DNA from: Anatilimnocola floriformis
Lineage (GTDB): Bacteria > Planctomycetota > Planctomycetia > Pirellulales > Pirellulaceae
Assembly: GCF_024256385.1 (NCBI RefSeq)
Contig: NZ_JAMLFW010000001.1
Span: forward strand, 2,790,001-2,854,000
Direction of reading: 5' to 3'
Length of the DNA stretch: 64,000 bases
The position numbers and the translations under genes were made by a program. Position 1 is the stretch's first letter. Every line of letters begins with the position of its first letter. Below, piece by piece: positions 1 through 64,000 of the stretch. The notes beneath the pieces are model-generated. The model had not been told where the DNA came from. It saw nothing but the letters and a program-made list of their open reading frames with translations, and did no database searches.

Positions 1-1696
1 TGATCGCCAGCGTGAGAGGAATCTTGATTTTGACCGTTGTTCCTTCGCCCGGTGCGCTTTGCAATTCGATGATGCCGCCGATGCGCTCGATGTTGGTCTT
101 CACCACATCCATTCCCACGCCGCGGCCTGACACGCTCGTCACTTGCTCCGCAGTGGAAAAACCTGCCGCAAAGATCATTTGCGAAAGTTCGCGATCGCTC
201 ATGCGGGCGGTTTGATCGGCAGAGAGCAAGCCGCGCTCGATCGACCGTTTGCGAATCCGCTCCAGGTTCAGCCCCGCGCCGTCGTCCGAAATCTCGATAT
301 TGACCTGACCACCTTCATGGTAAGCCCGCAGCACCAGGCGGCCCTCGGTCGGCTTGCCGGCTGCTTGCCGCACACTCGGCGATTCGATGCCATGGTCGAC
401 AGAGTTGCGGATTAAGTGGGTGAGTGGATCCTTGATCGCTTCGACAATGGTTTTGTCGAGCTCGGTGTCCTTACCTTCCATTTCGATCCGCACTTCCTTG
501 TGCAATTGTCCGGCCAGATCGCGTACAACGCGGGGAAACTTGGCCCACACATTACCGATTGGCTGCATCCGCGTTTTCATCACGCTTTCTTGCAACTCGG
601 TGGTGATCAAGTTCAGCCGCTGAGCCGTGCTGTGAAAGGTGGCATCTTCCAGTCGACCGGTGTATTGCACGATCTGATTGCGGGCCAGCACAAGTTCGCC
701 GACGCGGGTCATCAACTTATCGAGCAGACCGACGTCGACGCGAATTGTGGTGTCGCTGCCGCTGCTCGACGACTTTTCGCTGACGGGATGTTCTTGTACG
801 GCGGTTTTCGTTTTCTGTTCCGGCTGTTGTTCGCAAACGCTGGCAACCGGCCGTGATGATTCCGCCGCGATCGGCGTCTTCTTCCCTTGCGACAACCGCT
901 CCACAACCGCGGCCACGGCAATAGTCGCTTCGCAGTCGCCATTTTCAACCGCAGTCACAATGTCACGACATTTGTCGACGGCAGACATGAGGGCAGAGAT
1001 GGCGTCGGTCGACACAGGGTTAGCTTCATCGCGCAGCTGGGTCAGCAACCGTTCGGTCGCTTGAGCAATGCTTTCCAGGTTCCGCAACGAAAGTAAGCCG
1101 GCGCCAACGGTGACCGTATGCATCGAGCGAAACAGGATTCGCACAATCTGCGGCGAATCGGGGGCTTGCTCGAGACAAAGGAGTTCCTGGTCCATGCTGT
1201 CGAGTTGTTCGCAACATTCGCTCAGGAACTCACGCACCGACGGACTAAGCTCGATTTTGTGAGCGACTGTCGCTTCTACCGGCGCGGGCTGTTGGCTCGC
1301 TGCTGCTTGTTGGTGCGGCAGATATTGCTGCAGTTCGGCAACGTAGTCAGTAATGTCGGCTTCATTCGAAGTATCAATGGCCTCAATCAGGCCTTTCATG
1401 AAATCCGAAGCACGTAGGATGGATGTTACGAGCTCAGAGCTTGTGGCAATTTCGCGATTTCGCATGTTGTCGAGGACTTCTTCTAGCCCATGCGCCAAAG
1501 CGCCGATGCGATCGAGTCCCAGGAAGCCGGCGGAACCCTTGATGGTATGCATCGTGCGAAACACGCCATTGACGAGTTCCACATCCTGCGCGGCGCCGGC
1601 AGATTCAATGGCCAGCAACTGCTGTTCGATATTCGCCAGTCCTTCTTGCGACTCGACGACGAACTCGGCGATCAAATCGGAATCAAAGTCGCTCAT
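1..1696 (-). CDS. cheA: Chemotaxis-type histidine kinase CheA (3' end outside window)
   Basis: Cytoplasmic hybrid-phosphotransfer kinase that passes phosphate from an Hpt histidine to response regulators. About 565 codons are visible, starting at the ATG at 1696; the CheW-like C-terminus lies beyond the left edge. Order seen: Hpt-1 with MHTIKGSAGFLGL (phospho-His near residue 50), a second Hpt-like segment with MHTVTVGAG (His near 193), a dimerisation segment (GLLDKLMTRVGELVLARNQ), then the ATPase with N-box HLIRNSVDHGIE, DDGAG and GRGVGMDVVK. In the second Hpt the Lys that normally follows the His is replaced by Thr. A small gene lies 28 bp upstream in the same direction. Family assignment is firm; whether it serves chemotaxis or another pathway cannot be told because the partner genes are outside the window. 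Confidence 0.95.
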   Translation of the reverse strand, partial: MSDFDSDLIAEFVVESQEGLANIEQQLLAIESAGAAQDVELVNGVFRTMHTIKGSAGFLGLDRIGALAHGLEEVLDNMRNREIATSSELVTSILRASDFMKGLIEAIDTSNEADITDYVAELQQYLPHQQAAASQQPAPVEATVAHKIELSPSVREFLSECCEQLDSMDQELLCLEQAPDSPQIVRILFRSMHTVTVGAGLLSLRNLESIAQATERLLTQLRDEANPVSTDAISALMSAVDKCRDIVTAVENGDCEATIAVAAVVERLSQGKKTPIAAESSRPVASVCEQQPEQKTKTAVQEHPVSEKSSSSGSDTTIRVDVGLLDKLMTRVGELVLARNQIVQYTGRLEDATFHSTAQRLNLITTELQESVMKTRMQPIGNVWAKFPRVVRDLAGQLHKEVRIEMEGKDTELDKTIVEAIKDPLTHLIRNSVDHGIESPSVRQAAGKPTEGRLVLRAYHEGGQVNIEISDDGAGLNLERIRKRSIERGLLSADQTARMSDRELSQMIFAAGFSTAEQVTSVSGRGVGMDVVKTNIERIGGIIELQSAPGEGTTVKIKIPLTLAI

Positions 1697-1724
1697 GGTT
1701 TGTCCGCCAAAAGGTATGCGAGGA

Positions 1725-2162
1725 TTAGGAGCAAGCGATTGCGCTGCACTGCGGAGCCGCCTTCGGCTCCTGAGCATTGCGAATGATGCTTGTCAGGATG
1801 TGTTGCAAATCGGCGAGGCCCCGTTCGGCCACTCCCTGGTCTTGGATCAGGCACTCGCTCAGCGAACGACGTTGCCAGTAGGCGAGCAGCGTCAACTCAG
1901 CGATTTGCGGCAACGTGAGCAGATCCAACTGATTGGCGCAGGCTCCAAAGGTCTCGCCGGTCGAAGCCTGCAGTTGCAAAACCGCCGAGGCTTCGCGAAC
2001 AGACAGCATCCGACTCGAAAGCGAGACTGCGCCCATCCATTGCGGACCGCGCCACCGTGCTTGCCAGGCCTCTGCCACGGTCGCGGCAGGCAAGCAACCC
2101 GATTCGACGAGAAAGTGTTCAAACACCTCGTCGAATTCGCAAACCAGCCCCACGCGTGTCAT
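1725..2162 (-). CDS. Small protein co-transcribed with cheA, unknown function
   Basis: Conserved-looking 145-residue protein ending 28 bp before cheA on the same strand, so very likely in one transcript with it. It is soluble and helical, with three similar stretches built around a hydrophobic helix followed by a glutamine-rich turn (for example QARWRGPQWMGA, LQLQASTGETFGACANQLDLL, LAYWQRRSLSECLI). This resembles small repeat proteins found beside chemosensory kinases in planctomycetes and deltaproteobacteria, but I cannot name a family. The ATG at 2162 is preceded by GTGAGAGCGA, a plausible ribosome site; an in-frame ATG at 2213 would add 17 hydrophobic residues and is less likely. An adaptor or modulator role for CheA is inferred from position only. 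Confidence 0.6.
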   Translation of the reverse strand: MTRVGLVCEFDEVFEHFLVESGCLPAATVAEAWQARWRGPQWMGAVSLSSRMLSVREASAVLQLQASTGETFGACANQLDLLTLPQIAELTLLAYWQRRSLSECLIQDQGVAERGLADLQHILTSIIRNAQEPKAAPQCSAIACS

Positions 2163-2313
2163 ATTCGCTCTCACTGCCCGCAGCACGAATGAAAAACTTA
2201 CCCAGACATACATGCCTTACCGAAACGGAAAAGCCAGTGCCTCCCCATGCGGATGGTTCGTAGGTAAATTCCTTAGCTGTGCGCCGCAGCAGCGCGCAAA
2301 GTCCACCAAATGC

Positions 2314-5258
2314 TCAACGCGGCGGTGGTGAGAGTGGCAGCAGAATCGAGAACTGTGTGCCGCCGCCAACAGCGGGTTTGCAGTCGATTTCGCCGCGATG
2401 CGCGCGGACGATTGTCGCGCTGATCTTCAATCCCATTCCGAGGCCGTTGGCCTTGGTGGTGAAGAAAGGAGTGAAGAGTTGAGAGACTTCGGCGGGTGAA
2501 ATTCCCGCCCCGTAGTCACGGATCGAAACGCAGCAATGAGTCGGCGAAATTGCCGCCGCGGTAATCTCCACAAGCCGCCCACTTGAGCGACCGTGGCCTC
2601 GAGAGCATTGCGCAGGATATTGATGAACACCTGCTGCAGTTCGATCGTATCGGCAAACAACCACAGCGGGTCTTCCGGCATCGCGACGCGGCATTGAACG
2701 CCGGCGTTTCGGTATTCGTGACGCAGCAGTTCCAGCGAAGCGGCCAGAATGTCACGCAGGTCCTGCGTTGAGCGGCGGCTTTCTCGCTTGGTCGCAAAGG
2801 CCCGCAAGCGGCGAATGATCTCGCCGCAGCGATTGGCGAGTTCGCCGATCTGACTAAATTTTTCGATCAAATCCGGTTGCGACAGCGCGCCGGCGTTCGC
2901 CGCGGCGGCACATCCTTCGGCATACAGGCTGATCGCTGCGAGCGGCTGATTGAGTTCGTGGGCAATGCCCGCGGCCATTTCGCCCATCGTCGCAATCCGT
3001 CCCGCATGCGCCGCTTGATTGCGCAGAGACTGAACTTCCTCTTCCGCCTGCACATCCTTGGAGACATCTTCGGTGAAGAACACCAGGCCACCGATGTTTC
3101 CTTCCGCGTCGCGCCAGGGCTGAATTTCCCAGCGCAACCAGGTTGCGGTACCGTCAGCGCGTTTGAACATATCACGTTCGCAGCGTTCGACGGCGCCTTG
3201 TAAACAACGGTTGTGAATTTCGCGCCAGCGCGGCGTAATTTCAGGAAAGACTTCGTAATGCGAGCGACCGAGCAGATCCTGCCCCTCAAGTCGGTAATCA
3301 ACGAGCCAGCGCAGGCTGCAAGCGATGTACTTCAAATCGCGATCGAACATCGCGACGCCGGCAGGCGCGTATTTGAGCAATAGTTGCAATCGCTCGCTGC
3401 TTTCGCGCAGCCTGGCCTGGGCTTGAGTCTGTTCCGTCATGTCGACAGCCAGACCCGTCATTCCGATCACTTTGCCGTCAATGTCATGAATGGGCTCATA
3501 GTGCGAATCAAAAAAGACTCCCTGACCTTCGGCCAAAAAATTGACCGATTCCCCAGACAAGGCACGTTCGATGGCGCGCAAAGATGGCGTCGCCGCAGGA
3601 TAAACCTCCGCAATCGTCTTGCCGACGAGTTGACCAGGACGCAATCCCACGCGGGCGAGACCGCGCCCCTCTGACGCAGTCACGCAGCCATCGCGATCGA
3701 GTGAGAACAAAATGAGCGGCGCCTTGTTGATGATCATCATCAACCGATCGTGCGCAATCTGCCGTTCTTGTTCGGCTTCTCGCCAGTTCGAGATCTCACT
3801 AAAGAGAACCGCGAATTGCAGCGGTTGCGTACGATACGCCAACACAATCCATTGCCGCTGCGTCTTCGGATGGACGTATTCGCTGCGCAACGGCTGACCC
3901 GTGAGCGCGACCTGTCCGTAGGTTTTGACCCAGAATTCGCGATCATCGCTAGGAAACTCAGAATGCAGCTTGCCGATGACATCGGCGCGGCGCACATTCA
4001 TCAACGTTTCGAAGGCGGGGTTAACGTCGAGATAGCGGTAATCGATTGGCTCTCCCTGGTCGTTCACGATCAGCTCGTGCAGCGAGAATCCTTCGGTCAT
4101 CGTTTCGAACAGTTGACGATAATGCTGTTCGCTGGCCTGTAACGCCTCCTGAATCTGCAAACGCTCCCGCATGTGCCGTTTGCGCTCGGTGATGTCGATC
4201 GTCGAAGCCATCAGCGATTGCGGTTGGCCATCTTGATCGCGAAGCAAGGTCGCAGAGACAAGCAACACAATCAGGTTGCGATCCTTGCGAACAAAGTTCA
4301 ACTCGCCGACCCAGGCATCGTTGGCCAGCACGGTCTCCATCACGCGTGCGCCGGCAGCTGGATCCTCACATAAATCTAAGGCAAACATTCCCAACATTTC
4401 TGTCGGCGAATCATAGCCCAGCATTTGCTGGAACGATTCATTGACAAAGGTCAGCCGGGCTTGCATGTCGGAGATCACAATGCCGTTGATCGATTGCTCG
4501 AGCGCGCGCTGCTTCAGCCGCGAAGCTTGCTCGGCATTTTCACGCTCGGTGACATCCAAGCCCACGCCGACCATCCAGCCCGAGTTGTTGCCAGGTTGAA
4601 AAGCCGAACATCCGTTCCACTCCAGGATGCGAATCTCACCGGTAGCGGAACGAATGCGGGTCTGCACCGTTTCCATCCCTTTGGCCAGATAAGAGTTGGC
4701 CATGGCCGTCTGAATGCGCGCCTGTTCGCTCGGCTCCAGAAACTCCGTGACCCAATCCTTCTCCTGGAGTTCTTTCAGAGACCATCCCAAGAACTCTGCC
4801 GTGCGCCGGTTGACGTAATGCAAATCACCGGCGTGGTTCAGAATCACAATGAAGAGCGGAATGGAATCAACCAGGTCGTTCGTCATGAACTTCCGCAGTT
4901 CCTCCTCCGAAGAAGGTTCCGCTGGCTTTGATTCACAACGGCAAGACGCTACCACTCGACCCGCTTGCCCCGACGGCAGAACGCCTCCCTGCAGACGAAT
5001 TCTCCAGACCGCGCTGGCGGTGCCGTTCAGTTCGAATTCTTCCGCCAACGGCGCACGAGATTCGACCGCCAGGCGCGCGGCCGCCAGCAAACGACTGCAA
5101 TCGGCGGCGCTGAGCACACTTAGCAGCGAAATCGGCTTTTTCTCGCCGCGAACAACCGGGACTGCTTGCAGAAATTCCTGCAGCGCAACATCTACCCAAT
5201 CCCGTTCCGACGCGGGGTCACATTCCCATATTCCAATGAAGCCAGCCTCTTCGAACAT
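2314..5258 (-). pseudogene. Multi-PAS sensor histidine kinase, split by a frameshift in the ATPase domain
   Basis: Read from the ATG at 5258, this encodes about six PAS-like segments in series (roughly residues 1-110, 125-245, 250-365, 380-500, 500-625, 630-745) and a HisKA box GEMAAGIAHELNQPLAAI with phospho-His near residue 767. The ATPase N-box (INILRNALEA) follows. At about 2575-2590 the frame breaks: the first frame runs into unrelated sequence and stops at 2427, while the missing half (SIRDYGAGIS, FFTTKANGLGMGL, GGGTQF) continues in another frame to a stop at 2314. One lost base, most simply in the GGG run at 2578-2580, explains this. No transmembrane segment is visible. It is divergent from the FixJ-type regulator, its likely partner. 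It is either a real inactivating mutation or a sequencing error; everything else in the gene is intact. Confidence 0.88.
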
Positions 5259-5453
5259 GGCAGGTATCCGAAGTCAATCATCGCAAATTCCAGAGACCTC
5301 GTAGGCTACCCAGTATGACGGCATCGCGAAAGGCCTTGGTGGGTATGGCTTTTCGGCGTTCTTGCCGTGCTGCGACCGAATCGGGATTTTCCTTAGTCGA
5401 TTTTGTATGTCATTTTTTGACAGTAAATGCCGATGTTCGCCTTACGATCATCA

Positions 5454-5473
5454 CTCGTTTGGGGGCAAACGAG
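5454..5473. promoter_or_regulatory. Hairpin in the divergent kinase/regulator intergenic region
   Basis: CTCGTTTG-GGGG-CAAACGAG is a perfect 8-bp inverted repeat about 57 bp before the FixJ-type regulator ATG. A TTGACA hexamer lies at 5417-5422 on the plus strand, but no convincing -10 stands at the usual distance. The repeat could be an operator or a leader hairpin; the role is unproven. Confidence 0.4.
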
Positions 5474-5530
5474 GGGTGATTTGCTTCCATTTTCACCGTT
5501 GAAACTGCAACTTCGATTGAGGCCGCCCCC

Positions 5531-6226
5531 ATGAATTCGCTTGCGGATGATTCGGTTCTTCTTCGGGACGACCTGGGATTTCGCCGGAACCAACCAATTC
5601 ATGTTCACGTAATCGACGACGACGCCGATGTGCGAGCCTCGCTCGAGTGGACGCTGCGATCCGTCGGTTATCCCGTTCAGACCCACGCCAGTGTGGCCGA
5701 GTTTAGCGACTGCAAATCTGTGCAAACGCCCTGCTGCGTGATCGTCGACCTGATCATGCCAGGCATGACCGGCTTGAAATTCTGCCGTGAACTCGCATCT
5801 CGCTCAGGTTGCAACTTCGTCATGCTCACGGGTCACGGCGACATCGCAACAGCCGTCGAAGCCATGAAGCTGGGCGCGACCGACTTTCTCGAAAAGCCTT
5901 GTCCACGGCAGAAGCTACTGAGCGCCGTGCAAAGAGCACAGCAATCACTGCTGGCGGAACTTGTGGAGCTCAAAGAAGAAGAACTCACGCGACAACAGAT
6001 CGAGCAACTGACGACGCGCGAGAAAGAAGTCCTGGAGCAAATGGCCCAAGGCCGAGTCACCAAGGAAATCGCATCTCAACTCGGCATCAGCGCAAAAACA
6101 GTCGACGTTCACCGCTCACGCATCTCTCAAAAGCTGCGTTTCGACTCTCCCACCCAACTCGGCAGGTTTGTCGCCGTTGAATATCGCCGCCAACAACGCC
6201 TCATCCGGCAGCAACCGCAAGATTAA
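5531..6226 (+). CDS. FixJ/NarL-type two-component response regulator
   Basis: DNA-binding response regulator of 231 residues. An N-terminal receiver has the acidic cluster VIDDDAD (about 30-33), the phospho-acceptor D73 in VIVDLIMPGMTG, the switch Thr in VMLTGHGD and the Lys in FLEKPC. A glutamate-rich linker (about 140-160) leads to a LuxR-type helix-turn-helix with LTTREKEVLEQMAQGRVTKEIA and KTVDVHRSRI, as in FixJ. It is transcribed divergently from the multi-PAS kinase, the arrangement expected of a cognate pair, although that kinase appears frameshifted. The ATG at 5531 gives a receiver with about 25 extra N-terminal residues; no better internal start is seen. A palindromic terminator follows. 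Confidence 0.93.
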   Translation: MNSLADDSVLLRDDLGFRRNQPIHVHVIDDDADVRASLEWTLRSVGYPVQTHASVAEFSDCKSVQTPCCVIVDLIMPGMTGLKFCRELASRSGCNFVMLTGHGDIATAVEAMKLGATDFLEKPCPRQKLLSAVQRAQQSLLAELVELKEEELTRQQIEQLTTREKEVLEQMAQGRVTKEIASQLGISAKTVDVHRSRISQKLRFDSPTQLGRFVAVEYRRQQRLIRQQPQD

Positions 6227-6294
6227 AGACTGCAATCGATCCTGCTGAGCGTTAGCATCTCATCGGGGTGCTTACTTACGGCGCCAGCGACTTC

Positions 6295-6319
6295 AAAAAA
6301 GCTCGTCGACGAGCTTTTT
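6295..6319. terminator. Bidirectional intrinsic terminator after the FixJ-type gene
   Basis: AAAAAA, then the perfect palindrome GCTCGTCGACGAGC, then TTTTT. It lies 69 bp past the regulator stop. The flanking A and T runs let it work in either direction. Confidence 0.8.
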
Positions 6320-6415
6320 CTTGGAATGACAATCGTGGTAAGTCCTTGCGCAGAATGGTACTCCAAGAGAGCCTGAACCTCCAACCTTCACTTCCGCAGG
6401 ACTTTTTAAATACCT

Positions 6416-6506
6416 GCCGAAAAGCTTCTTTCCCCCGGGCTTTCCGCCTCTGGGGCCGGTTCCCCCGCACAGGCATAAAAAGCTATCTCAGTATTGGCTT
6501 TTCGGC
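6416..6506 (+). promoter_or_regulatory. Long-range inverted repeat in the leader of the giant gene
   Basis: GCCGAAAAGC at 6416-6425 is exactly complementary to GCTTTTCGGC at 6497-6506, enclosing about 71 nt that include C- and G-rich blocks. The rest of the 6320-6625 region holds no credible gene. It may fold as a structured 5' leader of the giant secreted-protein mRNA, or contain its promoter. I do not recognise a known riboswitch. Confidence 0.35.
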
Positions 6507-6625
6507 CCGTCCGTCGGTATATTCCGATCTATCGCTCCAGATTCCGTAGCTAGCCTTACTGCTACTGCGGGCGCTTGGAGGTGGCCTCTCTCGACCCCTC
6601 TCTCACTCTGTTTTGGTACCTCTCC

Positions 6626-9600
6626 ATGCTGAGCCGTACTCGGGCAATGTTTCGTCGTTTCTTGACGCAGCGCAACAAACGGTCGTCACAAGCTCCTTCT
6701 GCCAGGCGGCGCGCGTTTCTCGAAGCTCTCGAATCACGCGTGGTGTTGCACGGCGACGACGGGCCGCAATGGTTCGACAATCCCACTGCGGAAGTCAACG
6801 GCTTGGGCCTAGTCATCAATGCGGCGAGCAGCCCGATCTACAACAACAAGTTGTCGATCACCAACGACCTCGAAGGCAACGTGATCATCACCGATGAGCT
6901 CGTGCCGTTCACCAGCACGAACATTCCCGGCGCGGAGCTGAGCGACGACAACCATCAGCTGAAGGTGCCGCAGGCGGTCATCTTTGCCAACGCCATCTAT
7001 GTGATCGGCGGCAACGGCGACGATACCCTGACGGTCGACTTTTCGCAGGGCAATCCGATTCTCCCTGGCGGTCTGTTCTTTCAGGGCGGATTGCAGAACA
7101 GCACTAATCCAGGCGATCAGATCGTGCTGCAAAACGGCACGGTCGATAGCGTCGACTACACGTTCGTCAACGAAAACGATGGCGCGATTGCGGTCGACGG
7201 TCGAAATATCAACTACACGGGCCTCGAGCCGGTCGTCGACAATCTCTCCGCGGCCACACGCAGCTTCACTTTTACCGGCGCTGCCGAAACCGTCACCATC
7301 AGCGACAACATCGCTGGCGATGGCATGACTCGCATCGACAGTACGCTGGGCGAATCGGTCGATTTCACGGCGCCGACGACATCGCTGACGGTGATCACCA
7401 ACGGCGGTGACACGGTCAATGTGAACAGCTTCGATGCCGCCTTCAACACGCCGCTCATTTCGCTCGAAGGAACGACCAGCACCAATACGTATAACCTCGG
7501 CACAGGCAACGTCATTCCCGATGCGACCAATTTGAATCTAGCCGGCAATGCTGCGCTCGTCCTCAACGCCGCGAACGGCGAAACGATCGGCGCGCTCTCC
7601 TCGACGAATACGACGCCCACTATCGCGCTGACCACCGCTGGCCAAGCGTTGACGCTGGGCAATGCTACGAGCACGGCTTTCACTGGCGTGATTTCGGGTG
7701 CGGGTAACATCATTAAACAAGGCGCAGGTACGCAAACGCTCTCGGGTGTGAACACCTTTACCGGCAACACCACCATCAACGCCGGGGCCATTGCCGTGGC
7801 CGCCGATGCTGGGCTCGGCGCTGCGCCAGGCGCAGTCGTGGCCAATGCGATTGTGCTCAACGGCGGCACACTGACAACGACGGCCGGCTTCACGCTGAAT
7901 GCCAACCGCGGCATCACTCTTTCCGGAACCGGTGGCACGGCGAACGTGACGGGTGGCTTGACCTACAACGGCACGATCACGGGCGCATTTCCCTTCACGA
8001 AAACGGGGGCCGGCGATCTCATCTTCTCGACCGCAGCCATCGTCCATGGTTTTAGCACCCTGACGATCAATAACGGCCGGCTGTTTTATGTCAGTCAAAA
8101 CAACGTGGGCAGCGCCGCCATTCCAATCTTGATTCAGAACGGCGGCATTCTCGATCTGCAGACCAACGCCTCGACCATCGGCAATCCGATCACCGTGCAA
8201 TCGGGTGGCGGCATCAACGGGCGCGCGGCGCTGACTCTCACGGGTGTGGTCACGCTGCCGACGACGGGCACTGTTATTTTCAATCGTGACGACGGCGCGA
8301 CGACGACGATCGTTATGAACAACGCCGCCAATGCCGTGGCGATGACCGGCGCGCTGACGATTCAGGTCGGCAACATCAACGCGACCGTCGGCACGGTGAC
8401 GATGAACCACTTGATCAGCGGCGGTTTCGGGCTCAACAAGACCGGCACCGCCGCGGTGCTTTTGAGCAACGCCAACACCTACACGGGTGTGACCAGCATC
8501 CAGGCCGGCACGATCATCGCGGGCAATGCGACGGCGCTGGGAACGACGGCTGGCAATACGGTGATCACCGCCGATGCCTCGCTCGATGTGCGTGCCAACA
8601 TCGGCACGGAAGGGATTTCGATCATCGGTGCCGGTGTCGGCCGCACGGGCGCTCTTGTGACTGGTGCGGGTAGCACAGGAACCGTTGGCGGGACCGTCGC
8701 GATGACCGGCCCAACTTCGATCGGTGGTGCTGGCACATTAAATATCGACGGCGTGATCTCGGGCGGTTTTGGCGTTACGAGGGTCGGCGCTGGCAATACT
8801 GTTTTGACCGCCACGAACACCTACACCGGCGTAACGAATGTCAAAGCCGGTACGCTGACGCTTTCGGGCGCAGCAGCCACGCTAGGCACGGCGGCTGCGG
8901 GGACGATCGTCGACAACGGCGCAGCACTCGCTTTGCAGGGCGGAGTGACGGTCGCTGGCGAAAGCTTGTCGTTAACTGGAACGGGCCCCGGCCCGGGTGC
9001 GTTGCAAGGCGCGCTGATTAATGTCAGCGGCAATAATTCGATTGCGGCTTCGAGCCCGATCACTGCCGATGACGTGAGCCTGGGGGAACTCCGTTTCTAC
9101 TCGCAAGCCAATACGTTGACGGTCGATGCTCCGATCAATCTGCGCTACTCCAAGCTGACCGTAGCCGGTCCGGGCAATACGACGATCAACGGCGTTATCA
9201 GTGGCGTGGGAACATCGGGAACTGGCGTGCCAGTCGAAAATGCAGCCACCAATACGCAGTTGTTCAATCTCGTTCCCGAAGCGAGCAGTTACTCGCTGAT
9301 CTACGAACTACCGATCTCGAACGCACTCGATTACGACGTCAGCCTCCCTTATTCGATCAACAACAACGTCGCCTTCACGGCGCCGTTCGATCGCATCGGT
9401 TATTACCTGGAGTTGTATAGCGGCGGCACGGGCCCCTCGTATGTCTTCGTGACGATGGACGCATTCACCACCAACGACGCCCAGATTGGCGTGCCCAACG
9501 GTGGTTGGATGTTCCAGCTTCCGGTGGCCAACATGAACGTCACGTCGAACGTGGCGGGTGTGGTCAATGGCACCAACATCGCGACCGGCAATATTGAATT

Positions 9601-12600
9601 CTGGCCTAGCAATTTTGGGGCGGCGCTCAACACGACCGTTACGCCGCCGAACCAGGCCGCCAGTCCGACGAATGCCAGCGCCACGCTGTATGACTTTGGC
9701 GACAGCGGCGCATCGACGGCAGCCAACGGTCACGGCTCGATGCAGATCCATAACTACGATCTCGACGGCGCAGGTCCGTTGACGGCCGGTCAGACCATTA
9801 TGTCGGTCACGCACTTCAATACGGGAACTGCGGGCCAAGGAAGCATCGGCATTGGCAACAACCCGACTGGCAACCCGGATTACACGTTCACGGAAAACGT
9901 TTCCAGTTACACGATCAAAAACCTCGTCGTACTCGCCCGGCAGACAACTCCCACGGTCTTCAACGCCGATAACAGCGTCATCAAACAAGGAAGCGGCACG
10001 CTGACCCTGGCCGGGGCCAATACCTACAACGGCAGCACGACGGTGAAGGGCGGCGTGATGCTGTTAAGCGGCGCTACGGCGGCGCTGGGCGACGGCACGG
10101 CGGGAACTTTTGTGGAGTCCGACAGCACTCTCGCACTTGCGGGCGGCGTGAACATTGCCAACGAAGCCCTGCGCCTCGACGGCGTGGGAGCACTCGGCCA
10201 ATCGGGTGCGCTCGTCAATGTGAGCGGCAACAACACGATTGCCGCCACGAGCCCGATTACGGCCCGGCCGATCAATCTTGGTCAAGTTCGGCTGGCTTCG
10301 CTGGCTGGCACGTTGACGGTCGACGCGGCGATTAATCTCAACTCTTCCAAGCTCAGCGCTGATGGCGCTGGCAACATCGTTCTGAACGGTGTGATCTCTG
10401 GCGCTGGCGCGAATGTCGGCACGGCTTTACCGGCAGGCGTTTCGGGCGTTTACGCCAATGTGCCGGAAGCCAGCGCGTACTCGCTGGAGTATGAATTGGA
10501 TATTCCCGCCACGGCGAACTTCAACACCGTCGCGCCGACCTACACGGTCGACAATTCCGCCGCCATCACGTCGAGCTACGACCGGATGGGCTACTACGTC
10601 GAATTGCAAACCGCCACCGGCGCGCTGCAATACGTGTTTGTGTCGATGGACACCTTCCAAGCCGACGACACGCTGATCAACATTCCGAACTCCGCGGCCA
10701 AGATTGCCCAGCTGTTCGTCAACAACATGAACGTCGTCTCGAACGTCTCAGGCGTTTACAACGGCGTGGGGCTTGCGACGGGCAATGTCGAATTCTGGCC
10801 CAACGACTATGGCGCTGCCAATGCGAACAGCGTTCCCAATGCGAACGCCGGCAACCTGGATTTCGGCGATACGCGCTCGGCCGGCGGCAACCACGGCTCG
10901 ATGCAGATTCACAACTTCGATGTCGATGGCGTGGGGACGGGAACTGCTGGCCAAACGATCTTTGCCTACAACAATTGGGGCGCTGGTGGCACGGGCGGCG
11001 CGCTCGGCATCGGTAATGACCCCAATACTGGTCGTGGCAACTACAACCCGGACTGGACTTTTGCGGCCAATGTCGGAACGTACACGATCAAGCGGATGGC
11101 CGTACTGGTGAAGGAGACGACACCGACCTTCCGCCAGACCGACAATAGCTTCGTCAAATTGGGAACCGGCACCGTCACGTTCGGCGGCGCGAATACCTAC
11201 AACGGAACGACCACGGTCAACAGCGGTACGCTGTTGCTCAGCGGAGCCACGGCTGCGCTCGGATCGAATGCCGCGGGCACGTTCGTGGAAAATGGCGCCA
11301 CGCTGGCCGTGCAAGGCGGCGTGAATATCAACGGCGAAACGTTGCGACTCGACGGCGTCGGCGCTGCGGGTCAGCTTGGCGCACTCGTCAACGTCAGTGG
11401 CAACAACACGCTCACCGCGACCAGCCCGATCACTGCTCGCCCTGTCAGCCTGGGCGAACTGCGCCTCGCTTCGTTGGCCGGCACGCTCACGGTCGGCGGC
11501 ACGATCAATCTCAATTCGTCGCGCTTGTCAGCCGATGGCGCTGGCAACATCGTTTTGAACGGTGTGATCTCGGGTACTGGGGCCGATGTTGGTGTAGCGC
11601 CGACAGCGGGTGTCAGCTCGATTTTCTCCGACGTTCCCGAAGCCAGCCGTTATACGCTCGCGCTCGAGAGTGGTAACTTGCCGTCGAGTGTGAATGGCGC
11701 CGTAGCGTTTCCCTACACGCTGAATAACACGGCCTCGATTGGTGCGTTCGATCGCATCGGCTACTACTTGGAACTGCAAGGCGGAACGTTTGCGCCGACG
11801 CGGCAGTATGTGTTTGTGACGATGGATGCCTTCACCAGCAACCTCGGCCTGATCGGCATTCCGAACGGCCCGTCGCTATGGATGTTCCAGCAGTACGTCA
11901 GCAACATGAACGTTACTTCCAACGTAGCGGGCGTGGTAAATGGCACGAGCATCAACACCGGCAACATCGAGTTCTGGCCCAGCAGCTACAGCCAAGGAAA
12001 CACGCTCGGCGTTCCCAATGCCAGCAGCGCGGCGACCGAACAGGCCTTCGATTTCGGCGATGGCGGATCAAACACGACTCTTGGTTACGGCTCGTTCCAG
12101 ATTCACAACTATGATCTCGACGGCGCCGGGCCGCTGACTGCCGGTCAAACCATTCTCGCTTACAACGACTGGCGCAACGCGACGCCCGATGCGGGCATCG
12201 GCAACAACCCGAGCACTCGCGGCACGGACTACACCTTCCAAGCCAATCTCGCGTCATACACCACGATCAAGCGTTTGGCCGTGCTCGTGCGCGAGACCAA
12301 TGGCCCGAGCTACCGGCAAACGAATAACGCCCTGACGAAGCTCGGCAGCGGTTCGCTTACGCTTGGTGCAACTAACACCTACAACGGCGCGACGACCGTA
12401 ACCGGCGGCACGCTGGTGGTGAATGGCTCGATTGTCACGAGCCCCTCGGTGACCGTGCAAACCGGCGCGACCATTTCGGGTTCGGGCACCACCAGTCCGC
12501 TGACTGTGAATGCCGGCGGTACCGAAGCTCCGGGCACGCCGATCGGCAAGCTAACGACGACGGGCAACTATGTCGAGAACGGCGCGCTGGCGATTCAGAT

Positions 12601-15600
12601 TGGTTCGCCCTCGGGTAGCGTGGCTGGCACCGATTACGACCAGGTGGCCATTCTCGGCAACGGCAGCGTGACGATCGGCGCGGCGGCGACGTTGGCCGTG
12701 ACTTACACCGGCGCAGCGGGAACGTTCGCGCCGACGCCAGGTCAGGTTTATGTGATCATCAATAACGACGGCAATGTTGCTGGCGACACGACCGGGACGT
12801 TTGTGGGACTCGCCGAGGGCGCCACCGTCATGGTCGACGGCAAAGCTATGACGCTGCAATATCACGGCGGCGATGGCAATGATGTGGTCCTTGTCGCGCC
12901 GGCAGCTTCGGCCCTGTATGTGAATAATCAATTCACGGGGAGCGGCACCGTCGATGGCGACGCCGAAACCCCTGGCATGCAAGCAGCCGTGATCGGCACG
13001 AGCGCCTTCGCGAGCATTCAGGCAGCCCTCACTGCCAATCCCGGCTACAGCGGCGTGATCATCGTGAACGGTGGCGATTACTCGGCGACCACGGCTTCGC
13101 TGGCCGGTGGTGGCGATGTCGAATTGCGTCTGGTGCAGGATCTGGCCAACAACGAACTCAACGTGACGCTGGGCGCGCTGACCGGCAGTGCGGGTGATCA
13201 GATTGTGACGCGGTTCTTTAACTCGGCAAATGCGAACCTGATTGTCACGAGTGGTTCGTTCCCGGGGGTGATCAGCGGCACGGGGAATGTGGTGAAGAGC
13301 GGCACCGGCGCGGTGACGCTCAGCGGCACGAATACGTTCAGCGGTTTGACCGACGTGCAGGCCGGGACGCTGCAGATTTCGAATGCGAGCGCGCTCGGTA
13401 CGACGGCGGGGGCGACGCAGGTGGCGAGTAATGCGCAGTTGCAACTCAATGCCGTGACGGTGACGGGCGAGACGATCACGATCAATGGTACGGGTGGCAC
13501 GAACAGTCAGGGCGCGCTGCACGGCTTTGCGGGCTCGAGCACTTGGGCTGGCCCGGTGATCGTCGGCAACGCGGCGACCAACAATCGCGTGGGCGCGGCG
13601 AACACCGCGACGCTGACGTTGAGTGGTGCGATCAGCGGTGGACAAGCCGGCGCGATGGGTGGTCTGACGGTGCGCAGCGACACGACGGGTGTCGTCGTGG
13701 TCAGCGGCGGCGCGAACACGTATCTCGGCGATACGACGGTGGTGGTTGGTACGCTGCGACTTGCCGGTGGCGCCGATCGGTTGCCGGTGGGAACGAAGCT
13801 GGCCCTTGGCAACAACGCGAGTGTTTCGCCGGCGATTGTCGATCTCAACGGTCAGAATCAAACGGTGGCCGGGTTGTACTCGGTGACGGGTGCGAACGTG
13901 ACGATGCAGGTTACGAGCACGCTGGCGGCGACGCTGACGGTGAACCTGGCGAGCGGCACCGACATCTACACGGGCGTGATCAGCGGCGCGGTGAGCTTGA
14001 CGAAGAGTGGCGCGGGAACGCTGTCGCTGGCTGGCGCCACGGCGAACACGCAGACGGGCACCACGACGGTTTCGGCCGGCGTGCTGAATCTGAACAAGAC
14101 GGCGGGCGTGAATGCGATTCCGGGTCAGCTCGATATCAACGGCGGCGCGGTGACGTTTAGTGCGAACAATCAGATCGCCGATACGGCGAGTGTGAATGTG
14201 AGTGGCGCGGCGAGCGTGTTCAACGGCACGTCGTTCAACACCGGCACGCTGCCGAATATTCAAGAGACGTTTGCCAACCTGACGATGACCGGCGGTTCGT
14301 TCTCGACCGGCGCGAATTCGAATTGGAACATCACCGGCACCGGCACGTTCACCGGCGGCGCGGGGAACACGATCTTCCTCGCCAACAGCAGCACGACGAT
14401 TGCGTTCGGCAACCTGGTGCTGACGAACATGAACGCTTCGCCCGGTTCGACGCCGCAGGCGAACAACAGCTTTGCGATCTACGGCGCGAGCCCGACGATC
14501 GGCACCGCTACTGTTGGTTCGCTCACGCTGAACGACAGCGTGCTCAACCTGCGAAAGAGCCTCACGGCGGGCGATGCTGGTTCGCGACTCGTGCTCAACG
14601 GCAACGTGACGTCGACCGGTACGTCGTCAATCATTGTCGAAACGGTCAGCGGTACGATCGGCGCGAGCAACGTCGAACTGAGCGGCACTGCCGGCGCGGC
14701 GAATCGTTCGTTCAATGTCACGGGGACACTGACCGTGAGCGCGCCGATTGTGAATGGGGCGGCGACTCCGGGTTCGCTGACGAAGACCGGCGCGGGAACG
14801 CTGGTGCTGAGCGGCGTGAATACTTATACCGGGACGACGAATGCCAATGGTGGTGTGTTGCAACTCAGCGGTGGCGCGGCGGTGCTCGATACTGCCGGTG
14901 TGGTGAATGTTGGGCTCGGCGGCACGGTGCAACTGCTCGCGAATGAAACGGTGTCGAGCTTTGCGGGTGCGGGTGATAACGTTGGCACGAATGATTCGAC
15001 GCTGGCGCTTGGGGCGTTCACGCTGACGACGACGGCCGGCGCGGCCATTGCCAATGTGACTACGAGTGGTGGTTCGATTGTAGCCGGCACGAGCATCACG
15101 GATGCGGATGATGATAATAATGTGACGGGCACGAGCATCGTGCTGCAAGCTGCAACCGGTGTGGGCACGAGCGCGGATCCGATTGAGACGACGCTGGCGA
15201 ATCTTGAAGCGAGCGGCGGCAGCGGTGGGGTATTTTTGGCGAACACTGGCAACTTGATCATCGGTGGCGTGAGCGCGCTGGTGGGTGTGAGCGCGACGGC
15301 CAGCGATGTGAACGTGAGTGCGACCGGCAGTCTGACCGTGAATGAAACGGTGAGCACCACGACGAGCGGCAATGTGACGCTCTCGACCATCGATGCGGCG
15401 GGTGTGGGGCAAGACATTGTGCTGACGGCAGCCGTGAATGTGAATTCGGCTGGCGCGATCACGCTGAATGCGGGTGATAATGCGACGCTGAATGGCAATC
15501 TCGTGAGCGGCACGACTACGACGGTGAACATCGACGTCGGTGTTGCGGACGCCGGAGTCGGCGGTGTGTTCGCGCTGACGGGGACCATCACCGCGCCGAG

Positions 15601-18433
15601 TGGAGCCGTGCTCAACGGCAACGGCGACAACGATACGTTTAATCTCGCGCCGCAAGCGAACGCTGCGGTGACGGTCAATGGTCTCGCGCCGCACATGACG
15701 CTGACCGGCGACGTGCTCAATCTCGATCTGACGGCGACGACGAGCCGACAGCTGACGCTCGGCAGCATCGGCAGCGGCGTGTGGACTCTCAACAGTCCGC
15801 TGAAGAGTGTGACGTACACGAGCATCGAAGAGATGAACGCCAACGCGCCGTTCCATCTGTCGCTCGATGCGAATCTCTCGGCTTTCGGCAACACGGGCGT
15901 GCCCGACTTGATCACGCTGCGGCGCAGCGGTGCGAATCTGGTGGTCGAACGGACCGGTTCGGCAGCAGTGCCGGACAACGACGACGTCGGTGTGATCTTC
16001 CAAGGAGCCAGCGCGCAGATTCAGTCGTTTACTTATCTCGGCTCGAGCGACGATGACACGCTGACGATCAGCGACGTCGGCGGTTTGCCGACGTTCGCCG
16101 GCAGCGCGCCGAGCATTCCTGATAACTTGAATCTCGCCGGGGTCGGCTCGGTGTTGCTCGATGGCAACGGCGGTGCTGATAAGTTGCTCTTCAACTTGAC
16201 CGGCGCGAATGCGGCTCTGTCGTACGCGATCGGCAACGGCACCGGCGCTGCCGGCAACGAAGGCGAAGTGCTGGTTGCTTCCGGCGCGGCTTCGCTGCAG
16301 GCCTACTTCGTGCGGACGGAATCTGCCGAGCGGACCGGCACCGGCGCGACTCCCGGCGCGCTGCAGATCATCGGCGATTCGGCCGCGAATGTGTTCGGCA
16401 TCAACGGCAGCGGCGCGAACACGATCGTGAGCGCCACCGGCTACACGCCGCTCACGTTCAGCGGCAATAACTTCGGTTCGATTGCGATCGATGCCCTCGC
16501 GAATGCCGACACGATTGACCTCGCGAGCTTCGGCAGCGGTCAGACGAACAACCCGAGTGTGACTCTCATCGGCAACACGGGCAACGATACGATTCGCGTC
16601 TTCAGCACGAGCGGCAACACGGGCACGGTCACGCTGCTCGGCGGCACGGGCAACGATTCGTTCGTGCTGCAGAGCGCCGCGGGCGGACCGGATGACGACA
16701 TCGTCGGGCCGGTCATCGTCGATGGCACCGATGGATCGCTCGCCGCGAACAACGACACGCTGACGATCATCGATACTGCCGACGCGACGGGCGACACGGT
16801 GTTCATCAACGCGGTGAATCCAACCGCATCGGCTGATTATCGCGTCGAAGGTGTGAACGCAGCCGCTGGCGACGATGTGATCTTCCGCAACATCGACACG
16901 CTGAATTACACGGGCACGACCGGCAACGACACGATCGACGCCCAGTTCGTGAACACTTCGCCCGCGCACGATCTGTCGATCGTGTCGCTCAGCGGTTGGC
17001 TTGGCGCCGATCAGTTCCTGCTGTTCACTTCCGATCAACAAGGTGGCACCGGCCCCGCGCCGACCGCGACGGCGAGCAGCGTTTCGACGATCGCGCTCTA
17101 CGGCGACGCGCCGGGGAATCCGAACCCGGGCGACGGCAACGATGTGTTCGGTGCGACCGCGCCGGGCATCGTCGGCACCGGCTCTGGCAACGCGGGACTC
17201 ACGGTTGCCGACAGCGTGCGCGGCATTCGTCCGAGCGCGAGCACGGCGATCACGATCGACGGCGGTCAACCGACCGCGCCGATCGGCACCATCGGCGACA
17301 GCGTCGGCGACGTGCTCAATCTCGATCTCAGCGGCGTGCCGCTCGGTTCGTCGTTCGTGCTCGCAACCCTCTCGGGCGTGATCGCGAGCCCCGGTCTCCA
17401 GCCGCTGAATTACACGCAGATCGAAGATCTCAACTTCATCACCAATCATCAGCTGCTCAACCTGCAACTCGGCGATACGCTGGTCCGCGGCTCGAGTGGG
17501 CCCGACACGATTATCTTCTCGCTGAACCCGTCGCCGACGCAGCCGAACGGCGTGCGCGTCCGTTTGAACACGACGTTCGTCGACTTCCCGATGAACGGCA
17601 AAACGCTGACGTACGCCGGCGATGCGAACGACTATGTGACGCACTCGAACGTCACCTTCCCGATGGAAATCCACGGCGAAAATGGCGACGATTACATCTC
17701 GGGCGGCATGGGGAACGACTTCATCGTCGGCGGCCTCGGTAACGATCAGATCAACGCCAGCGGCGGCGACAACATCGTCATCGGCGATGAAGAACTCACC
17801 GGCACGTTGCCCCTCGCGCAAGATTCCGCAATCGGCGGCAACGACATTCTCAGCGCGCTCGGCGGCAACGATGTCTTCTACGGTGGCGGCGGCAACGACC
17901 AGGTGAGCGCCGGCGGCGGCAACGATTATGTCTACGGCGGCGAGGGTGACGACACTGTCGACGGCAGCACCGGCGACGACCGCCTCTACGGCGGTGGCGG
18001 CAACGACATACTGAGCGGCGCGGTCGGCAACGACTTGCTCAGCGGCGGCGAAGGGAACGACCTGCTGCTCGGCGGCGACGGCAACGACGTGCTGATCGGC
18101 GGCGGCGGCGCCGACAACATGAACGGCAACGCCGGCGACGACCTCTTGATCAGCGGCCGCCTCGCCAACGAATCGAGCAGCTGGACCAGCCAAGCCGTGA
18201 ACGCAACCTTCGGCGCCGCGCTCTACAGCCGTTCCACCGACAACGACGCCGCGCTGCTGATCCTGCTCAATCAGTGGTCATCGACCAACGACCGCAGCTC
18301 ACTCGCCGCGATCACCAGCGACGCGATCTTCGACCAGGTCTGGGGCTACACCGGCAACGACGACTTCAGCGTCTCGGCAGGAGAAGCCCAAGACTTCAAC
18401 GCCAACGGCATGGGCAGCGATGAGTTGTTTTAA
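6626..18433 (+). CDS. Giant secreted autotransporter-repeat / RTX calcium-binding protein (about 3,935 aa)
   Basis: Predicted cell-surface or extracellular adhesin-like protein. The N-terminus is basic (MFRRFLTQRNKR) and carries a LEPR-XLL-like motif (FLEALESRVVLHG, about residues 31-43), typical of planctomycete secreted giants. From about residue 350 come many autotransporter-associated beta-strand repeats (pattern KxGxGTxxLSGxNTYTGxTxVxxGTL). Residues about 730-1916 hold three tandem copies of a unit of about 395 residues, each with a domain marked by IEFWP, DFGD, HGSMQIHN and IGIGN. More beta repeats follow, then about nine RTX nonapeptides (GGxGNDxLxGG) at about residues 3683-3845, which bind Ca2+ in this family. 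The tail (residues about 3850-3935) resembles the end of the RTX gene at 63528. The start is uncertain: TTG at 6575, ATG at 6626 or ATG at 6647. No beta-barrel translocator or sortase signal is seen. Confidence 0.9.
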   Translation: MLSRTRAMFRRFLTQRNKRSSQAPSARRRAFLEALESRVVLHGDDGPQWFDNPTAEVNGLGLVINAASSPIYNNKLSITNDLEGNVIITDELVPFTSTNIPGAELSDDNHQLKVPQAVIFANAIYVIGGNGDDTLTVDFSQGNPILPGGLFFQGGLQNSTNPGDQIVLQNGTVDSVDYTFVNENDGAIAVDGRNINYTGLEPVVDNLSAATRSFTFTGAAETVTISDNIAGDGMTRIDSTLGESVDFTAPTTSLTVITNGGDTVNVNSFDAAFNTPLISLEGTTSTNTYNLGTGNVIPDATNLNLAGNAALVLNAANGETIGALSSTNTTPTIALTTAGQALTLGNATSTAFTGVISGAGNIIKQGAGTQTLSGVNTFTGNTTINAGAIAVAADAGLGAAPGAVVANAIVLNGGTLTTTAGFTLNANRGITLSGTGGTANVTGGLTYNGTITGAFPFTKTGAGDLIFSTAAIVHGFSTLTINNGRLFYVSQNNVGSAAIPILIQNGGILDLQTNASTIGNPITVQSGGGINGRAALTLTGVVTLPTTGTVIFNRDDGATTTIVMNNAANAVAMTGALTIQVGNINATVGTVTMNHLISGGFGLNKTGTAAVLLSNANTYTGVTSIQAGTIIAGNATALGTTAGNTVITADASLDVRANIGTEGISIIGAGVGRTGALVTGAGSTGTVGGTVAMTGPTSIGGAGTLNIDGVISGGFGVTRVGAGNTVLTATNTYTGVTNVKAGTLTLSGAAATLGTAAAGTIVDNGAALALQGGVTVAGESLSLTGTGPGPGALQGALINVSGNNSIAASSPITADDVSLGELRFYSQANTLTVDAPINLRYSKLTVAGPGNTTINGVISGVGTSGTGVPVENAATNTQLFNLVPEASSYSLIYELPISNALDYDVSLPYSINNNVAFTAPFDRIGYYLELYSGGTGPSYVFVTMDAFTTNDAQIGVPNGGWMFQLPVANMNVTSNVAGVVNGTNIATGNIEFWPSNFGAALNTTVTPPNQAASPTNASATLYDFGDSGASTAANGHGSMQIHNYDLDGAGPLTAGQTIMSVTHFNTGTAGQGSIGIGNNPTGNPDYTFTENVSSYTIKNLVVLARQTTPTVFNADNSVIKQGSGTLTLAGANTYNGSTTVKGGVMLLSGATAALGDGTAGTFVESDSTLALAGGVNIANEALRLDGVGALGQSGALVNVSGNNTIAATSPITARPINLGQVRLASLAGTLTVDAAINLNSSKLSADGAGNIVLNGVISGAGANVGTALPAGVSGVYANVPEASAYSLEYELDIPATANFNTVAPTYTVDNSAAITSSYDRMGYYVELQTATGALQYVFVSMDTFQADDTLINIPNSAAKIAQLFVNNMNVVSNVSGVYNGVGLATGNVEFWPNDYGAANANSVPNANAGNLDFGDTRSAGGNHGSMQIHNFDVDGVGTGTAGQTIFAYNNWGAGGTGGALGIGNDPNTGRGNYNPDWTFAANVGTYTIKRMAVLVKETTPTFRQTDNSFVKLGTGTVTFGGANTYNGTTTVNSGTLLLSGATAALGSNAAGTFVENGATLAVQGGVNINGETLRLDGVGAAGQLGALVNVSGNNTLTATSPITARPVSLGELRLASLAGTLTVGGTINLNSSRLSADGAGNIVLNGVISGTGADVGVAPTAGVSSIFSDVPEASRYTLALESGNLPSSVNGAVAFPYTLNNTASIGAFDRIGYYLELQGGTFAPTRQYVFVTMDAFTSNLGLIGIPNGPSLWMFQQYVSNMNVTSNVAGVVNGTSINTGNIEFWPSSYSQGNTLGVPNASSAATEQAFDFGDGGSNTTLGYGSFQIHNYDLDGAGPLTAGQTILAYNDWRNATPDAGIGNNPSTRGTDYTFQANLASYTTIKRLAVLVRETNGPSYRQTNNALTKLGSGSLTLGATNTYNGATTVTGGTLVVNGSIVTSPSVTVQTGATISGSGTTSPLTVNAGGTEAPGTPIGKLTTTGNYVENGALAIQIGSPSGSVAGTDYDQVAILGNGSVTIGAAATLAVTYTGAAGTFAPTPGQVYVIINNDGNVAGDTTGTFVGLAEGATVMVDGKAMTLQYHGGDGNDVVLVAPAASALYVNNQFTGSGTVDGDAETPGMQAAVIGTSAFASIQAALTANPGYSGVIIVNGGDYSATTASLAGGGDVELRLVQDLANNELNVTLGALTGSAGDQIVTRFFNSANANLIVTSGSFPGVISGTGNVVKSGTGAVTLSGTNTFSGLTDVQAGTLQISNASALGTTAGATQVASNAQLQLNAVTVTGETITINGTGGTNSQGALHGFAGSSTWAGPVIVGNAATNNRVGAANTATLTLSGAISGGQAGAMGGLTVRSDTTGVVVVSGGANTYLGDTTVVVGTLRLAGGADRLPVGTKLALGNNASVSPAIVDLNGQNQTVAGLYSVTGANVTMQVTSTLAATLTVNLASGTDIYTGVISGAVSLTKSGAGTLSLAGATANTQTGTTTVSAGVLNLNKTAGVNAIPGQLDINGGAVTFSANNQIADTASVNVSGAASVFNGTSFNTGTLPNIQETFANLTMTGGSFSTGANSNWNITGTGTFTGGAGNTIFLANSSTTIAFGNLVLTNMNASPGSTPQANNSFAIYGASPTIGTATVGSLTLNDSVLNLRKSLTAGDAGSRLVLNGNVTSTGTSSIIVETVSGTIGASNVELSGTAGAANRSFNVTGTLTVSAPIVNGAATPGSLTKTGAGTLVLSGVNTYTGTTNANGGVLQLSGGAAVLDTAGVVNVGLGGTVQLLANETVSSFAGAGDNVGTNDSTLALGAFTLTTTAGAAIANVTTSGGSIVAGTSITDADDDNNVTGTSIVLQAATGVGTSADPIETTLANLEASGGSGGVFLANTGNLIIGGVSALVGVSATASDVNVSATGSLTVNETVSTTTSGNVTLSTIDAAGVGQDIVLTAAVNVNSAGAITLNAGDNATLNGNLVSGTTTTVNIDVGVADAGVGGVFALTGTITAPSGAVLNGNGDNDTFNLAPQANAAVTVNGLAPHMTLTGDVLNLDLTATTSRQLTLGSIGSGVWTLNSPLKSVTYTSIEEMNANAPFHLSLDANLSAFGNTGVPDLITLRRSGANLVVERTGSAAVPDNDDVGVIFQGASAQIQSFTYLGSSDDDTLTISDVGGLPTFAGSAPSIPDNLNLAGVGSVLLDGNGGADKLLFNLTGANAALSYAIGNGTGAAGNEGEVLVASGAASLQAYFVRTESAERTGTGATPGALQIIGDSAANVFGINGSGANTIVSATGYTPLTFSGNNFGSIAIDALANADTIDLASFGSGQTNNPSVTLIGNTGNDTIRVFSTSGNTGTVTLLGGTGNDSFVLQSAAGGPDDDIVGPVIVDGTDGSLAANNDTLTIIDTADATGDTVFINAVNPTASADYRVEGVNAAAGDDVIFRNIDTLNYTGTTGNDTIDAQFVNTSPAHDLSIVSLSGWLGADQFLLFTSDQQGGTGPAPTATASSVSTIALYGDAPGNPNPGDGNDVFGATAPGIVGTGSGNAGLTVADSVRGIRPSASTAITIDGGQPTAPIGTIGDSVGDVLNLDLSGVPLGSSFVLATLSGVIASPGLQPLNYTQIEDLNFITNHQLLNLQLGDTLVRGSSGPDTIIFSLNPSPTQPNGVRVRLNTTFVDFPMNGKTLTYAGDANDYVTHSNVTFPMEIHGENGDDYISGGMGNDFIVGGLGNDQINASGGDNIVIGDEELTGTLPLAQDSAIGGNDILSALGGNDVFYGGGGNDQVSAGGGNDYVYGGEGDDTVDGSTGDDRLYGGGGNDILSGAVGNDLLSGGEGNDLLLGGDGNDVLIGGGGADNMNGNAGDDLLISGRLANESSSWTSQAVNATFGAALYSRSTDNDAALLILLNQWSSTNDRSSLAAITSDAIFDQVWGYTGNDDFSVSAGEAQDFNANGMGSDELF
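8815..12373 (+). repeat. Threefold tandem duplication inside the giant gene
   Basis: Three coding units of about 1,203, 1,179 and 1,177 bp begin at about 8815, 10018 and 11197. Each starts with an NTYxGxTxV beta repeat, continues through ALVNVSGNN, and ends with a domain of about 230 residues bearing YYLEL, IEFWP, DFGD and HGSMQIHN. A partial fourth start lies at about 12374. The copies have diverged but remain in register. Confidence 0.9.
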
Positions 18434-18488
18434 GCGATCGGTCGCTCTGAACCGCAAAGGCTGTTAGTAATTCAGCCCCTCTCCCCAA

Positions 18489-18516
18489 CCCTCTCCCCGG
18501 AGTACCGAGGAGAGGG
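18489..18516. repeat. Stem-loop downstream of the giant gene, REP-like
   Basis: CCCTCTCC pairs with GGAGAGGG across a 12-nt loop, 56 bp after the giant gene stop. The flanking text (CCCCTCTCCCCAACCC) resembles a dispersed intergenic repeat seen in several planctomycete genomes. There is no T-run, so it is a weak terminator at best. The rest of 18434-18630 shows nothing else. Confidence 0.5.
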
Positions 18517-18630
18517 AGTTAGGAAATCGAATATTTTCAAAATTTCCGCGCAAAACTTCTCCTGAAAGAGGCTCCAGATCCCCAGGTGGCTGCATGAACG
18601 CGGCTGCCGCACCATCAATGGGGATGCCTC

Positions 18631-21273
18631 ATGTCCGATCTACATTGTCCCTGCGGCACGAATATGCCGCTTCCCCGGCATACGCCGCCGGCGTTGGCGC
18701 GGTGCCTGAACTGCGGCCGAGATTTGTCCGCGCAGGCCACGGCCGAGCTAAAACGCCAAGAGCAAGAGCGTCTGGCCGAAGAGCCAATCATGGCCGAAGC
18801 CGTGCCGCATTGGTCGCAGCGGATGTTGAGTGCGCTGCTCGACCCTCGGAGCATTCAATGGATGTTGCTCCTTGGTGGCGGTTTGATGGTGCTGGGCCTG
18901 GTCGTGTGGCTCGTCAGCTCAACGCTATTCGAAAACAAACTCGTGGTAGCGGCAACGCTGACGACGGGGAGTTTGCTGGTGCACTTTGCCGGCTGCGGCG
19001 TGGCTTTGAAGACGCGTTTCAAAACAGCTGGCCGATCGCTGGCCTTCCTCGGCTGTTTGTTGTTGCCATTGAACCTGTGGTTCTACAACGCTCACGATTT
19101 ACTGACGCTCGAAGGACAACTCTGGATCGGCGGCGTGGTCTGCTCGGCGCTTTACATCGCGACGGTATTGCTCTTGAAGGATCCGCTGTTTGTGTATGCC
19201 GTTGAGGGGGGCATTACGCTCACGGCGGTGCTGCTGCTTGGTCAGCAAGGTGTGGTGGCCGACGCGACCTGGCTCAGCGTGATCTTTATGGTCCTCGCGC
19301 TGGTGTCGATCCACGGCGAACGAGTCTTTCCGCCCGCCGAAGAGACATTCAGTCGCAAGCGGTTCGGCTTGCCGATGTTCTGGTCGGGGCAGGTGCAACT
19401 GGCCGCGGCAGTTGTGTCGCTGCTCGGCAGTCAGCTGTTTGCAATCATTCTCGCGCCCGATCAAAAATGGTTCGCCACGCCGTGGCTCGGCAATTACCTG
19501 ACACAGCACGATTGGCTCGCGGGTGGCCTCTGGCTGGCGGCCGCGTACGCTTACGTCTACAGCGATCTCGCGGTGCGGCGGCTCGGTTGGTATTTGTATG
19601 CCGCGGTCGGCTGCTTGATCGGCGCCGAATTGACGATCATTGGCCATCACTTGGATGCCGAGTGGATGATTGCGATGCCCGCGCTCACGGCGGTGATCAT
19701 TACGCTGCTGGCGAATCAGACGGGGAAAGATGCTGCCGATCAAGGGATTGCTCGGCGGTTGCCGCCGCTGGCGATGATTCTTGCGGGAATCGCCGTGCTC
19801 GCGGGTCTCTGTCAGCATGTGCTGGCGACCAGTTTGCTCGCTGCCGATTTGAATTGGGATCGGCCGACCGGCTGGGCGTTTCTCGGCACGATGATTTTCG
19901 TTGCTGTTTGTAATCGAATTATGAGTGTGTTGTTGCAGCCGCAATCGCAACGGGCTGCCGGAACGCATGTGTTCTTCTCGGCGGCGAGCGTGCTGATCGC
20001 TGCGGCCAGTCTGGCTCGGTGTCTGCACATCACTTCGTGGACACAGCAAGCGCCGTTAGTGATGCTCGTGCCCATGGCATATCTCGCTGCGGCCCGCTTG
20101 TGGAAAGGTAGGAACTGGGAACATCCCGTGGCGATCTCGGCCCAGGTCGGCGCGGCAGTAATTCTCTGGCACGTGTTGTTCAATACGGTTCTCTTTCGAG
20201 TCGGTCAAAACACGAACCTCTTCGTCGAACCAGTATTTAACTCGCTGGACAACCTTTGGCTGGGCTTGGTCTTTGGCGAAGCAGCCATCTTCTATGTCCT
20301 CTACGCCGTATTCTTTCGGCAGAGTGTCAATATCTATCTTGCCACGGCTGCATCCTGTGCGGCGGTGTGGCAGCTGGCGAATTTCTACGGCGTGCCAGAT
20401 GCCTGGTACACCATGGCCTATGCCAGCCTGGGTTTGATCGTGCTGGCCGTGGCGCGAGCGATTCAACCGCGGGATACGTTTCCTGTTGCGGGCGAAGCAC
20501 CGCAGAGCAAGGAGTTCACGACCGCCACCGCGGCATTGCACAGTGCGAATGGTCTGCTCTCGCTGGCCTTTATCTCGGCGATTCTGCAAGCCTTGTCGCG
20601 GCTCGTAACACAGCAGGCCGGCTGGCAGTTGCTCAGTGCGATGGCGCTGACGACTCTGGCCGGATTGGTTGCTGTGGCTCTCGCACCGAGCGCGGCCTGG
20701 CGGCGTATTTATGCGACGTGCACTATCGTGCTCGCCGGACTGGCCTTCATTCTGCTGAACGTGTTGATCACGCTCACCGCATGGGAAAAGGCCGAGTTAT
20801 TTGCGGTCGTCGTCGGTTTGGTGCTCCTGGTCGCCAGCTACATCGGGCGATTTGTAGAACGGGAAAAAGAAGAGACCGATCACATCACGCTTGGACTGTG
20901 GTTCGGCAGCGTGTTGCCGGTGATCGCGCTGTTCAGTGCCGCAATGTATTACCGGTTTGAAGTGCACCGGGTCTCGCTGCACGATGAGATGGGCTTGCTG
21001 ACTGTTGCGGTGTTGATGCTCGTCACGGGCTACGCCTGGCAGCTGAAGTCGCCGGTGATCGTCGGCGGTGGGGCGCTCGGTTTATACCTGCTCGTGCTGA
21101 TCGGCATGCTGGCCTACTTCCCCAATGTGGCCATCGGTTTCTACCTTGCCATTGGCGGCGGTTTGCTCTTCGCCTGTGGTGTGGCGCTGAGTGTATTCCG
21201 AGAACGACTGAGCGATCTACCAAGGAAAATCAGCGAAAGGGAAGGAGTGTTTCAAGTGCTGAACTGGCGATAG
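18631..21273 (+). CDS. Large polytopic membrane protein with N-terminal zinc ribbon
   Basis: 880-residue protein of unknown function. The N-terminus has paired cysteines (CPCG near residue 6 and CLNCGRD near 30) that look like a small zinc ribbon, then a short charged helix. From about residue 75 to the end there are many hydrophobic segments separated by short loops, so it is an integral inner-membrane protein with a very high helix count. Layouts like this occur in DUF2157/DUF2339-like membrane families, but no diagnostic motif allows assignment. The ATG at 18631 follows GGGGAT. A 15-bp perfect inverted repeat separates it from the Ser/Thr kinase downstream, so the two may be separate transcripts. 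Confidence 0.8.
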   Translation: MSDLHCPCGTNMPLPRHTPPALARCLNCGRDLSAQATAELKRQEQERLAEEPIMAEAVPHWSQRMLSALLDPRSIQWMLLLGGGLMVLGLVVWLVSSTLFENKLVVAATLTTGSLLVHFAGCGVALKTRFKTAGRSLAFLGCLLLPLNLWFYNAHDLLTLEGQLWIGGVVCSALYIATVLLLKDPLFVYAVEGGITLTAVLLLGQQGVVADATWLSVIFMVLALVSIHGERVFPPAEETFSRKRFGLPMFWSGQVQLAAAVVSLLGSQLFAIILAPDQKWFATPWLGNYLTQHDWLAGGLWLAAAYAYVYSDLAVRRLGWYLYAAVGCLIGAELTIIGHHLDAEWMIAMPALTAVIITLLANQTGKDAADQGIARRLPPLAMILAGIAVLAGLCQHVLATSLLAADLNWDRPTGWAFLGTMIFVAVCNRIMSVLLQPQSQRAAGTHVFFSAASVLIAAASLARCLHITSWTQQAPLVMLVPMAYLAAARLWKGRNWEHPVAISAQVGAAVILWHVLFNTVLFRVGQNTNLFVEPVFNSLDNLWLGLVFGEAAIFYVLYAVFFRQSVNIYLATAASCAAVWQLANFYGVPDAWYTMAYASLGLIVLAVARAIQPRDTFPVAGEAPQSKEFTTATAALHSANGLLSLAFISAILQALSRLVTQQAGWQLLSAMALTTLAGLVAVALAPSAAWRRIYATCTIVLAGLAFILLNVLITLTAWEKAELFAVVVGLVLLVASYIGRFVEREKEETDHITLGLWFGSVLPVIALFSAAMYYRFEVHRVSLHDEMGLLTVAVLMLVTGYAWQLKSPVIVGGGALGLYLLVLIGMLAYFPNVAIGFYLAIGGGLLFACGVALSVFRERLSDLPRKISEREGVFQVLNWR

Positions 21274-21285
21274 ATGGTACATTTT

Positions 21286-21324
21286 CTCATATTCATCGTT
21301 TGCAGAGCGAACGATGAATATGAG
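21286..21324. repeat. Perfect 15-bp inverted repeat between membrane protein and kinase
   Basis: CTCATATTCATCGTT (21286-21300) and AACGATGAATATGAG (21310-21324) are exact reverse complements with a 9-nt spacer. It begins 13 bp past the stop at 21273 and ends 34 bp before the kinase ATG. No T-run follows on either strand, so it could be a rho-type mRNA end, an operator or a leader hairpin for the kinase. Confidence 0.75.
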
Positions 21325-21358
21325 GTAAAGCAATCGCTCGGCGACAATAGGAAAACTG

Positions 21359-23047
21359 ATGACTACATCTCCGCCTGACGAACTACTGGAACTCGCGCTC
21401 GCCGAGTTCCTGCAGGCAGAGGAGAGCGGTCAGCCGATTACGCTGAGCGAATTGCTGGCGAAGTATCCGACAGTCGCCGGGGAACTCGCGGAGTTTTGCA
21501 ACGCTCACGAATTGCTCCGCTCAACTGCGGAACCGCTACGGCAATCGGTGCAATATCTGGTGCAGCGGTGGGACCACGGCGGCAACGACATCGATCAATC
21601 CACGCTCGATGTTCCGCGAATTTCAGTGCTCGGTGAGTTACGCGAACCTGCGCAGTTCGGCGATTATGAATTGCTTGAGGAACTTGGCCGTGGCGGCATG
21701 GGGGTCGTCTACAAAGCACGGCACAGGCGACTCAATCGCACGGTCGCCTTGAAAATGATCCTGGCCGGTCGCTTTGCCGACGAAAGTGATCTCTCGCGAT
21801 TTCGCGCCGAGGCGCAAACAGCGGCGGCGCTCGATCATCCCGGCATCGTGCCGATTCACGAAGCGGGCGAAGTCGACGGCATGCCCTATTTTTCGATGAG
21901 CTATGTCGAAGGGACCAGCCTCGCCGATCTGACGCGCAAGGAACCCTTGCCGGCAGCTGATGCTGCACGATTGATTCGCCGCATCGCCGCCGCCGTGGCG
22001 TATGCTCACGAGCAGGGCGTCGTTCACCGCGATCTGAAACCGGCGAATATTTTGCTCGCCCGCGATGCGAGTGGGCGGTTCGATCCCAAGATCACCGATT
22101 TCGGCCTTGCGCGGCGAATGGATGTCGACAGCCGATTGACGACCACTGGCCAAGTCCTCGGCACGCCGAGCTACATGTCGCCCGAACAGGCCTCGGGCCG
22201 GCCGCACGATGCCGACGCTGCGGCAGACATTTATTCGCTCGGGGCGATTTTGTATGCGGTGGTCGCTGGTCGGCCACCGTTTGTTGCCGACTCGCCGATG
22301 GACGTGTTGCTGCAGGTTCTCGAGAGCGAACCGCCTCCCTTGCGTTCGCTGAATGCGACGGTGCCGCGCGAGCTCGAATGGATTTGTTTGAAGTGCCTCG
22401 AAAAGCGCCCCGCCGACCGCTACACAACCGCCGCTGATCTAGCCGAAGATCTTGACCGCTTCCTGCGACAAGAACCGCCCGAAGCCCGTGGCGGCGCGCT
22501 CATTCATCAGCTTCGCCGTTGGGGCCGCAGAGAACCAGTCTTCGCTGCGCACATCATCGGCTTGTCGTTGATTCTTCTGCTGACGCAATTCATTTTTATC
22601 GGCCATCCCGACCGCGACCTCGATTATCACTGGCCGATCTGTCTACTCATTCTTTGCTGGCTCGGTGCGAGCGGAGTGCTGCAGCTCATTGCCCGACGGC
22701 AACTGGCCAGCGAAGTGACTGCCGTGCTCTGGAGCGCCGTGGATGTCGCGTTTCTTTCTGGCTTGCTCGGTCTTGTCGTCGCGCCGCGCGGCTTGCTCTT
22801 TGGCGGCTATCACGTGTTAGTTTGCGCCGCCAGCTTGTATTTTCACACGCGCGTGGTGATTGCCACCACGCTCCTCGCGATGGCAGCGAGCACGCTGTTA
22901 TTAATTTTCCGCAACGACGCTGGTCCGTGGCATTACGGTGTGTTTCTCGAAGCTACGCTCGCGCTAACCGGCTTCTTCGTCAGTTATCACGTCTGGCGAC
23001 TCGGTATCTTGCGCGATTATTACGAAGAGCGCCGGCCACGCTGGTAG
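21359..23047 (+). CDS. Membrane-anchored Ser/Thr protein kinase (Hanks type)
   Basis: 562-residue kinase. The first 100 residues form a helical planctomycete-type N-terminal segment. The kinase domain spans about 103-365 with glycine loop GRGGMGVVYKA, ATP-binding K132 in VALKMI, catalytic D225 in VHRDLKPANILLA, DFGLARR and GTPSYMSPEQ. About residues 390-540 contain several hydrophobic helices in place of the usual single anchor plus sensor, so the kinase faces the cytoplasm. All catalytic residues are present, so activity is expected. A second kinase-like gene follows 143 bp downstream in the same direction. Substrates are unknown. Confidence 0.93.
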   Translation: MTTSPPDELLELALAEFLQAEESGQPITLSELLAKYPTVAGELAEFCNAHELLRSTAEPLRQSVQYLVQRWDHGGNDIDQSTLDVPRISVLGELREPAQFGDYELLEELGRGGMGVVYKARHRRLNRTVALKMILAGRFADESDLSRFRAEAQTAAALDHPGIVPIHEAGEVDGMPYFSMSYVEGTSLADLTRKEPLPAADAARLIRRIAAAVAYAHEQGVVHRDLKPANILLARDASGRFDPKITDFGLARRMDVDSRLTTTGQVLGTPSYMSPEQASGRPHDADAAADIYSLGAILYAVVAGRPPFVADSPMDVLLQVLESEPPPLRSLNATVPRELEWICLKCLEKRPADRYTTAADLAEDLDRFLRQEPPEARGGALIHQLRRWGRREPVFAAHIIGLSLILLLTQFIFIGHPDRDLDYHWPICLLILCWLGASGVLQLIARRQLASEVTAVLWSAVDVAFLSGLLGLVVAPRGLLFGGYHVLVCAASLYFHTRVVIATTLLAMAASTLLLIFRNDAGPWHYGVFLEATLALTGFFVSYHVWRLGILRDYYEERRPRW

Positions 23048-23190
23048 TTGGATTTCCCACCTACGCCGCCCAAGCCGGCTATCCAACGAACAGCACTGCA
23101 CTGGCGAATTACGACATTGCAACCTAAACTGAAAGTAGTACGCCGCAATGGCATGCGGCAGGTCTCATCATCGAGCGAAGCGGAGCGCCC

Positions 23191-24336
23191 ATGCTGACCA
23201 CGACCGAGCAGGAAGTCTCACCCACGATCACGCAGGGTGGGGACATTACCCCCAAAGAACCGAACGAACTGATCAGTCGGTATCAAGAGATCGTGAGCGA
23301 GCAGCGGCTCAACTGGACTTCGCACCTGCATCTCAACAAGCGACTCGGCGCCGGCGGACAGGGTGTGGTGTATCTCACGCAACTGCGCGGCACCGACGAA
23401 TTTACGCTCCCTGCCGCGCTGAAGATTTTTTCGCCCGAACGTTTCGATGATGCCGCTGCTTACGACGATGCGATGACCCGCGTCGCACGGTCATCGGCCC
23501 AGATCGCACAGATTCAGCACGACAATCTTCTCTACGTCTATAACTTTGTCGATCGCCGCCGCATCCGCATGCTGGTGATGGAATGGATCGACGGCTACGA
23601 CCTGCAAGACCTGCTCACGATGCGAATGTGGGAGCGGATGCGCGATCGCAGCAGCCAACGCCGCTGGGAATACATCAACCGAGTGATCTTCACCGCCGGC
23701 CCGACGCAGCCGCGGCTGAAGCCCGGCATGGCAGTCGCAGTGATTCGCGACTGTCTTAGTGGTCTCGCGGCGCTCCATCGCCACGGCATCGTCCATGGCG
23801 ACATCAAGCCGTCGAACATCATGCTCAAGCGCACGGGCATCGCGAAGATCATCGATATCGGTTCCGCCTTCGAATACAACGCGCCACCGAAGTATCGCCC
23901 CTGCACGCCGGCTTATGCGGCCCCCGAAGTTCTCGAAAATCGCGAGTGCACGCCGCGGAGCGACTTGTGTTCGCTCGGTTATGTACTGATCGAAATGCTT
24001 GCCGGTTGCTCGCCGGTCGCCGGGGTGAATGATCTTCGGCAACTCCTCGAAGTTCGCCGAAATCTGCCGGCCCGCTTGCCGGAAATTCTGCCCGAAGAAG
24101 TGGTCCGCTGCGAACTGCTGCTGAGTTTCATTCGCGGCATGATCGCGCCCGATCCCATTCGTCGTTTCCCCAGCGCCGAAGCGGCTGATCTGCTCAAGGA
24201 AGGCGCCGCTGCCTTTCAACGGCAACTGGTCATCGGCGATCTCGCGGCCGAATATCCGAACGAGATTCGTGAGTGGCTTGATGAACTCAAGGGCATGGAA
24301 GCGCACGACGTCGCCCAAAATCTTTCCAGCTGGTAA
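23191..24336 (+). CDS. Soluble Ser/Thr kinase with DIG in place of DFG
   Basis: 381-residue cytoplasmic kinase with no membrane segment. Visible motifs: GAGGQGVVYL, the Lys in PAALKIF, catalytic D204 in VHGDIKPSNIML (HGD replaces HRD), metal-binding Asp in IIDIGSAF (DIG replaces DFG), and PAYAAPEVLE. The helix C to hinge region carries an insertion rich in Arg and Trp (WERMRDRSSQRRW). The essential K, D and D are kept, so it is probably active, although the altered HRD Arg and DFG Phe suggest different regulation, perhaps without activation-loop phosphorylation. GCGGAGCG precedes the ATG. It is 18 bp upstream of the exported PCMT gene, so the two are probably co-transcribed. Confidence 0.88.
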   Translation: MLTTTEQEVSPTITQGGDITPKEPNELISRYQEIVSEQRLNWTSHLHLNKRLGAGGQGVVYLTQLRGTDEFTLPAALKIFSPERFDDAAAYDDAMTRVARSSAQIAQIQHDNLLYVYNFVDRRRIRMLVMEWIDGYDLQDLLTMRMWERMRDRSSQRRWEYINRVIFTAGPTQPRLKPGMAVAVIRDCLSGLAALHRHGIVHGDIKPSNIMLKRTGIAKIIDIGSAFEYNAPPKYRPCTPAYAAPEVLENRECTPRSDLCSLGYVLIEMLAGCSPVAGVNDLRQLLEVRRNLPARLPEILPEEVVRCELLLSFIRGMIAPDPIRRFPSAEAADLLKEGAAAFQRQLVIGDLAAEYPNEIREWLDELKGMEAHDVAQNLSSW

Positions 24337-24354
24337 TCGCCGGAGCCTGCCGTT

Positions 24355-25575
24355 ATGCAACGCTTGTCAATCTTCGCCGCTGCTGCCGTTCTGTTCTTGA
24401 GCCAAGCCGTTGCCTCTGCGCAAACGCGGGTCCAGTTCGAAAAAATGCGCCAGCAGATGGTCGACAAAGTGCTGGTTGCCGGCGGCATCAAGGACCAGCG
24501 GGTGCTCGATGTCTTCCGGCAAATTCCGCGGCATGAGTTCGTCGCGGTCGAGCACCGCCAGAAGGCCTATTTCGATATGGCCATTCCAATCGGCGATCAG
24601 CAGACGATTTCGTCGCCGTTCATCGTGGCCTACATGACGCAGTCACTCGATCCCAAACCGACCGACAAAGTGCTGGAGATCGGCACCGGTAGCGGCTTTC
24701 AAGCTGCCGTGCTCAGTCCGCTCGTTAAAGAAGTTTATTCGATCGAGATCGTCGAGCCGCTGGCGAAATCTGCCAAGCGCACGCTGGAGCGGCTGGGCTA
24801 CAAGAATGTCATCACCAAGGCCGGCGATGGTTACCTCGGCTGGAGCGAACACGCGCCGTTCGACAAGGTGATTGTCACTTGCTCGCCCGAGGAAGTGCCG
24901 CAGCCGCTCGTCGATCAACTCCGCGAGGGTGGACTGATTGTGGTCCCCGTCGGTGAACGCTTTCGCCAGACGCTCTACTTGATGCGGAAGAAAGACGGCA
25001 AACTCGAGCGCGAAGCGCTGCTGCCGACGCTCTTCGTGCCAATGACGGGCAAAGCCGAAGACACTCGTCAGGTGAAACCCGACCCAGCCAATCCGCAGGT
25101 CGACAACGGCAGCTTTGAGGAGAAAGCCTTCGAATCGGGCGGTCAGCCCGGCTGGTATTACGAGAAGCAAGTCACCTGGCAAGAGATGTCGAACGCTCCC
25201 GATGGGAAGCACGCCATCACGATGCAGAACACGACGCCGGGCCTGTCTGCTCACATTTTGCAAGGCTTTGGCATCGACGGTCGGCAGGTGAAGAATCTCG
25301 AGGTGTCAGCCTGGATCACGACGAAGGACATCGTGCCGGATCTGAAAAAAGACGAAGCCCCGCTGATTGCGGTGACCCTTTACGATTCGCAGCGCCGCGA
25401 ACTGGGCCATCAACTGATCGGGCCTGTGGTTGGCGACACGGCCTGGCATGAAATCAAAAAGGTGATCAAAGTGCCGGAGAACGCCCGCGAAGGGATTCTT
25501 CGCGTCGGCATGTTTGGGGCTACCGGGACGACCTCGTTCGACAAGATTCAGTTCAAGAAGGTGGATCCGAAGTAA
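24355..25575 (+). CDS. pcm: Exported protein-L-isoaspartate O-methyltransferase with C-terminal beta domain
   Basis: Repairs isoaspartyl residues in damaged proteins using S-adenosylmethionine. Residues 1-22 form a signal peptide (AAAAVLFLSQAVASA). Residues about 25-215 carry PCMT hallmarks: PRHEFV, the substrate region IPIGDQQTISSPFIVA, SAM motif VLEIGTGSGFQAAVLS, and VPVGERFRQ. Residues about 245-406 form an extra domain that looks like a carbohydrate-binding or jelly-roll module (VDNGSFEE, GWYYEKQ, AWHEIKKVIKVP). The family is usually cytoplasmic, about 210 residues and single-domain, so export plus fusion is unusual, and the source of SAM outside the cytoplasm is unclear. The start ATG follows CCGGAG. 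Confidence 0.88.
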   Translation: MQRLSIFAAAAVLFLSQAVASAQTRVQFEKMRQQMVDKVLVAGGIKDQRVLDVFRQIPRHEFVAVEHRQKAYFDMAIPIGDQQTISSPFIVAYMTQSLDPKPTDKVLEIGTGSGFQAAVLSPLVKEVYSIEIVEPLAKSAKRTLERLGYKNVITKAGDGYLGWSEHAPFDKVIVTCSPEEVPQPLVDQLREGGLIVVPVGERFRQTLYLMRKKDGKLEREALLPTLFVPMTGKAEDTRQVKPDPANPQVDNGSFEEKAFESGGQPGWYYEKQVTWQEMSNAPDGKHAITMQNTTPGLSAHILQGFGIDGRQVKNLEVSAWITTKDIVPDLKKDEAPLIAVTLYDSQRRELGHQLIGPVVGDTAWHEIKKVIKVPENAREGILRVGMFGATGTTSFDKIQFKKVDPK

Positions 25576-25780
25576 GCAGGCCTTCGAGGTCCTTTTTTCG
25601 CTAAGCCGCTCACCTCGCCAGCACGCAGTTGCCACTATTTCGTTCAATCTTCTGAACAAACGAACCTTTCTTGGCCGAGTCGCGTCTAAGATTACAGCAG
25701 CGACCTCCGAATTACTCGGATGCGGCCGCGGCTCCTACCTCGCACAACGACCAGGGCCGTCCGAAACGCGGCTCACGCCC

Positions 25781-26884
25781 ATGCAACGCTCCAAGCTGCG
25801 AAGGCAAATCACCTTCGAAGCGGCTCGTCTCATGTACTCGCGGGAAGAATCGGAATACTTCCGCGCGAAGCAGAAGGCCGCTCACCGTCTCTGCCAAGGT
25901 TGGGTCAAACCCGCCGATCTCCCCAGCAACGCGGAAATCCGCGACGAAGTGCAAGCCCTTGCGCGCTTGCACGAGGGAGATCGGCGCACGGACAATCTCC
26001 GCGAAATGCGGATCGAAGCCCTGCGCATGATGCGACTCTTGGCGCGCTTCCGCCCGCGACTGATCGGCAGCGTGCTGACCGGCCACATCCGCGCTGGTAG
26101 CGATATCGACCTGCATGTCTTCAGCGACAGCATTGAAAGCGTGTCGCACATTCTCGATGAACAGGGGCTGATCTACGACGTCGAACGGAAGCACGTGCGT
26201 AAGGACAATGAAGAGCGGATCTTCACGCACTTCCACGTGCAAGACCGTTTTCCGTTCGAGCTGACGATGTATCCGAGCGACAAGGCCCACTACGTTTTCA
26301 AAAGCTCGATCACCGGTTCTGCGATTGAACGGACGAGCATCAACGAACTCGAGCAGTTCCTCGAACGAGAATATCCCGAACTCGACATCAACGAAGCCGT
26401 GCAAAGCGCCGCCGATCGGCCCGATCGGTTTCAAGTCTATCAAAGCCTGCTGCTGCCGCTGGAAAATGTAAAGCAGAACTTGAAGTATCACCCCGAAGGC
26501 GAAGCCCTCTATCACAGCTTGCAGGTCTTCGACCATATGCGCGACGAACGACCCTACGATGAGGAATGCCTTCTCGCCGCGCTGCTGCACGACATCGGCA
26601 AGGGGATTGATCCACACGACCACGTCCGCGCCGGACTGGAAGCGCTCGACGGTTTCATCACACCACGCACGCGGTGGTTAATCGAGCATCACATGGACGC
26701 CCAGCAAGCTCTCGACGGCACCCTCGGCCAGCGAGCTCATCGACGCCTGAAAGAATCCGAAGACTACGACGATCTCTTGGTCCTAGCCCAATGCGACCGC
26801 GCCGGTCGGCAACCCGGCGCGCAAGCGCCGGAGCTCGAAGAAGCGCTCGACTACATTCGCGAACTCGGCGCGACGTTTGGCTAA
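25781..26884 (+). CDS. Nucleotidyltransferase-HD phosphohydrolase fusion
   Basis: 367-residue cytoplasmic protein. A nucleotidyltransferase-fold motif GSVLTGHIRAGSDIDLHVF lies at about residues 96-115 (the G-S and D-x-D pattern of polymerase-beta-like enzymes). An HD domain follows, with H in EALYHSLQVFDHM, HD in LLAALLHDIGKG (about 268) and a distal RWLIEHHMD. The order NTase then HD recalls CCA-adding and GlnD-like proteins, but it lacks their other domains, so the substrate is unknown. The ATG at 25781 was chosen because the longer reading (from 25514) overlaps the PCMT gene and has an unlikely Arg/Ser-rich N-terminus. The preceding 200 bp show no other feature. Confidence 0.82.
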   Translation: MQRSKLRRQITFEAARLMYSREESEYFRAKQKAAHRLCQGWVKPADLPSNAEIRDEVQALARLHEGDRRTDNLREMRIEALRMMRLLARFRPRLIGSVLTGHIRAGSDIDLHVFSDSIESVSHILDEQGLIYDVERKHVRKDNEERIFTHFHVQDRFPFELTMYPSDKAHYVFKSSITGSAIERTSINELEQFLEREYPELDINEAVQSAADRPDRFQVYQSLLLPLENVKQNLKYHPEGEALYHSLQVFDHMRDERPYDEECLLAALLHDIGKGIDPHDHVRAGLEALDGFITPRTRWLIEHHMDAQQALDGTLGQRAHRRLKESEDYDDLLVLAQCDRAGRQPGAQAPELEEALDYIRELGATFG

Positions 26885-26945
26885 GGCAAACAATGCGTAC
26901 AATGGTGGCTCTCAGTAGCCTTTTATCTTCCTCCGGAGATTCACC

Positions 26946-27248
26946 ATGTACGACAAAGCCAACCTCAAAAAACTGAAGAAGATCGGCCAATTAGCCCCGG
27001 AAGCCTGGAAGGGTTTTCTCGCCTTCGACGAAGCAGCGTTCAAAGACGGCGCGATTCCGGCCAAGTACAAAGAGTTGATCGCGGTGGCAGTGGCCGTGAC
27101 GACGCAATGCCCTTATTGCATTGAAATCCACGGTGATCGCGCCAAGAAGGCCGGCGCTACCGAAGCCGAACTGGCCGAGGCTTCGTTGGTCGCCGCCGCG
27201 ATTCGCGCTGGCGGCGCTGTTACTCACGCGACGCATTTGTTGGAATAA
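26946..27248 (+). CDS. Carboxymuconolactone decarboxylase / AhpD-like protein
   Basis: 100-residue small helical protein of the CMD/AhpD family. The redox motif CPYCIEIH lies at about residues 56-63 and the family helix KYKELIAVAVAVTTQ just before it. The CxxC-x3-H pattern is that of alkylhydroperoxidase-type thiol redox proteins rather than of true decarboxylases, so a peroxide-defence or thiol-reductase role is the better guess. CCGGAG lies just upstream of the ATG at 26946. It stands alone between the NTase-HD gene and a convergent gene. Confidence 0.9.
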   Translation: MYDKANLKKLKKIGQLAPEAWKGFLAFDEAAFKDGAIPAKYKELIAVAVAVTTQCPYCIEIHGDRAKKAGATEAELAEASLVAAAIRAGGAVTHATHLLE

Positions 27249-27270
27249 CTAGCGTCGCAAATCGCTGGGC

Positions 27271-28404
27271 CTAATTGGGAAAGGGGCTCGGCAGCTCTTC
27301 TTCAAACGACACGAAGGATTGCGTTCCTTCGATGGCGTCACTGTACTTGCCGTCGTGCCCCGCGCCGCCGTTCCAGAGCGAATAGACGGCGTCGACATCG
27401 CGCGCATACAGCGTGTCGTCGCCGCCATTGAGCGCGACGTTGATGAACGCCGACTTGAGCCGCATCGCGTAGACCGTGTCGTCACCCGCGCCCGACGAGA
27501 TCTGGATTCTGCCGGGCAAGTTCGGCAGCAGGCCCAACAGCGGAAATGCCGCCGTAAGTTCGGGGCTGTTGCCTGTCGAGACCTCGTCGAGAAATACCAG
27601 ATCCTTGCCGCCATTCGTGTTGATCGACAGATTGGTGGCCACCTGCGTACCAGTCGCCGAAACGTTGTCGTCACCGTCGCCGGCAGTCACTGCGAACGAA
27701 CCCCATAGGTTCGAGAACGTTGAAAGGCGATTCGCTCCGCCGCCCAGCGAAACATTCCCGATCGCAACCTTATTGACCGACAGGACCATCTCATCGTCAT
27801 CGGTCATGCCACCGGTTGTGGTATCCGGCCCGGTGTCAATCGTCAGGATCTGCGCTTTCAATCCGCCGATCTGCAGATTGTCGTTGCCAGCGCCGGAACG
27901 CACCGTGATCGCCGCAGCCGAGCTGTTGCCGACGACGATGTAGTCATCGAGCGCACCGGCAACATCCGTGGCCGCGGTCGGCGATGTGTCGACCGTGATC
28001 GACGCAGCAGGAAGCGATTGCGTACCGTCCCAACCGCCATCGATCGCCACAAGGATTTGATTCGCGCCGGTGCCGCCGTTCACTCGAGTTGAGCCCGGGA
28101 TATGCGCCTGCGCTCCAGGAAACGGCAGGTTCGTTTGCGCGCCGATGCGCACTTCATCATTACCATCTCCCATGTTTACGGTGAGATTGCGAATGTTCAA
28201 ATCGGTTGCGGGGCCGGTAATCACTTCGCCATCGTTGGCGATGATGTTGAACAGCCCGTTCGGTTGTTGATAGATCGAGATGTTGTTGCCGGCAGCATCT
28301 CCAGTGACCGTTACGTTGCCCCCCGACAACGAAACCGTCACGTTTCCAGCCAACACTTGCCGTTGCTCCAAGTTTTCCACTTGCAAGAATCGAGAACGTC
28401 GCAT
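27271..28404 (-). CDS. Secreted LEPR-XLL-type beta-repeat protein
   Basis: 377-residue predicted exported protein. The N-terminus MRRSRFLQVENLEQRQVLAG is a LEPR-XLL-like leader. The rest is acidic and Gly/Asp/Asn-rich with repeated strands such as MGDGNDEVRIG, RSGAGNDNLQIGG, TAGDGDDNVSA, SGAGDDTVYA and NGGDDTLYARD, resembling degenerate RTX-like calcium turns in a beta solenoid. The ATG at 28404 was preferred to the ATG at 28506 because the motif then sits at the very start, and GAGAAAGG precedes it. Its function is probably structural or surface related. It converges with the AhpD-like gene. Confidence 0.8.
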   Translation of the reverse strand: MRRSRFLQVENLEQRQVLAGNVTVSLSGGNVTVTGDAAGNNISIYQQPNGLFNIIANDGEVITGPATDLNIRNLTVNMGDGNDEVRIGAQTNLPFPGAQAHIPGSTRVNGGTGANQILVAIDGGWDGTQSLPAASITVDTSPTAATDVAGALDDYIVVGNSSAAAITVRSGAGNDNLQIGGLKAQILTIDTGPDTTTGGMTDDDEMVLSVNKVAIGNVSLGGGANRLSTFSNLWGSFAVTAGDGDDNVSATGTQVATNLSINTNGGKDLVFLDEVSTGNSPELTAAFPLLGLLPNLPGRIQISSGAGDDTVYAMRLKSAFINVALNGGDDTLYARDVDAVYSLWNGGAGHDGKYSDAIEGTQSFVSFEEELPSPFPN

Positions 28405-29017
28405 GGAAGAGGCCTTTCTCTGTAAGAACCGAACAATGCAGAAACACTGCATGGCAGGACCAGTAGATTGGCAGGACGAAAGTTCGATCCTAGAACAAGT
28501 GGGCAACCGGCTGACAACCGTACGACAACATGTCCATCAATACATCAAAATCCGTGCTGACATGTATTGGTGCAAGACTACTATCAATTCAACACAGCAG
28601 CTAACGCTTAAGCTTATGTTTTGCGGTAATCATTCACGCCAGCGATGCTGTTGCGGCGGGCGACGAAATGGCGAGCCTCCTGCGAGCCGTGGTGCAGTGG
28701 CCAACAATTTTGGAACAACCTGAACCCCCCTTTCATACCCCCAGAATATAACAGGTGATGCGAAAGGCAATTTCATCCACAAGTCATTTCCAGGCAATAT
28801 CTTAGGACAAAAATCGGCTGCAATATCGGGGCTCCAATATCACACTTTATCACCATTGAGCGGAGCGGTCGCAACTGAGTTCGAACAGACAACGCCTGCT
28901 CGTTTCGCTTCCACTTCCGCGACTAGCGTAAACGTGAACCTATCACCCAGCTCAATATAGACACACCAGCGCGGACAACTTAGGTCCGGCATAATTCTGG
29001 GATCTGGAATCTGGAAT
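28405..29017. other. 613-bp stretch with no supported gene
   Basis: Contains the presumed promoter region of the LEPR-XLL gene. Base composition is clearly more AT-rich than the neighbours. Short ORFs here have no plausible start sites or protein-like composition. A short direct repeat (ATCTGGA twice, near 29000) is the only pattern seen. Confidence 0.5.
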
Positions 29018-29941
29018 TTATGTAGAGAGCAGGCTGGGCGGCAGAACCCAAACGCGAGAAGGCTCTTCGCCCCGCCCTTCGAACGTGCAGATATATCGTT
29101 TGAGTTTGAGCGAGTCGCTGGCGTACCAATTCAGAAATGCCTGCGCCCGTTCGGAAATTCCTGGAAGTTTTAGCGCAACTTCGGGCAGGTCGACATACTC
29201 GCGCTTGATCGCCGTAATCACTTCACAGGTCGCCCCGCACATCAAATCGGGAACTGCCACGAGGTCTTCTTGAAGTAACTGTTCCGCGCCATCTTTCGTC
29301 GTGTTGTAGCGCACCTCTCCGATCGGATGAGGCTGAAAGAGGCGAAGCAGCGCGTTGAATAGCCGAGTCGTGTCGCTTTCGATCGAAGCGTTGGCGAAAA
29401 CGGGGTCTTCATCAGACAACCAGTGAATCGCCTGGCCCGGGTTCGACAATCCCGCGACCAGCAAAGCCGTGCAGGAGGCGACGCGGAACATGTTCTCGAA
29501 GGTTTGCGGCTTCCAGTTCGCGGTTAGCCCCAATGTTTCTCGAAAACGAGTTGCTCCTTCGGCTGGCAGTTGGAATGCCGAGTCTCGATGATACGCCAAC
29601 GTGATGGCCAGGCCGTTGATCTGACTTGCGGCTTCCAAAAAGGGAAAGAACGCAGCTTCGCGTTGTTTGTCGCCGGGGAGTTTTTTCCAACTCATGCTCC
29701 GCAGATCACGCAGGTATCGTTGCCGCACCGCATTGCGCTGCTGGTACCAATCGCCCATGCTCGCCGGGTCGGCCAGCAAGAGCCCCACGGTCTGAAAATC
29801 CGACTTGGAATTATCAAAGCTGTAGTCGGTCGCAACCCACAGCATGTCGCCAGTGAATGTCGGCAGCGGAACCTGCTGCAGCAAGCTTTCCAACGACGCC
29901 ATCCAGGGGATAACGACGTTTCGCAGCGGTTTCCAACTCAT
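29018..29941 (-). CDS. Conserved-looking hypothetical protein
   Basis: 307-residue cytoplasmic protein with no signal peptide or membrane segment. The composition is normal for a folded alpha/beta protein, with many aromatic residues in the first half (PTFTGDMLWVATDYSFDNSK, DWYQQRNAVRQRYLRDLRSM). The start includes GDMLWVATDYSF, which recalls the first strand of an RNase H-like or DUF3800-type fold with acidic residues, but the alignment is not secure. The ATG at 29941 is preceded by CGGAGC, supporting translation. It is divergent from the small exported gene at 30147. Function unknown. Confidence 0.7.
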   Translation of the reverse strand: MSWKPLRNVVIPWMASLESLLQQVPLPTFTGDMLWVATDYSFDNSKSDFQTVGLLLADPASMGDWYQQRNAVRQRYLRDLRSMSWKKLPGDKQREAAFFPFLEAASQINGLAITLAYHRDSAFQLPAEGATRFRETLGLTANWKPQTFENMFRVASCTALLVAGLSNPGQAIHWLSDEDPVFANASIESDTTRLFNALLRLFQPHPIGEVRYNTTKDGAEQLLQEDLVAVPDLMCGATCEVITAIKREYVDLPEVALKLPGISERAQAFLNWYASDSLKLKRYICTFEGRGEEPSRVWVLPPSLLST

Positions 29942-30146
29942 CGATAGCTCCGTTCATCCCGTTCCTGGCAACGAGCCAGATTCTTTGCTCCATCGTACTC
30001 GCAGCCAGCGCCGGGTTGTTCGTCGGCAAACGCAATCCTTGCCAATCGCATTCTGCCTGCGGTACGATCACGCAGATATTCTGCTCCCATCCACAGCCAA
30101 AGGCAGCCAGTTGGTACCGGAGCGTTCCAGTCACAGGGGAACGTCA

Positions 30147-30575
30147 ATGGCTCGCACTTTGATCGGCTTGGTCGCTATCTGCACTCTATTTATCGCCGTC
30201 TGCACCGCACACGCTGCCGGACCGAAAGCTCCCGAGGGAGAATGGTCCGTGCAACTCAAGCCCGCACCGGGCAACAGCCTCAAGGGGACGACCGAAGCCT
30301 ATCCGGACACGATCACGATCAAGGACGGAAAACTCAGCACCGAGGTCAACACCAAGTACGGCTTCGATCCGGTCGAGTGTACGGTGAAAGTTCAAAAGGG
30401 AAAGACGCTGGTCCTTGCTCTGCTGAACGACGAAAAGCACGGCAAGAGCGAATACCAACTCACCTTCAGTGGCAAAGACGGCAAGGAAGTAGTCGGCCAG
30501 ATGCGCTGGGGCAAGCAAGGCGAAGACGGCAAGCCGAAGTATGCGGAGTACAGCTTGATGGGGACGAAGAAGTAG
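30147..30575 (+). CDS. Small exported hypothetical protein
   Basis: 142 residues. A clear signal peptide (LIGLVAICTLFIAVCTAHAA) is followed by a lysine-rich beta domain with EGEWSVQLKP, YPDTITIKDGKLST and GKSEYQLTFSGKDGKE. This resembles small planctomycete periplasmic lipocalin-like or TIGR03067-like proteins. AGGGGAACG precedes the ATG at 30147; the longer in-frame reading from 29844 is not credible. It is the last intact chromosomal gene before the tRNA-Ala island. Function unknown. Confidence 0.75.
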   Translation: MARTLIGLVAICTLFIAVCTAHAAGPKAPEGEWSVQLKPAPGNSLKGTTEAYPDTITIKDGKLSTEVNTKYGFDPVECTVKVQKGKTLVLALLNDEKHGKSEYQLTFSGKDGKEVVGQMRWGKQGEDGKPKYAEYSLMGTKK

Positions 30576-30688
30576 CTCTTCGGAATAGTCACGCTTCGGG
30601 AATAGTCGCGTCTTTGCCTCTGCAAAGGCGAACCTTTCCCTTCTTCCGTCACTCACTAGCGTGTGCTATAGTTGAGCGCACAACCGTT

Positions 30689-30727
30689 GGGGCGGTAGCT
30701 CAGTTGGGAGAGCGCTGCGTTCGCAAT
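30689..30727 (+). pseudogene. 5' half of a tRNA-Ala(CGC) gene, truncated in the anticodon arm
   Basis: GGGGCGG, TA, GCTC-AGTTGGGA-GAGC, then CTGCG and the loop TTCGCAA follow standard tRNA geometry up to the anticodon loop. After CAATG the sequence turns into TGTACAG repeat material, so the 3' anticodon strand, T-arm and acceptor are missing. A TATAGT -10-like box at 30667-30672 keeps the proper distance, so the piece looks like an original promoter and 5' end rather than a copied fragment. Confidence 0.8.
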
Positions 30728-30793
30728 GAAATCTGTACAGATTCCAAAGTGAATTCCACACCGTGAATCATGCGGTGAACTCAACACCGGGGT

Positions 30794-30893
30794 TGTACAG
30801 ATTGCCTTTGTACAGATTGCCTTTGTACAGATTGCCTTTGTACAGATTGCCTTTGTACAGATTGCCTTTGTACAGATTGCCTTTGTACAGATT
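30794..30893. repeat. 15-bp minisatellite, six full copies plus a partial
   Basis: The unit TGTACAGATTGCCTT occurs exactly at 30794, 30809, 30824, 30839, 30854 and 30869, then TGTACAGATT at 30884. A related palindrome AATCTGTACAGATT lies at 30730-30743 beside the broken tRNA. An ORF across it would read (LYRLP)n and is not a gene. Confidence 0.97.
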
Positions 30894-30919
30894 CCAGTAC
30901 AGAATCAGGAATGAAGTTT

Positions 30920-30992
30920 GGGCGTGTAGCTCATTTGGGAGAGCATCCGGTTCGCAATCGGAAGGTAGTGGGTTCGACCCCCATCACGTCCA
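30920..30992 (+). tRNA. tRNA-Ala (anticodon CGC)
   Basis: Complete 73-nt cloverleaf: acceptor GGGCGTG/CACGTCC with the alanine-specific G3-T70 wobble, D-arm GCTC/GAGC, anticodon arm TCCGG-TTCGCAA-TCGGA with CGC at 34-36, and T-arm GTGGG-TTCGACC-CCCAT. The discriminator is A and CCA is not encoded. It shares the anticodon of the truncated tRNA 230 bp upstream but differs in the stems. Confidence 0.93.
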
Positions 30993-30997
30993 CTTTG

Positions 30998-31026
30998 AAA
31001 GCCACGGTAAACACCGTGGCTTTTTT
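30998..31026 (+). terminator. Intrinsic terminator of tRNA-Ala
   Basis: GCCACGGT-AAAC-ACCGTGGC followed by TTTTTT; the A-run before the stem extends pairing by three. It starts 6 bp after the tRNA. Confidence 0.93.
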
Positions 31027-31201
31027 CGTTGGCTTCCCCCGCTAGGGTTGTCCAGAAATCCGGCTGCTTTGGAATCTGCGTGAACATTCCGATGCACCTG
31101 CTATTGGCGTTTCCAAGGGATGCGGAAACCATGAAAGGGCGAACTAACGGACACCGGCCAGTGTGGCGTGTTGTTCATCTTCCCGCCCCTGGAGAGTTCG
31201 C

Positions 31202-31504
31202 ATGGCCAAGTACGTCTCAGAGAAACCAAAGCACGCAGTCACCATCCACACCTACAAAGAGTTCCGGGAAGACGTTCGCCGGTTCGCCGATGGGAAGTTC
31301 AACTTCCTGATTGTCATCGGCACCGCAGGGCTAGGGAAAACGGAAACTGTCAAGGAGCAGGTAGAGGACTACGTGGAATTCTCCGGTGGTTGCCGGGTGG
31401 AATGCCACACTAAGATTCAAGTCGCCCGGATCTACCGAACCGCCAAGGAAGGAATCATATCTATCGCCGAGCCTGCTCACCGGAGCAGTCGCCTTGCTGT
31501 TTGA
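31202..31504 (+). pseudogene. Truncated P-loop ATPase of mobile-element type
   Basis: The 100-residue reading from the ATG at 31202 begins MAKYVSEKPK, has VTIHTYKEFREDVRRFADGK, then Walker A GTAGLGKT in a hydrophobic strand (LIVIGTAGLGKTETVKEQV). It resembles AAA ATPases of about 250-300 residues carried by planctomycete mobile elements. The expected Walker B and sensor regions are missing: after about residue 75 the sequence loses similarity and stops at 31504. It is probably non-functional. The 189 bp that follow hold short ORFs on both strands with no convincing identity. Confidence 0.65.
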
Positions 31505-31693
31505 TTCGCTCATGCCGGGGTCAAGCAATGACAAGACGATGGGCGAACCACCACCAACTGGCACGAATGAGAAAGTAAAACCTAAACCAATTCTGTCTGA
31601 TACCGACATGTTGCTCCTTATACGTTGTTACGTTTAGTTATGTATGATCGTGACATCCAAACTGCAAACATGACTCCCGCCATCGGGCTGCAC

Positions 31694-32308
31694 TTATTTA
31701 GCAATCCGTTGTGATATTTCTTTCCAACGGTCTATCTGTTGTCGAGTTCTTTCCGCTGCGTCTACTTCCGCACGCAGCAACAATTCAGCCGAAGTGCCGG
31801 GATAGCATGGCTGAAACACCGGGCCAAGTTCATAGAGTTGTGTGGCTTTGGTCAACGTCCTGATATATTTGTCACCATCCCGCTTTACAATGGAGCGGAC
31901 CATAGCTTTAAAGCTGGAGCCTTTGAGTTTTCCACGCCGCTGATATTGCACTGCTTTGACATGGTCAACGTAGGTTGGATCAATTGGAATCGAGTAATGG
32001 ATTCCTTTTGGATCTTTCCTGAGAAAGAGCGTGGCATCCTTAGTTTCGCCGAGTTGCCAATCTTTGTTGTGGTCAACCCATGAAACAACATTATCACCAC
32101 GCAGAAGACATTCATCGAATGAGTCCGCATTCACCCTTTCATAGCAGTTGCCGCCAAGATGATATTCGGAGCCGGGGTTAGCTTTGTCATAGAACAAGAC
32201 TGCGTAACCTTCGATGAATTGCTTCTCTCCTTCGGAGCGAAGGATAGGTGTCTCTTCCGTTGTCAACCACTTTAGGGCAGCTGATTCATTATTGATGTCG
32301 TATCCCAT
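31694..32308 (-). CDS. HK97-family prohead protease
   Basis: Phage capsid maturation serine protease, 204 residues. The N-terminal strand EGEKQFIEGYAVLFYDKANP is the family opening. The catalytic His is seen in VVSWVDHNKDWQLG and the Ser in GKLKGSSFKAM, with the typical spacing between them. The C-terminus becomes helical and charged (AEVDAAERTRQQIDRW), as in the scaffold tail. It overlaps the portal remnant upstream by 37 bp. The ORF itself looks intact, but no capsid, terminase or tail genes are near, so it is a prophage relic. Confidence 0.82.
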   Translation of the reverse strand: MGYDINNESAALKWLTTEETPILRSEGEKQFIEGYAVLFYDKANPGSEYHLGGNCYERVNADSFDECLLRGDNVVSWVDHNKDWQLGETKDATLFLRKDPKGIHYSIPIDPTYVDHVKAVQYQRRGKLKGSSFKAMVRSIVKRDGDKYIRTLTKATQLYELGPVFQPCYPGTSAELLLRAEVDAAERTRQQIDRWKEISQRIAK

Positions 32309-32889
32309 TTCTCGATTACCTCTTTGCGTTGCTCAGGCAAAACCGCTTTGACTTCCGCTTGCAATGTATTTAGTTGCGTGATGGTTTCTTCTACGTTGAA
32401 TGTTGGCAATGACTCCCTGATGACTGCTTCGTGTTCTGACAAGTCGGTGTTGCCTGCTTCAATCGCTTTGACAATCCTTCGTTGCAAACGTTGCAACGTC
32501 GCTAGCAAGAGTTGCTTGGCTTTGTGATTGGCTTCCTGGAGATCGGCCACCGGAACCGGGTCAGCGCCGTAGAACGTTGGTGATGGTTCTACTGGTTCGC
32601 TACGTTGGACATCTTCCGCTTGACTTCCATCCTGGGCAGGATCACTTCCAACCACCGGGGCCGGAGAAGCTGGAGCCGGTTCCGGTTCGTCGGTGGATTC
32701 GCCAAGCTTGTAACGCATTTCCAGATAGTTGATGGCCCCTTGCTTCCATTCGTTGATGACGGTCGATCTGAATTCCGGGTTGTTGGTAAACATGCTGCTG
32801 CGGTCAAACTCGATTGAGTGCGTGTCAGGATCATCCACCAGCTTGAGCGTGAGTTCGGTTTGCTTCCACAGTCCAGAACGTCGGCTCAC
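32272..32889 (-). pseudogene. C-terminal fragment of an HK97-type portal protein
   Basis: 205 residues with EFDRSSMFTNNPEFRSTV and EWKQGAINYLEMRYKLG, which resemble the portal segment where the protein binds its turret and the chain enters the NEIR-like helix. A Pro/Ala/Ser-rich linker and a glutamine-rich helical tail follow. The N-terminal 350 or so residues of a normal portal are absent. The upstream DNA belongs to an unrelated ORF in another frame. Gene order (portal then protease) is that of HK97-type phages. It is a relic created by a deletion or recombination near 32870-32885. Confidence 0.7.
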
Positions 32890-33265
32890 CGTTCATTGAA
32901 GCAATCTCCGAAAACGAGTGACTGGCAATCACAGGAACAATTGCGCACGGGTTCCCGACTAGGCGAGTGAGGGCAGCAAACCACCAAACCGTATTCAGTC
33001 GGTCGAACCACTCGCTCGGCTTGAACTCAACCGGCACGAACAATTCCGCCGCCACGTCGATACTCAACCCGCCGCTGACAGCTTTCCAAGGCGCAGGATG
33101 ATATCCGCCCGGCGGGGCCGGAGCAAAAGCAGCCATGAAGGGCGCGAAAACATGGCAGTAGGTTCGCCGCAATACGATTCCTTCACCAAAGTCGAATTCG
33201 TCCGAGGGCAAGTCGACGCCAGCGATTCCTGCATGAAGCGGTGATTCTAGCGGGTCAATACTCAT
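32831..33265 (-). CDS. Unknown ORF, probably truncated, divergent from the HEPN gene
   Basis: 144 residues without a signal peptide. It has an ordered, hydrophobic, conserved-looking composition (EFDFGEGIVLRRTYCHVFAPFM, WFDRLNTVWWFAALTRLVGN, PVIASHSFSEIAS) with many aromatic residues. Its last 20 residues overlap the portal remnant in a different frame and look like run-out sequence, so the natural C-terminus was probably lost at the junction near 32880. The start at 33265 is 137 bp from the divergent HEPN gene, and the two may share a promoter region. I do not recognise the family. Confidence 0.5.
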   Translation of the reverse strand: MSIDPLESPLHAGIAGVDLPSDEFDFGEGIVLRRTYCHVFAPFMAAFAPAPPGGYHPAPWKAVSGGLSIDVAAELFVPVEFKPSEWFDRLNTVWWFAALTRLVGNPCAIVPVIASHSFSEIASMNGEPTFWTVEANRTHAQAGG

Positions 33266-33402
33266 TCGATTCCCTTGCTATCTATCCAAGAAAGTAACGA
33301 ACAGCCTAGCAAAGGTTCGCGCCGCAGGTATCTTGGTTGCTCGCGAACTTATTGCCGGACAATCGCGTCGTTGACTTATCAACCCAAGCGAGCAACCTGC
33401 CA

Positions 33403-34416
33403 ATGACCGACACGCCTGCCGAATGGAAATACGAACCAGTCCCACCAGCAACCACGCCGCTCTATCGAATGCTGTGGCAGCTGGAAACTTGGTTCCGAAC
33501 GATGGCCTACGTTGAGTTGAAGGCAGCGCGCATCGATTGGGAAACGCCGATCAAATCAAAGGTCAGCAAGTGGCCGCCCAAGTCGCTTTCAAGCGACAAG
33601 ACTCTTCACCACATGGCCACGTCGCATCAAGAGGGTATCTCTTATTTGACGTTTGGAGAAATTTGGTCCGTAATGTCCGACCCGGCAAATTGGCCGTTAT
33701 TCGAGCCATATTTCCCGCCGGAGAAAAATACAGTCGTTCGTATGGAAGAGGTGAAAACGATTCGTAATCGCATTGCACATTTCCGCGAGCCTCACCGGAA
33801 CGATGTAAAGCGTCTTGCACTCTTCATGGAAGATATGGAGGACGGTATCAAGCGGTTCTGCTGCCGATATTGCGAAGGCAAGCATCCGCGAGACCACGCT
33901 GACGAACCTATCTTTGAGAAGTTAAAAGCGGCTTGGCCCAAGATTGGCTATGGCATCGAAATGCTGACTCCGGCGGATTGGCTGTATGAACCCGGACACC
34001 TCCGGGACAATCCGCATATGAACGCAACCTTGCAACTACTGACGCACAAGAACTACGCCAAGGGTTCACTGCAGGGGGTGGCCTACAAGCTCACGTTTAG
34101 TCCCAACCGAGCGAAGCAGTTTGACGTGGGCCAGTTCATTCTCAGAACGCAAAAGCACCACAAGAACATCATTCACATTTTGTTGGCGGGCAACTCTCAC
34201 CCGCCAGCTGTAACCATCCCGGCAATACATGGAGTCGATGCGACTGTGGAGCTAATCGGAGAGTTCCTCAGCGCGGCGCTCAATTCGCAGCATGGTGATG
34301 GCAGGAGTTTGGACCGGGATTCACTCAACTGGCCCGAATACATTCTGTGGCCCGAGCATATGCTGACATTTTTCAGCGACGAAATACGAGAACCGATCCT
34401 GCTGATTGATGGCTAG
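33403..34416 (+). CDS. HEPN-motif protein, possible RNase or defence gene
   Basis: 337-residue cytoplasmic protein. The first 165 residues form a helical bundle with the HEPN signature RNRIAHFREPH (R-N-x3-H, the catalytic R and H of HEPN ribonucleases) after TVVRMEEVKT. A cysteine pair follows (RFCCRYCEGKH). The C-terminal half (about 185-337) is a separate domain not recognised, with GVAYKLTFSP, HKNIIHILLAGN and a hydrophobic end. HEPN genes in mobile islands usually encode toxin or abortive-infection RNases. The ATG at 33403 was chosen over the one at 33337 because the upstream 22 residues look non-coding. A terminator follows. The role is inferred. Confidence 0.7.
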   Translation: MTDTPAEWKYEPVPPATTPLYRMLWQLETWFRTMAYVELKAARIDWETPIKSKVSKWPPKSLSSDKTLHHMATSHQEGISYLTFGEIWSVMSDPANWPLFEPYFPPEKNTVVRMEEVKTIRNRIAHFREPHRNDVKRLALFMEDMEDGIKRFCCRYCEGKHPRDHADEPIFEKLKAAWPKIGYGIEMLTPADWLYEPGHLRDNPHMNATLQLLTHKNYAKGSLQGVAYKLTFSPNRAKQFDVGQFILRTQKHHKNIIHILLAGNSHPPAVTIPAIHGVDATVELIGEFLSAALNSQHGDGRSLDRDSLNWPEYILWPEHMLTFFSDEIREPILLIDG

Positions 34417-34421
34417 ACCAG

Positions 34422-34447
34422 GGCCGGCGAATTTACCGGCCGCTTTT
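34422..34447 (+). terminator. Intrinsic terminator after the HEPN gene
   Basis: GGCCGG-CGAATTTA-CCGGCC followed by GCTTTTATT, six bases past the stop. It lies between the HEPN gene and the convergent BBP7 gene. Confidence 0.75.
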
Positions 34448-34475
34448 ATTCAGCAGTTTCTATTTCGCGATACAA

Positions 34476-35822
34476 CTACCAGGCGTATTCCAAACCCACG
34501 TTCACACCGTGGTAGAACATCGTGCCGTTGGTGCTGAGGGCACCGGCGCCGGTGTTCACGTTGGTGGCCGCGAGCTGGTTTGGCGCGAGGGCCAGGCCGG
34601 TGACCCACAGCAGGTTATAGCCTGCGACAAATGTCAACCGATCGGTCAAGCGGCGGTTGGCATTGAAGCCGAGCTGGCCGACGAACGACGTTTGATTGCC
34701 GTTGAAATTGATCAGCGCCTGAGCACCAGGGAAGCCCGCGGTCTGCGTCACCTGCTCGCCCGAGTTGCTATAGATGCCTGCCTTGCCGACGGCGTTCACG
34801 TACCAGCAATCGCCATCGAACAGCACCGCATCGAGACCAACCTGGCCGCCATACAAGCGGTTGCGAGTCGCCACCGTGTGCGTCGAAGCGCCGGCGTTGA
34901 CGCTGGCCGTGAGGAGTTCATCAACGTTCAGCGCGCGGAAGCCGACGAACCAAGTCACCCAGTCGTTGTAGGCGCGACGGCCGTTCACTTCGAAGTTTTG
35001 CAACTCCGAGGTGTAAGTCATTTGCAAGGGCGCGGCTGCAAACACGAGCGGCGGAGTGGTGAGATAAGTCGTGGCGCCGGCCACCGTCTGCGTCCCGCTC
35101 CAGCCGTTGATGCCGAAGTACGAAACTTCGAGATCCCAGCAGCTATCGAAAATGCCGTGCTTGATCGCCGTCAGCCGCGGCCCGGCGCGCCAGCCGCCAT
35201 CCAGATCGGCAGAGTTCACCGCGACCGGAGCAGCGATGAGAGGCACGCTGGTGCTTCCCGCCCGATCCCAGATGATGGCTTCGGCGCGAATCGTCCAGTT
35301 CGGAACGCAACTGCATCCGCACACTTGTTCGGTTACACCGCAAGCGTTGCCGTTGTCGTAGGCGCCGCAACTAGGGCTCGCAGTGTACACGCCTTCGTCA
35401 TACACGCCTTGTGCGCAAGTGGGCGCAATGCCCATCGCACAGCCAGGCGCATAGACCGGCGGCAGCGATTCAGGATAAACGGCCAGCGGCGATTCGATTA
35501 TCGGCATCGGATCTGGCGGCGGGATAGGTATGGGCTCGCGCCGCTGCGGCGGGAATGGGATCGACGAGTTCGGTTGATAGACAATGTTGTCGCGCCCATC
35601 GAGATCTTCATCGACGGGAGAGTGCACCGTGGGCGCTGCCGACAGCGGTTCGATGGTCACCGGTTGCGGTGATCGGCGAGCGCGACTATCGAGTTCCACG
35701 CCGTCGGTATCGACAGGTGGCCGCGGGGGCTGGAACAACTCCACACCCAGGCTCAGGCCCGCCGAGCAAACGACGCCAGCGAGAGGCAACATAAAACGAC
35801 GATACAGCCACGCGCGTTGCAT
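34476..35822 (-). CDS. BBP7-type outer-membrane beta-barrel protein
   Basis: 448-residue exported protein of a planctomycete-specific barrel family. The signal peptide (LPLAGVVCSAGLSLG) is followed by a long proline-rich linker (about 30-115), a cysteine-rich stretch (GCAMGIAPTC, VTEQVCGCSCVPNW) and a barrel of amphipathic strands from about residue 175 (WTIRAEAIIWDR, CWDLEVSYFGINGW, TSFVGQLGFNANRRLTDRL). It ends in GLEYAW, a typical barrel C-terminus. The ATG at 35822 has a strong GGAGG nine bases upstream, one of the best ribosome sites in the window. A role as porin or outer-membrane structural protein is inferred from the family. Confidence 0.88.
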   Translation of the reverse strand: MQRAWLYRRFMLPLAGVVCSAGLSLGVELFQPPRPPVDTDGVELDSRARRSPQPVTIEPLSAAPTVHSPVDEDLDGRDNIVYQPNSSIPFPPQRREPIPIPPPDPMPIIESPLAVYPESLPPVYAPGCAMGIAPTCAQGVYDEGVYTASPSCGAYDNGNACGVTEQVCGCSCVPNWTIRAEAIIWDRAGSTSVPLIAAPVAVNSADLDGGWRAGPRLTAIKHGIFDSCWDLEVSYFGINGWSGTQTVAGATTYLTTPPLVFAAAPLQMTYTSELQNFEVNGRRAYNDWVTWFVGFRALNVDELLTASVNAGASTHTVATRNRLYGGQVGLDAVLFDGDCWYVNAVGKAGIYSNSGEQVTQTAGFPGAQALINFNGNQTSFVGQLGFNANRRLTDRLTFVAGYNLLWVTGLALAPNQLAATNVNTGAGALSTNGTMFYHGVNVGLEYAW

Positions 35823-35882
35823 GGGAGAGGTCCTCCTTGAACCTGAGATAGCAGAATCCGATTGCGCTGCCGCAGAGAGTGA

Positions 35883-36131
35883 ATGGCTGACAACTGCGAC
35901 TACCTGGAGCGGTTAGAGTCGCAGTGCTGGCGCAGTCACGCTGGCATCACGGGTGCTATCGGGTGGCTGTCTTGCGTCAAACGAGAAGAAACAAGTCGCG
36001 CGGTGCTAGCCCTAGGACAGCATTTGCCAGCACTTGAGGATTCCCGCGCGCTTTCGGCGGCGTCCGTACGACGCGCGCTCACGGATTTCGAAGCGCAAGT
36101 AGGTTTTTCCGTAGAACAGGAATCGAGTTGA
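35883..36131 (+). CDS. Possible small protein, doubtful
   Basis: 82 residues in the 414-bp space between two leftward genes. Codon use is acceptable and GAGAGTGA precedes the ATG, but there is no recognisable motif and the opposite strand also has an open frame. The rest of the interval is probably the BBP7 promoter region. Confidence 0.25.
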   Translation: MADNCDYLERLESQCWRSHAGITGAIGWLSCVKREETSRAVLALGQHLPALEDSRALSAASVRRALTDFEAQVGFSVEQESS

Positions 36132-36196
36132 GAGCGCGCGTTTGCTACAGACGGTAGAGTTTTCCCGAGCGGTAAACTTGCGGAAGCAAAGGGCGA

Positions 36197-36219
36197 GAGG
36201 GCGAAGCTGCTTCGCCCTC
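36197..36219 (-). terminator. Stem-loop after the DUF1559 gene
   Basis: GAGGGCGAAG-CTG-CTTCGCCCTC forms a perfect 10-bp stem 17 bp beyond the stop at 36237. It is followed on the minus strand only by TCGCCCTTTGC, so the U-tract is weak. Confidence 0.5.
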
Positions 36220-36236
36220 CCGGTAATCGCACTTGC

Positions 36237-37772
36237 TTAGTAACGGTTATCAATCACTTCGCCGTCGTTCATTTGCACCAGGCGGCGGAGATCTTTGCGA
36301 TCGATCGTCGCAGGGAGTGTGCGGACGCTGCCGTCGCAAAATGCGGTGAGGAACTTTGTTCGTTTGCCGTCGAGCAAACCAGCCGCAGGATCTTTGGGAT
36401 CGAAGTTCCAATCGTCGGGCTTGGTCCAGATCACGGCAGACTCGGCGGGTAGCGTGACGGTCATGATCGTGTTGCTCGTGCCGTCGACAATGCTCGCAAA
36501 CTTGATGCCTCCCGGAACCGAGAACGCCGACTTCTCGCCGACCGGCACGGCGTAGATTGTTTTGCCTACTACGGCGATCTCTGGATGCACGGGATCGAGA
36601 TAAATCTCCGGCATGAAGGGGATCAGTTTGCGGTTGTGTTCGCTGTCCCATGGCTCGTCGAGGTGAAACTCCTTGAACAGCGCCTCCTGTTCAACGAAAG
36701 GCAGAATGTGAACTCGCCAGGAGAGTAGCGGCTTGCCGTCTTTGCTCAGCGACGCCGCACCGGGGAACTTGCCGTTGGCATCGGCATAGTTATGCATCGC
36801 CAGCGCGATCTGCTTCAAGTTGTTCATCGATTGCGCCTGGCCCGCCGCTGATCGCATGAGCTTGAGCGGTCCGGCTTGCAGCTGCTTGACGAGGGGCTCG
36901 ATGTCGGCGCCAGCGAGATTCAGTTCCAGGCGATCGCCTTTCACGGCTGGAGTCAGTCGGATGGCGAGTTCGGCGAAATCGGGCATCAGCTCTTTCAGCT
37001 TCGCCTGGTCGCCGGCCAGGTTGATGCCGGCGAGAATCCGTGGCCGCAATCCGGCAGCAGCCGCTTCGGTCTTCGATTGAATGGTCCATTTCAAACTCAG
37101 CTTCGGCGGCGGCTCGAGCGCGACGCTCATCCATTGCAAAGCATCGAGCAGATCCTGTCCTTGTCCACCACCAACTTCGGGCGGCAGCTTGCCGACAAGT
37201 TCACGTACTACACGCTGCACATCGGCGGGAATGGCCGCGGCAATTTGCACGGGCGCGCTGGCCACGTTTGTCATCGCGGCTGCCAGGTCGGGACGTTCGA
37301 CCGGCTTGTTTTCGCGCACGCGTTCGATCGTGCGCGCCGAACCGAAGATGAGCAGGTTCTTCTGTCGCAGTCGATGATCGTAAGGGGCAACCGTCAGTGG
37401 CTTGAGATGCGTGGCAAGTAAATCCTCATTGCTGGCTGCCGGCTTAAGGGTGAGTACGATCGGCGGCGGACTCTCTGGAAAGTCGGCCAGGCTGAGGATG
37501 ACATAGGCGTCTTGGGCACCATACTCCCGCAACGTGGCGAGAAAGCCTTGCGCCTTCGGAGCAGTCGCTTTGATCTCGTCGGCGGCATGACCTTCGCCGA
37601 CAACATTGGCTAAGAACTGCAGCGCAGCGGCGGCATCGATCTTGCCGAGGTCCACTCGCAATACAGCGCAGGTCTGGGAATCGAGCAGTGGAGCCACGGG
37701 AGCGAGCGGTGATTCTTGCGCTGTAAGAATCGTCGGTATCAGGAACAGGAAAACAGAGAGCCACTTGTGCAT
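36237..37772 (-). CDS. Exported protein with C-terminal DUF1559 domain
   Basis: 511 residues. A signal peptide (WLSVFLFLIPTILTAQ) leads a region of about 300 residues built of repeated alpha/beta segments (VLRVDLGKID, VILSLADFPESPP, AAIPADVQRVVRELVG). From about residue 310 the DUF1559 domain appears: NNLKQIALAMHNYADANGKF, LLSWRVHILPFVEQ, DGTSNTIM and FCDGSVR. DUF1559 proteins usually begin with a type IV pilin-like methylation helix; here that is replaced by a cleavable signal and an extra domain. It is the fourth gene of the ECF operon, 37 bp after the previous gene. AAGGAC precedes the ATG. Function unknown. Confidence 0.85.
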   Translation of the reverse strand: MHKWLSVFLFLIPTILTAQESPLAPVAPLLDSQTCAVLRVDLGKIDAAAALQFLANVVGEGHAADEIKATAPKAQGFLATLREYGAQDAYVILSLADFPESPPPIVLTLKPAASNEDLLATHLKPLTVAPYDHRLRQKNLLIFGSARTIERVRENKPVERPDLAAAMTNVASAPVQIAAAIPADVQRVVRELVGKLPPEVGGGQGQDLLDALQWMSVALEPPPKLSLKWTIQSKTEAAAAGLRPRILAGINLAGDQAKLKELMPDFAELAIRLTPAVKGDRLELNLAGADIEPLVKQLQAGPLKLMRSAAGQAQSMNNLKQIALAMHNYADANGKFPGAASLSKDGKPLLSWRVHILPFVEQEALFKEFHLDEPWDSEHNRKLIPFMPEIYLDPVHPEIAVVGKTIYAVPVGEKSAFSVPGGIKFASIVDGTSNTIMTVTLPAESAVIWTKPDDWNFDPKDPAAGLLDGKRTKFLTAFCDGSVRTLPATIDRKDLRRLVQMNDGEVIDNRY

Positions 37773-37809
37773 GACGAATGTCCTTAGGTTATGGAAGAGG
37801 CTGATGAAG

Positions 37810-39282
37810 TCATTTGACGAGGCGAATCACGTATCGTTTGCCGGCATTGCGAGGCTGCTCATCGGCGAGCAGCGGAATCTCGAGAACGGCTTCGTTGTCT
37901 TTGACTTGATAAGGGTAAGGTTCGCGAGTGATGGGATTGAGCGGCACGGGGACGACCGTGATTTCGGCGAGCGTGGCCGGAAGTTTGCCGTTCGTCGCCG
38001 CGTGCATGCGGATTGCTTCGATGGCTTGCAGCGCGGCGAACTGCCGTGGGCTGCGGATCTCGGCTCGTTTCACCTGCAGTGTGCCGGGCAGCAACATCTG
38101 GGCAATCGGCAGTCCCTGCGTGCCGAAGAACACGGTCGCCGACATGCGTCCCTTTAGCGACTCATCGACGCGTACGGCCATCTTCAAACTTTCGGGATAA
38201 GGAAGGAGCGTGACCTTGTAGACATCGTCGTAGGCTTCACGGGTTTTGCGGGCCGTTTGAATTGCGACGACTTGGGCCACCGACATGGCTTCGACACGCT
38301 GCGGATCCATCCCTTGCTCGATGAGTTCTTTCTTGGCGAGCGGATAGGCTTTCGCCAGCATCAATGTCATGCCGGCGTGCTGCAGCCAATTTGGCGTTTG
38401 GGCGTTGGTGAGTTGCATGTCGTTCGAGAGCTTGCCGATCTCGTTGACTGTTTCCTCCAACACGCGCTGCCATTCCTGTGGCGAACGATCGACGGTTTCG
38501 GCATCCTTGAGGAAGGGAAAAATCTGTTCGGGAAAGCCCCGTTCAAATTCGAGGGCTCGCCGCACATCGACCAGCGGCTGCGGCAGGGTGGCGATGGCCC
38601 AATACATATTCGGTGCGCCGGGAGCTTTAATCAGCTCAGTCAACTGCTCGGTCATAATGGCCGAGATGGCAATTCCCACCAGGTTGCTGATCAGCAGCGG
38701 CTGTTCGGCACAATCGTGGGCCAGGCGATAACCCCAGCGAAGCGTTTCGATCGCATCGTCGTAACGCCGCTCGGCGATTTCAATGCGGGCTTTCAGTCGC
38801 AGTACGCGAGCTAGGGTGCGCGCGTCTTGCATCTCCGGCAGGAGAAAGCTGATGACACTGGTCCCTTTCAACCCCTGGAGCTGCAGGTCCCAATCGCAGT
38901 GCTCGCGATAGACGGCCGTCTTCAACTCGCCAAGCGTGGTGCCGAGCGGATTGAGCCACTCTTTCATCGCGGCAAGTTTTTTGTCGTCGAGCGGTTCTTC
39001 GAGCCAGGCCTTGTCATTCTCATCGAACTGCTTCCAGTGCGTATCGGGAACGAACCGCCGAGCCATGAGCGCCCGGTAATAAAACTGCGCCGCATTGCCC
39101 GGGACGCGCTCACGCAGACCGATCTCGAGGCTGTACTTCAGCGCCGGCCGCGGTTCGGCAGCGGCGGTAATGTTCATTTCGATCCGCTGCGGTTTGTTCG
39201 GATCGGGCTCGGCTTCGTCAGCAAAGACGAAGCCTGCGCAGTGCAAGCACAACGCAGCCACAAGGACGCGTGCGATATTCAT
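37810..39282 (-). CDS. Exported hypothetical protein of the ECF operon
   Basis: 490-residue predicted periplasmic protein. A signal peptide (ARVLVAALCLHCAGFVFA) is followed by a mainly helical chain with tetratricopeptide-like texture (LARVLRLKARIEIAERRYDDAIETLRWGYRL). The C-terminal 90 residues resemble the end of pilin-like secretion proteins (LQAIEAIRMHAATNGKLPATL, NPITREPYPYQV). It lies 30 bp after the anti-sigma candidate and 37 bp before the DUF1559 gene, so it belongs to the sigma-factor operon. I know no function; its position suggests an envelope component under ECF control. Confidence 0.78.
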   Translation of the reverse strand: MNIARVLVAALCLHCAGFVFADEAEPDPNKPQRIEMNITAAAEPRPALKYSLEIGLRERVPGNAAQFYYRALMARRFVPDTHWKQFDENDKAWLEEPLDDKKLAAMKEWLNPLGTTLGELKTAVYREHCDWDLQLQGLKGTSVISFLLPEMQDARTLARVLRLKARIEIAERRYDDAIETLRWGYRLAHDCAEQPLLISNLVGIAISAIMTEQLTELIKAPGAPNMYWAIATLPQPLVDVRRALEFERGFPEQIFPFLKDAETVDRSPQEWQRVLEETVNEIGKLSNDMQLTNAQTPNWLQHAGMTLMLAKAYPLAKKELIEQGMDPQRVEAMSVAQVVAIQTARKTREAYDDVYKVTLLPYPESLKMAVRVDESLKGRMSATVFFGTQGLPIAQMLLPGTLQVKRAEIRSPRQFAALQAIEAIRMHAATNGKLPATLAEITVVPVPLNPITREPYPYQVKDNEAVLEIPLLADEQPRNAGKRYVIRLVK

Positions 39283-39312
39283 GAGAAGAACCAGAATGAG
39301 GAAAGAATGAAA

Positions 39313-39843
39313 TCAAAGAGATGAGTCGGGATTTTGCGGCGACTCGCGCAACTGTTGCCAAGGCTCGATCGGTGACAAAGGTTGACCGGCCGAAGTGCTG
39401 GTCGCGTGTTCGCTAGGAATGGCGTCGACCCCGAACCGCAATGCCATGTTGCGCATCTGCAGCAACCCGCTGGCGGGAAATGAAGACGGGAACGGCGAAG
39501 CATTGTTGGATTTTGCCTGCGCGATCACCGGCACTGGCGGCGTTGCGGCGGTGGTCTCAGCTGCCGGCTGAGGCACGTGAATTTCGCGGACGACAATCCG
39601 CTCGCGCGGCGGCTGGGCCAGTTGCAAACCAAGCGCGATCGCAAAGCAGGCGGCCAAACCGGTCATGGCAAAAGTGGAGGCGGGCCACAGCCAGGCGGCG
39701 CGTGTGCTTGATTGCGACGGCCGTTCCGATTCGCGGCCGGCCAGGAACATTAGCCGATCGCGGTCGAGATTCGCCCGCGGCGTGAATTGTTGCAACGACT
39801 TTTCCAGCGAGTCAGCGGGTTGATTTATTTCTTTGCTGTCCAT
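39313..39843 (-). CDS. Single-pass membrane protein, probable anti-sigma factor
   Basis: 176 residues. The first 60 are hydrophilic and cytoplasmic, one transmembrane helix (WLWPASTFAMTGLAACFAIA) follows at about 50-75, and the rest is a proline- and alanine-rich periplasmic segment. It overlaps the ECF sigma gene by 19 bp, the usual arrangement of a sigma/anti-sigma pair. No zinc anti-sigma HxxxCxxC motif is visible, so its mode of binding would differ from ZAS proteins. The identification rests on topology and context only. Confidence 0.65.
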   Translation of the reverse strand: MDSKEINQPADSLEKSLQQFTPRANLDRDRLMFLAGRESERPSQSSTRAAWLWPASTFAMTGLAACFAIALGLQLAQPPRERIVVREIHVPQPAAETTAATPPVPVIAQAKSNNASPFPSSFPASGLLQMRNMALRFGVDAIPSEHATSTSAGQPLSPIEPWQQLRESPQNPDSSL

Positions 39844-40319
39844 GGAACACCCAATTGTGTGCGCAGAGCTTGCAGCCCCGCTTCGTAACGTCGATGTGCA
39901 GTGCTCAAACTCGTGCCGATCAACTCAGCGATTTCCTCGAATCCCAGATTTCCCCAGACGCGCGCGACCACCACTTCCCGCAGATCGCCATCGATCTGCT
40001 CAAGGGCAGCCGTGACATCGGCGGTCGACCATTCCGGTTCGCGGCCTTTGACCTCGAAGGCGACATCGCGGCTGGCCGCAGTCTCGTGTCGTTTGCGGCG
40101 CTGCCGGGCGCGGGCTCGCGCGATCGCCCGATTGCGAGTGACGCGAAACAGCCAAGCTGGCACATTCGCAGGCAACTCACGCTGGCGAACGAGTTCCAGC
40201 AGTGCTTCTTGCACGCAATCGTCGGCGGCGTCGGTCCACTGGCTGGCGTACAGCGACAACACTCCCCCATGCTCGTCCAGCAAGCGACCAAGATATTCCG
40301 GATCGGCAGCGGGGTTCAT
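39825..40319 (-). CDS. ECF-type RNA polymerase sigma factor
   Basis: 164 residues with both sigma-70 regions. Region 2 has DAADDCVQEALLELVRQ and PAWLFRVTRNRAIARARARQ; region 4 has LREVVVARVWGNLGFEEIAELIGTSLSTAHRRYEAGL. Region 3 is absent, as in all ECF factors. It overlaps the membrane protein downstream and heads a four-gene leftward operon, so it probably directs that operon and other envelope genes. The region upstream (40320-40452) contains a 19-bp palindrome. Confidence 0.93.
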   Translation of the reverse strand: MNPAADPEYLGRLLDEHGGVLSLYASQWTDAADDCVQEALLELVRQRELPANVPAWLFRVTRNRAIARARARQRRKRHETAASRDVAFEVKGREPEWSTADVTAALEQIDGDLREVVVARVWGNLGFEEIAELIGTSLSTAHRRYEAGLQALRTQLGVPWTAKK

Positions 40320-40401
40320 GGCGAGAGTGAGAAGAGGTACGAGCGTCGGCGATTGTCACCATGACGCGCGCCGACCTCATTTTTTCCGCCCGGCGGAGAA
40401 A

Positions 40402-40420
40402 TTCTAAGAGAATCTTAGAA
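40402..40420. promoter_or_regulatory. Palindrome upstream of the ECF sigma gene
   Basis: TTCTAAGA-GAA-TCTTAGAA is a perfect 8-bp inverted repeat 83 bp before the sigma start and 33 bp after the hydroxylase stop. Its stem is AT-rich. On the minus strand TTTCT follows, so it may be a weak terminator of the hydroxylase gene or an operator of the sigma operon. Confidence 0.45.
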
Positions 40421-40452
40421 AATAGCGGGCAGCTATGTGAGAGTACATCTTC

Positions 40453-41343
40453 TTAGGCAGTGCGATGGTCCGACCGCGATTGCCGCTCGGCAAAAAGTTG
40501 CGGAACCAAACCGCCCAGTTGTTCGCGGAATGATCGCGACGGCTTGGCTGTCTTTCGGTCGTGTTCGGCCACTTCCGCTGGAACTGGTTTAACGACGCCG
40601 TGATTTTCCGCCGCTTCGTCTGGCAGATAGGTTCCCATCCAGCGATCCCACACGTTGAAGAACGAACCGAAGTTTTTGTTGGGGTGGGTGTGGTGCAGAT
40701 CGTGATGCGTGACCGTATTGCAGCCCTGAAACCAAGGGCTTTGCCTGATGAATCGCGGCACGAGTTCATAGCCGGTATGGCCTGCCGTGTTCACCTGCGC
40801 GTCGATCCAAAAGAAGAGAAGCATTCCCAGCGGATGGAGCGGCACAATCATGATGACGACGGCAATTCCCAAAAATTGCAGGAACGCTTCGGCAGGTTGA
40901 AACGCATAGATCGCCCAGGGCGTGGGACTCACCGAGCGATGGTGGCCCAAGTGCGTGTACTTGAAGACGGGCCGCCAGTGCATGAAGCGGTGCGTCCAGT
41001 AAAACCAAGTGTCATGAACTGCGAGTGCTGCGAATACACTCACAAACAAGAACCCGTACGGGTAATCACGCAGATTCCAATAGATGTTTGTGTAGCCCGC
41101 TTTGTAAAGTTCGTAGAGAGCCGTGGCCATCACCGAAAAGATCACAACCGTGCTGATCGAGAGTTGCACTTCGCGGCGGATGTCTTTCGCCGTCGGGCGC
41201 CGATGTTGGATCGGGTCGAGGTGACGGTCTTCGGCGTGAACGTGAAACAGCCAGTAGTACGCGCCCGCTGGTGCCAAATAGCCCAGAACGAGCACGATCG
41301 CGAAGATTATCGCGAACTCAATTAGAAGCGTCATCGCATCCAT
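40453..41343 (-). CDS. Sterol desaturase / fatty-acid hydroxylase family protein
   Basis: 296-residue integral membrane di-iron enzyme of the fatty acid hydroxylase superfamily. At least four hydrophobic helices surround the eight-histidine signature: HRFMH, HLGHH and HHDLHH, with a further H in NTAGHTGYE. These coordinate the two irons that oxidise an aliphatic or sterol chain. The substrate cannot be told from sequence; hydroxylation of membrane lipids is likely. The C-terminal 45 residues are charged and cytoplasmic. It converges on the sigma operon side and is divergent from the haem protein at 41528. Confidence 0.9.
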   Translation of the reverse strand: MDAMTLLIEFAIIFAIVLVLGYLAPAGAYYWLFHVHAEDRHLDPIQHRRPTAKDIRREVQLSISTVVIFSVMATALYELYKAGYTNIYWNLRDYPYGFLFVSVFAALAVHDTWFYWTHRFMHWRPVFKYTHLGHHRSVSPTPWAIYAFQPAEAFLQFLGIAVVIMIVPLHPLGMLLFFWIDAQVNTAGHTGYELVPRFIRQSPWFQGCNTVTHHDLHHTHPNKNFGSFFNVWDRWMGTYLPDEAAENHGVVKPVPAEVAEHDRKTAKPSRSFREQLGGLVPQLFAERQSRSDHRTA

Positions 41344-41527
41344 GGCAGTACAATTTTAGTGACGAGCTGAATCCCTGCTTGTCGGAGATTTGCAAATGGT
41401 ATGCCGTTCGGCGGAATCAGACAATCGCGAATTCGGGGGTGACAGTTTTTGGCCCTGCTGCTCGCCCTTCGCAAAATAAGACACTAAAATCCAATTTGTC
41501 TCGTGAAGAAGCCGTGAAGGGGCCGGA

Positions 41528-42817
41528 ATGTTTCACTCGCGACTGCTCAGTTTCGTTTCGTTGGCAATCGTCATCGTCGGTTCGGCGGCAACGACTGCAC
41601 AAGATTTTGAGCAAGAACCGATCGCCTACAGCAAACGCCAGCCAGACAATCGCGTTTCACGTTTGATCGAACAGATCAAGCAGGGCAGGCAGAAGCTGAA
41701 CTACGACGAAAAGCAGGGCTATTTGCCGGCGCTGCTCGACGTCCTGAAGGTGCCGCGATCTTCACAAATGCTTGTCTTTTCGAAGACCAGTTTGCAACGG
41801 CAACGAATTGCGCCGCGAACTCCGCGCGCCATCTATTTCAGCGACGATGTTTACGTTGGCTATTGCCACGACGGCGATGTCCTGGAAATCTCCACGGCTG
41901 ACGATCAACTCGGCGCGGTGTTCTACACGTTGGCTCAAGACGATCAGCCGCCGCCGCGCTTCGTGCGGCAAACCGACAGCTGCCTGATTTGCCACGGCAT
42001 GTCGACCTCGTTGCGAGTCCCGAGTCATGTGGTTCGATCCGTCTACAGTGACCCGCAAGGTTTGCCCATTCTCGCATCGGGTTCCTATCGCACCGATCAC
42101 ACCAGCCCTTTCGAACAGCGCTGGGGCGGCTGGTACGTAACAGGAACGCACGGCGAACAGAAACACTTGGGCAATTTGATCGTTCGCGGTCGCGACCGGC
42201 CCGAAGCAGCCGATAACTCCGCTGGTCAAAATGTGACCGACCTGAGCAAATGGCTGGCAACCGAAAACTATCTCACGCCGCACAGCGACATCGTTGCGCT
42301 GATGGTGCTCGAGCATCAGGCTCTCGTTCACAACCAGCTCACGCACGCCCGCTTTGCTACCGAGCAGGCACTCTACTTCGATAAGGCCTTGAGCGAGCAA
42401 TTGAAAGAGAACTCAGCAGACTTGCGCGATAGTACGAAGAGTCGAATCAAAAGCGCCTGTGAACCACTCGTTGAATGTCTCCTCTTCAGTGAAGAGACGC
42501 CGCTAACAGAAAAAATCAGCGGCACGAGCGAGTTCGCCGCGGACTTCATCAAGGCCGGCCCGCGCGATGACCGAGGGCGGTCTTTGCGCGAGCTTGATCT
42601 CACACGGCGGATGTTCAAGTATCCATGCAGCTACCTCATTTACTCTTCGAGCTTTCTCACTCTGCCGCAGCCGGCAAAGGAATATGTCGTGAAGCGGATG
42701 AAGGAAGTCCTCACGATGGCAGCGCCCGGCAAAAAATTTCAGCACCTGTCGGAGTCTGATCGGGCCAATGTGCTGGCCATCTTGGAGGCGACCCATCCGG
42801 ACTTCAAACGGCAGTAG
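41528..42817 (+). CDS. Exported mono-haem c-type protein of unknown family
   Basis: 429 residues with a signal peptide (LLSFVSLAIVIVGSAATTAQ). A single haem c site CLICH lies near residue 156, with nearby HGMSTSLRVPSHV that may supply the distal Met or His. The rest is not a standard cytochrome fold: about 75 residues before the haem have DDVYVGYCHDGDVLEISTAD, and after it there is a long alpha-helical region rich in His and Glu (VALMVLEHQALVHNQLTHAR). This architecture is frequent in planctomycetes, but I know no assigned function. An exported electron carrier or haem sensor is likely. Confidence 0.8.
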   Translation: MFHSRLLSFVSLAIVIVGSAATTAQDFEQEPIAYSKRQPDNRVSRLIEQIKQGRQKLNYDEKQGYLPALLDVLKVPRSSQMLVFSKTSLQRQRIAPRTPRAIYFSDDVYVGYCHDGDVLEISTADDQLGAVFYTLAQDDQPPPRFVRQTDSCLICHGMSTSLRVPSHVVRSVYSDPQGLPILASGSYRTDHTSPFEQRWGGWYVTGTHGEQKHLGNLIVRGRDRPEAADNSAGQNVTDLSKWLATENYLTPHSDIVALMVLEHQALVHNQLTHARFATEQALYFDKALSEQLKENSADLRDSTKSRIKSACEPLVECLLFSEETPLTEKISGTSEFAADFIKAGPRDDRGRSLRELDLTRRMFKYPCSYLIYSSSFLTLPQPAKEYVVKRMKEVLTMAAPGKKFQHLSESDRANVLAILEATHPDFKRQ

Positions 42818-42885
42818 TTGGTGTTTTTGCTGCGGTGTGCGGCTATGATGCGGCGATTCACGCTTCTAACGGAAGGCGATCGCTC

Positions 42886-44835
42886 ATGCGCTGCATCTTG
42901 TTCCTTTTTTTCTTTGGCAGTTTGTCGGCTGTGGCTCATGGTCAGGTTGGCGATCCCACGCTGCGAACCGATCATCCGCAGTACGCTGGCGAGGGCGCCT
43001 TTCAAACGGCTACGGACTGCGTGAAGTTTGCCCTCGGCGACCAGAAACTTACTGACCAAGAGAAAGCCCTCGCCATCTACAACTGGCTGCTGACGCATCA
43101 GTGGCACCTGCTGTCGCCGCAAGAGAATTGCGTCCCCGGCAAGCAGGCCGATGCGGCGAAGACGCAGGAAGATCTGATTGTCTACGACGCTGCCCGCGCA
43201 CGGTTTTCATACGGATATGGCTTGTGCGGCACCGTGCATGCGTGGAACGAGCCCTATTGGAAGGCTGCTGGCTTCAACGCGCGACGAAGAGCGTTTCCCG
43301 GGCACGCCAATAGCGAGATCCTCTACGGCGACGCCTGGCATGCGTTCGACACCGATATGGCCGGACTTCTCTTTCGCAAAGACGGCGTTGTCGCCGGTTA
43401 TGCCGACATCATTGCCGATCCGTCGCTGGCCACTTCGGTGAAGCCGCCGTTTCCGCACTATCCATTCGCCTGGCCCAGCGATTTTCAATCGATGAAATCC
43501 GGTTGGCAAGAAGTGGCGAAGAACCCGAACAAGTGGTTCGCCATGTACAACGGCGGCTACGAATGCCAGCCGGGCATTGTGAACCTGCGCAAAGGCGAAA
43601 CCTTCACTCGTTGGTTCGACCCCGATCATTACGGCGGCCCAACGAAGCGCCGCTTCTGGCACAACTTGAAAAACGGGCCCGTGCGTGATTGGACCTTCGC
43701 CAACAACGGCGAACCACGGCATGATGGCAAGGATCACAACGCCCGCGGCAACGCTGCGTATTGCAATGGAGAATTTGTTTGGCAGCCTGATCCGAGCGAA
43801 ATCTTGCCTCCCAGGAAAGGACGCGATTGGGGAAAGGATCACGTGCTGCCAGAGATTGAGTTTAGACACTGGTCGCCATATGTGATTTGCGGCGATCCCG
43901 AAGACGACGCCAATCCCATGACCGGCAAAGCGACCAACGGCTTCGTGGTGGAAGGGGATGCGACTGGCGATGTGTTGATCAAGATTACGACCGCTCGCGG
44001 CACCAAGCAACTCGATCACGTCACGTTTCCGCTCGACCTGACGGAGTATGTGAAAGGGGAATACGGCTGGAGATTAGCCGTCGCTTGGGACGGACCAGAG
44101 AGCGGCGTGAAGGATTTGAAATTTACGACCACGACGCAAATCAACCAGGCGATCTATCCCAGGCTGAAACCCCAGGGAAGCACGGTGAACTATCGAGCCA
44201 CGAACCAGGCGGTTCTCGAGCAATTGCCCGATTTTTCGCTCCCCGAAGAAGAGACCAAACGTTTCGAACGCACCGAGATGCGGAGCAGCAATCTCGCTTA
44301 TCGCGGGCGTGGCGCGAACTCGCGATTGGCGTACGAGACCACCAATAACAAGCCAGCGAGTGTCGTTTTTCCGGTCACTTATGAGGGGAGCTCGCTCGAG
44401 GAGGTTCGTGCGGCCATCCGTTATCAGGTGCGTGTTCCGCCACCGGAACAACACGACTATCGCCTTGATGTTTCGTGGGACGATGGCCAGACTTGGCAAA
44501 CATTCGCCAAGGCCGAGATTCCCAAGGACAACGAATTCTCCAGCGGTTGGTTGGCCGGTTCGGCAAAGAGGCCGAACAAGAATTCGGGGAAAGCACTCGT
44601 CCGAGTGACGCTCTATGCCGGCGGTTACAAGACTGGCTTGATCGATGCGCAGCTGTATGGCATCTGCCGCGCGGCTGAAAAAAACGGTCCGCTGCTGATC
44701 ACTTACGGTTGGCGAGAAAATGGCGAACTCAAAACCGCCGAACAAAAACTCCCGGCCGGTGTGAGCGAGCAGACTTGGAAGATCGCAACCGGGGCAAAAA
44801 TCCGCGATGAGTTTGTGCGGATGACGGCGAATTAG
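42886..44835 (+). CDS. Exported transglutaminase-like protein
   Basis: 649 residues with a signal peptide (CILFLFFFGSLSAVAHG). A transglutaminase-fold core is visible: Cys in FSYGYGLCGTVHAW (about residue 113), His in GDAWHAFDTD (about 153) and the Asp that follows, the Cys-His-Asp triad of that superfamily. This is followed by a domain of about 250 residues with repeated Trp and Tyr (FAWPSDFQSM, WFDPDHYGG) and a beta-sandwich C-terminus. Such proteins often act as peptidases or amidases on surface polymers. The ATG at 42886 was chosen because GGAAGG and a signal peptide fit it; the longer frame from 42835 adds a charged leader. Followed 57 bp on by the PQQ gene. Confidence 0.78.
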   Translation: MRCILFLFFFGSLSAVAHGQVGDPTLRTDHPQYAGEGAFQTATDCVKFALGDQKLTDQEKALAIYNWLLTHQWHLLSPQENCVPGKQADAAKTQEDLIVYDAARARFSYGYGLCGTVHAWNEPYWKAAGFNARRRAFPGHANSEILYGDAWHAFDTDMAGLLFRKDGVVAGYADIIADPSLATSVKPPFPHYPFAWPSDFQSMKSGWQEVAKNPNKWFAMYNGGYECQPGIVNLRKGETFTRWFDPDHYGGPTKRRFWHNLKNGPVRDWTFANNGEPRHDGKDHNARGNAAYCNGEFVWQPDPSEILPPRKGRDWGKDHVLPEIEFRHWSPYVICGDPEDDANPMTGKATNGFVVEGDATGDVLIKITTARGTKQLDHVTFPLDLTEYVKGEYGWRLAVAWDGPESGVKDLKFTTTTQINQAIYPRLKPQGSTVNYRATNQAVLEQLPDFSLPEEETKRFERTEMRSSNLAYRGRGANSRLAYETTNNKPASVVFPVTYEGSSLEEVRAAIRYQVRVPPPEQHDYRLDVSWDDGQTWQTFAKAEIPKDNEFSSGWLAGSAKRPNKNSGKALVRVTLYAGGYKTGLIDAQLYGICRAAEKNGPLLITYGWRENGELKTAEQKLPAGVSEQTWKIATGAKIRDEFVRMTAN

Positions 44836-44892
44836 CAACTCATCGACCCTTCGGTTACAACGGAACCATTCAGCCACGATCACGGAGTTTCT

Positions 44893-46164
44893 ATGAAGCG
44901 ATCTCCCTTTCTCTGGGCTTGGACTTTACTCTTCACGATTATCGGCGCTTCCATTGCCGCCGATTTGCCTTGGCCGCGCTGGCGAGGGCCGCAAGACAAC
45001 GGGAATGTCACTGAGGGTGAATATCCAGACAACCTGCTCGATCAAAAGTCGGTCGCTTGGAAAATAAAGCTTTCGGGCATCGGCTGCTCGACCCCGGCCC
45101 TACTGCCGAACCGCATTTATTTGACCGGCCCCGTCGATGGTCAGAACGGCGTGATCGCGCTCGATTGGCAGGGCAAGGAACAATGGCGAACGAAGCTCGC
45201 CGGAGAACGCCGCGGCAAACATCGCAACGGCTCGGCCGCAAATTCGTCACCGGTGACCGATGGCAATTTGCTATTCACTTATTTCAAGAGCGGCGAACTC
45301 GCGGCGCTCGATCTGAGCGGCAAGATTTTATGGACCACGAATCTGCAGGATCGGTTTGCCAAAGATACCCTCTATTGGGATATCGGCACCTCGCCGGTGC
45401 TCACCGAGAAAGCGGTCGTCGTCGCCGTGATGCATACCGGCGAGTCGTATCTCGCCGCGTTTGAAAAAGCCAGCGGCGAGCTTCTCTGGAAGGTTTCGCG
45501 CAACTACAAAACGCCCGTTGAAGGTGATCACAGCTATGCCACGCCCATCGTCATTCGTCGCGACGGCGAAGAGCAGATTCTGGTGTGGGGTGCCGAGCAT
45601 CTGACGATTCACTCGACGGCCGATGGCAGCAAGCTCTTCGAATGCGGCGGTTTCAATCCCGATAAGAAGGGAAATTGGGTGCAGGTTGCATCGCCGATTA
45701 TCGCTGGCGAGATGGCCGTCGTTCCCTACGGCCGCGGCGCAAAGATCGCCGGCGTCAAACTGACCGGCAGCGGCGACGTGACGGAAACGAACCGCATTTG
45801 GACCCGCGATGACCTCGGCTCGTTTGTACCGTCGCCAGCGGCAGATCAAAGCAAGGTCTACGTGGTGCGTGACGAAGGTGAAGTTGTGTGCCTCGACATC
45901 AAAACCGGCGAAACGCTCTGGACCGATCGCTTCCCGAAGAATCGCAACAAGTACTACGCCTCGCCACTGCTCGCCGCCGGCAAGCTCTACGCGCCACGCG
46001 AAGATGGCGTCGTATTCGTCGCCGATATTCGCGACGGCTTTAAGCTACTAACTGAAAACGACATGGGTGAGCGAATCATTGCTTCGCCGGTGGCGGTCGC
46101 AGGAAATCTCCTGATTCGTGGCGAAGAAAATCTCACTTGCCTGCGCAAAGCAGCAGCTCCCTAG
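44893..46164 (+). CDS. Exported PQQ-like beta-propeller protein
   Basis: 423 residues. Signal peptide (WTLLFTIIGASIAA) then WPRWRGPQDNGN, the typical opening of planctomycete PQQ-repeat proteins. Blades show the pattern GxIxALDxxxGxxxWxxxL, for example VIALDWQGKEQWRT, LAALDLSGKILWTTNL, AAFEKASGELLWKV and VCLDIKTGETLWTDRF, giving a beta-propeller. The active-site residues and Cys-Cys pair of true quinoprotein dehydrogenases are not seen, so it is more likely a binding or structural propeller. CACGGAG precedes the ATG. It sits in a run with transglutaminase, PIG-L and sulfatase genes in one direction, consistent with envelope polymer processing. Confidence 0.9.
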   Translation: MKRSPFLWAWTLLFTIIGASIAADLPWPRWRGPQDNGNVTEGEYPDNLLDQKSVAWKIKLSGIGCSTPALLPNRIYLTGPVDGQNGVIALDWQGKEQWRTKLAGERRGKHRNGSAANSSPVTDGNLLFTYFKSGELAALDLSGKILWTTNLQDRFAKDTLYWDIGTSPVLTEKAVVVAVMHTGESYLAAFEKASGELLWKVSRNYKTPVEGDHSYATPIVIRRDGEEQILVWGAEHLTIHSTADGSKLFECGGFNPDKKGNWVQVASPIIAGEMAVVPYGRGAKIAGVKLTGSGDVTETNRIWTRDDLGSFVPSPAADQSKVYVVRDEGEVVCLDIKTGETLWTDRFPKNRNKYYASPLLAAGKLYAPREDGVVFVADIRDGFKLLTENDMGERIIASPVAVAGNLLIRGEENLTCLRKAAAP

Positions 46165-46188
46165 GTTTGCTGTTACCGGAAAAGACAA

Positions 46189-47148
46189 ATGACGAGCGAA
46201 ATGAATAGACTTATTCTCACGATCGTTTGCACCCTTTCCGCGTTGTTGTTCGTCACCAACGCGAAGGCGCAATCCATCACTGCCGAGACCGTGGCTTCCA
46301 AGGTTCAACCGCCGGCCACCGATGGCAAGCTGCGGATCATCGTCTTCGGCGCGCACCCCGACGACGCCGAGTTCAAAGCCGGCGGCACGGCATCTTTGTG
46401 GGCGAAGCAGGGGCATCACGTCAAACTCGTCTCCGTCACGAACGGCGATATTGGTCATTGGCAAATGGCCGGCGGCCCGCTCGCCAAACGTCGCACGGCG
46501 GAGGCCAATGCTGCGAACGCCAAGTTCGGCAGCACCAGTCAGGTGCTCGACATTCACGACGGCGAATTGCTGCCGACGCTGGAACATCGCCAGACGATCT
46601 GCCGCTTGATTCGCGACTGGCGAGCCGACATCGTGATTGCGCATCGGCCGTGGGACTACCATCCCGATCACCGCTATGTCGGCGTGCTCGTGCAGGACGC
46701 GGCGTTCATGGTCACCGTGCCGTTCTTCTGCCCCGATACTCTGCCGCTGAAGAATAATCCGGTCTTCCTTTATTCAAGTGATGGTTTTCTCAAGCCCTAC
46801 GCCTTTCGCCCCGATGTCGTTGTGGCCCTGGATGATATCTTCGATCAAAAGCTCGCAGGGCTGCATGAGTTGACCTCTCAAGTTTACGAAGGAGGCGCTA
46901 GTGGCAGCGAAGAGTTCGTCAGCAAAGTTCCTCCCGAGCGCGACGTTGCCGGTCGCAAAGCATGGCTCCGCGAAAAGTGGGAAGACCGCCAAAGTCGCGA
47001 AGCCGATAAATTTCGCGATCAACTTGTCAAACTCTACGGCGAAGAACGGGGTAAAAAGGTTCGCTTTGCCGAAGCCTTCGAATTGTGCGAATATGGTCGG
47101 CGGCCCACGCCCGAAGAACTCAAGAAACTGTTTCCCTTTTTCGACTAG
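46189..47148 (+). CDS. Exported PIG-L family deacetylase
   Basis: 319 residues. After a signal peptide (ILTIVCTLSALLFVTNAKA) comes the PIG-L zinc-binding signature FGAHPDDAEFKAGG with His, Asp and Asp, and the partner His in HRPWDYHPDHRYVG. This family removes N-acetyl groups from GlcNAc-type sugars. The C-terminal extension (about 235-319) is charged and helical. An internal ATG at 46201 is possible but shortens the leader. It is followed 46 bp later by the sulfatase gene and preceded 24 bp earlier by the PQQ gene, so one transcript is likely; a glycan substrate is inferred. Confidence 0.9.
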   Translation: MTSEMNRLILTIVCTLSALLFVTNAKAQSITAETVASKVQPPATDGKLRIIVFGAHPDDAEFKAGGTASLWAKQGHHVKLVSVTNGDIGHWQMAGGPLAKRRTAEANAANAKFGSTSQVLDIHDGELLPTLEHRQTICRLIRDWRADIVIAHRPWDYHPDHRYVGVLVQDAAFMVTVPFFCPDTLPLKNNPVFLYSSDGFLKPYAFRPDVVVALDDIFDQKLAGLHELTSQVYEGGASGSEEFVSKVPPERDVAGRKAWLREKWEDRQSREADKFRDQLVKLYGEERGKKVRFAEAFELCEYGRRPTPEELKKLFPFFD

Positions 47149-47194
47149 CGTTGTCTTTCGCGCCGCGAAAGAACGCGTCTCCCGCGAGGTAGCG

Positions 47195-48715
47195 ATGCGA
47201 CTTCCCGTTTGGTTCTTCTTCGCCCTCGTTCTGTGCACGGCGAGCACTCGTGCCGAAGATGCGCCAGCTAAAACCCATCGCCCCAACATTCTCTGGTTCA
47301 TCGTCGACGACATGTCGGCGAACTTTGCCTGCTACGGCGAAAAAACAGTCGCCACGCCGCACGTCGATCGGCTGGCTCGCGAAGGAACCAAGTTTGACAA
47401 CGCCTTCGTCACCGCGCCGGTTTGTTCGCCCTGTCGCTCGGCGCTGATCACCGGCATGTATCAAACGACGATCGGCGCGCATCATCATCGCAGTGGCCGC
47501 GGCGTAGAGAAAATCAATCTGCCCACCGGTGTGCAACCGCTTCCGGTGTTGTTTCAGCAAGCCGGCTACTACACCTGCATCGGCAGCGGATTGGCCAATG
47601 TCAATCGCAGCGGCGAAGCGCCAAAGAAGAAGCAAGCTGCCGCGGCGACGGCTTTGGGAAAGACCGATTACAACTTCGAGTACGACGAGAAGATGTACAA
47701 CTCGGCCGATTGGTCGGGGCGCAAGGAAGGTCAGCCATTTTTCATGCAGGTGCAACTGGCCGGCGGCAAGCTTCGCGGCAACAATTCGGCCAGCTGCCAA
47801 AAACTAGCTGAGCGTGCCAAGACGGAGTTTGGCGCGGCAACCGATCCAGAAAAAGTAACGCTCCCTGTCTATTACCCGCGTGATCCCGTGCTACTCGAAG
47901 ATTGGGCCGCGTACCTTGACGCGGTTCGCTTCACAGACGATCACGTTGGCAAAGTGCTGGCTCGCCTCGAGAAGGAAGGGCTGCTCGAGCAAACGCTTGT
48001 CATTTTCATGACCGATCACGGCGTGAGTCACGCCCGCGGCAAGCAGTTTCTCTACAACGAGGGAACGCACGTGCCGTTAGTGATTCGCGGGCCCGGAGTC
48101 GCAGCGGGAAAAGTTCGCGGTGACTTGGTTCAGCACATCGATCTCGCAGCCATTTCGCTCGCCGCCGCGGGCATTGCAATTCCCGCGAAGATGCAAGCGA
48201 AAAATATTCTCGCCGCTGACTACCAACCGCGCGACGCCGTCTTCGCCGCCCGCGATCGTTGCGATGAAACGGTCGAGCGACTTCGCAGCGTACGGACCGA
48301 GCGTTTCCTCTACATTCGCAACGGCTATCCGCAGCGGCCTCATCTCCAGCCGAATGCATACAAGGAAGGAAAGGCGATCTTGCAGCGATTGCGCGCGATG
48401 CACGAGGAGAAGTCGCTGACTGAACTCCAAGAAAAGTTGCTCTTCTCGCCAACGCGCCCCGCCGAAGAACTGTACGATTGGCAGGCCGATCCGCAGCAAG
48501 TGCATAACCTGGCCAGCGATCCGAATCACGCGGGCATGCTGGAAAAGTTGCGTGCGCGTCTTGACCGCTGGATCGAAGAAACGGGCGACCAAGGTCAGCG
48601 ACCAGAAGCCGAATCGCGTTACGATAGCGACATGGCAGAATACCTCGGCAAGGGAAATCCCGTTGTCGAAAAGAACATCGCGCTCATGAAGCAGTGGGCG
48701 AAAGAAGGAAAGTAA
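47195..48715 (+). CDS. Exported type I sulfatase
   Basis: 506-residue arylsulfatase-superfamily enzyme that cleaves sulfate esters from glycans or other substrates. Signal peptide (WFFFALVLCTASTRA) then the metal-binding pair in WFIVDDM (D38, D39). The formylglycine site is VCSPCRSALITG with the modifiable C77 (CxPxR rule met; the fourth residue is Cys instead of the usual Ser). Downstream are HHHRSGRG, IFMTDHGVSH (metal Asp and His) and GKQFLYNEGTHVPLVIRGPG. The longer reading from 46901 overlaps the PIG-L gene and is not used; GAGGTAGCG lies before the ATG at 47195. It is probably co-transcribed with the PIG-L gene. Confidence 0.93.
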   Translation: MRLPVWFFFALVLCTASTRAEDAPAKTHRPNILWFIVDDMSANFACYGEKTVATPHVDRLAREGTKFDNAFVTAPVCSPCRSALITGMYQTTIGAHHHRSGRGVEKINLPTGVQPLPVLFQQAGYYTCIGSGLANVNRSGEAPKKKQAAAATALGKTDYNFEYDEKMYNSADWSGRKEGQPFFMQVQLAGGKLRGNNSASCQKLAERAKTEFGAATDPEKVTLPVYYPRDPVLLEDWAAYLDAVRFTDDHVGKVLARLEKEGLLEQTLVIFMTDHGVSHARGKQFLYNEGTHVPLVIRGPGVAAGKVRGDLVQHIDLAAISLAAAGIAIPAKMQAKNILAADYQPRDAVFAARDRCDETVERLRSVRTERFLYIRNGYPQRPHLQPNAYKEGKAILQRLRAMHEEKSLTELQEKLLFSPTRPAEELYDWQADPQQVHNLASDPNHAGMLEKLRARLDRWIEETGDQGQRPEAESRYDSDMAEYLGKGNPVVEKNIALMKQWAKEGK

Positions 48716-48724
48716 ACGCCAGCG

Positions 48725-49978
48725 ATGGAACTGCCGGTTATTCGGACTGCGGGTGAAGAGCATTGGGATTGCCAGAGCTGCGGCGTGTGCTGCCGCGGCT
48801 CGCTCATTCTGCTGAGTGAGCAGGATCTGCATAAGCTCCGCGAGCAACAATGGGAGAACGATCCGGAGTTCCAGGGAAAAAAGTTGCTGCTGCGCGACGC
48901 TCGCGCCGGCAGCGGACAACGCCTGGCTCAGCAGGCCGACGGCAGCTGTGTGTTTCTCACTGCGGCCGGTCGCTGCCGCGTGCATGAAAAGTTCGGCGCC
49001 GAGAGCAAGCCGCTCGTCTGCCGCGTGTTTCCCTTGCAACTCGTGCCGCGTGAGAAACAGGCCATTCTCACGCTCCGCCGCGCTTGTCCTTCGGCGGCCC
49101 TCGACACGGGCCGCGAGCTGAACGAGCATCTGCCGGAAATCAAACGTCTGGTCGCGGCCGGCGAGCTCGAAATCTCGCTCCCCACTGCCGAAACGACCGC
49201 GCAGCCTGCCTGGCAACAAGCCAATCGCGTGATGGCTGCCGCGGCCCGCATCTTTGGCGATGAACGTTTCCCGCCGGTGCGACGCGTCGTGCATGCACTG
49301 CTGTTCGCCAGGCTGCTCGATCGGGCTCGCACCAGTCAACTCGACACAGCGAAGTTCAGCGAGCTGATTACCCTCCTTGAATCGGGCGTGGCCGCCGAAG
49401 CATCGTCGTATTTCAGCGATCGCCGACCACCGAGCGCGCTGGGTGGATTGCTGTTTCGCTTAACGGCTGCAGAGTACGTGCGGCTGCATCCAGACTATCT
49501 TCCGCCTGGCGGCGTCTTCGCGCGATTGAAGTTGTTTCGCGCCTCGGTTCGCATGCTCCGCGGCCATGGCGAATTACCGACGCTCCATTCAAACTTTCCG
49601 CGCACCACCTTTGCCGCGCTCAATGAGCCTCTCGCGACGACCAATCCCGCGCTCCTCTCCACCGATATTCAACAGCCGCTCGCGCGCTACCTCGCGACTT
49701 CGGCGGCTTCTTATCAATATGCACTCGCCGGCCGTAAGCACTGGTCAATCGTGCAAAGCATTCGCGCGCTCGCGCTGACCTTTCCCATGGCGATGTATTT
49801 GCTGCGGTGGGCGACTGCGGGAAGAGAGCCGACGCGGGACGATGTCGCCCGCATCGTCACCGCGCTCGACCGCGGTCAAGGCTTTTCTTCGCTATCGGGC
49901 CCGCGCTACCGAATGGTGCTCGGCTTGCTTGATTTTCAAAACGATCTCGAGCGAATTGCCGTGTGGTATGCCCGTTAG
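48725..49978 (+). CDS. YkgJ-type cysteine-cluster protein
   Basis: 417 residues, cytoplasmic. The N-terminal 110 residues hold the Zn/Fe-chelating cluster of the YkgJ family: WDCQSCGVCCRGSLILLS at about 14-31, GRCRVHEKFG and VCRVFPLQ. The remainder is a long helical domain without a known match (LFARLLDRARTSQLD, LALTFPMAMYLLRW). It starts 9 bp after the sulfatase stop, so it is probably the last gene of that transcript; whether it helps sulfatase maturation is only a guess. Metal type is not determined by sequence. Confidence 0.85.
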   Translation: MELPVIRTAGEEHWDCQSCGVCCRGSLILLSEQDLHKLREQQWENDPEFQGKKLLLRDARAGSGQRLAQQADGSCVFLTAAGRCRVHEKFGAESKPLVCRVFPLQLVPREKQAILTLRRACPSAALDTGRELNEHLPEIKRLVAAGELEISLPTAETTAQPAWQQANRVMAAAARIFGDERFPPVRRVVHALLFARLLDRARTSQLDTAKFSELITLLESGVAAEASSYFSDRRPPSALGGLLFRLTAAEYVRLHPDYLPPGGVFARLKLFRASVRMLRGHGELPTLHSNFPRTTFAALNEPLATTNPALLSTDIQQPLARYLATSAASYQYALAGRKHWSIVQSIRALALTFPMAMYLLRWATAGREPTRDDVARIVTALDRGQGFSSLSGPRYRMVLGLLDFQNDLERIAVWYAR

Positions 49979-50012
49979 TCGCGCGCGAGCTGAACTTCAT
50001 TAAGATGCAAGT

Positions 50013-50459
50013 ATGAACAAGGCCTTTGTCCGCGAACCCGATGGCGACGATGTTCTGTGTCCGCGCTGCCGGTCGCTAGGCGAATCGGTGCTCGCCAGTG
50101 CGTTCGCGGCCGCCACGACGGTGGAGCAGCGCCGGCAGTTGGCTGAGCGAGTTTTCTTTTGTCCAGCTGCGAGTTGCCCGGTGGCGTATTTCGATGCGCT
50201 CGAATCGGCCATCGAAGCCACTGCGCTGCCGCAGCCCGTTTATCCCAAGGATCCTACGGCGCCGCTGTGCGGTTGCTTCGGCCTCAAGCTCGAAGACATA
50301 GAAGACGACCTTGCTGAAGGAGCTCCCCGCCGCATCCGCGAACTGCTGGCCAAATCAAAATCGCCGGCCGCTTATTGCGCCACCGCCTCGCCCACCGGCC
50401 GCTGCTGCATGCCAGAAGTGCAGCGAGTTTATTTCAAACTGCGGGGCGGCACGTCTTGA
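50013..50459 (+). CDS. CopZ N-domain-like cysteine-rich metal-binding protein
   Basis: 148-residue cysteine-rich protein. Cysteines occur as CPRC (16-19), CPAASCPVAYF (about 50), CGCFGLK (about 88) and C with GRCC near the end. The spacing and the CxCFG followed by an acidic helix (KLEDIEDDLAEG) match the N-terminal zinc/[2Fe-2S] domain of the Archaeoglobus-type CopZ chaperone; the C-terminal HMA domain of CopZ is absent. It is probably a metallochaperone or iron-sulfur carrier. It begins 34 bp after the YkgJ gene, so it may share the transcript. 129 bp of unassigned sequence separates it from tRNA-Ser. Confidence 0.75.
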   Translation: MNKAFVREPDGDDVLCPRCRSLGESVLASAFAAATTVEQRRQLAERVFFCPAASCPVAYFDALESAIEATALPQPVYPKDPTAPLCGCFGLKLEDIEDDLAEGAPRRIRELLAKSKSPAAYCATASPTGRCCMPEVQRVYFKLRGGTS

Positions 50460-50588
50460 AGGCGAGCACACGGCGGCACGGTTTTGCGGCCTGTAACGTT
50501 CGTGCGAGCCTCAGCTGCCCATCTGGGCGAGCGAACCTCTCCGGCGTAAACTATCTCCATCCCACTGCCGATAAGCAGTGAGCCACCG

Positions 50589-50670
50589 GGAGGGTAAGCG
50601 AATGGCTAGCGGCCACACTGGAAATGTGGTGCCCCGCAAGGGGTTGCGAGTTCGAGTCTCGTGCCCTCCG
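50589..50670 (+). tRNA. tRNA-Ser (anticodon GGA)
   Basis: 82-nt class II tRNA: acceptor GGAGGGT/GCCCTCC, anticodon arm CCACA-CTGGAAA-TGTGG with GGA, long variable arm (GCCCCGCAAGGGG stem), T-loop GTTCGAGTC. The discriminator is G, and CCA is not encoded. Confidence 0.96.
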
Positions 50671-50683
50671 CTCTTTTAAAGCT

Positions 50684-50714
50684 AGGCGTTGCAATATTTT
50701 GCAACGCCTTTTTT
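50684..50714 (+). terminator. Intrinsic terminator of tRNA-Ser
   Basis: AGGCGTTGCAA-TATT-TTGCAACGCCT, an 11-bp stem, then TTTTT. It lies 13 bp after the tRNA and 20 bp before the stop of the convergent TupA-like gene. Confidence 0.94.
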
Positions 50715-50734
50715 ATTGGCTTCGTTTGCCGATA

Positions 50735-51601
50735 TTACTTCCCGCCAGACAAATACGATCCGCTGTTGTGGCGTCCTGCTGGCCACCAAACTTGGCCGGC
50801 GAATCCAGGAATGCGGAAGGCGCGGATTTGGGCCTGGGTTTCGGGGGCGATAAGGAAACGCTCGAAGGCTTTGGCGTCATCGGCATTCACGCCAGCGACT
50901 TTGTCCGGCCGAACGAGAATCGTGACCATCAGTCGTTGGAATAGCGCATCGTCTGACTTCAGGGCTTTCATTTCAATCTCGGGGTGCTCTTCACAATACT
51001 TCAGGAACGGCACGAGCCCCCACAGCGTGTAACCCTTTTCCTCGATGGCTGCTTTGATGGCATCTTTGGTCTCTGCCTGATTTCGCAGACCTTTGTCTCG
51101 GTACCAACCGGCTCGGTCAGGTTTGTCAGCTGCATGCCAGAGTACTTCGGCGAGGTACTTTTCAGTCTGCGAATTGTTCACGACGAATGGCGATTTCGTT
51201 TCCGCGATGCGGCGAAACGCGTCCACTGCATCACGGGCATCGGCGATTTTTGCTGGATCCGACGCCGGTCCAATGAGTGCCGCCTGATTCGAGAAAACCG
51301 GCCGAGGCCAAGCTCCCAGGCCCTCAGTGAAGAATTCTTCCGTCCCGCGGTGGCCATAATGCGAGATGACCAAATCGGCTTTACCATCGCGAGCCAAGCC
51401 GAAGACATCCTGACGACTATCAATCTGAACGGCCGTGCCGGTTTGCTTCTCAAACTCGGCGGCGAGTTGCTGCAGCAACCCGCTGCTCTCCGGCGTAATT
51501 ACAGCCGCGACCCGCACAACACGCTTCTGCGGCGGATCTGCCGCAAATGCAGCAGTGGAACATACAAGTGATGCCAGCAAACATGCGCGGAGGAAACTCA
51601 T
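50735..51601 (-). CDS. TupA-like oxyanion-binding periplasmic protein
   Basis: 288 residues. Signal peptide (ACLLASLVCSTAAFA) then a type 2 substrate-binding fold with the TupA/ModA-type opening VAAVITPESSGLLQQLAAEFEKQTG and then GKADLVISHYGHRGTEEFF and FSNQAALIGPASDPA. Ser, Gly and His/Arg positions like these bind tungstate or molybdate in the family. No permease or ATPase gene is next to it, so it is either an orphan receptor or works with a transporter elsewhere. The C-terminal segment (IPGFAGQVWWPAGRHN) is longer than in standard TupA. Confidence 0.78.
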   Translation of the reverse strand: MSFLRACLLASLVCSTAAFAADPPQKRVVRVAAVITPESSGLLQQLAAEFEKQTGTAVQIDSRQDVFGLARDGKADLVISHYGHRGTEEFFTEGLGAWPRPVFSNQAALIGPASDPAKIADARDAVDAFRRIAETKSPFVVNNSQTEKYLAEVLWHAADKPDRAGWYRDKGLRNQAETKDAIKAAIEEKGYTLWGLVPFLKYCEEHPEIEMKALKSDDALFQRLMVTILVRPDKVAGVNADDAKAFERFLIAPETQAQIRAFRIPGFAGQVWWPAGRHNSGSYLSGGK

Positions 51602-51723
51602 TTGGATCTCGATGGCAATGGTAGTCTGGCGAAAAAATTCGGCCGCCTTTGCTTCGGCGGCGACAGGTTTTGTTTTACTCGCTGGCAGCGAATGACGGTC
51701 GTAACATTAGCTTGTTGCTCACT

Positions 51724-51996
51724 TCAGTTCTCGGTTTGTTCACCGTCGCGGCTACTCGCATTCAGCAGCTGTAATCGTTCCACTCGATGAGCAATTGCCG
51801 GCAAGATTTCCAGTTCGGTATAGAACATCGCACTGGGATCAATTCCCAGCCGCTCTTGCTGCTGAATGTGCTCGCTGACGACCGGCTGGCGGCCAATCAA
51901 TGGCAAGATCACAAGCCAAACGACCGCCAAGCCCGCGATCGCGAGCAGCAATCGGCTGAAGCCCGCCAACGAACTCGGCTTGCTGGATGTGGTCAT
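51724..51996 (-). CDS. Small membrane protein linked to the YeiH-type exporter
   Basis: 90 residues with one transmembrane helix ([20 protein letters not shown], about 15-35) and a hydrophilic C-terminus outside. It overlaps the exporter stop by an ATGA-type 4-bp junction at 51993-51996, so the two are translationally coupled. Possibly an accessory subunit; the family is not recognised. Confidence 0.7.
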
Positions 51997-53528
51997 TTGG
52001 AAAGCGCCTCAGCCGCATGCGGAAAGACTTTCTCGAACATGACCCAGGCCATCAGCAACGTCAGTGCCAGATTTAGGGCTTGTCCACAAACATACAGCAC
52101 GAGCGGCTTACCACCTTTCATGTACTGCGAAAGTTCGCGGAAATTGGTTTCCAATCCAATGCTGACAAACGCCAGGCAGAAGAACCAACCGCGGAGGATT
52201 TCCGTCGTGCCGCTGATTGTCGACTCGGTCAACGATTGGCCAGCGAGGTCGGTGGAGTAGATTGCAGAGAAGACAATCGACGCCCCAACAAAGCCCAAGA
52301 CGAACTTGGGAAACCGGAGCCAGATTTCAGAAATGCCGGGACGCTGGCGGTCTTCGGACTTTTCGACATACATCACCCAATACACGGCAACGCCGAAGGC
52401 CACGGCGCCGATGAGGATGTTTTGAATCATCTTGACTGTGGCAGCCACTTCCAGCGCCGTGGGGCTGATCATGCCGCCGGCTGCCGCCACAGCGCCGGTC
52501 GAGTCGATCGTGCCGCCGAGCCAAGCGCCCGCCAGCACGTCGTTCATGCCCACCGCGCGAATGAACATCGGCATGACGACCATCATCACGACGGTGAACG
52601 CCAGCGACAAACCGATCGCGAGCGACAGTTCTTCTTTCTTTGCGCGACAGGCCGCCGCCGTGGCAATTGCTGCCGAGACCCCGCACACCGACATGTCAGC
52701 CGAAATCACCATATTCAGCGAGCGCGACGACATCCGCAGAACATACTGCCCGAAGGCGTAGGTCGTAATCAAGGTGATTGGCGTGACCACCCAAGACACA
52801 AAAATGCCGGGCAAACCGAGCACGAGAAGCCGGCTCAACAGGATCTCGGCGCCGAGCAACACGAGTCCGGTCTTGATGTAAAGTTCCGTGCGCAGCGCCG
52901 GCTTGAGGAATGCGGGCGTGCCGATCGTATTGCTGATGATCATGCCGATCAGGATGGCCCAGAGCGCATATTCGAGATTGTAGTTCTTGATGACTTCCTG
53001 GCCAGCGAGCACGTACGAGATCACCGCAAAAGCAAATAGCACGATAAAGGCTGCCGAAAACTTCCACGGATTTTCGCCGTTCAGTGCCGCGCCGATGCCG
53101 AATACGGTCATCGACGCCAGCGCCGCGCCGAGCAGGCCGTAATAAATGGGCTTGTTGTCGCGGAAGAAAGCCGCGCGCGGGTCATTTTTCCACGAACCGA
53201 CTTTGGCGAGCGCATTTTTGAACGGGTTGGTATGCAGGCTCTTGAAAACCGACTCCAGCTTCTTTTCGGCTTCTTTCGTCTGCTTTTGTTTGGCAGTCTT
53301 TTCCTCGGCGGTGTTTGTCACAACCGCCTTTTCATCGGCCAGCGCTAACTTGAGGCGTGCATACTCGGCGGCTTTGGCATTGAAGTCAGTAGCGCGGCCC
53401 CGATAGGTGGCGACCAAGGTGACGGTCAGAATCAGGCCGCCAAGCAGGACGGCCAACCAATCTTCGGATTTGATCAGGGCCCACCTATTTGCTACCGCCA
53501 CTTCTTCTTTTTCCGCCTCGCCCATCAC
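51993..53528 (-). CDS. YeiH-family putative anion exporter with N-terminal coiled coil
   Basis: 511-residue inner-membrane protein. The core from about residue 135 has about ten helices with YeiH hallmarks: [72 protein letters not shown] and [16 protein letters not shown]. The normal family length is about 340-350 residues; here about 130 are added in front, with one hydrophobic helix then a charged helix (about 50-95, [18 protein letters not shown]) that looks like a coiled coil. YeiH proteins are thought to export sulfate-like anions. It is divergent from the aldehyde dehydrogenase gene across a dyad element. Confidence 0.85.
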
Positions 53529-53570
53529 CGCCCCTTTTTTGCTCTTGCTGCTCGTGGTTGTCCAATTGCC

Positions 53571-53609
53571 GCGACATAATCATATCGTATAGTGACACGA
53601 TCATGTCGC
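53571..53609. promoter_or_regulatory. Imperfect 15-bp dyad between divergent exporter and dehydrogenase genes
   Basis: GCGACATAATCATAT (53571-53585) and ACACGATCATGTCGC (53595-53609) match as inverted repeats at 12 of 15 positions with a 9-nt spacer. It lies 43 bp before the exporter start and 63 bp before the dehydrogenase ATG, a good site for a shared operator. Confidence 0.55.
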
Positions 53610-53672
53610 AGCGGATGATGCAAACCAACGGGTAGGCGCCTAATGGCGGCTCGCATTTTCGGAGACTAACTC

Positions 53673-55145
53673 ATGTCCCAGGCAGTTCTTGAACGTTCCA
53701 CTTCTCCCCAGGTCCGGCTCACGAAGCTATTCATCAACAACGAATGGGTTGATTCCGCGCAGGGGCAGACGTTTGAAACATACAACCCAGCCACGGGCGA
53801 AGTGATTGCGGAAGTCGCTGAAGGAACTGCCGCCGATGTCGATCGCGCGGTGAAAGCAGCTCGCGCGGCACTGGAGAAGGGGACCTACGCCAAGATGGAC
53901 GCTGCCGATCGCGGGCAGCTGCTTTTCAATCTGGCGGACTTGGTGCTGAAGAACAAAGCGGAACTCGCCGCGCTGGAATCGCTCAATTGCGGCAAGACGA
54001 TCACCGATTCGCTGGGCGATATGCAAGGCGTGGCTAATTCGCTGCGCTACTACGGCGGCTGGGCTGATAAGGTCGAAGGGCGCACTCCGCCGGTGCGTGG
54101 CAGCTTTCTGACGTACACACTGCGGCAGCCAGTCGGCGTGGTTGGTCAGATCATTCCCTGGAACTTTCCGCTCGCGATGCTGGCTTGGAAACTCGGTCCC
54201 GCGATTGCTTGCGGCAACACGGTGGTGATGAAGCCCGCGGAACAGACTCCGCTGACTGCACTGCGCATTGCCGAACTCGCCATCGAAGCCGGCTTCCCGC
54301 CAGGCGTGCTCAATGTCATCAACGGTTTTGGCGAAACGGCTGGCAATGCACTTTGCGTCCATACCGATGTCGACAAGATTGCCTTCACCGGCCACGTCGA
54401 CACAGCGAAGATCATTCAGAAGGCGACAGCCGACACGCTGAAACGCACTTCGTATGAGCTGGGTGGCAAGAGCCCCAATGTCGTTTTTGCTGACGCGAAC
54501 ATCGACGAAGCCGTTGACGGTTCCTTCCATGCCATCTATTTCCATGGTGGTCAGTGCTGTACCGCCGGCAGCCGGCTGTTTGTCGAAGAAAAGATCAAGG
54601 ACGAATTCGTTGCCAAGCTGGCTGCGAAGGCCAAGGCTCGTCGCGTCGGTGATCCGCTCGATCCGAATACGCAACAAGGGCCGCAGGTTTCGCAAGAACA
54701 ACTCGACAAGATCCTGGGCTATGTCGATTTGGGGCGCAAGCAAGGCGCCAAACTCGTTGTGGGCGGCGAGCGCGTCGGCGGCAAGGGTTACTTCGTCGAG
54801 CCGACGATTTTCGACGGCGTGCGCGATGACATGGCCATCGCCAAGGACGAAATCTTTGGACCGGTCGTCAGCGTTCTTCCCTTCAAGTCACAAGACGAAG
54901 TGTTTGAACGAGCCAATCGCACCAATTACGGTCTGGCTGCGGCGATTTGGACCAAGGACATCGACAAAGCGCACCTCTACGCCAAGCACGTCAAAGCGGG
55001 AACCGTGTGGGTGAACTGCTACCACGTGGTCGATGCGACAACGCCCTTCGGCGGGTTCAAGCAATCGGGGCATGGCCGCGAAAACGGAGAAGCCGCACTC
55101 GAACTCTACACCGAAACTAAGACCGTTACGGTGAAACTCGGCTAA
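53673..55145 (+). CDS. NAD(P)-dependent aldehyde dehydrogenase
   Basis: 490 residues, cytoplasmic, full length for the family. Motifs: FINNEWVDSAQGQTF opening, cofactor-binding PWNFPLAMLAWKLGPAIACG and KPAEQTPLTAL, general-base E262 in YELGGKSPNVVF, catalytic C296 in HGGQCCTAGSR, and EEIFGPV-like DEIFGPVVSVLPF. The sequence is close to betaine/retinal-type ALDH1 enzymes, so substrates may include aliphatic or phenolic aldehydes, but specificity cannot be told. CGGAGACTAACTC precedes the ATG. A glutamine-amidotransferase-like gene follows 15 bp later, implying co-transcription. Confidence 0.95.
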   Translation: MSQAVLERSTSPQVRLTKLFINNEWVDSAQGQTFETYNPATGEVIAEVAEGTAADVDRAVKAARAALEKGTYAKMDAADRGQLLFNLADLVLKNKAELAALESLNCGKTITDSLGDMQGVANSLRYYGGWADKVEGRTPPVRGSFLTYTLRQPVGVVGQIIPWNFPLAMLAWKLGPAIACGNTVVMKPAEQTPLTALRIAELAIEAGFPPGVLNVINGFGETAGNALCVHTDVDKIAFTGHVDTAKIIQKATADTLKRTSYELGGKSPNVVFADANIDEAVDGSFHAIYFHGGQCCTAGSRLFVEEKIKDEFVAKLAAKAKARRVGDPLDPNTQQGPQVSQEQLDKILGYVDLGRKQGAKLVVGGERVGGKGYFVEPTIFDGVRDDMAIAKDEIFGPVVSVLPFKSQDEVFERANRTNYGLAAAIWTKDIDKAHLYAKHVKAGTVWVNCYHVVDATTPFGGFKQSGHGRENGEAALELYTETKTVTVKLG

Positions 55146-55160
55146 TTGGAAAGGCGGAAT

Positions 55161-55886
55161 ATGGACGCGGAACGAAGCGTTTTGGTGCTGCAGCACGTCG
55201 CGTGTGAGACCCTCGGGACAATCGAGGGAACATTACACGCAGGGGGTTTGTGCCCGCAATACATTCGCGTCCATGCCGGCGAGCCAGTTCCCTCGCAGAT
55301 CGGAAACGCTGCAGGACTGATCGTTCTCGGTGGGCCGATGAGTGTTTACGAGTACGACCGCCTGCCGCATTTGATGCAAGAGATGCGGCTGATCGGCTCG
55401 GCACTCGGCAGCCATCGGCCTGTGCTGGGCATCTGCCTGGGGAGTCAATTGCTCGCGCATGTGCTTGGCAGCAAGGTCCGCGCTGGCCCGCGCAAAGAAA
55501 TCGGCTGGGACGACGTCACCCTAAGTGAGTCCACATCCGTTGATCCGCTCTTCAGGACAGCTCCTGCGCGCTTCACGGGTTTTCATTGGCATGGCGATGT
55601 GTTTGATGTTCCCGCGCAGGCAACTTGTCTCGCCTCGTCGGACATGACCGACTGCCAGGCATTTCGCTATGGCCAGAACGCTTACGGGATCTTGTTTCAC
55701 CTCGAAGTGACCGAGCCGCAGATCGACAAGATGGTGGCGGCTTTTGAGGACGAATTGACTGCAGCCGGCGTCAACGTTCCGGCGATGCTGTCCCAATCGA
55801 AGACGAACTTGCCCCAACTCACTGCCCTCGGTCAGCAGGTGTTTGGTGAGTGGGCGAAACTCGCTGCCGGCGTTTCGATCGCCTAG
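55161..55886 (+). CDS. Class I glutamine amidotransferase-like protein
   Basis: 241 residues, single-domain GATase1. The triad is present: C92 in LGICLGSQLLAHV, H180 and E182 in ILFHLEVTE. The oxyanion strand is GLIVLGGPMSVYEYD. Single-domain members hydrolyse glutamine or gamma-glutamyl compounds (for example PuuD-like or GMP-synthase-like proteins). Together with the aldehyde dehydrogenase it would suit catabolism of a gamma-glutamyl amine or amino-aldehyde, but this is inferred. GGAAAGGCGG precedes the ATG at 55161; the earlier TTG at 55146 is not needed. Confidence 0.9.
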   Translation: MDAERSVLVLQHVACETLGTIEGTLHAGGLCPQYIRVHAGEPVPSQIGNAAGLIVLGGPMSVYEYDRLPHLMQEMRLIGSALGSHRPVLGICLGSQLLAHVLGSKVRAGPRKEIGWDDVTLSESTSVDPLFRTAPARFTGFHWHGDVFDVPAQATCLASSDMTDCQAFRYGQNAYGILFHLEVTEPQIDKMVAAFEDELTAAGVNVPAMLSQSKTNLPQLTALGQQVFGEWAKLAAGVSIA

Positions 55887-55897
55887 GGAGAATCCAT

Positions 55898-56230
55898 ATG
55901 AAGCAACGCGTAGTCATCGCAAACCAGCAGTATTTTTACACGCGAACCGAAACGCGTTTCTATGGCGGTCCGCGCGATGGTGAACTTCTGGCTTGCCAAG
56001 ATGACACCGTCAGCATGACCGACGCTGACGGAATCCTCTGGCAAACGAACGGCGGGATGCCGGGCGAGTTCTATTTCACGCTCAGCGAATACGGCAGCCA
56101 ATTCTTGAATCGCCGCTTGCCGAAGTCGCATTGTTACCAGGTGACGGCCCGCTGGATTTGCAAGGAGGCGCTCTGCCTCATTCTCGCCTATCGAGGTCTA
56201 GAAAATGTGGGCGAAGTTAGCGACCGCTAG
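55898..56230 (+). CDS. Small hypothetical protein after the GATase gene
   Basis: 110 residues, soluble, mostly beta (RFYGGPRDGELLACQDD, EFYFTLSEYGSQFLNRRL, HCYQVTARWICKEALC). AGGGAGAATC before the ATG at 55898 is a good ribosome site, and it follows the GATase gene by 11 bp, so it belongs to the same transcript. Family not recognised. Confidence 0.7.
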   Translation: MKQRVVIANQQYFYTRTETRFYGGPRDGELLACQDDTVSMTDADGILWQTNGGMPGEFYFTLSEYGSQFLNRRLPKSHCYQVTARWICKEALCLILAYRGLENVGEVSDR

Positions 56231-56307
56231 TTCCGCTTGTCGATTTTCGCTGGAGGCATTCGACTAGGGATTGGTCTTTTACCACCGCCTCTCGCTAGAG
56301 ATTCATC

Positions 56308-57033
56308 ATGGAAAACGTGCCACATCCCCCGATTGTCTCGCAAGCCGAATGGCTCAGCGCACGCAAACACCTGCTGGCTGCGGAAAAACAACTAACGCAG
56401 CAGTCCGATGCAGTGAATGCCCAACGCCGCCGGCTGCCGATGGTGAAGATTGAAAAGGAGTACGTATTTAACGGACCGCTCGGCCAGGTTCGGCTGCTCG
56501 ATCTGTTTGAAGGACGACGGCAACTTATCGTTTATCACTTCATGTTCGATCCCAATTGGGACAGAGGCTGCGACGGCTGCACTGGTTTGGTCGATGCCTT
56601 TGGCGACCTCTCGATGCTCGCCAAGCGCGACACCTCGCTGGTGCTTATCTCGCGCGCACCGCTCGAGAAATTGGAGCGATACAAACGCGACCGCGGCTGG
56701 ATCTGGCCTTGGTTTTCATCCTTTGGCTCCGATTTCAATTACGACTTCCATGCCACGTTCGATCCCGCAGTTGCACCCATCGAGCATAACTTTCTCACGG
56801 CTGCCGAAATCGAACAGAAGAACGGCAAACCTTGGACGTTCAAAGGCGAGTCGCACGCGCTGAGCGTCTTCTTCCGAATCGACGTCGACGTCTATCACAC
56901 GTATTCCAGCTTTGCCCGCGGCTGCGAGTCACTAACCGATTCTTATCGCTTGCTCGATTGCACTCCCTTTGGTCGGCAAGAGGATTTCGAGGATTCACCG
57001 GATGGTTGGCCGCAAAAGCCGACGTACGGCTAA
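56308..57033 (+). CDS. DUF899-family thioredoxin-like protein
   Basis: 241 residues of the DUF899 family, a thioredoxin-fold group lacking a confirmed function. The family landmarks are [16 protein letters not shown] at the start, RRRLPMV, the strand [14 protein letters not shown] and the metal or redox cysteines in [13 protein letters not shown], then [12 protein letters not shown] and [15 protein letters not shown], and [11 protein letters not shown] near the end. It has no signal peptide. It lies 77 bp after the small hypothetical gene and is convergent with the HPP gene across 42 bp. Confidence 0.9.
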
Positions 57034-57075
57034 TATCGCCGTGAGGCTTGTTCAAAACGAATGCTTAAGGTGACC

Positions 57076-57759
57076 TCACAGTTGCTGCATTGATCTTAGT
57101 TTTGCGGCCAGTTCTCGCAGGTCTTCCTCATTGATATCGACAAAAGAGTCTATCGATCGAATCGCAGCCAGTACGCTGTCGTGCGTCTGGCCTGGGCTCG
57201 GGACTTCTGGTGGGATCGAGTGCCTGTTGAGGATCGAAGGATAACGCCGCCAGCGTAGCAGGTTGTTGATGATGATGGCCAACAGCACCATGATCAGCGC
57301 GTTAGCTAGGACTGGTTGACTTACAAAGCGGAATCCCATCTGACGAATCCCGCTGCCGCCGATGACCGCGGTCAGGGCAGTAGCGCCGCCGGGTGGATGA
57401 ATGCACTTCAACTGAATCATCGCAGCAATAGACAACCCTACTGCGATAGCCGCCGCGGCATTTTGATCGGGAATGTACTGCGCACAGGCGACGCCGATTG
57501 CTGCCGAAACGATGTGCCCTACCAACACAGGCCAGGGTTGAGAAAGTTGCCCATGCGGTACAGCGAACAGCAGGACGGCACTGGCTCCCATCGAAGCGAC
57601 GATCGCCATCGTTTCTTGCTGTGGCACAAAGTGTTGGGTGATGAATGCGAGCGCTAAGATGGAGAGCCCACCGCCGATGCAAGCCACAAGTGTCTCGACG
57701 CTACTGACCTCAATTAACTCAACTCCAACCAATCGGCGAACTACGTCCAGAATCATCAA
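57076..57759 (-). CDS. HPP-family integral membrane protein
   Basis: 227 residues. Five or so hydrophobic segments (LVACIGGGLSILALAFI, TMAIVASMGASAVLLFAVPHG, VLVGHIVSAAIGVACA, AAAIAVGLSIAAMIQL, ALIMVLLAIIINNLL) and the family signature CIHPPGGATALTAV. A cytoplasmic C-terminal tail of about 50 residues follows (RRYPSILNRHS...). HPP proteins in cyanobacteria and chloroplasts are reported to take part in nitrite transport. It is the last gene of the leftward operon, 68 bp after a haem protein gene. A nitrite role here is inferred from family plus context. Confidence 0.88.
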   Translation of the reverse strand: MMILDVVRRLVGVELIEVSSVETLVACIGGGLSILALAFITQHFVPQQETMAIVASMGASAVLLFAVPHGQLSQPWPVLVGHIVSAAIGVACAQYIPDQNAAAAIAVGLSIAAMIQLKCIHPPGGATALTAVIGGSGIRQMGFRFVSQPVLANALIMVLLAIIINNLLRWRRYPSILNRHSIPPEVPSPGQTHDSVLAAIRSIDSFVDINEEDLRELAAKLRSMQQL

Positions 57760-57827
57760 GTGCCCCTACGATCACGGTCTTCGATCAAAGCTTCAACTGC
57801 CATGAGCAACGCCAGTTCGGTTGCAGA

Positions 57828-58370
57828 TTACGGTTGGGATGATTTTTTGAGCGGAATGGTAATCGACAATCCTGCCTTGCGATCTTTGTTGCTAGTCCGG
57901 TTCGGCGCATGACATTTCAGGCAATCGGAAGTCAAAGTAACGAGGCCGACGTAGCGGAACACATCGGACTCGCTCTGGGCGAATTCTGCCTTCCCGGACG
58001 CTAGCGCTTTGGCGGCTTCCTTTTCAAAACTGCTGCTGGGACGGTTGTCGGCATTCATTGCATCCAAGTCGATGGATAACCATTTCAGTTTCACCTTCTG
58101 CCGATTTTCCAGCTCGCGAAATACCTTTTGCAGCGACACGGCGGGGATCGCTAAGCGTTCGTCCTCGCGGTAGTAGTCCGCATGCACAACGTGCAAAGTC
58201 GCGTGCAGCGCTTCGTGCAGAACCCGCGCTTGTTGTTTGGCTTCTGTTTCCGTTAATCGTTCTACAGCCGTTGCGGTTTGCTCTTCAGCAGGGAGGCGCT
58301 TCTGCGACCAACCGATTGCCAGTAGCAGTGCAACGATCAGGGGCGTGCAAATGAAGCGAACTAGTTTCAT
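57828..58370 (-). CDS. Exported c-haem protein of the DUF3365 (Tll0287-like) type, copy 2
   Basis: 180 residues. Signal/anchor (FICTPLIVALLLAIGWS) then a helical domain with YREDERLAIPAVSLQKVFRE and KLKWLSIDLDAMNADNRPS, and a haem c site DCLKCHA near the end. DUF3365 domains are PAS-like haem sensor modules. It is paralogous to the gene immediately upstream (same layout, about 37 bp apart). The ATG at 58370 was chosen because it starts the signal helix; the longer frame from 58628 overlaps the upstream gene. Confidence 0.82.
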   Translation of the reverse strand: MKLVRFICTPLIVALLLAIGWSQKRLPAEEQTATAVERLTETEAKQQARVLHEALHATLHVVHADYYREDERLAIPAVSLQKVFRELENRQKVKLKWLSIDLDAMNADNRPSSSFEKEAAKALASGKAEFAQSESDVFRYVGLVTLTSDCLKCHAPNRTSNKDRKAGLSITIPLKKSSQP

Positions 58371-58407
58371 GTTCAGCTCGGAATATTTTCGTGGATACGC
58401 GACGGCA

Positions 58408-58968
58408 TTACTCAGCAGCGACGGGCACGCCGATGACGAGCGCTGCAAAGCGCGGTGACTTCGGCGAATCTTTGAAAAAGCCGGTATGGCAGGCAACGCA
58501 ACCTTCGCCAAGAGGAATGGCTGCAGCCCGCCAGTAGTAGCCATCCCGCGTTTCTTCGACGGCCGTCTCTCCTGCGGAAATCTTGGTGGCAGCGTGTTTT
58601 TCGAAAGCTGACTTCGGCTCGTGACCAATACTCATCGCCTTGGTATTGACTGCGATCCAACGCGTCTTGAGCTTAGAGTCTCGTCCAACTTCGGCGAAGA
58701 CATCCTCCAGAGCGCGGGCGGGCACAATCGCTCGTTCGCCGTGAAAGTAGCGCTCATGCATCACATCGAGCGTAGCCGCATAGATCTGATGCATGAGCTT
58801 CGCGCGATCACGGGCGACGGCGACCGGTACCTGAGTGTGGCTATCGGATTGATCGCTTCGAGCGGGTGGTTCTTCCGAAAAACTGCGACTCTGCAAGACG
58901 CCGCAGGCTAGGCTCAAGGCGCCGGCAATCAATATCCCGGCAAATGCGAATCGGCAAACAGGATTCAA
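58408..58968 (-). CDS. Exported c-haem DUF3365-type lipoprotein, copy 1
   Basis: 186 residues if the TTG at 58968 is used. Reasons: AGGAATAG lies just upstream, and the start falls 4 bp after the stop of the preceding gene; an ATG at 59079 would overlap that gene by more than 100 bp and add an Arg-rich leader. The signal (FAFAGILIAGALSLACG) contains a lipobox LSLAC. The domain has MHERYFHGERAIVPARALEDVF, KLKTRWIAVNTKAMS and the haem site GCVACHTGFF. It is a tandem paralogue of copy 2, suggesting a two-haem sensing or electron-transfer unit. Confidence 0.8.
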   Translation of the reverse strand: MNPVCRFAFAGILIAGALSLACGVLQSRSFSEEPPARSDQSDSHTQVPVAVARDRAKLMHQIYAATLDVMHERYFHGERAIVPARALEDVFAEVGRDSKLKTRWIAVNTKAMSIGHEPKSAFEKHAATKISAGETAVEETRDGYYWRAAAIPLGEGCVACHTGFFKDSPKSPRFAALVIGVPVAAE

Positions 58969-58972
58969 GATT

Positions 58973-59758
58973 CTATTCCTTTCGGTTAATGACTGACGGC
59001 GTCTGTGCGAGCAGGCCAGCCGGACCAGTTGGATTGAGACTGCAGCGATACTCTTCAATCGCGTGGCCAAGTTGCGCAATCAAGGCCCCAAATAGTCCGC
59101 GATGCTCCAAGAGAAATATTTCGGCTTGCTGCAGTTCGTCGGGCGAAGGGTAATGTTCTGCAGAGAGCGGTAGGCGAATCGCCTTGAAAACTGCGAAGGG
59201 CGCTAACAGCAATTGCTGCAGGCCAGCCAGGCAACACTGGATCGCTTCGCTCTGCGGTGTCCAAGCCAGTTGATGCAGTCCCATGGTGCTTCGCGAACCG
59301 AGCCGATTGGGCTTGTTTGTTTCGACTCGATAGCGATTGAAGAGCGCGGCCGACAGACATTGCAGTTCGAAGGTCTCACAGCGCTCGTGCCCAGGGAGCA
59401 ACCACTCTCCGACACACTGGCCGTGTTTGTAAACCTCAGCGGCAACTTGCAGCGGGTCGACTTCGGCCACCGACTCGCGCGCTATCCAACCCGGCGGCGA
59501 AACTTCGATCCAGTAAGACATAGGCCGCTGCTCATGCCGCGAGTGTCGGCGCGTCCGCTCACCAGCCGTGTCCACGATGATGCGAAGTTTCGCGCCCACG
59601 ACAGCCACGCTGGTGTTGGCTTCACGGCAGGCTTGCTCCAGAGATTTGCCCGCGCAGAAATAATCAATCGAAAATTCTTCGAAGACTCTCATTGACTCGG
59701 GGTAATCGATCACCCAGTCAACTACGGAAGCAATGATGTCGACCTCGGGCAAGTGCAT
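58973..59758 (-). CDS. DUF542 (ScdA/RIC N-domain) protein with novel C-terminal domain
   Basis: 261 residues, cytoplasmic. The first 60 residues match the DUF542 domain of iron-sulfur-cluster repair proteins (VVDWVIDYPESMRVFEEFSIDYFCAGKSLEQACRE, with the invariant Cys in YFCAG). In ScdA/YtfE this domain precedes a di-iron hemerythrin-like domain; here that is missing and about 190 residues of another domain follow, rich in Gln and Leu (LAGLQQLLLAPFAVF, PDELQQAEIFLLEHRGLFGAL). ScdA-type proteins respond to nitric oxide. It is the first gene of the four-gene operon, and an 80-nt leader follows the putative promoter. Confidence 0.78.
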   Translation of the reverse strand: MHLPEVDIIASVVDWVIDYPESMRVFEEFSIDYFCAGKSLEQACREANTSVAVVGAKLRIIVDTAGERTRRHSRHEQRPMSYWIEVSPPGWIARESVAEVDPLQVAAEVYKHGQCVGEWLLPGHERCETFELQCLSAALFNRYRVETNKPNRLGSRSTMGLHQLAWTPQSEAIQCCLAGLQQLLLAPFAVFKAIRLPLSAEHYPSPDELQQAEIFLLEHRGLFGALIAQLGHAIEEYRCSLNPTGPAGLLAQTPSVINRKE

Positions 59759-59844
59759 GTGCGGCTCGCGCTGGAAAGTGCAGACCGATTGCTATCTCCG
59801 CTGACGAAGTCGCCTTGTTGAGAGGATAGGCCCTTACTGATGTT

Positions 59845-59875
59845 TGGACAATATATGTTTAAACGTCTATTGTCA
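59845..59875 (-). promoter_or_regulatory. Sigma70-like promoter overlapped by a 30-bp dyad
   Basis: On the minus strand TTGACA (59875-59870) is followed after 17 bp by TATTGT (59852-59847). The same stretch is an inverted repeat centred at GTTTAAAC (59856-59863), arms of 15 bp with 12 matches. The dyad covers both promoter elements, typical for a repressor-blocked promoter of the DUF542 operon, whose start is about 85 bp downstream. The remaining space to 59950 shows nothing else. Confidence 0.7.
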
Positions 59876-59950
59876 AGTGATTTGCTGTAACGTCGTTTGT
59901 GAGGTGGAATCGCTTCGGCATACCAGCAGCGATAGTCGCGACGAGATTGA

Positions 59951-61342
59951 CTAGGCGCGCATTTCCTTCAATTGCTTGGTTGCGATTCCAATCGGGCGGT
60001 CCAGCGGAATGCCGGCGCAGGTGAGTATGGTGGTGAGTAGGTCGCCCTGATTTCCGCGGGTGTCTGGCAGAAAGCGCCCCGTACGCAGGGAACCGCCGCC
60101 TTTGCCTGCGAGGATGAAGGGCAGGTTCTCGCGAGTGTGCTTGTTGCCATCCTCCAGGCCGGAGCCCCACATCAAGATGCAGTTGTCTAGCAGCGTCCCT
60201 TCGCCTTCGCGCAAACCGTGCATTTTCTTCACCATGTACGCGAACTGCTCGATATTGAAGGACGTGATCGCGGCTACTTTGCGGACCATCTCCGCTTCGT
60301 TGTTGTGGTGGGTTTGCGAGTGATGTTGGTTATTGAATCCGAGTTCGGGATAAGAAACGCCGTTCGGCGTCGAGCCGATGTAGGTAAACACACGAGTTGT
60401 GTCAGTCTGCAGCGCCAGCACGGCGAGGTCGCACATCACCTGCATGTACTCGCTGCGCTTGTCTCCCTCTGGAATCTTGATTTCGATGGGGGGCGAATCG
60501 GAATCGTTGCGCCGGCTGGAACGGACGCCCGCTTTCTCCAAGGCGGCATCTTTCTGGCGCGATTCGATGGCCGCAATCCGCCGTTCAACTGAGCGAACGC
60601 TGTCCAGGTATTCATCCAGTTTTTTCTGGTCGGTTGACGGCAAGGTGCGCCTGAGATCCCTCGCGCCTCCCAAGACCAAATCCAGCATGCGCTGATCAAG
60701 AGAACTCGTCCCTATTGGACTCTGTTGACTCGAGCCGCCGCCACTCGATTGTTCCTTCGTGCTGAACAACCGCTTGAGCACATTGCGCGGATTGATCTCG
60801 GCAGGAACAGGTTGCGTCGGCGATTTGAAACTGCAGTGCGAGTAATAGGCCTCGTTCAATCCTTCCTGGTTTTCCTTCCACGTCTGCGGCATCGTGGCGA
60901 GTTCCAGAGACGTCAACGTCGTGGACGCTCCCACGTAGTTCGCGGCAACTTGATCGGCAGAAATCGAGATGTCGATCTCATTTCGCCTGGCCGCGTTCGG
61001 CAGCGCCGCCGTCAGCCAGGTTGATAGTTCCAGGGCGTGAGGTGCACCGTTGAAAGGAGCAATCGGAACGCCTGAGATTCCCTTCATCAGGAGACATTGG
61101 TCGAGCACAGGCTGCAGCGACGTCAGCGCTGGTGGTGGCGATGACAGAAAACTCTCCGCATCGGCGGGCCAGAACTGATCCATGATGACGCCGTGAGGCA
61201 TGTACATGAATCCAAGTCGGACCGGTGGCTTGTGCGATTTACTGTCGCCTGATTCCGCTGCCATGGTCTCCAAGAGAGGCAGGGCCAAGGAGAGGCCCAT
61301 TCCTTGCAGACAGGCACGACGACTCAGAATGTTCTTAGTCAT
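59951..61342 (-). CDS. DUF1552 protein (planctomycete exported family)
   Basis: 463 residues. N-terminal Tat-like leader ([19 protein letters not shown]) then the DUF1552 body: [21 protein letters not shown], the family motif HHSQTHH (HxxTHH, from the HXXSHH pattern) near residue 350 and [21 protein letters not shown]. Function is unknown; genes of this type always pair with DUF1592 genes in planctomycetes, as here. It overlaps its partner by 8 bp. Confidence 0.93.
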
Positions 61343-63284
61343 TGGAAATCTTCTTTTCAGGTCCCGCTGCAGGGATTCGACGATGTGTGAAGGGATAACT
61401 GGTCACAACCGCGCTAATGAGGGTTTGCATGCGATATTCATCGGCGGCGAAGTCCTGCATCAAACCATCAACCACAATTTCGTCATAGCCTTCCAGCTTT
61501 CTGCACAACGCATAGGCCAATAGCCGTTCTACCAGGTTACGTGAAAAATCTTCCCGGCGTTCGCTGATGATCGCCTTTAACTCTTTCGGGCTGGAAAAGC
61601 GTTTGCCACCTGGTAGCTCACCCGACGCATCGATTGCCGCGCCGTTCTCTTCCCGCTCACGCCAGCGGCCAATCGCGTCAAAATTCTCCAGGCCAAATCC
61701 GATGGGGTCGAGCATCTGATGACAATTTGCGCACACCGCATTCGTGCGGTGCAGTTCAGTGCGCTGGCGCAAGGTCAGGTTTGCGACCTTCGACTGGTCC
61801 TGTTTCTCTAATGCCGGAATATCCGGCGGGGCCGGCGGCACGTGATCGCCTAGAACCTGCTCCAGCACCCACACACCTCGTTTCACAGGGCTCGTGCGAT
61901 TGGGAAACGATGTTGCCGCAAGCACGCCGGGCATTCCCAAAATGCCGCCGCGATTGGCATCGGTTAGTTGAACTCGCCGCATTTCTGGTCCCGCGACCTT
62001 CCCTTCCAAGCCGTAGATCTTGGCCAGCGGCTCATTAAGGAAGGTGTAGTCGGCATCGATAAAATTCATTGCATTGCGATTTTCACGCACGATGCTTTCG
62101 AAGAAGAGCCGGGCTTCGTCATACATGGCCGAACGCTGCTCCCTGGTAATCACAGGGAACTGCGCAGCGTCGTAGGTCTTGCCCGCGAAATTTTCCAGGC
62201 CCAACCACTGGGCCCCAAAGCCGTCGAACAGCGCGCGCGAGCGTGGATCCTCCAGCATGCGCTTCACTTGCGCTTTTAGAATCGCCGGCTCGCTCAGCTT
62301 TCCGTTGTCCGCCAACGCCATGAGCTGATCATCGGGCATCGTTGCCCACAGCAGATAGGACAAGCGTGAGGCGAGTTGATAATCGTCCAGACGAACGACT
62401 CCCGCGCCCGGCTTAGCTTCTGCGGGAGTAATGAACAGAAATTGCGGCGAAACGATTATGGCCTTGAGCATCAACCGCAGCGACGCGGAATAAGCGAGCT
62501 TATTTTCCCGCCCCAGATCGAACACCTTCAGCAGAACATCGAGCTCGTCCTGCGAGGGAGGGCGACGATATGCCTTGCGGGCCAGCGAGCGGGCGACTTC
62601 TCGCGCCGCTGCCCGCTCGTCTGCTCCGGAGGGAGGTGGCTCACCAAACAGCCGACGTTGCATTTCGGTCGGCTTCGCATCGTCCGGCGATACCACCAGA
62701 TCGAGTGCCTTATTGGCGATTGCGAGACACTGCTCCAGTTGCAAGGGCGAAAGAGAATTCAAATATCCAGCGCCACTGACCTCGTCTGGCAACTCGCCAG
62801 CAATTGCGGGATCGACACCCAGCAAGTCATGCAACGTGTTCGCGTATTCGGTCTTCGTCAATCGCCGAATGACAAAGAGCCCTGGATCCTTTGGACTAAG
62901 AAACTTGATCTTCGTCAGCCAATCGACGAACATCTGCCGATCCGCATCGGCGGGCTGATTCTTTGCGTAGTCCGGCGGCATGTCATGCGCCTTGGCCCGC
63001 GCAGTTGCCTTTTTCCACAGCTCGCTGAACGCCGAGTGGCCAGGACTGTTTAGCGCCGGGGAGAAGTTGACTCCGGCTTCGGTCGGTCGCTTATTGGAGT
63101 GACACTCTAAGCAATAGGTTTTAACAAACGGTGAGACGTGATCGCGGAAGTATTTCTCGGCGTCGGCTTTGCTGGCAACTTCGCCATCGGCAGCAGGCTG
63201 AGCGAAGCCCTTGAGTGGCAGCGCGCACAAAACGCCGAGGACTGCCATGGCTGCCAAACCACCGCGAAAACGTGCTGCTAACAT
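61335..63284 (-). CDS. Planctomycete cytochrome C / DUF1592-type protein
   Basis: 649 residues of the large exported haem family. Signal ([20 protein letters not shown]), then haem c site TYCLECHSN at about 60 (PSCyt-type), DUF1587/DUF1595-like segments ([17 protein letters not shown]), DUF1592 ([19 protein letters not shown]), DUF1588 with [18 protein letters not shown] and [24 protein letters not shown], and DUF1585 at the end ([22 protein letters not shown]). It is paired with DUF1552 and co-transcribed. ATG 63284 is used; a TTG at 63302 would add six residues. Confidence 0.93.
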
Positions 63285-63429
63285 CGCCACCCCACTGGCC
63301 AACTACACCAATCTCTATCGAGTTGCTCTAAGAGATCCATTCTCGCTGGCTGTTGGCTATCCAGCAACCTACTGATGCCTATTGATGCGAGATTGAACTG
63401 CATCGGAGCGAGCGGGGCGAGCCAAGTGG

Positions 63430-63453
63430 CAGGCAACGCGAATGCGTTGCCTG
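63430..63453. terminator. Stem-loop between the RTX gene and the DUF1592 gene
   Basis: CAGGCAACGC-GAAT-GCGTTGCCTG, perfect 10-bp stem with a tetraloop, 75 bp after the RTX stop. No T-run follows on the minus strand, so the efficiency is uncertain. Confidence 0.5.
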
Positions 63454-63527
63454 AGAACTTTGCAGTGCAGAGAGCCGTCGGCAATCGCCGGCCGGCTCGT
63501 AGGTGAGAATTTACCGCTGAAGACTTA

Positions 63528-64000
63528 CTAGTTTCGGCGGTCGCCATTGGTGGCGTTGGTGTTCAGGTCCCAGATCAGGTCCTGCAACGCGTAGTCGACG
63601 ATCCAGTCGCGGCCGTCGTTGCCGTAGATCGTGTCCACGGCATTATCGCTGGTCACGGTTGTGGAGTTGATCTGGCCCGCGAGGTTGGTGATGCGAGTGG
63701 CAAACGGCTGGTTGGCAGCCCAGAGTGCCTGAATCGCCTGCAGACCCGACAGGTTATTGGCCTGAGCAAGGTTGCCGCCGATCAGGAGATCTTCGCCGCT
63801 GAAGCCATAAAGCTGATCGCGTCCGGCGCCACCGTTGAGCACATCGTTGCCGAAGCCGCCCCAGATGAAGTCGTCGTTGTCTCCACCGAGAATCACGTCG
63901 TCGCCATCATCCCCGTACAGGTAGTCGTTGCCGCTGTCGCCGAAGATGAAGTCGTTGCCGCCGCGGCCTGCGATGTAATCGAGACCTTCGCCACCACGAA
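63528..64000 (-). CDS. C-terminus of a second RTX calcium-binding protein (5' end outside window)
   Basis: About 157 residues are visible, running in from the right edge. RTX nonapeptides occur four or five times ([50 protein letters not shown]), then a tail beginning [12 protein letters not shown], with [31 protein letters not shown]. The same kind of tail (hydrophobic block, then a D-x-x-G-x-x-G-x-D turn) ends the giant protein at 18433, which suggests a shared C-terminal module. Upstream domains lie outside the window. Confidence 0.85.

Follow-up and report, generated by a model that had tools for sequence, protein, structure and literature searches.

Proteins of the sCache_heme family (DUF3365 or Tll0287; PF11845; PDB entry 5b82) have been divided, in a 2026 preprint, into NO sensors, whose haem domain is joined to signalling parts, and redox proteins, in which it stands alone. 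A HAMP-fused member binds NO tightly, and a stand-alone member has redox behaviour and binds NO weakly, as does its Cys-to-Ala form (PMC12889525). The NO-binding type is defined by slow release of NO from ferrous haem. Other described systems of comparable content are the RIC/YtfE/ScdA proteins, which join DUF542 to a C-terminal di-iron hemerythrin domain, the ScdA_N motif of RIC being given as DfCCgG in PMC9268430; the HPP nitrite transporters, such as AtNITR2;1 and its cyanobacterial relatives; and the regulons of the Rrf2-family regulator NsrR.

The window analysed here is the whole stretch of 64,000 nt at positions 2,790,001 to 2,854,000 (forward strand) of NZ_JAMLFW010000001.1, from Anatilimnocola floriformis (GCF_024256385.1). 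In it, genes for a DUF542 (ScdA_N) protein, two sCache_heme proteins (designated T1 and T2), and a TM_HPP membrane protein form one minus-strand run with gaps of 4, 37, and 68 bp, as read directly from the coordinates. The preliminary description of this locus had claimed this tight, same-direction arrangement, together with an NO-repair N-domain, two tandem Tll0287-type haem proteins, and an HPP-family protein, and the description was confirmed. PF04405 scored 34.3 bits in the DUF542 protein (cut-off, 32.5), PF04982 scored 173 bits in the membrane protein, and PF11845 (cut-off, 24.1) scored 48.6 bits in T2 and, just below the cut-off, 22.9 bits in T1, both of which have a CXXCH motif. The exact DUF542-T1-T2-HPP order was not found elsewhere, relatives having been compared gene by gene and not as a four-gene set. 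We interpret the operon as a planctomycete module for nitric-oxide (nitrosative) stress whose exported haem proteins would react with NO, a function that is drawn from relatives and to which we assign a probability of about 0.6. T1 and T2, as exported Cache proteins with one c-type haem each, would form the core of the module in tandem.

T1 (58408..58968, minus strand; a TTG start was chosen) and T2 (57828..58370, minus strand) carry the haem motifs CVACH (58486-58500) and CLKCH (57909-57923), both on the minus strand, and their N-terminal sequences, judged by eye, suggest that both proteins are probably exported. An AlphaFold2 model of T1 (52 sequences; pLDDT, 82) has a Tll0287-type fold and matches only Tll0287 (5b82) in the PDB below an E value of 0.001 (2.6e-4). 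No significant match came from PDB sequence searches with T2, a T1/T2/T3 profile, or a control-clade protein, 5b82 appearing in one of them at an E value of 0.97. In a tree with not quite settled bootstrap values, T1 fell inside a well-supported T1/T2 group, and T1 and T2 were placed in separate clades, which rules out a recent duplication; to judge from this tree, the two are old paralogues. One T1 domain among the relatives is without CXXCH.

T1 and T2 resemble other sCache_heme proteins of the stand-alone type in architecture and in the CXXCH motif, but they differ in having no distal cysteine, in an extra invariant histidine, in being often paired, and, in part of the genomes, in lying among NO genes, whereas the preprint gives redox roles to stand-alone members. 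Neither the T1 nor the T2 domain of the window has a cysteine outside CXXCH. The same holds for 13/13 domains of another stand-alone clade and 17/22 kinase-type domains, so that lack of the distal cysteine is widespread in the family here and is therefore weak evidence. The distal position may be taken by an aromatic residue, an assignment of which we are unsure, since it comes from a single hhalign alignment that has a gap next to the site. The ligand residue numbers of Tll0287 served as a guide in this mapping. The extra histidine, invariant in T1/T2, could close the haem.

A closed, bis-His haem would suit the main alternative, in which T1 and T2 serve as small redox carriers (for electron transfer or redox sensing) of an anaerobic or microaerobic chain and the NO genes adjoin them through common low-oxygen use. 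The redox character and weak NO binding of the published stand-alone member (PMC12889525) are consistent with this alternative. The cysteine ligand of that member is missing from both window proteins, which argues the other way, though it is likewise missing from much of the family here.

Gene neighbourhoods were tallied for 67 non-duplicate named T1 loci, which are the best 80 of 89 matches to two peptide patterns minus 13 copies of loci already used. They are counted as loci rather than as genomes (in some cases two come from one genome, and a few near-copies remain), and the tallies are restricted to fetched flanks, many contigs being short. Among these loci from the best 80 of 89, a T1-T2 pair was present in 24/67, T1 being first in 24/24, and an Rrf2 gene was directly upstream in 30/67, of which 14 had the pair too. 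The tandem was additionally present in three genomes (G077, G370, and G009). Hmp, qNOR, RIC, or Hcp genes were in the flanks of 12 of the 67 loci, again from the best 80 of 89 (seven qNOR, that of L313 being a fragment; five Hmp; two RIC; two Hcp). In the fetched flanks of 55 of the 67, with the same limit to the best 80 of 89, none of five NO genes was found, and this majority, together with NapA-like and NrfD genes close to some tandems (L281, L282, and L291), favours redox carriers. Identity of the NO-gene families was confirmed on examples; qNOR was called by PF22085 plus COX1 for these and by similarity for the others, and NrfA was called by PF02335.

Several arrangements place the haem proteins among NO genes. 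T1-Rrf2 faces Hcp in a locus from the same genus as the window (L145), and the orders RIC-T1-qNOR (L146, in which two short T1 pieces were counted separately), NrfA-NrfH-T2-RIC (L109), and T3-qNOR (L165 and L166) were observed. In L126, L132, and L134, Hmp and T2 are at most 2.7 kb apart. An Rrf2-family gene was less than 1 kb from 8/40 T2 genes (the T2 clade of 39 and one basal row), 5/21 T1 genes, and 5/14 T3 genes. Because the T1-T2 pair recurs, sometimes beside genes that detect or destroy NO, the operon is probably part of an NO defence. The nitrosative-stress link that had been proposed from the window was supported in part of the genomes, where T1/T2 lie near Rrf2/NsrR-like, qNOR, RIC, Hcp, Hmp, and NrfA genes, with T1-T2 conserved. 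In a comparison clade (13/20 fetched loci; of the others, two were T3 and five were missed by the profile), 0/13 loci had the NO neighbours first sought in flanks of ∼4 kb. A single-domain globin gene adjoins the clade's gene in 11/13 loci (10 of 11 confirmed with PF00042), and this globin-linked clade is no neutral control.

As in NsrR regulons, Rrf2-family genes of the relatives adjoin hcp, ric, hmp, or qNOR. However, the T1-paired regulator has another cysteine pattern, judged by eye, and the window operon, unlike those regulons, contains no Rrf2 gene. For an Rrf2 protein tested from the NsrR-like group, NsrR was the best specific model at 101 bits, below the cut-off of 182.

A palindrome, AATTCTACAC-N6-GTGTAGAATT, was learned from 29 Rrf2 upstream regions (Rrf2-T1 promoters) and is a candidate operator common to the relatives. 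It differs from the NsrR consensus. With training and overlapping loci included, 64 sites were found in 2.6 Mb (12 in L001-L107, 19 in L108-L248, and 33 in L249 and up), compared to 0 in reversed sequence. The loci had been picked for T1/T2, DUF542, qNOR, or Rrf2, and therefore the distance from site to gene, not mere presence, is the evidence. Training loci had the palindrome in 27/29 cases anywhere and in 23/29 in the stretch used for training. Outside the training set, it lay within 500 bp upstream of 10/23 Rrf2, 5/20 T1, 1/39 T2, and 2/11 qNOR genes and of the single Hcp gene. It also preceded one RIC gene (1/29 genes of its class, among which short DUF542 genes are counted too) and the Hmp genes of L126, L134, L177, and L239; those of L126, L134, and L177 pass the NO-inducible flavohaemoprotein cut-off. 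It preceded 0/11 NsrR-like and 0/14 T3 genes and was present in just 2/38 named loci (from the best 80 of 89) outside the training set. In part of the relatives, T1/T2 have gene sets and an operator in common with Hmp, qNOR, RIC, and Hcp. The coupling to Rrf2/NsrR-like, RIC, Hcp, and Hmp genes and the operator common to Hmp point to NO more than to low oxygen, and we consider the redox-carrier explanation rather unlikely.

Upstream of the operon in the window is a 28-bp inverted repeat, GACAATA-N14-TATTGTC (59847..59874, no strand assigned), a candidate operator, with a promoter-like TTGACA-17-TATTGT beneath it (59848..59876, minus strand; consensus match). The end coordinate of the preliminary description, 59875, includes both. 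Pairing of 12/14 positions in the repeat, whose width was chosen post hoc, was reached by 1/2000 shuffles of the 202-bp upstream region, and promoter-consensus matches there numbered 2 (1.5 expected). The repeat has one exact copy in the genome and no others below two mismatches, and it gave 5 matches versus 9 in a backward control. The promoter was also rejected as a copy of the relatives' palindrome, which scored at best -12.0 upstream of the operon and was absent from the whole window (best score, -1.7). No qNOR or Hcp was found in the A. floriformis genome, which, like the missing palindrome, counts against the NO-module reading. Its one Rrf2 with the two-cysteine pattern is encoded at a distance from the operon (L212), with no palindrome and no recognised NO gene in the surrounding 9 kb.

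The DUF542 protein (58973..59758, minus strand; 261 aa) has ScdA_N at residues 11-58 (∼59585-59728). It shares this domain and one of its two cysteines with RIC/YtfE/ScdA but differs in the single cysteine, the orphan C terminus, and the lack of a detected hemerythrin; in the alignment, DYFCAG, with no CC pair, stands where RIC has DxCCGG. TIGR03652 (FeS_repair_RIC) scored 25.9 bits, far below its cut-off of 204.7. To judge from codon usage, the C-terminal ∼180 residues resemble genuine coding sequence, their own frame scoring 0.157 bits per codon and the remaining five -0.06 to -0.29. They had no Pfam (residues 76-261), PHROG, or profile match and only one non-self match at E ≤ 0.001 in 372 phylum genomes (5e-4; 72 residues, 28% identity), and by these searches they are an orphan extension. 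An H-x3-E near the end was suggestive of hemerythrin by eye, and this candidate was rejected with Pfam, PHROGs, and hhalign all empty (probability, 0.05% against six RIC domains). A single-sequence AlphaFold2 model (pLDDT, 37) was left uninterpreted. Exact peptide patterns gave no relatives of the protein in genome and viral contig collections, and the A. floriformis genome has no second DUF542 copy. The best matches of the domain include short ScdA_N-only frames, and it has a one-residue gap and a single cysteine in common with such proteins. The earlier proposal is corrected in that the domain was probably not fused to its unknown partner in place of hemerythrin; it resembles hemerythrin-free short forms.

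A DUF542 gene lies less than 2 kb from a T1/T2 gene in 8/27 genomes holding both, 7 of them besides A. floriformis; the expectation for such pairs is 0.068 within 5 kb, assuming a uniform 7.2-Mb genome. One of these cases (G388) has a stop inside the DUF542 frame. In locus L188, c5-T2-NsrR-like genes face a short DUF542 gene. The TM_HPP protein (57076..57759, minus strand; 227 aa; TTG start, or ATG one codon on) has the domain of the HPP nitrite transporters, a likeness at family level, and differs from them in a C-terminal tail of ∼50 residues. Clear relatives (E <1e-50) occur in 2/146 other genomes (the totals of 147 and 372 genomes count A. floriformis itself), neither adjoining T1/T2. In locus L291, a TM_HPP gene is ∼3.1 kb from an Rrf2-T1-T2 set, with c5 and Hmp also near, and in genome G026 one is on the contig that carries genes for Nap-like proteins, qNOR, and RIC. 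Conserved linkage, which the preliminary description had expected, was observed for T1-T2 and for DUF542 with T1/T2, was thin for HPP, and was not found for the four-gene set in this gene-by-gene comparison. Chance gene order in this lineage, with T1-T2 as the sole functional unit and DUF542 and HPP as passengers, would fit the unmatched gene set, the scarce HPP relatives, and the orphan DUF542 C terminus, but it is improbable given the DUF542 neighbours in seven further genomes, G388 with its stop included, and the TM_HPP genes of L291 and G026.

Under the preferred reading of an NO module, T1 and T2 would most likely act jointly outside the cytoplasmic membrane, binding or buffering NO or exchanging electrons with it, similarly to cytochrome c'. 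In the cytoplasm, the DUF542 protein would handle the thiol or iron side of NO stress, HPP would carry nitrite across the membrane, and NO would induce the operon in A. floriformis. We tentatively suggest, as a possibility that falls well short of the module itself, that T1/T2 are a paired stand-alone class of NO-binding exported c-haem proteins under an Rrf2-type NO sensor and the palindromic operator (also of Hmp, qNOR, and Hcp), a recurrent extramembrane NO system in Planctomycetota from which the A. floriformis operon would have lost the operator and gained a DUF542 fusion and a nitrite transporter.

Literature searches gave no prior account of such a planctomycete NO response, papers that name both NsrR and Planctomycetes being judged from their listing. 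In part of the genomes, T1-T2 pairs lie within NO gene sets although they stand alone, and they therefore provide a direct test of the division of the family into NO sensors and redox proteins. A defined operator before flavohaemoglobin genes, together with its Rrf2 regulator and with c5, a third haem-motif family, could define an NO response of the phylum.

The operon (57076-59875, minus strand) lies in a genome of 8.9 Mb and consists of four genes in the order DUF542 protein (ScdA_N, PF04405; 261 aa), T1, T2 and TM_HPP (PF04982), T1 and T2 being tandem Tll0287-type (sCache_heme, PF11845) c-heme proteins. Gaps of 4, 37 and 68 bp separate them, and the preliminary description of these genes is sound. 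The gene upstream (59951-61342) is also on the minus strand; on the downstream side, the neighboring DUF899 gene has the opposite orientation. Ahead of the DUF542 gene, read on the minus strand, a promoter-like TTGACA-17-TATTGT lies under a 28-bp inverted repeat with 12 of 14 pairs matched, which was equalled in 1 of 2,000 trials when the 202 bp upstream were dinucleotide-shuffled. No second copy of the repeat with fewer than two mismatches was found in the whole genome.

T1 and T2 form a recurrent core. With the T1 and T2 classes taken from a tree of 110 domains, T1-T2 tandems were present in G077, G370, G009 and the window genome, among 147 genomes including the latter. A profile scan (genome_contigs) yielded the best 80 of 89 loci, 13 of which were copies of loci already used, leaving 67 named T1 loci; the named T1 relatives were mostly from Planctomycetota. 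Among these 67 (from the best 80 of 89), T2 immediately followed T1 in 24, always in the order T1 to T2, a gene of the Rrf2 regulator family was directly upstream in 30, and both features occurred together in 14. The window operon is a variant of this core, without the operator of its relatives and with two extra genes. In many relatives T1 or T2 is adjoined by c5, a family of ~430-aa proteins that carry a single CXXCH and match no Pfam model; c5 was present in the flanks of 15 of the 67 named loci (from the best 80 of 89); the window member (41528-42817, plus strand) is ~14 kb from the operon. The DUF3365/Tll0287 (sCache_heme) heme family is the subject of PMC12889525, and a search of open-licence literature by title found no paper on either the T1-T2 pair or the Rrf2 regulon considered here and no earlier description of the recurrent core.

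T1 and T2 each have a single CXXCH and are old paralogues, because they fall into separate clades (21 and 39 rows) inside one 61-row group with support of 99/99 in the 110-domain tree. The best PDB match of a T1 model made with 51 relatives was Tll0287 (5b82; E = 2.6e-4), and GSU0935 (3b42) was the third match and not significant. CXXCH was the sole source of cysteine in 19/21 T1, 33/40 T2 and 14/14 domains of a third clade, T3. The same was true of 17/22 kinase-type domains and 13/13 domains of a stand-alone Tll0287 clade used for comparison, so the absence of extra cysteine does not distinguish T1 and T2. One additional histidine was invariant in all 60 aligned T1/T2 domains, and a second set, of 52 T1 sequences, also had it without exception.

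At least one of the NO genes qNOR, Hmp (flavohemoglobin), RIC and Hcp was present in the fetched flanks of 12 of the 67 named loci (from the best 80 of 89); NrfA was not found in these flanks. Family models placed Hmp of locus L282, RIC of L264 and Hcp of L145 above the cut-offs for NO-inducible flavohemoprotein, FeS_repair_RIC and hydroxylamine reductase, respectively. Further relatives, outside the 67 named loci, had the gene orders RIC-T1-qNOR (L146), NrfA-NrfH-T2-RIC (L109), a short DUF542 gene facing c5-T2-NsrR-like (L188) and, in the genus of the window genome, Hcp facing T1-Rrf2 (L145). Among these relatives, T2 was at most 2.7 kb from Hmp in L126, L132 and L134. In a sister species of the same genus (G001), qNOR directly follows T3 (L165, L166); no T3 and no qNOR turned up in the window genome. 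L282 and L291 are ~12-kb NO gene islands with c5, Hmp, Rrf2-T1-T2, NrfD-type genes, a second Rrf2 gene and a NapA-like gene, L282 having qNOR and L291 having HPP.

The regions upstream of 29 Rrf2 genes were used to train a palindromic motif, AATTCTACAC-N6-GTGTAGAATT, which was then sought within 500 bp upstream of genes outside the training set (L108-L248). It preceded 10/23 Rrf2, 5/20 T1, 1/39 T2, 2/11 qNOR, 1/1 Hcp and 1/29 RIC or DUF542 genes, and none of the 11 NsrR-like, 14 T3 or 13 comparison-clade genes in this set. The palindrome was also ahead of full-length Hmp genes in L126, L134, L177 and L239, three of them confirmed by the family model. It goes with a local Rrf2 gene, since only 2 of 38 further named T1 loci unused in training had it. 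The window contains no such site. One Rrf2 protein of the window genome (L212), encoded far from the operon, has a similar two-cysteine stretch, two others (L210, L235) lack it, and a fourth match is weak. The proposal of a nitrosative-stress module is supported in part: linkage argues for an NO reading of the operon, and so does an operator that, in relatives, also precedes Hmp, qNOR and Hcp genes, while the mechanism is one that we infer and the evidence within the window genome is thin.

PF04405 had 64 matches in 50 of the 147 genomes, and DUF542 was less than 2 kb from T1 or T2 in 8 of the 27 genomes with both (window genome counted in each case); 0.068 such pairs within 5 kb would be expected by chance. 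The best match of the window DUF542 domain was an 81-residue frame (48% identity), and, like short ScdA_N-only proteins, the domain has only one cysteine and a gap of one residue. Codon usage marks residues 76-261 as coding, and this part is regarded as an orphan extension: among 372 genomes of the phylum they had one match with E ≤ 0.001 besides their own (5e-4, 72 residues) and nine weaker ones (E up to 0.05). ScdA_N-only proteins of 65-76 residues occur near NsrR-like genes in L188, L191 and L186, and this hemerythrin-free type seems to be part of NO gene sets. An NO context for DUF542 proteins is described in parts of the articles on YtfE (PMC9052748) and RIC (PMC9268430).

Clear relatives of the window HPP were found in G077, where its identified neighbors are unrelated, and in G026, on the same contig as Nap-like, qNOR and RIC genes; four more genomes gave weak matches. 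The G026 gene (L176:1338-1799, plus strand) has three in-frame stops in the match and may be broken or badly assembled. In L291, Rrf2-T1-T2 are on one strand and TM_HPP, c5 and Hmp on the other. A nitrite role for the window HPP would be borrowed from the plant and cyanobacterial HPP proteins covered in sections of PMC4137279.

None of the neighbors first sought was found at the 13 comparison-clade loci. A single-domain globin gene adjoins 11 of the 13 (within L214-L228), and all 10 tested were PF00042; the clade is therefore not a neutral control. The two genes form a heme-Cache/globin pair, and this link may bear on gas chemistry in the heme family.
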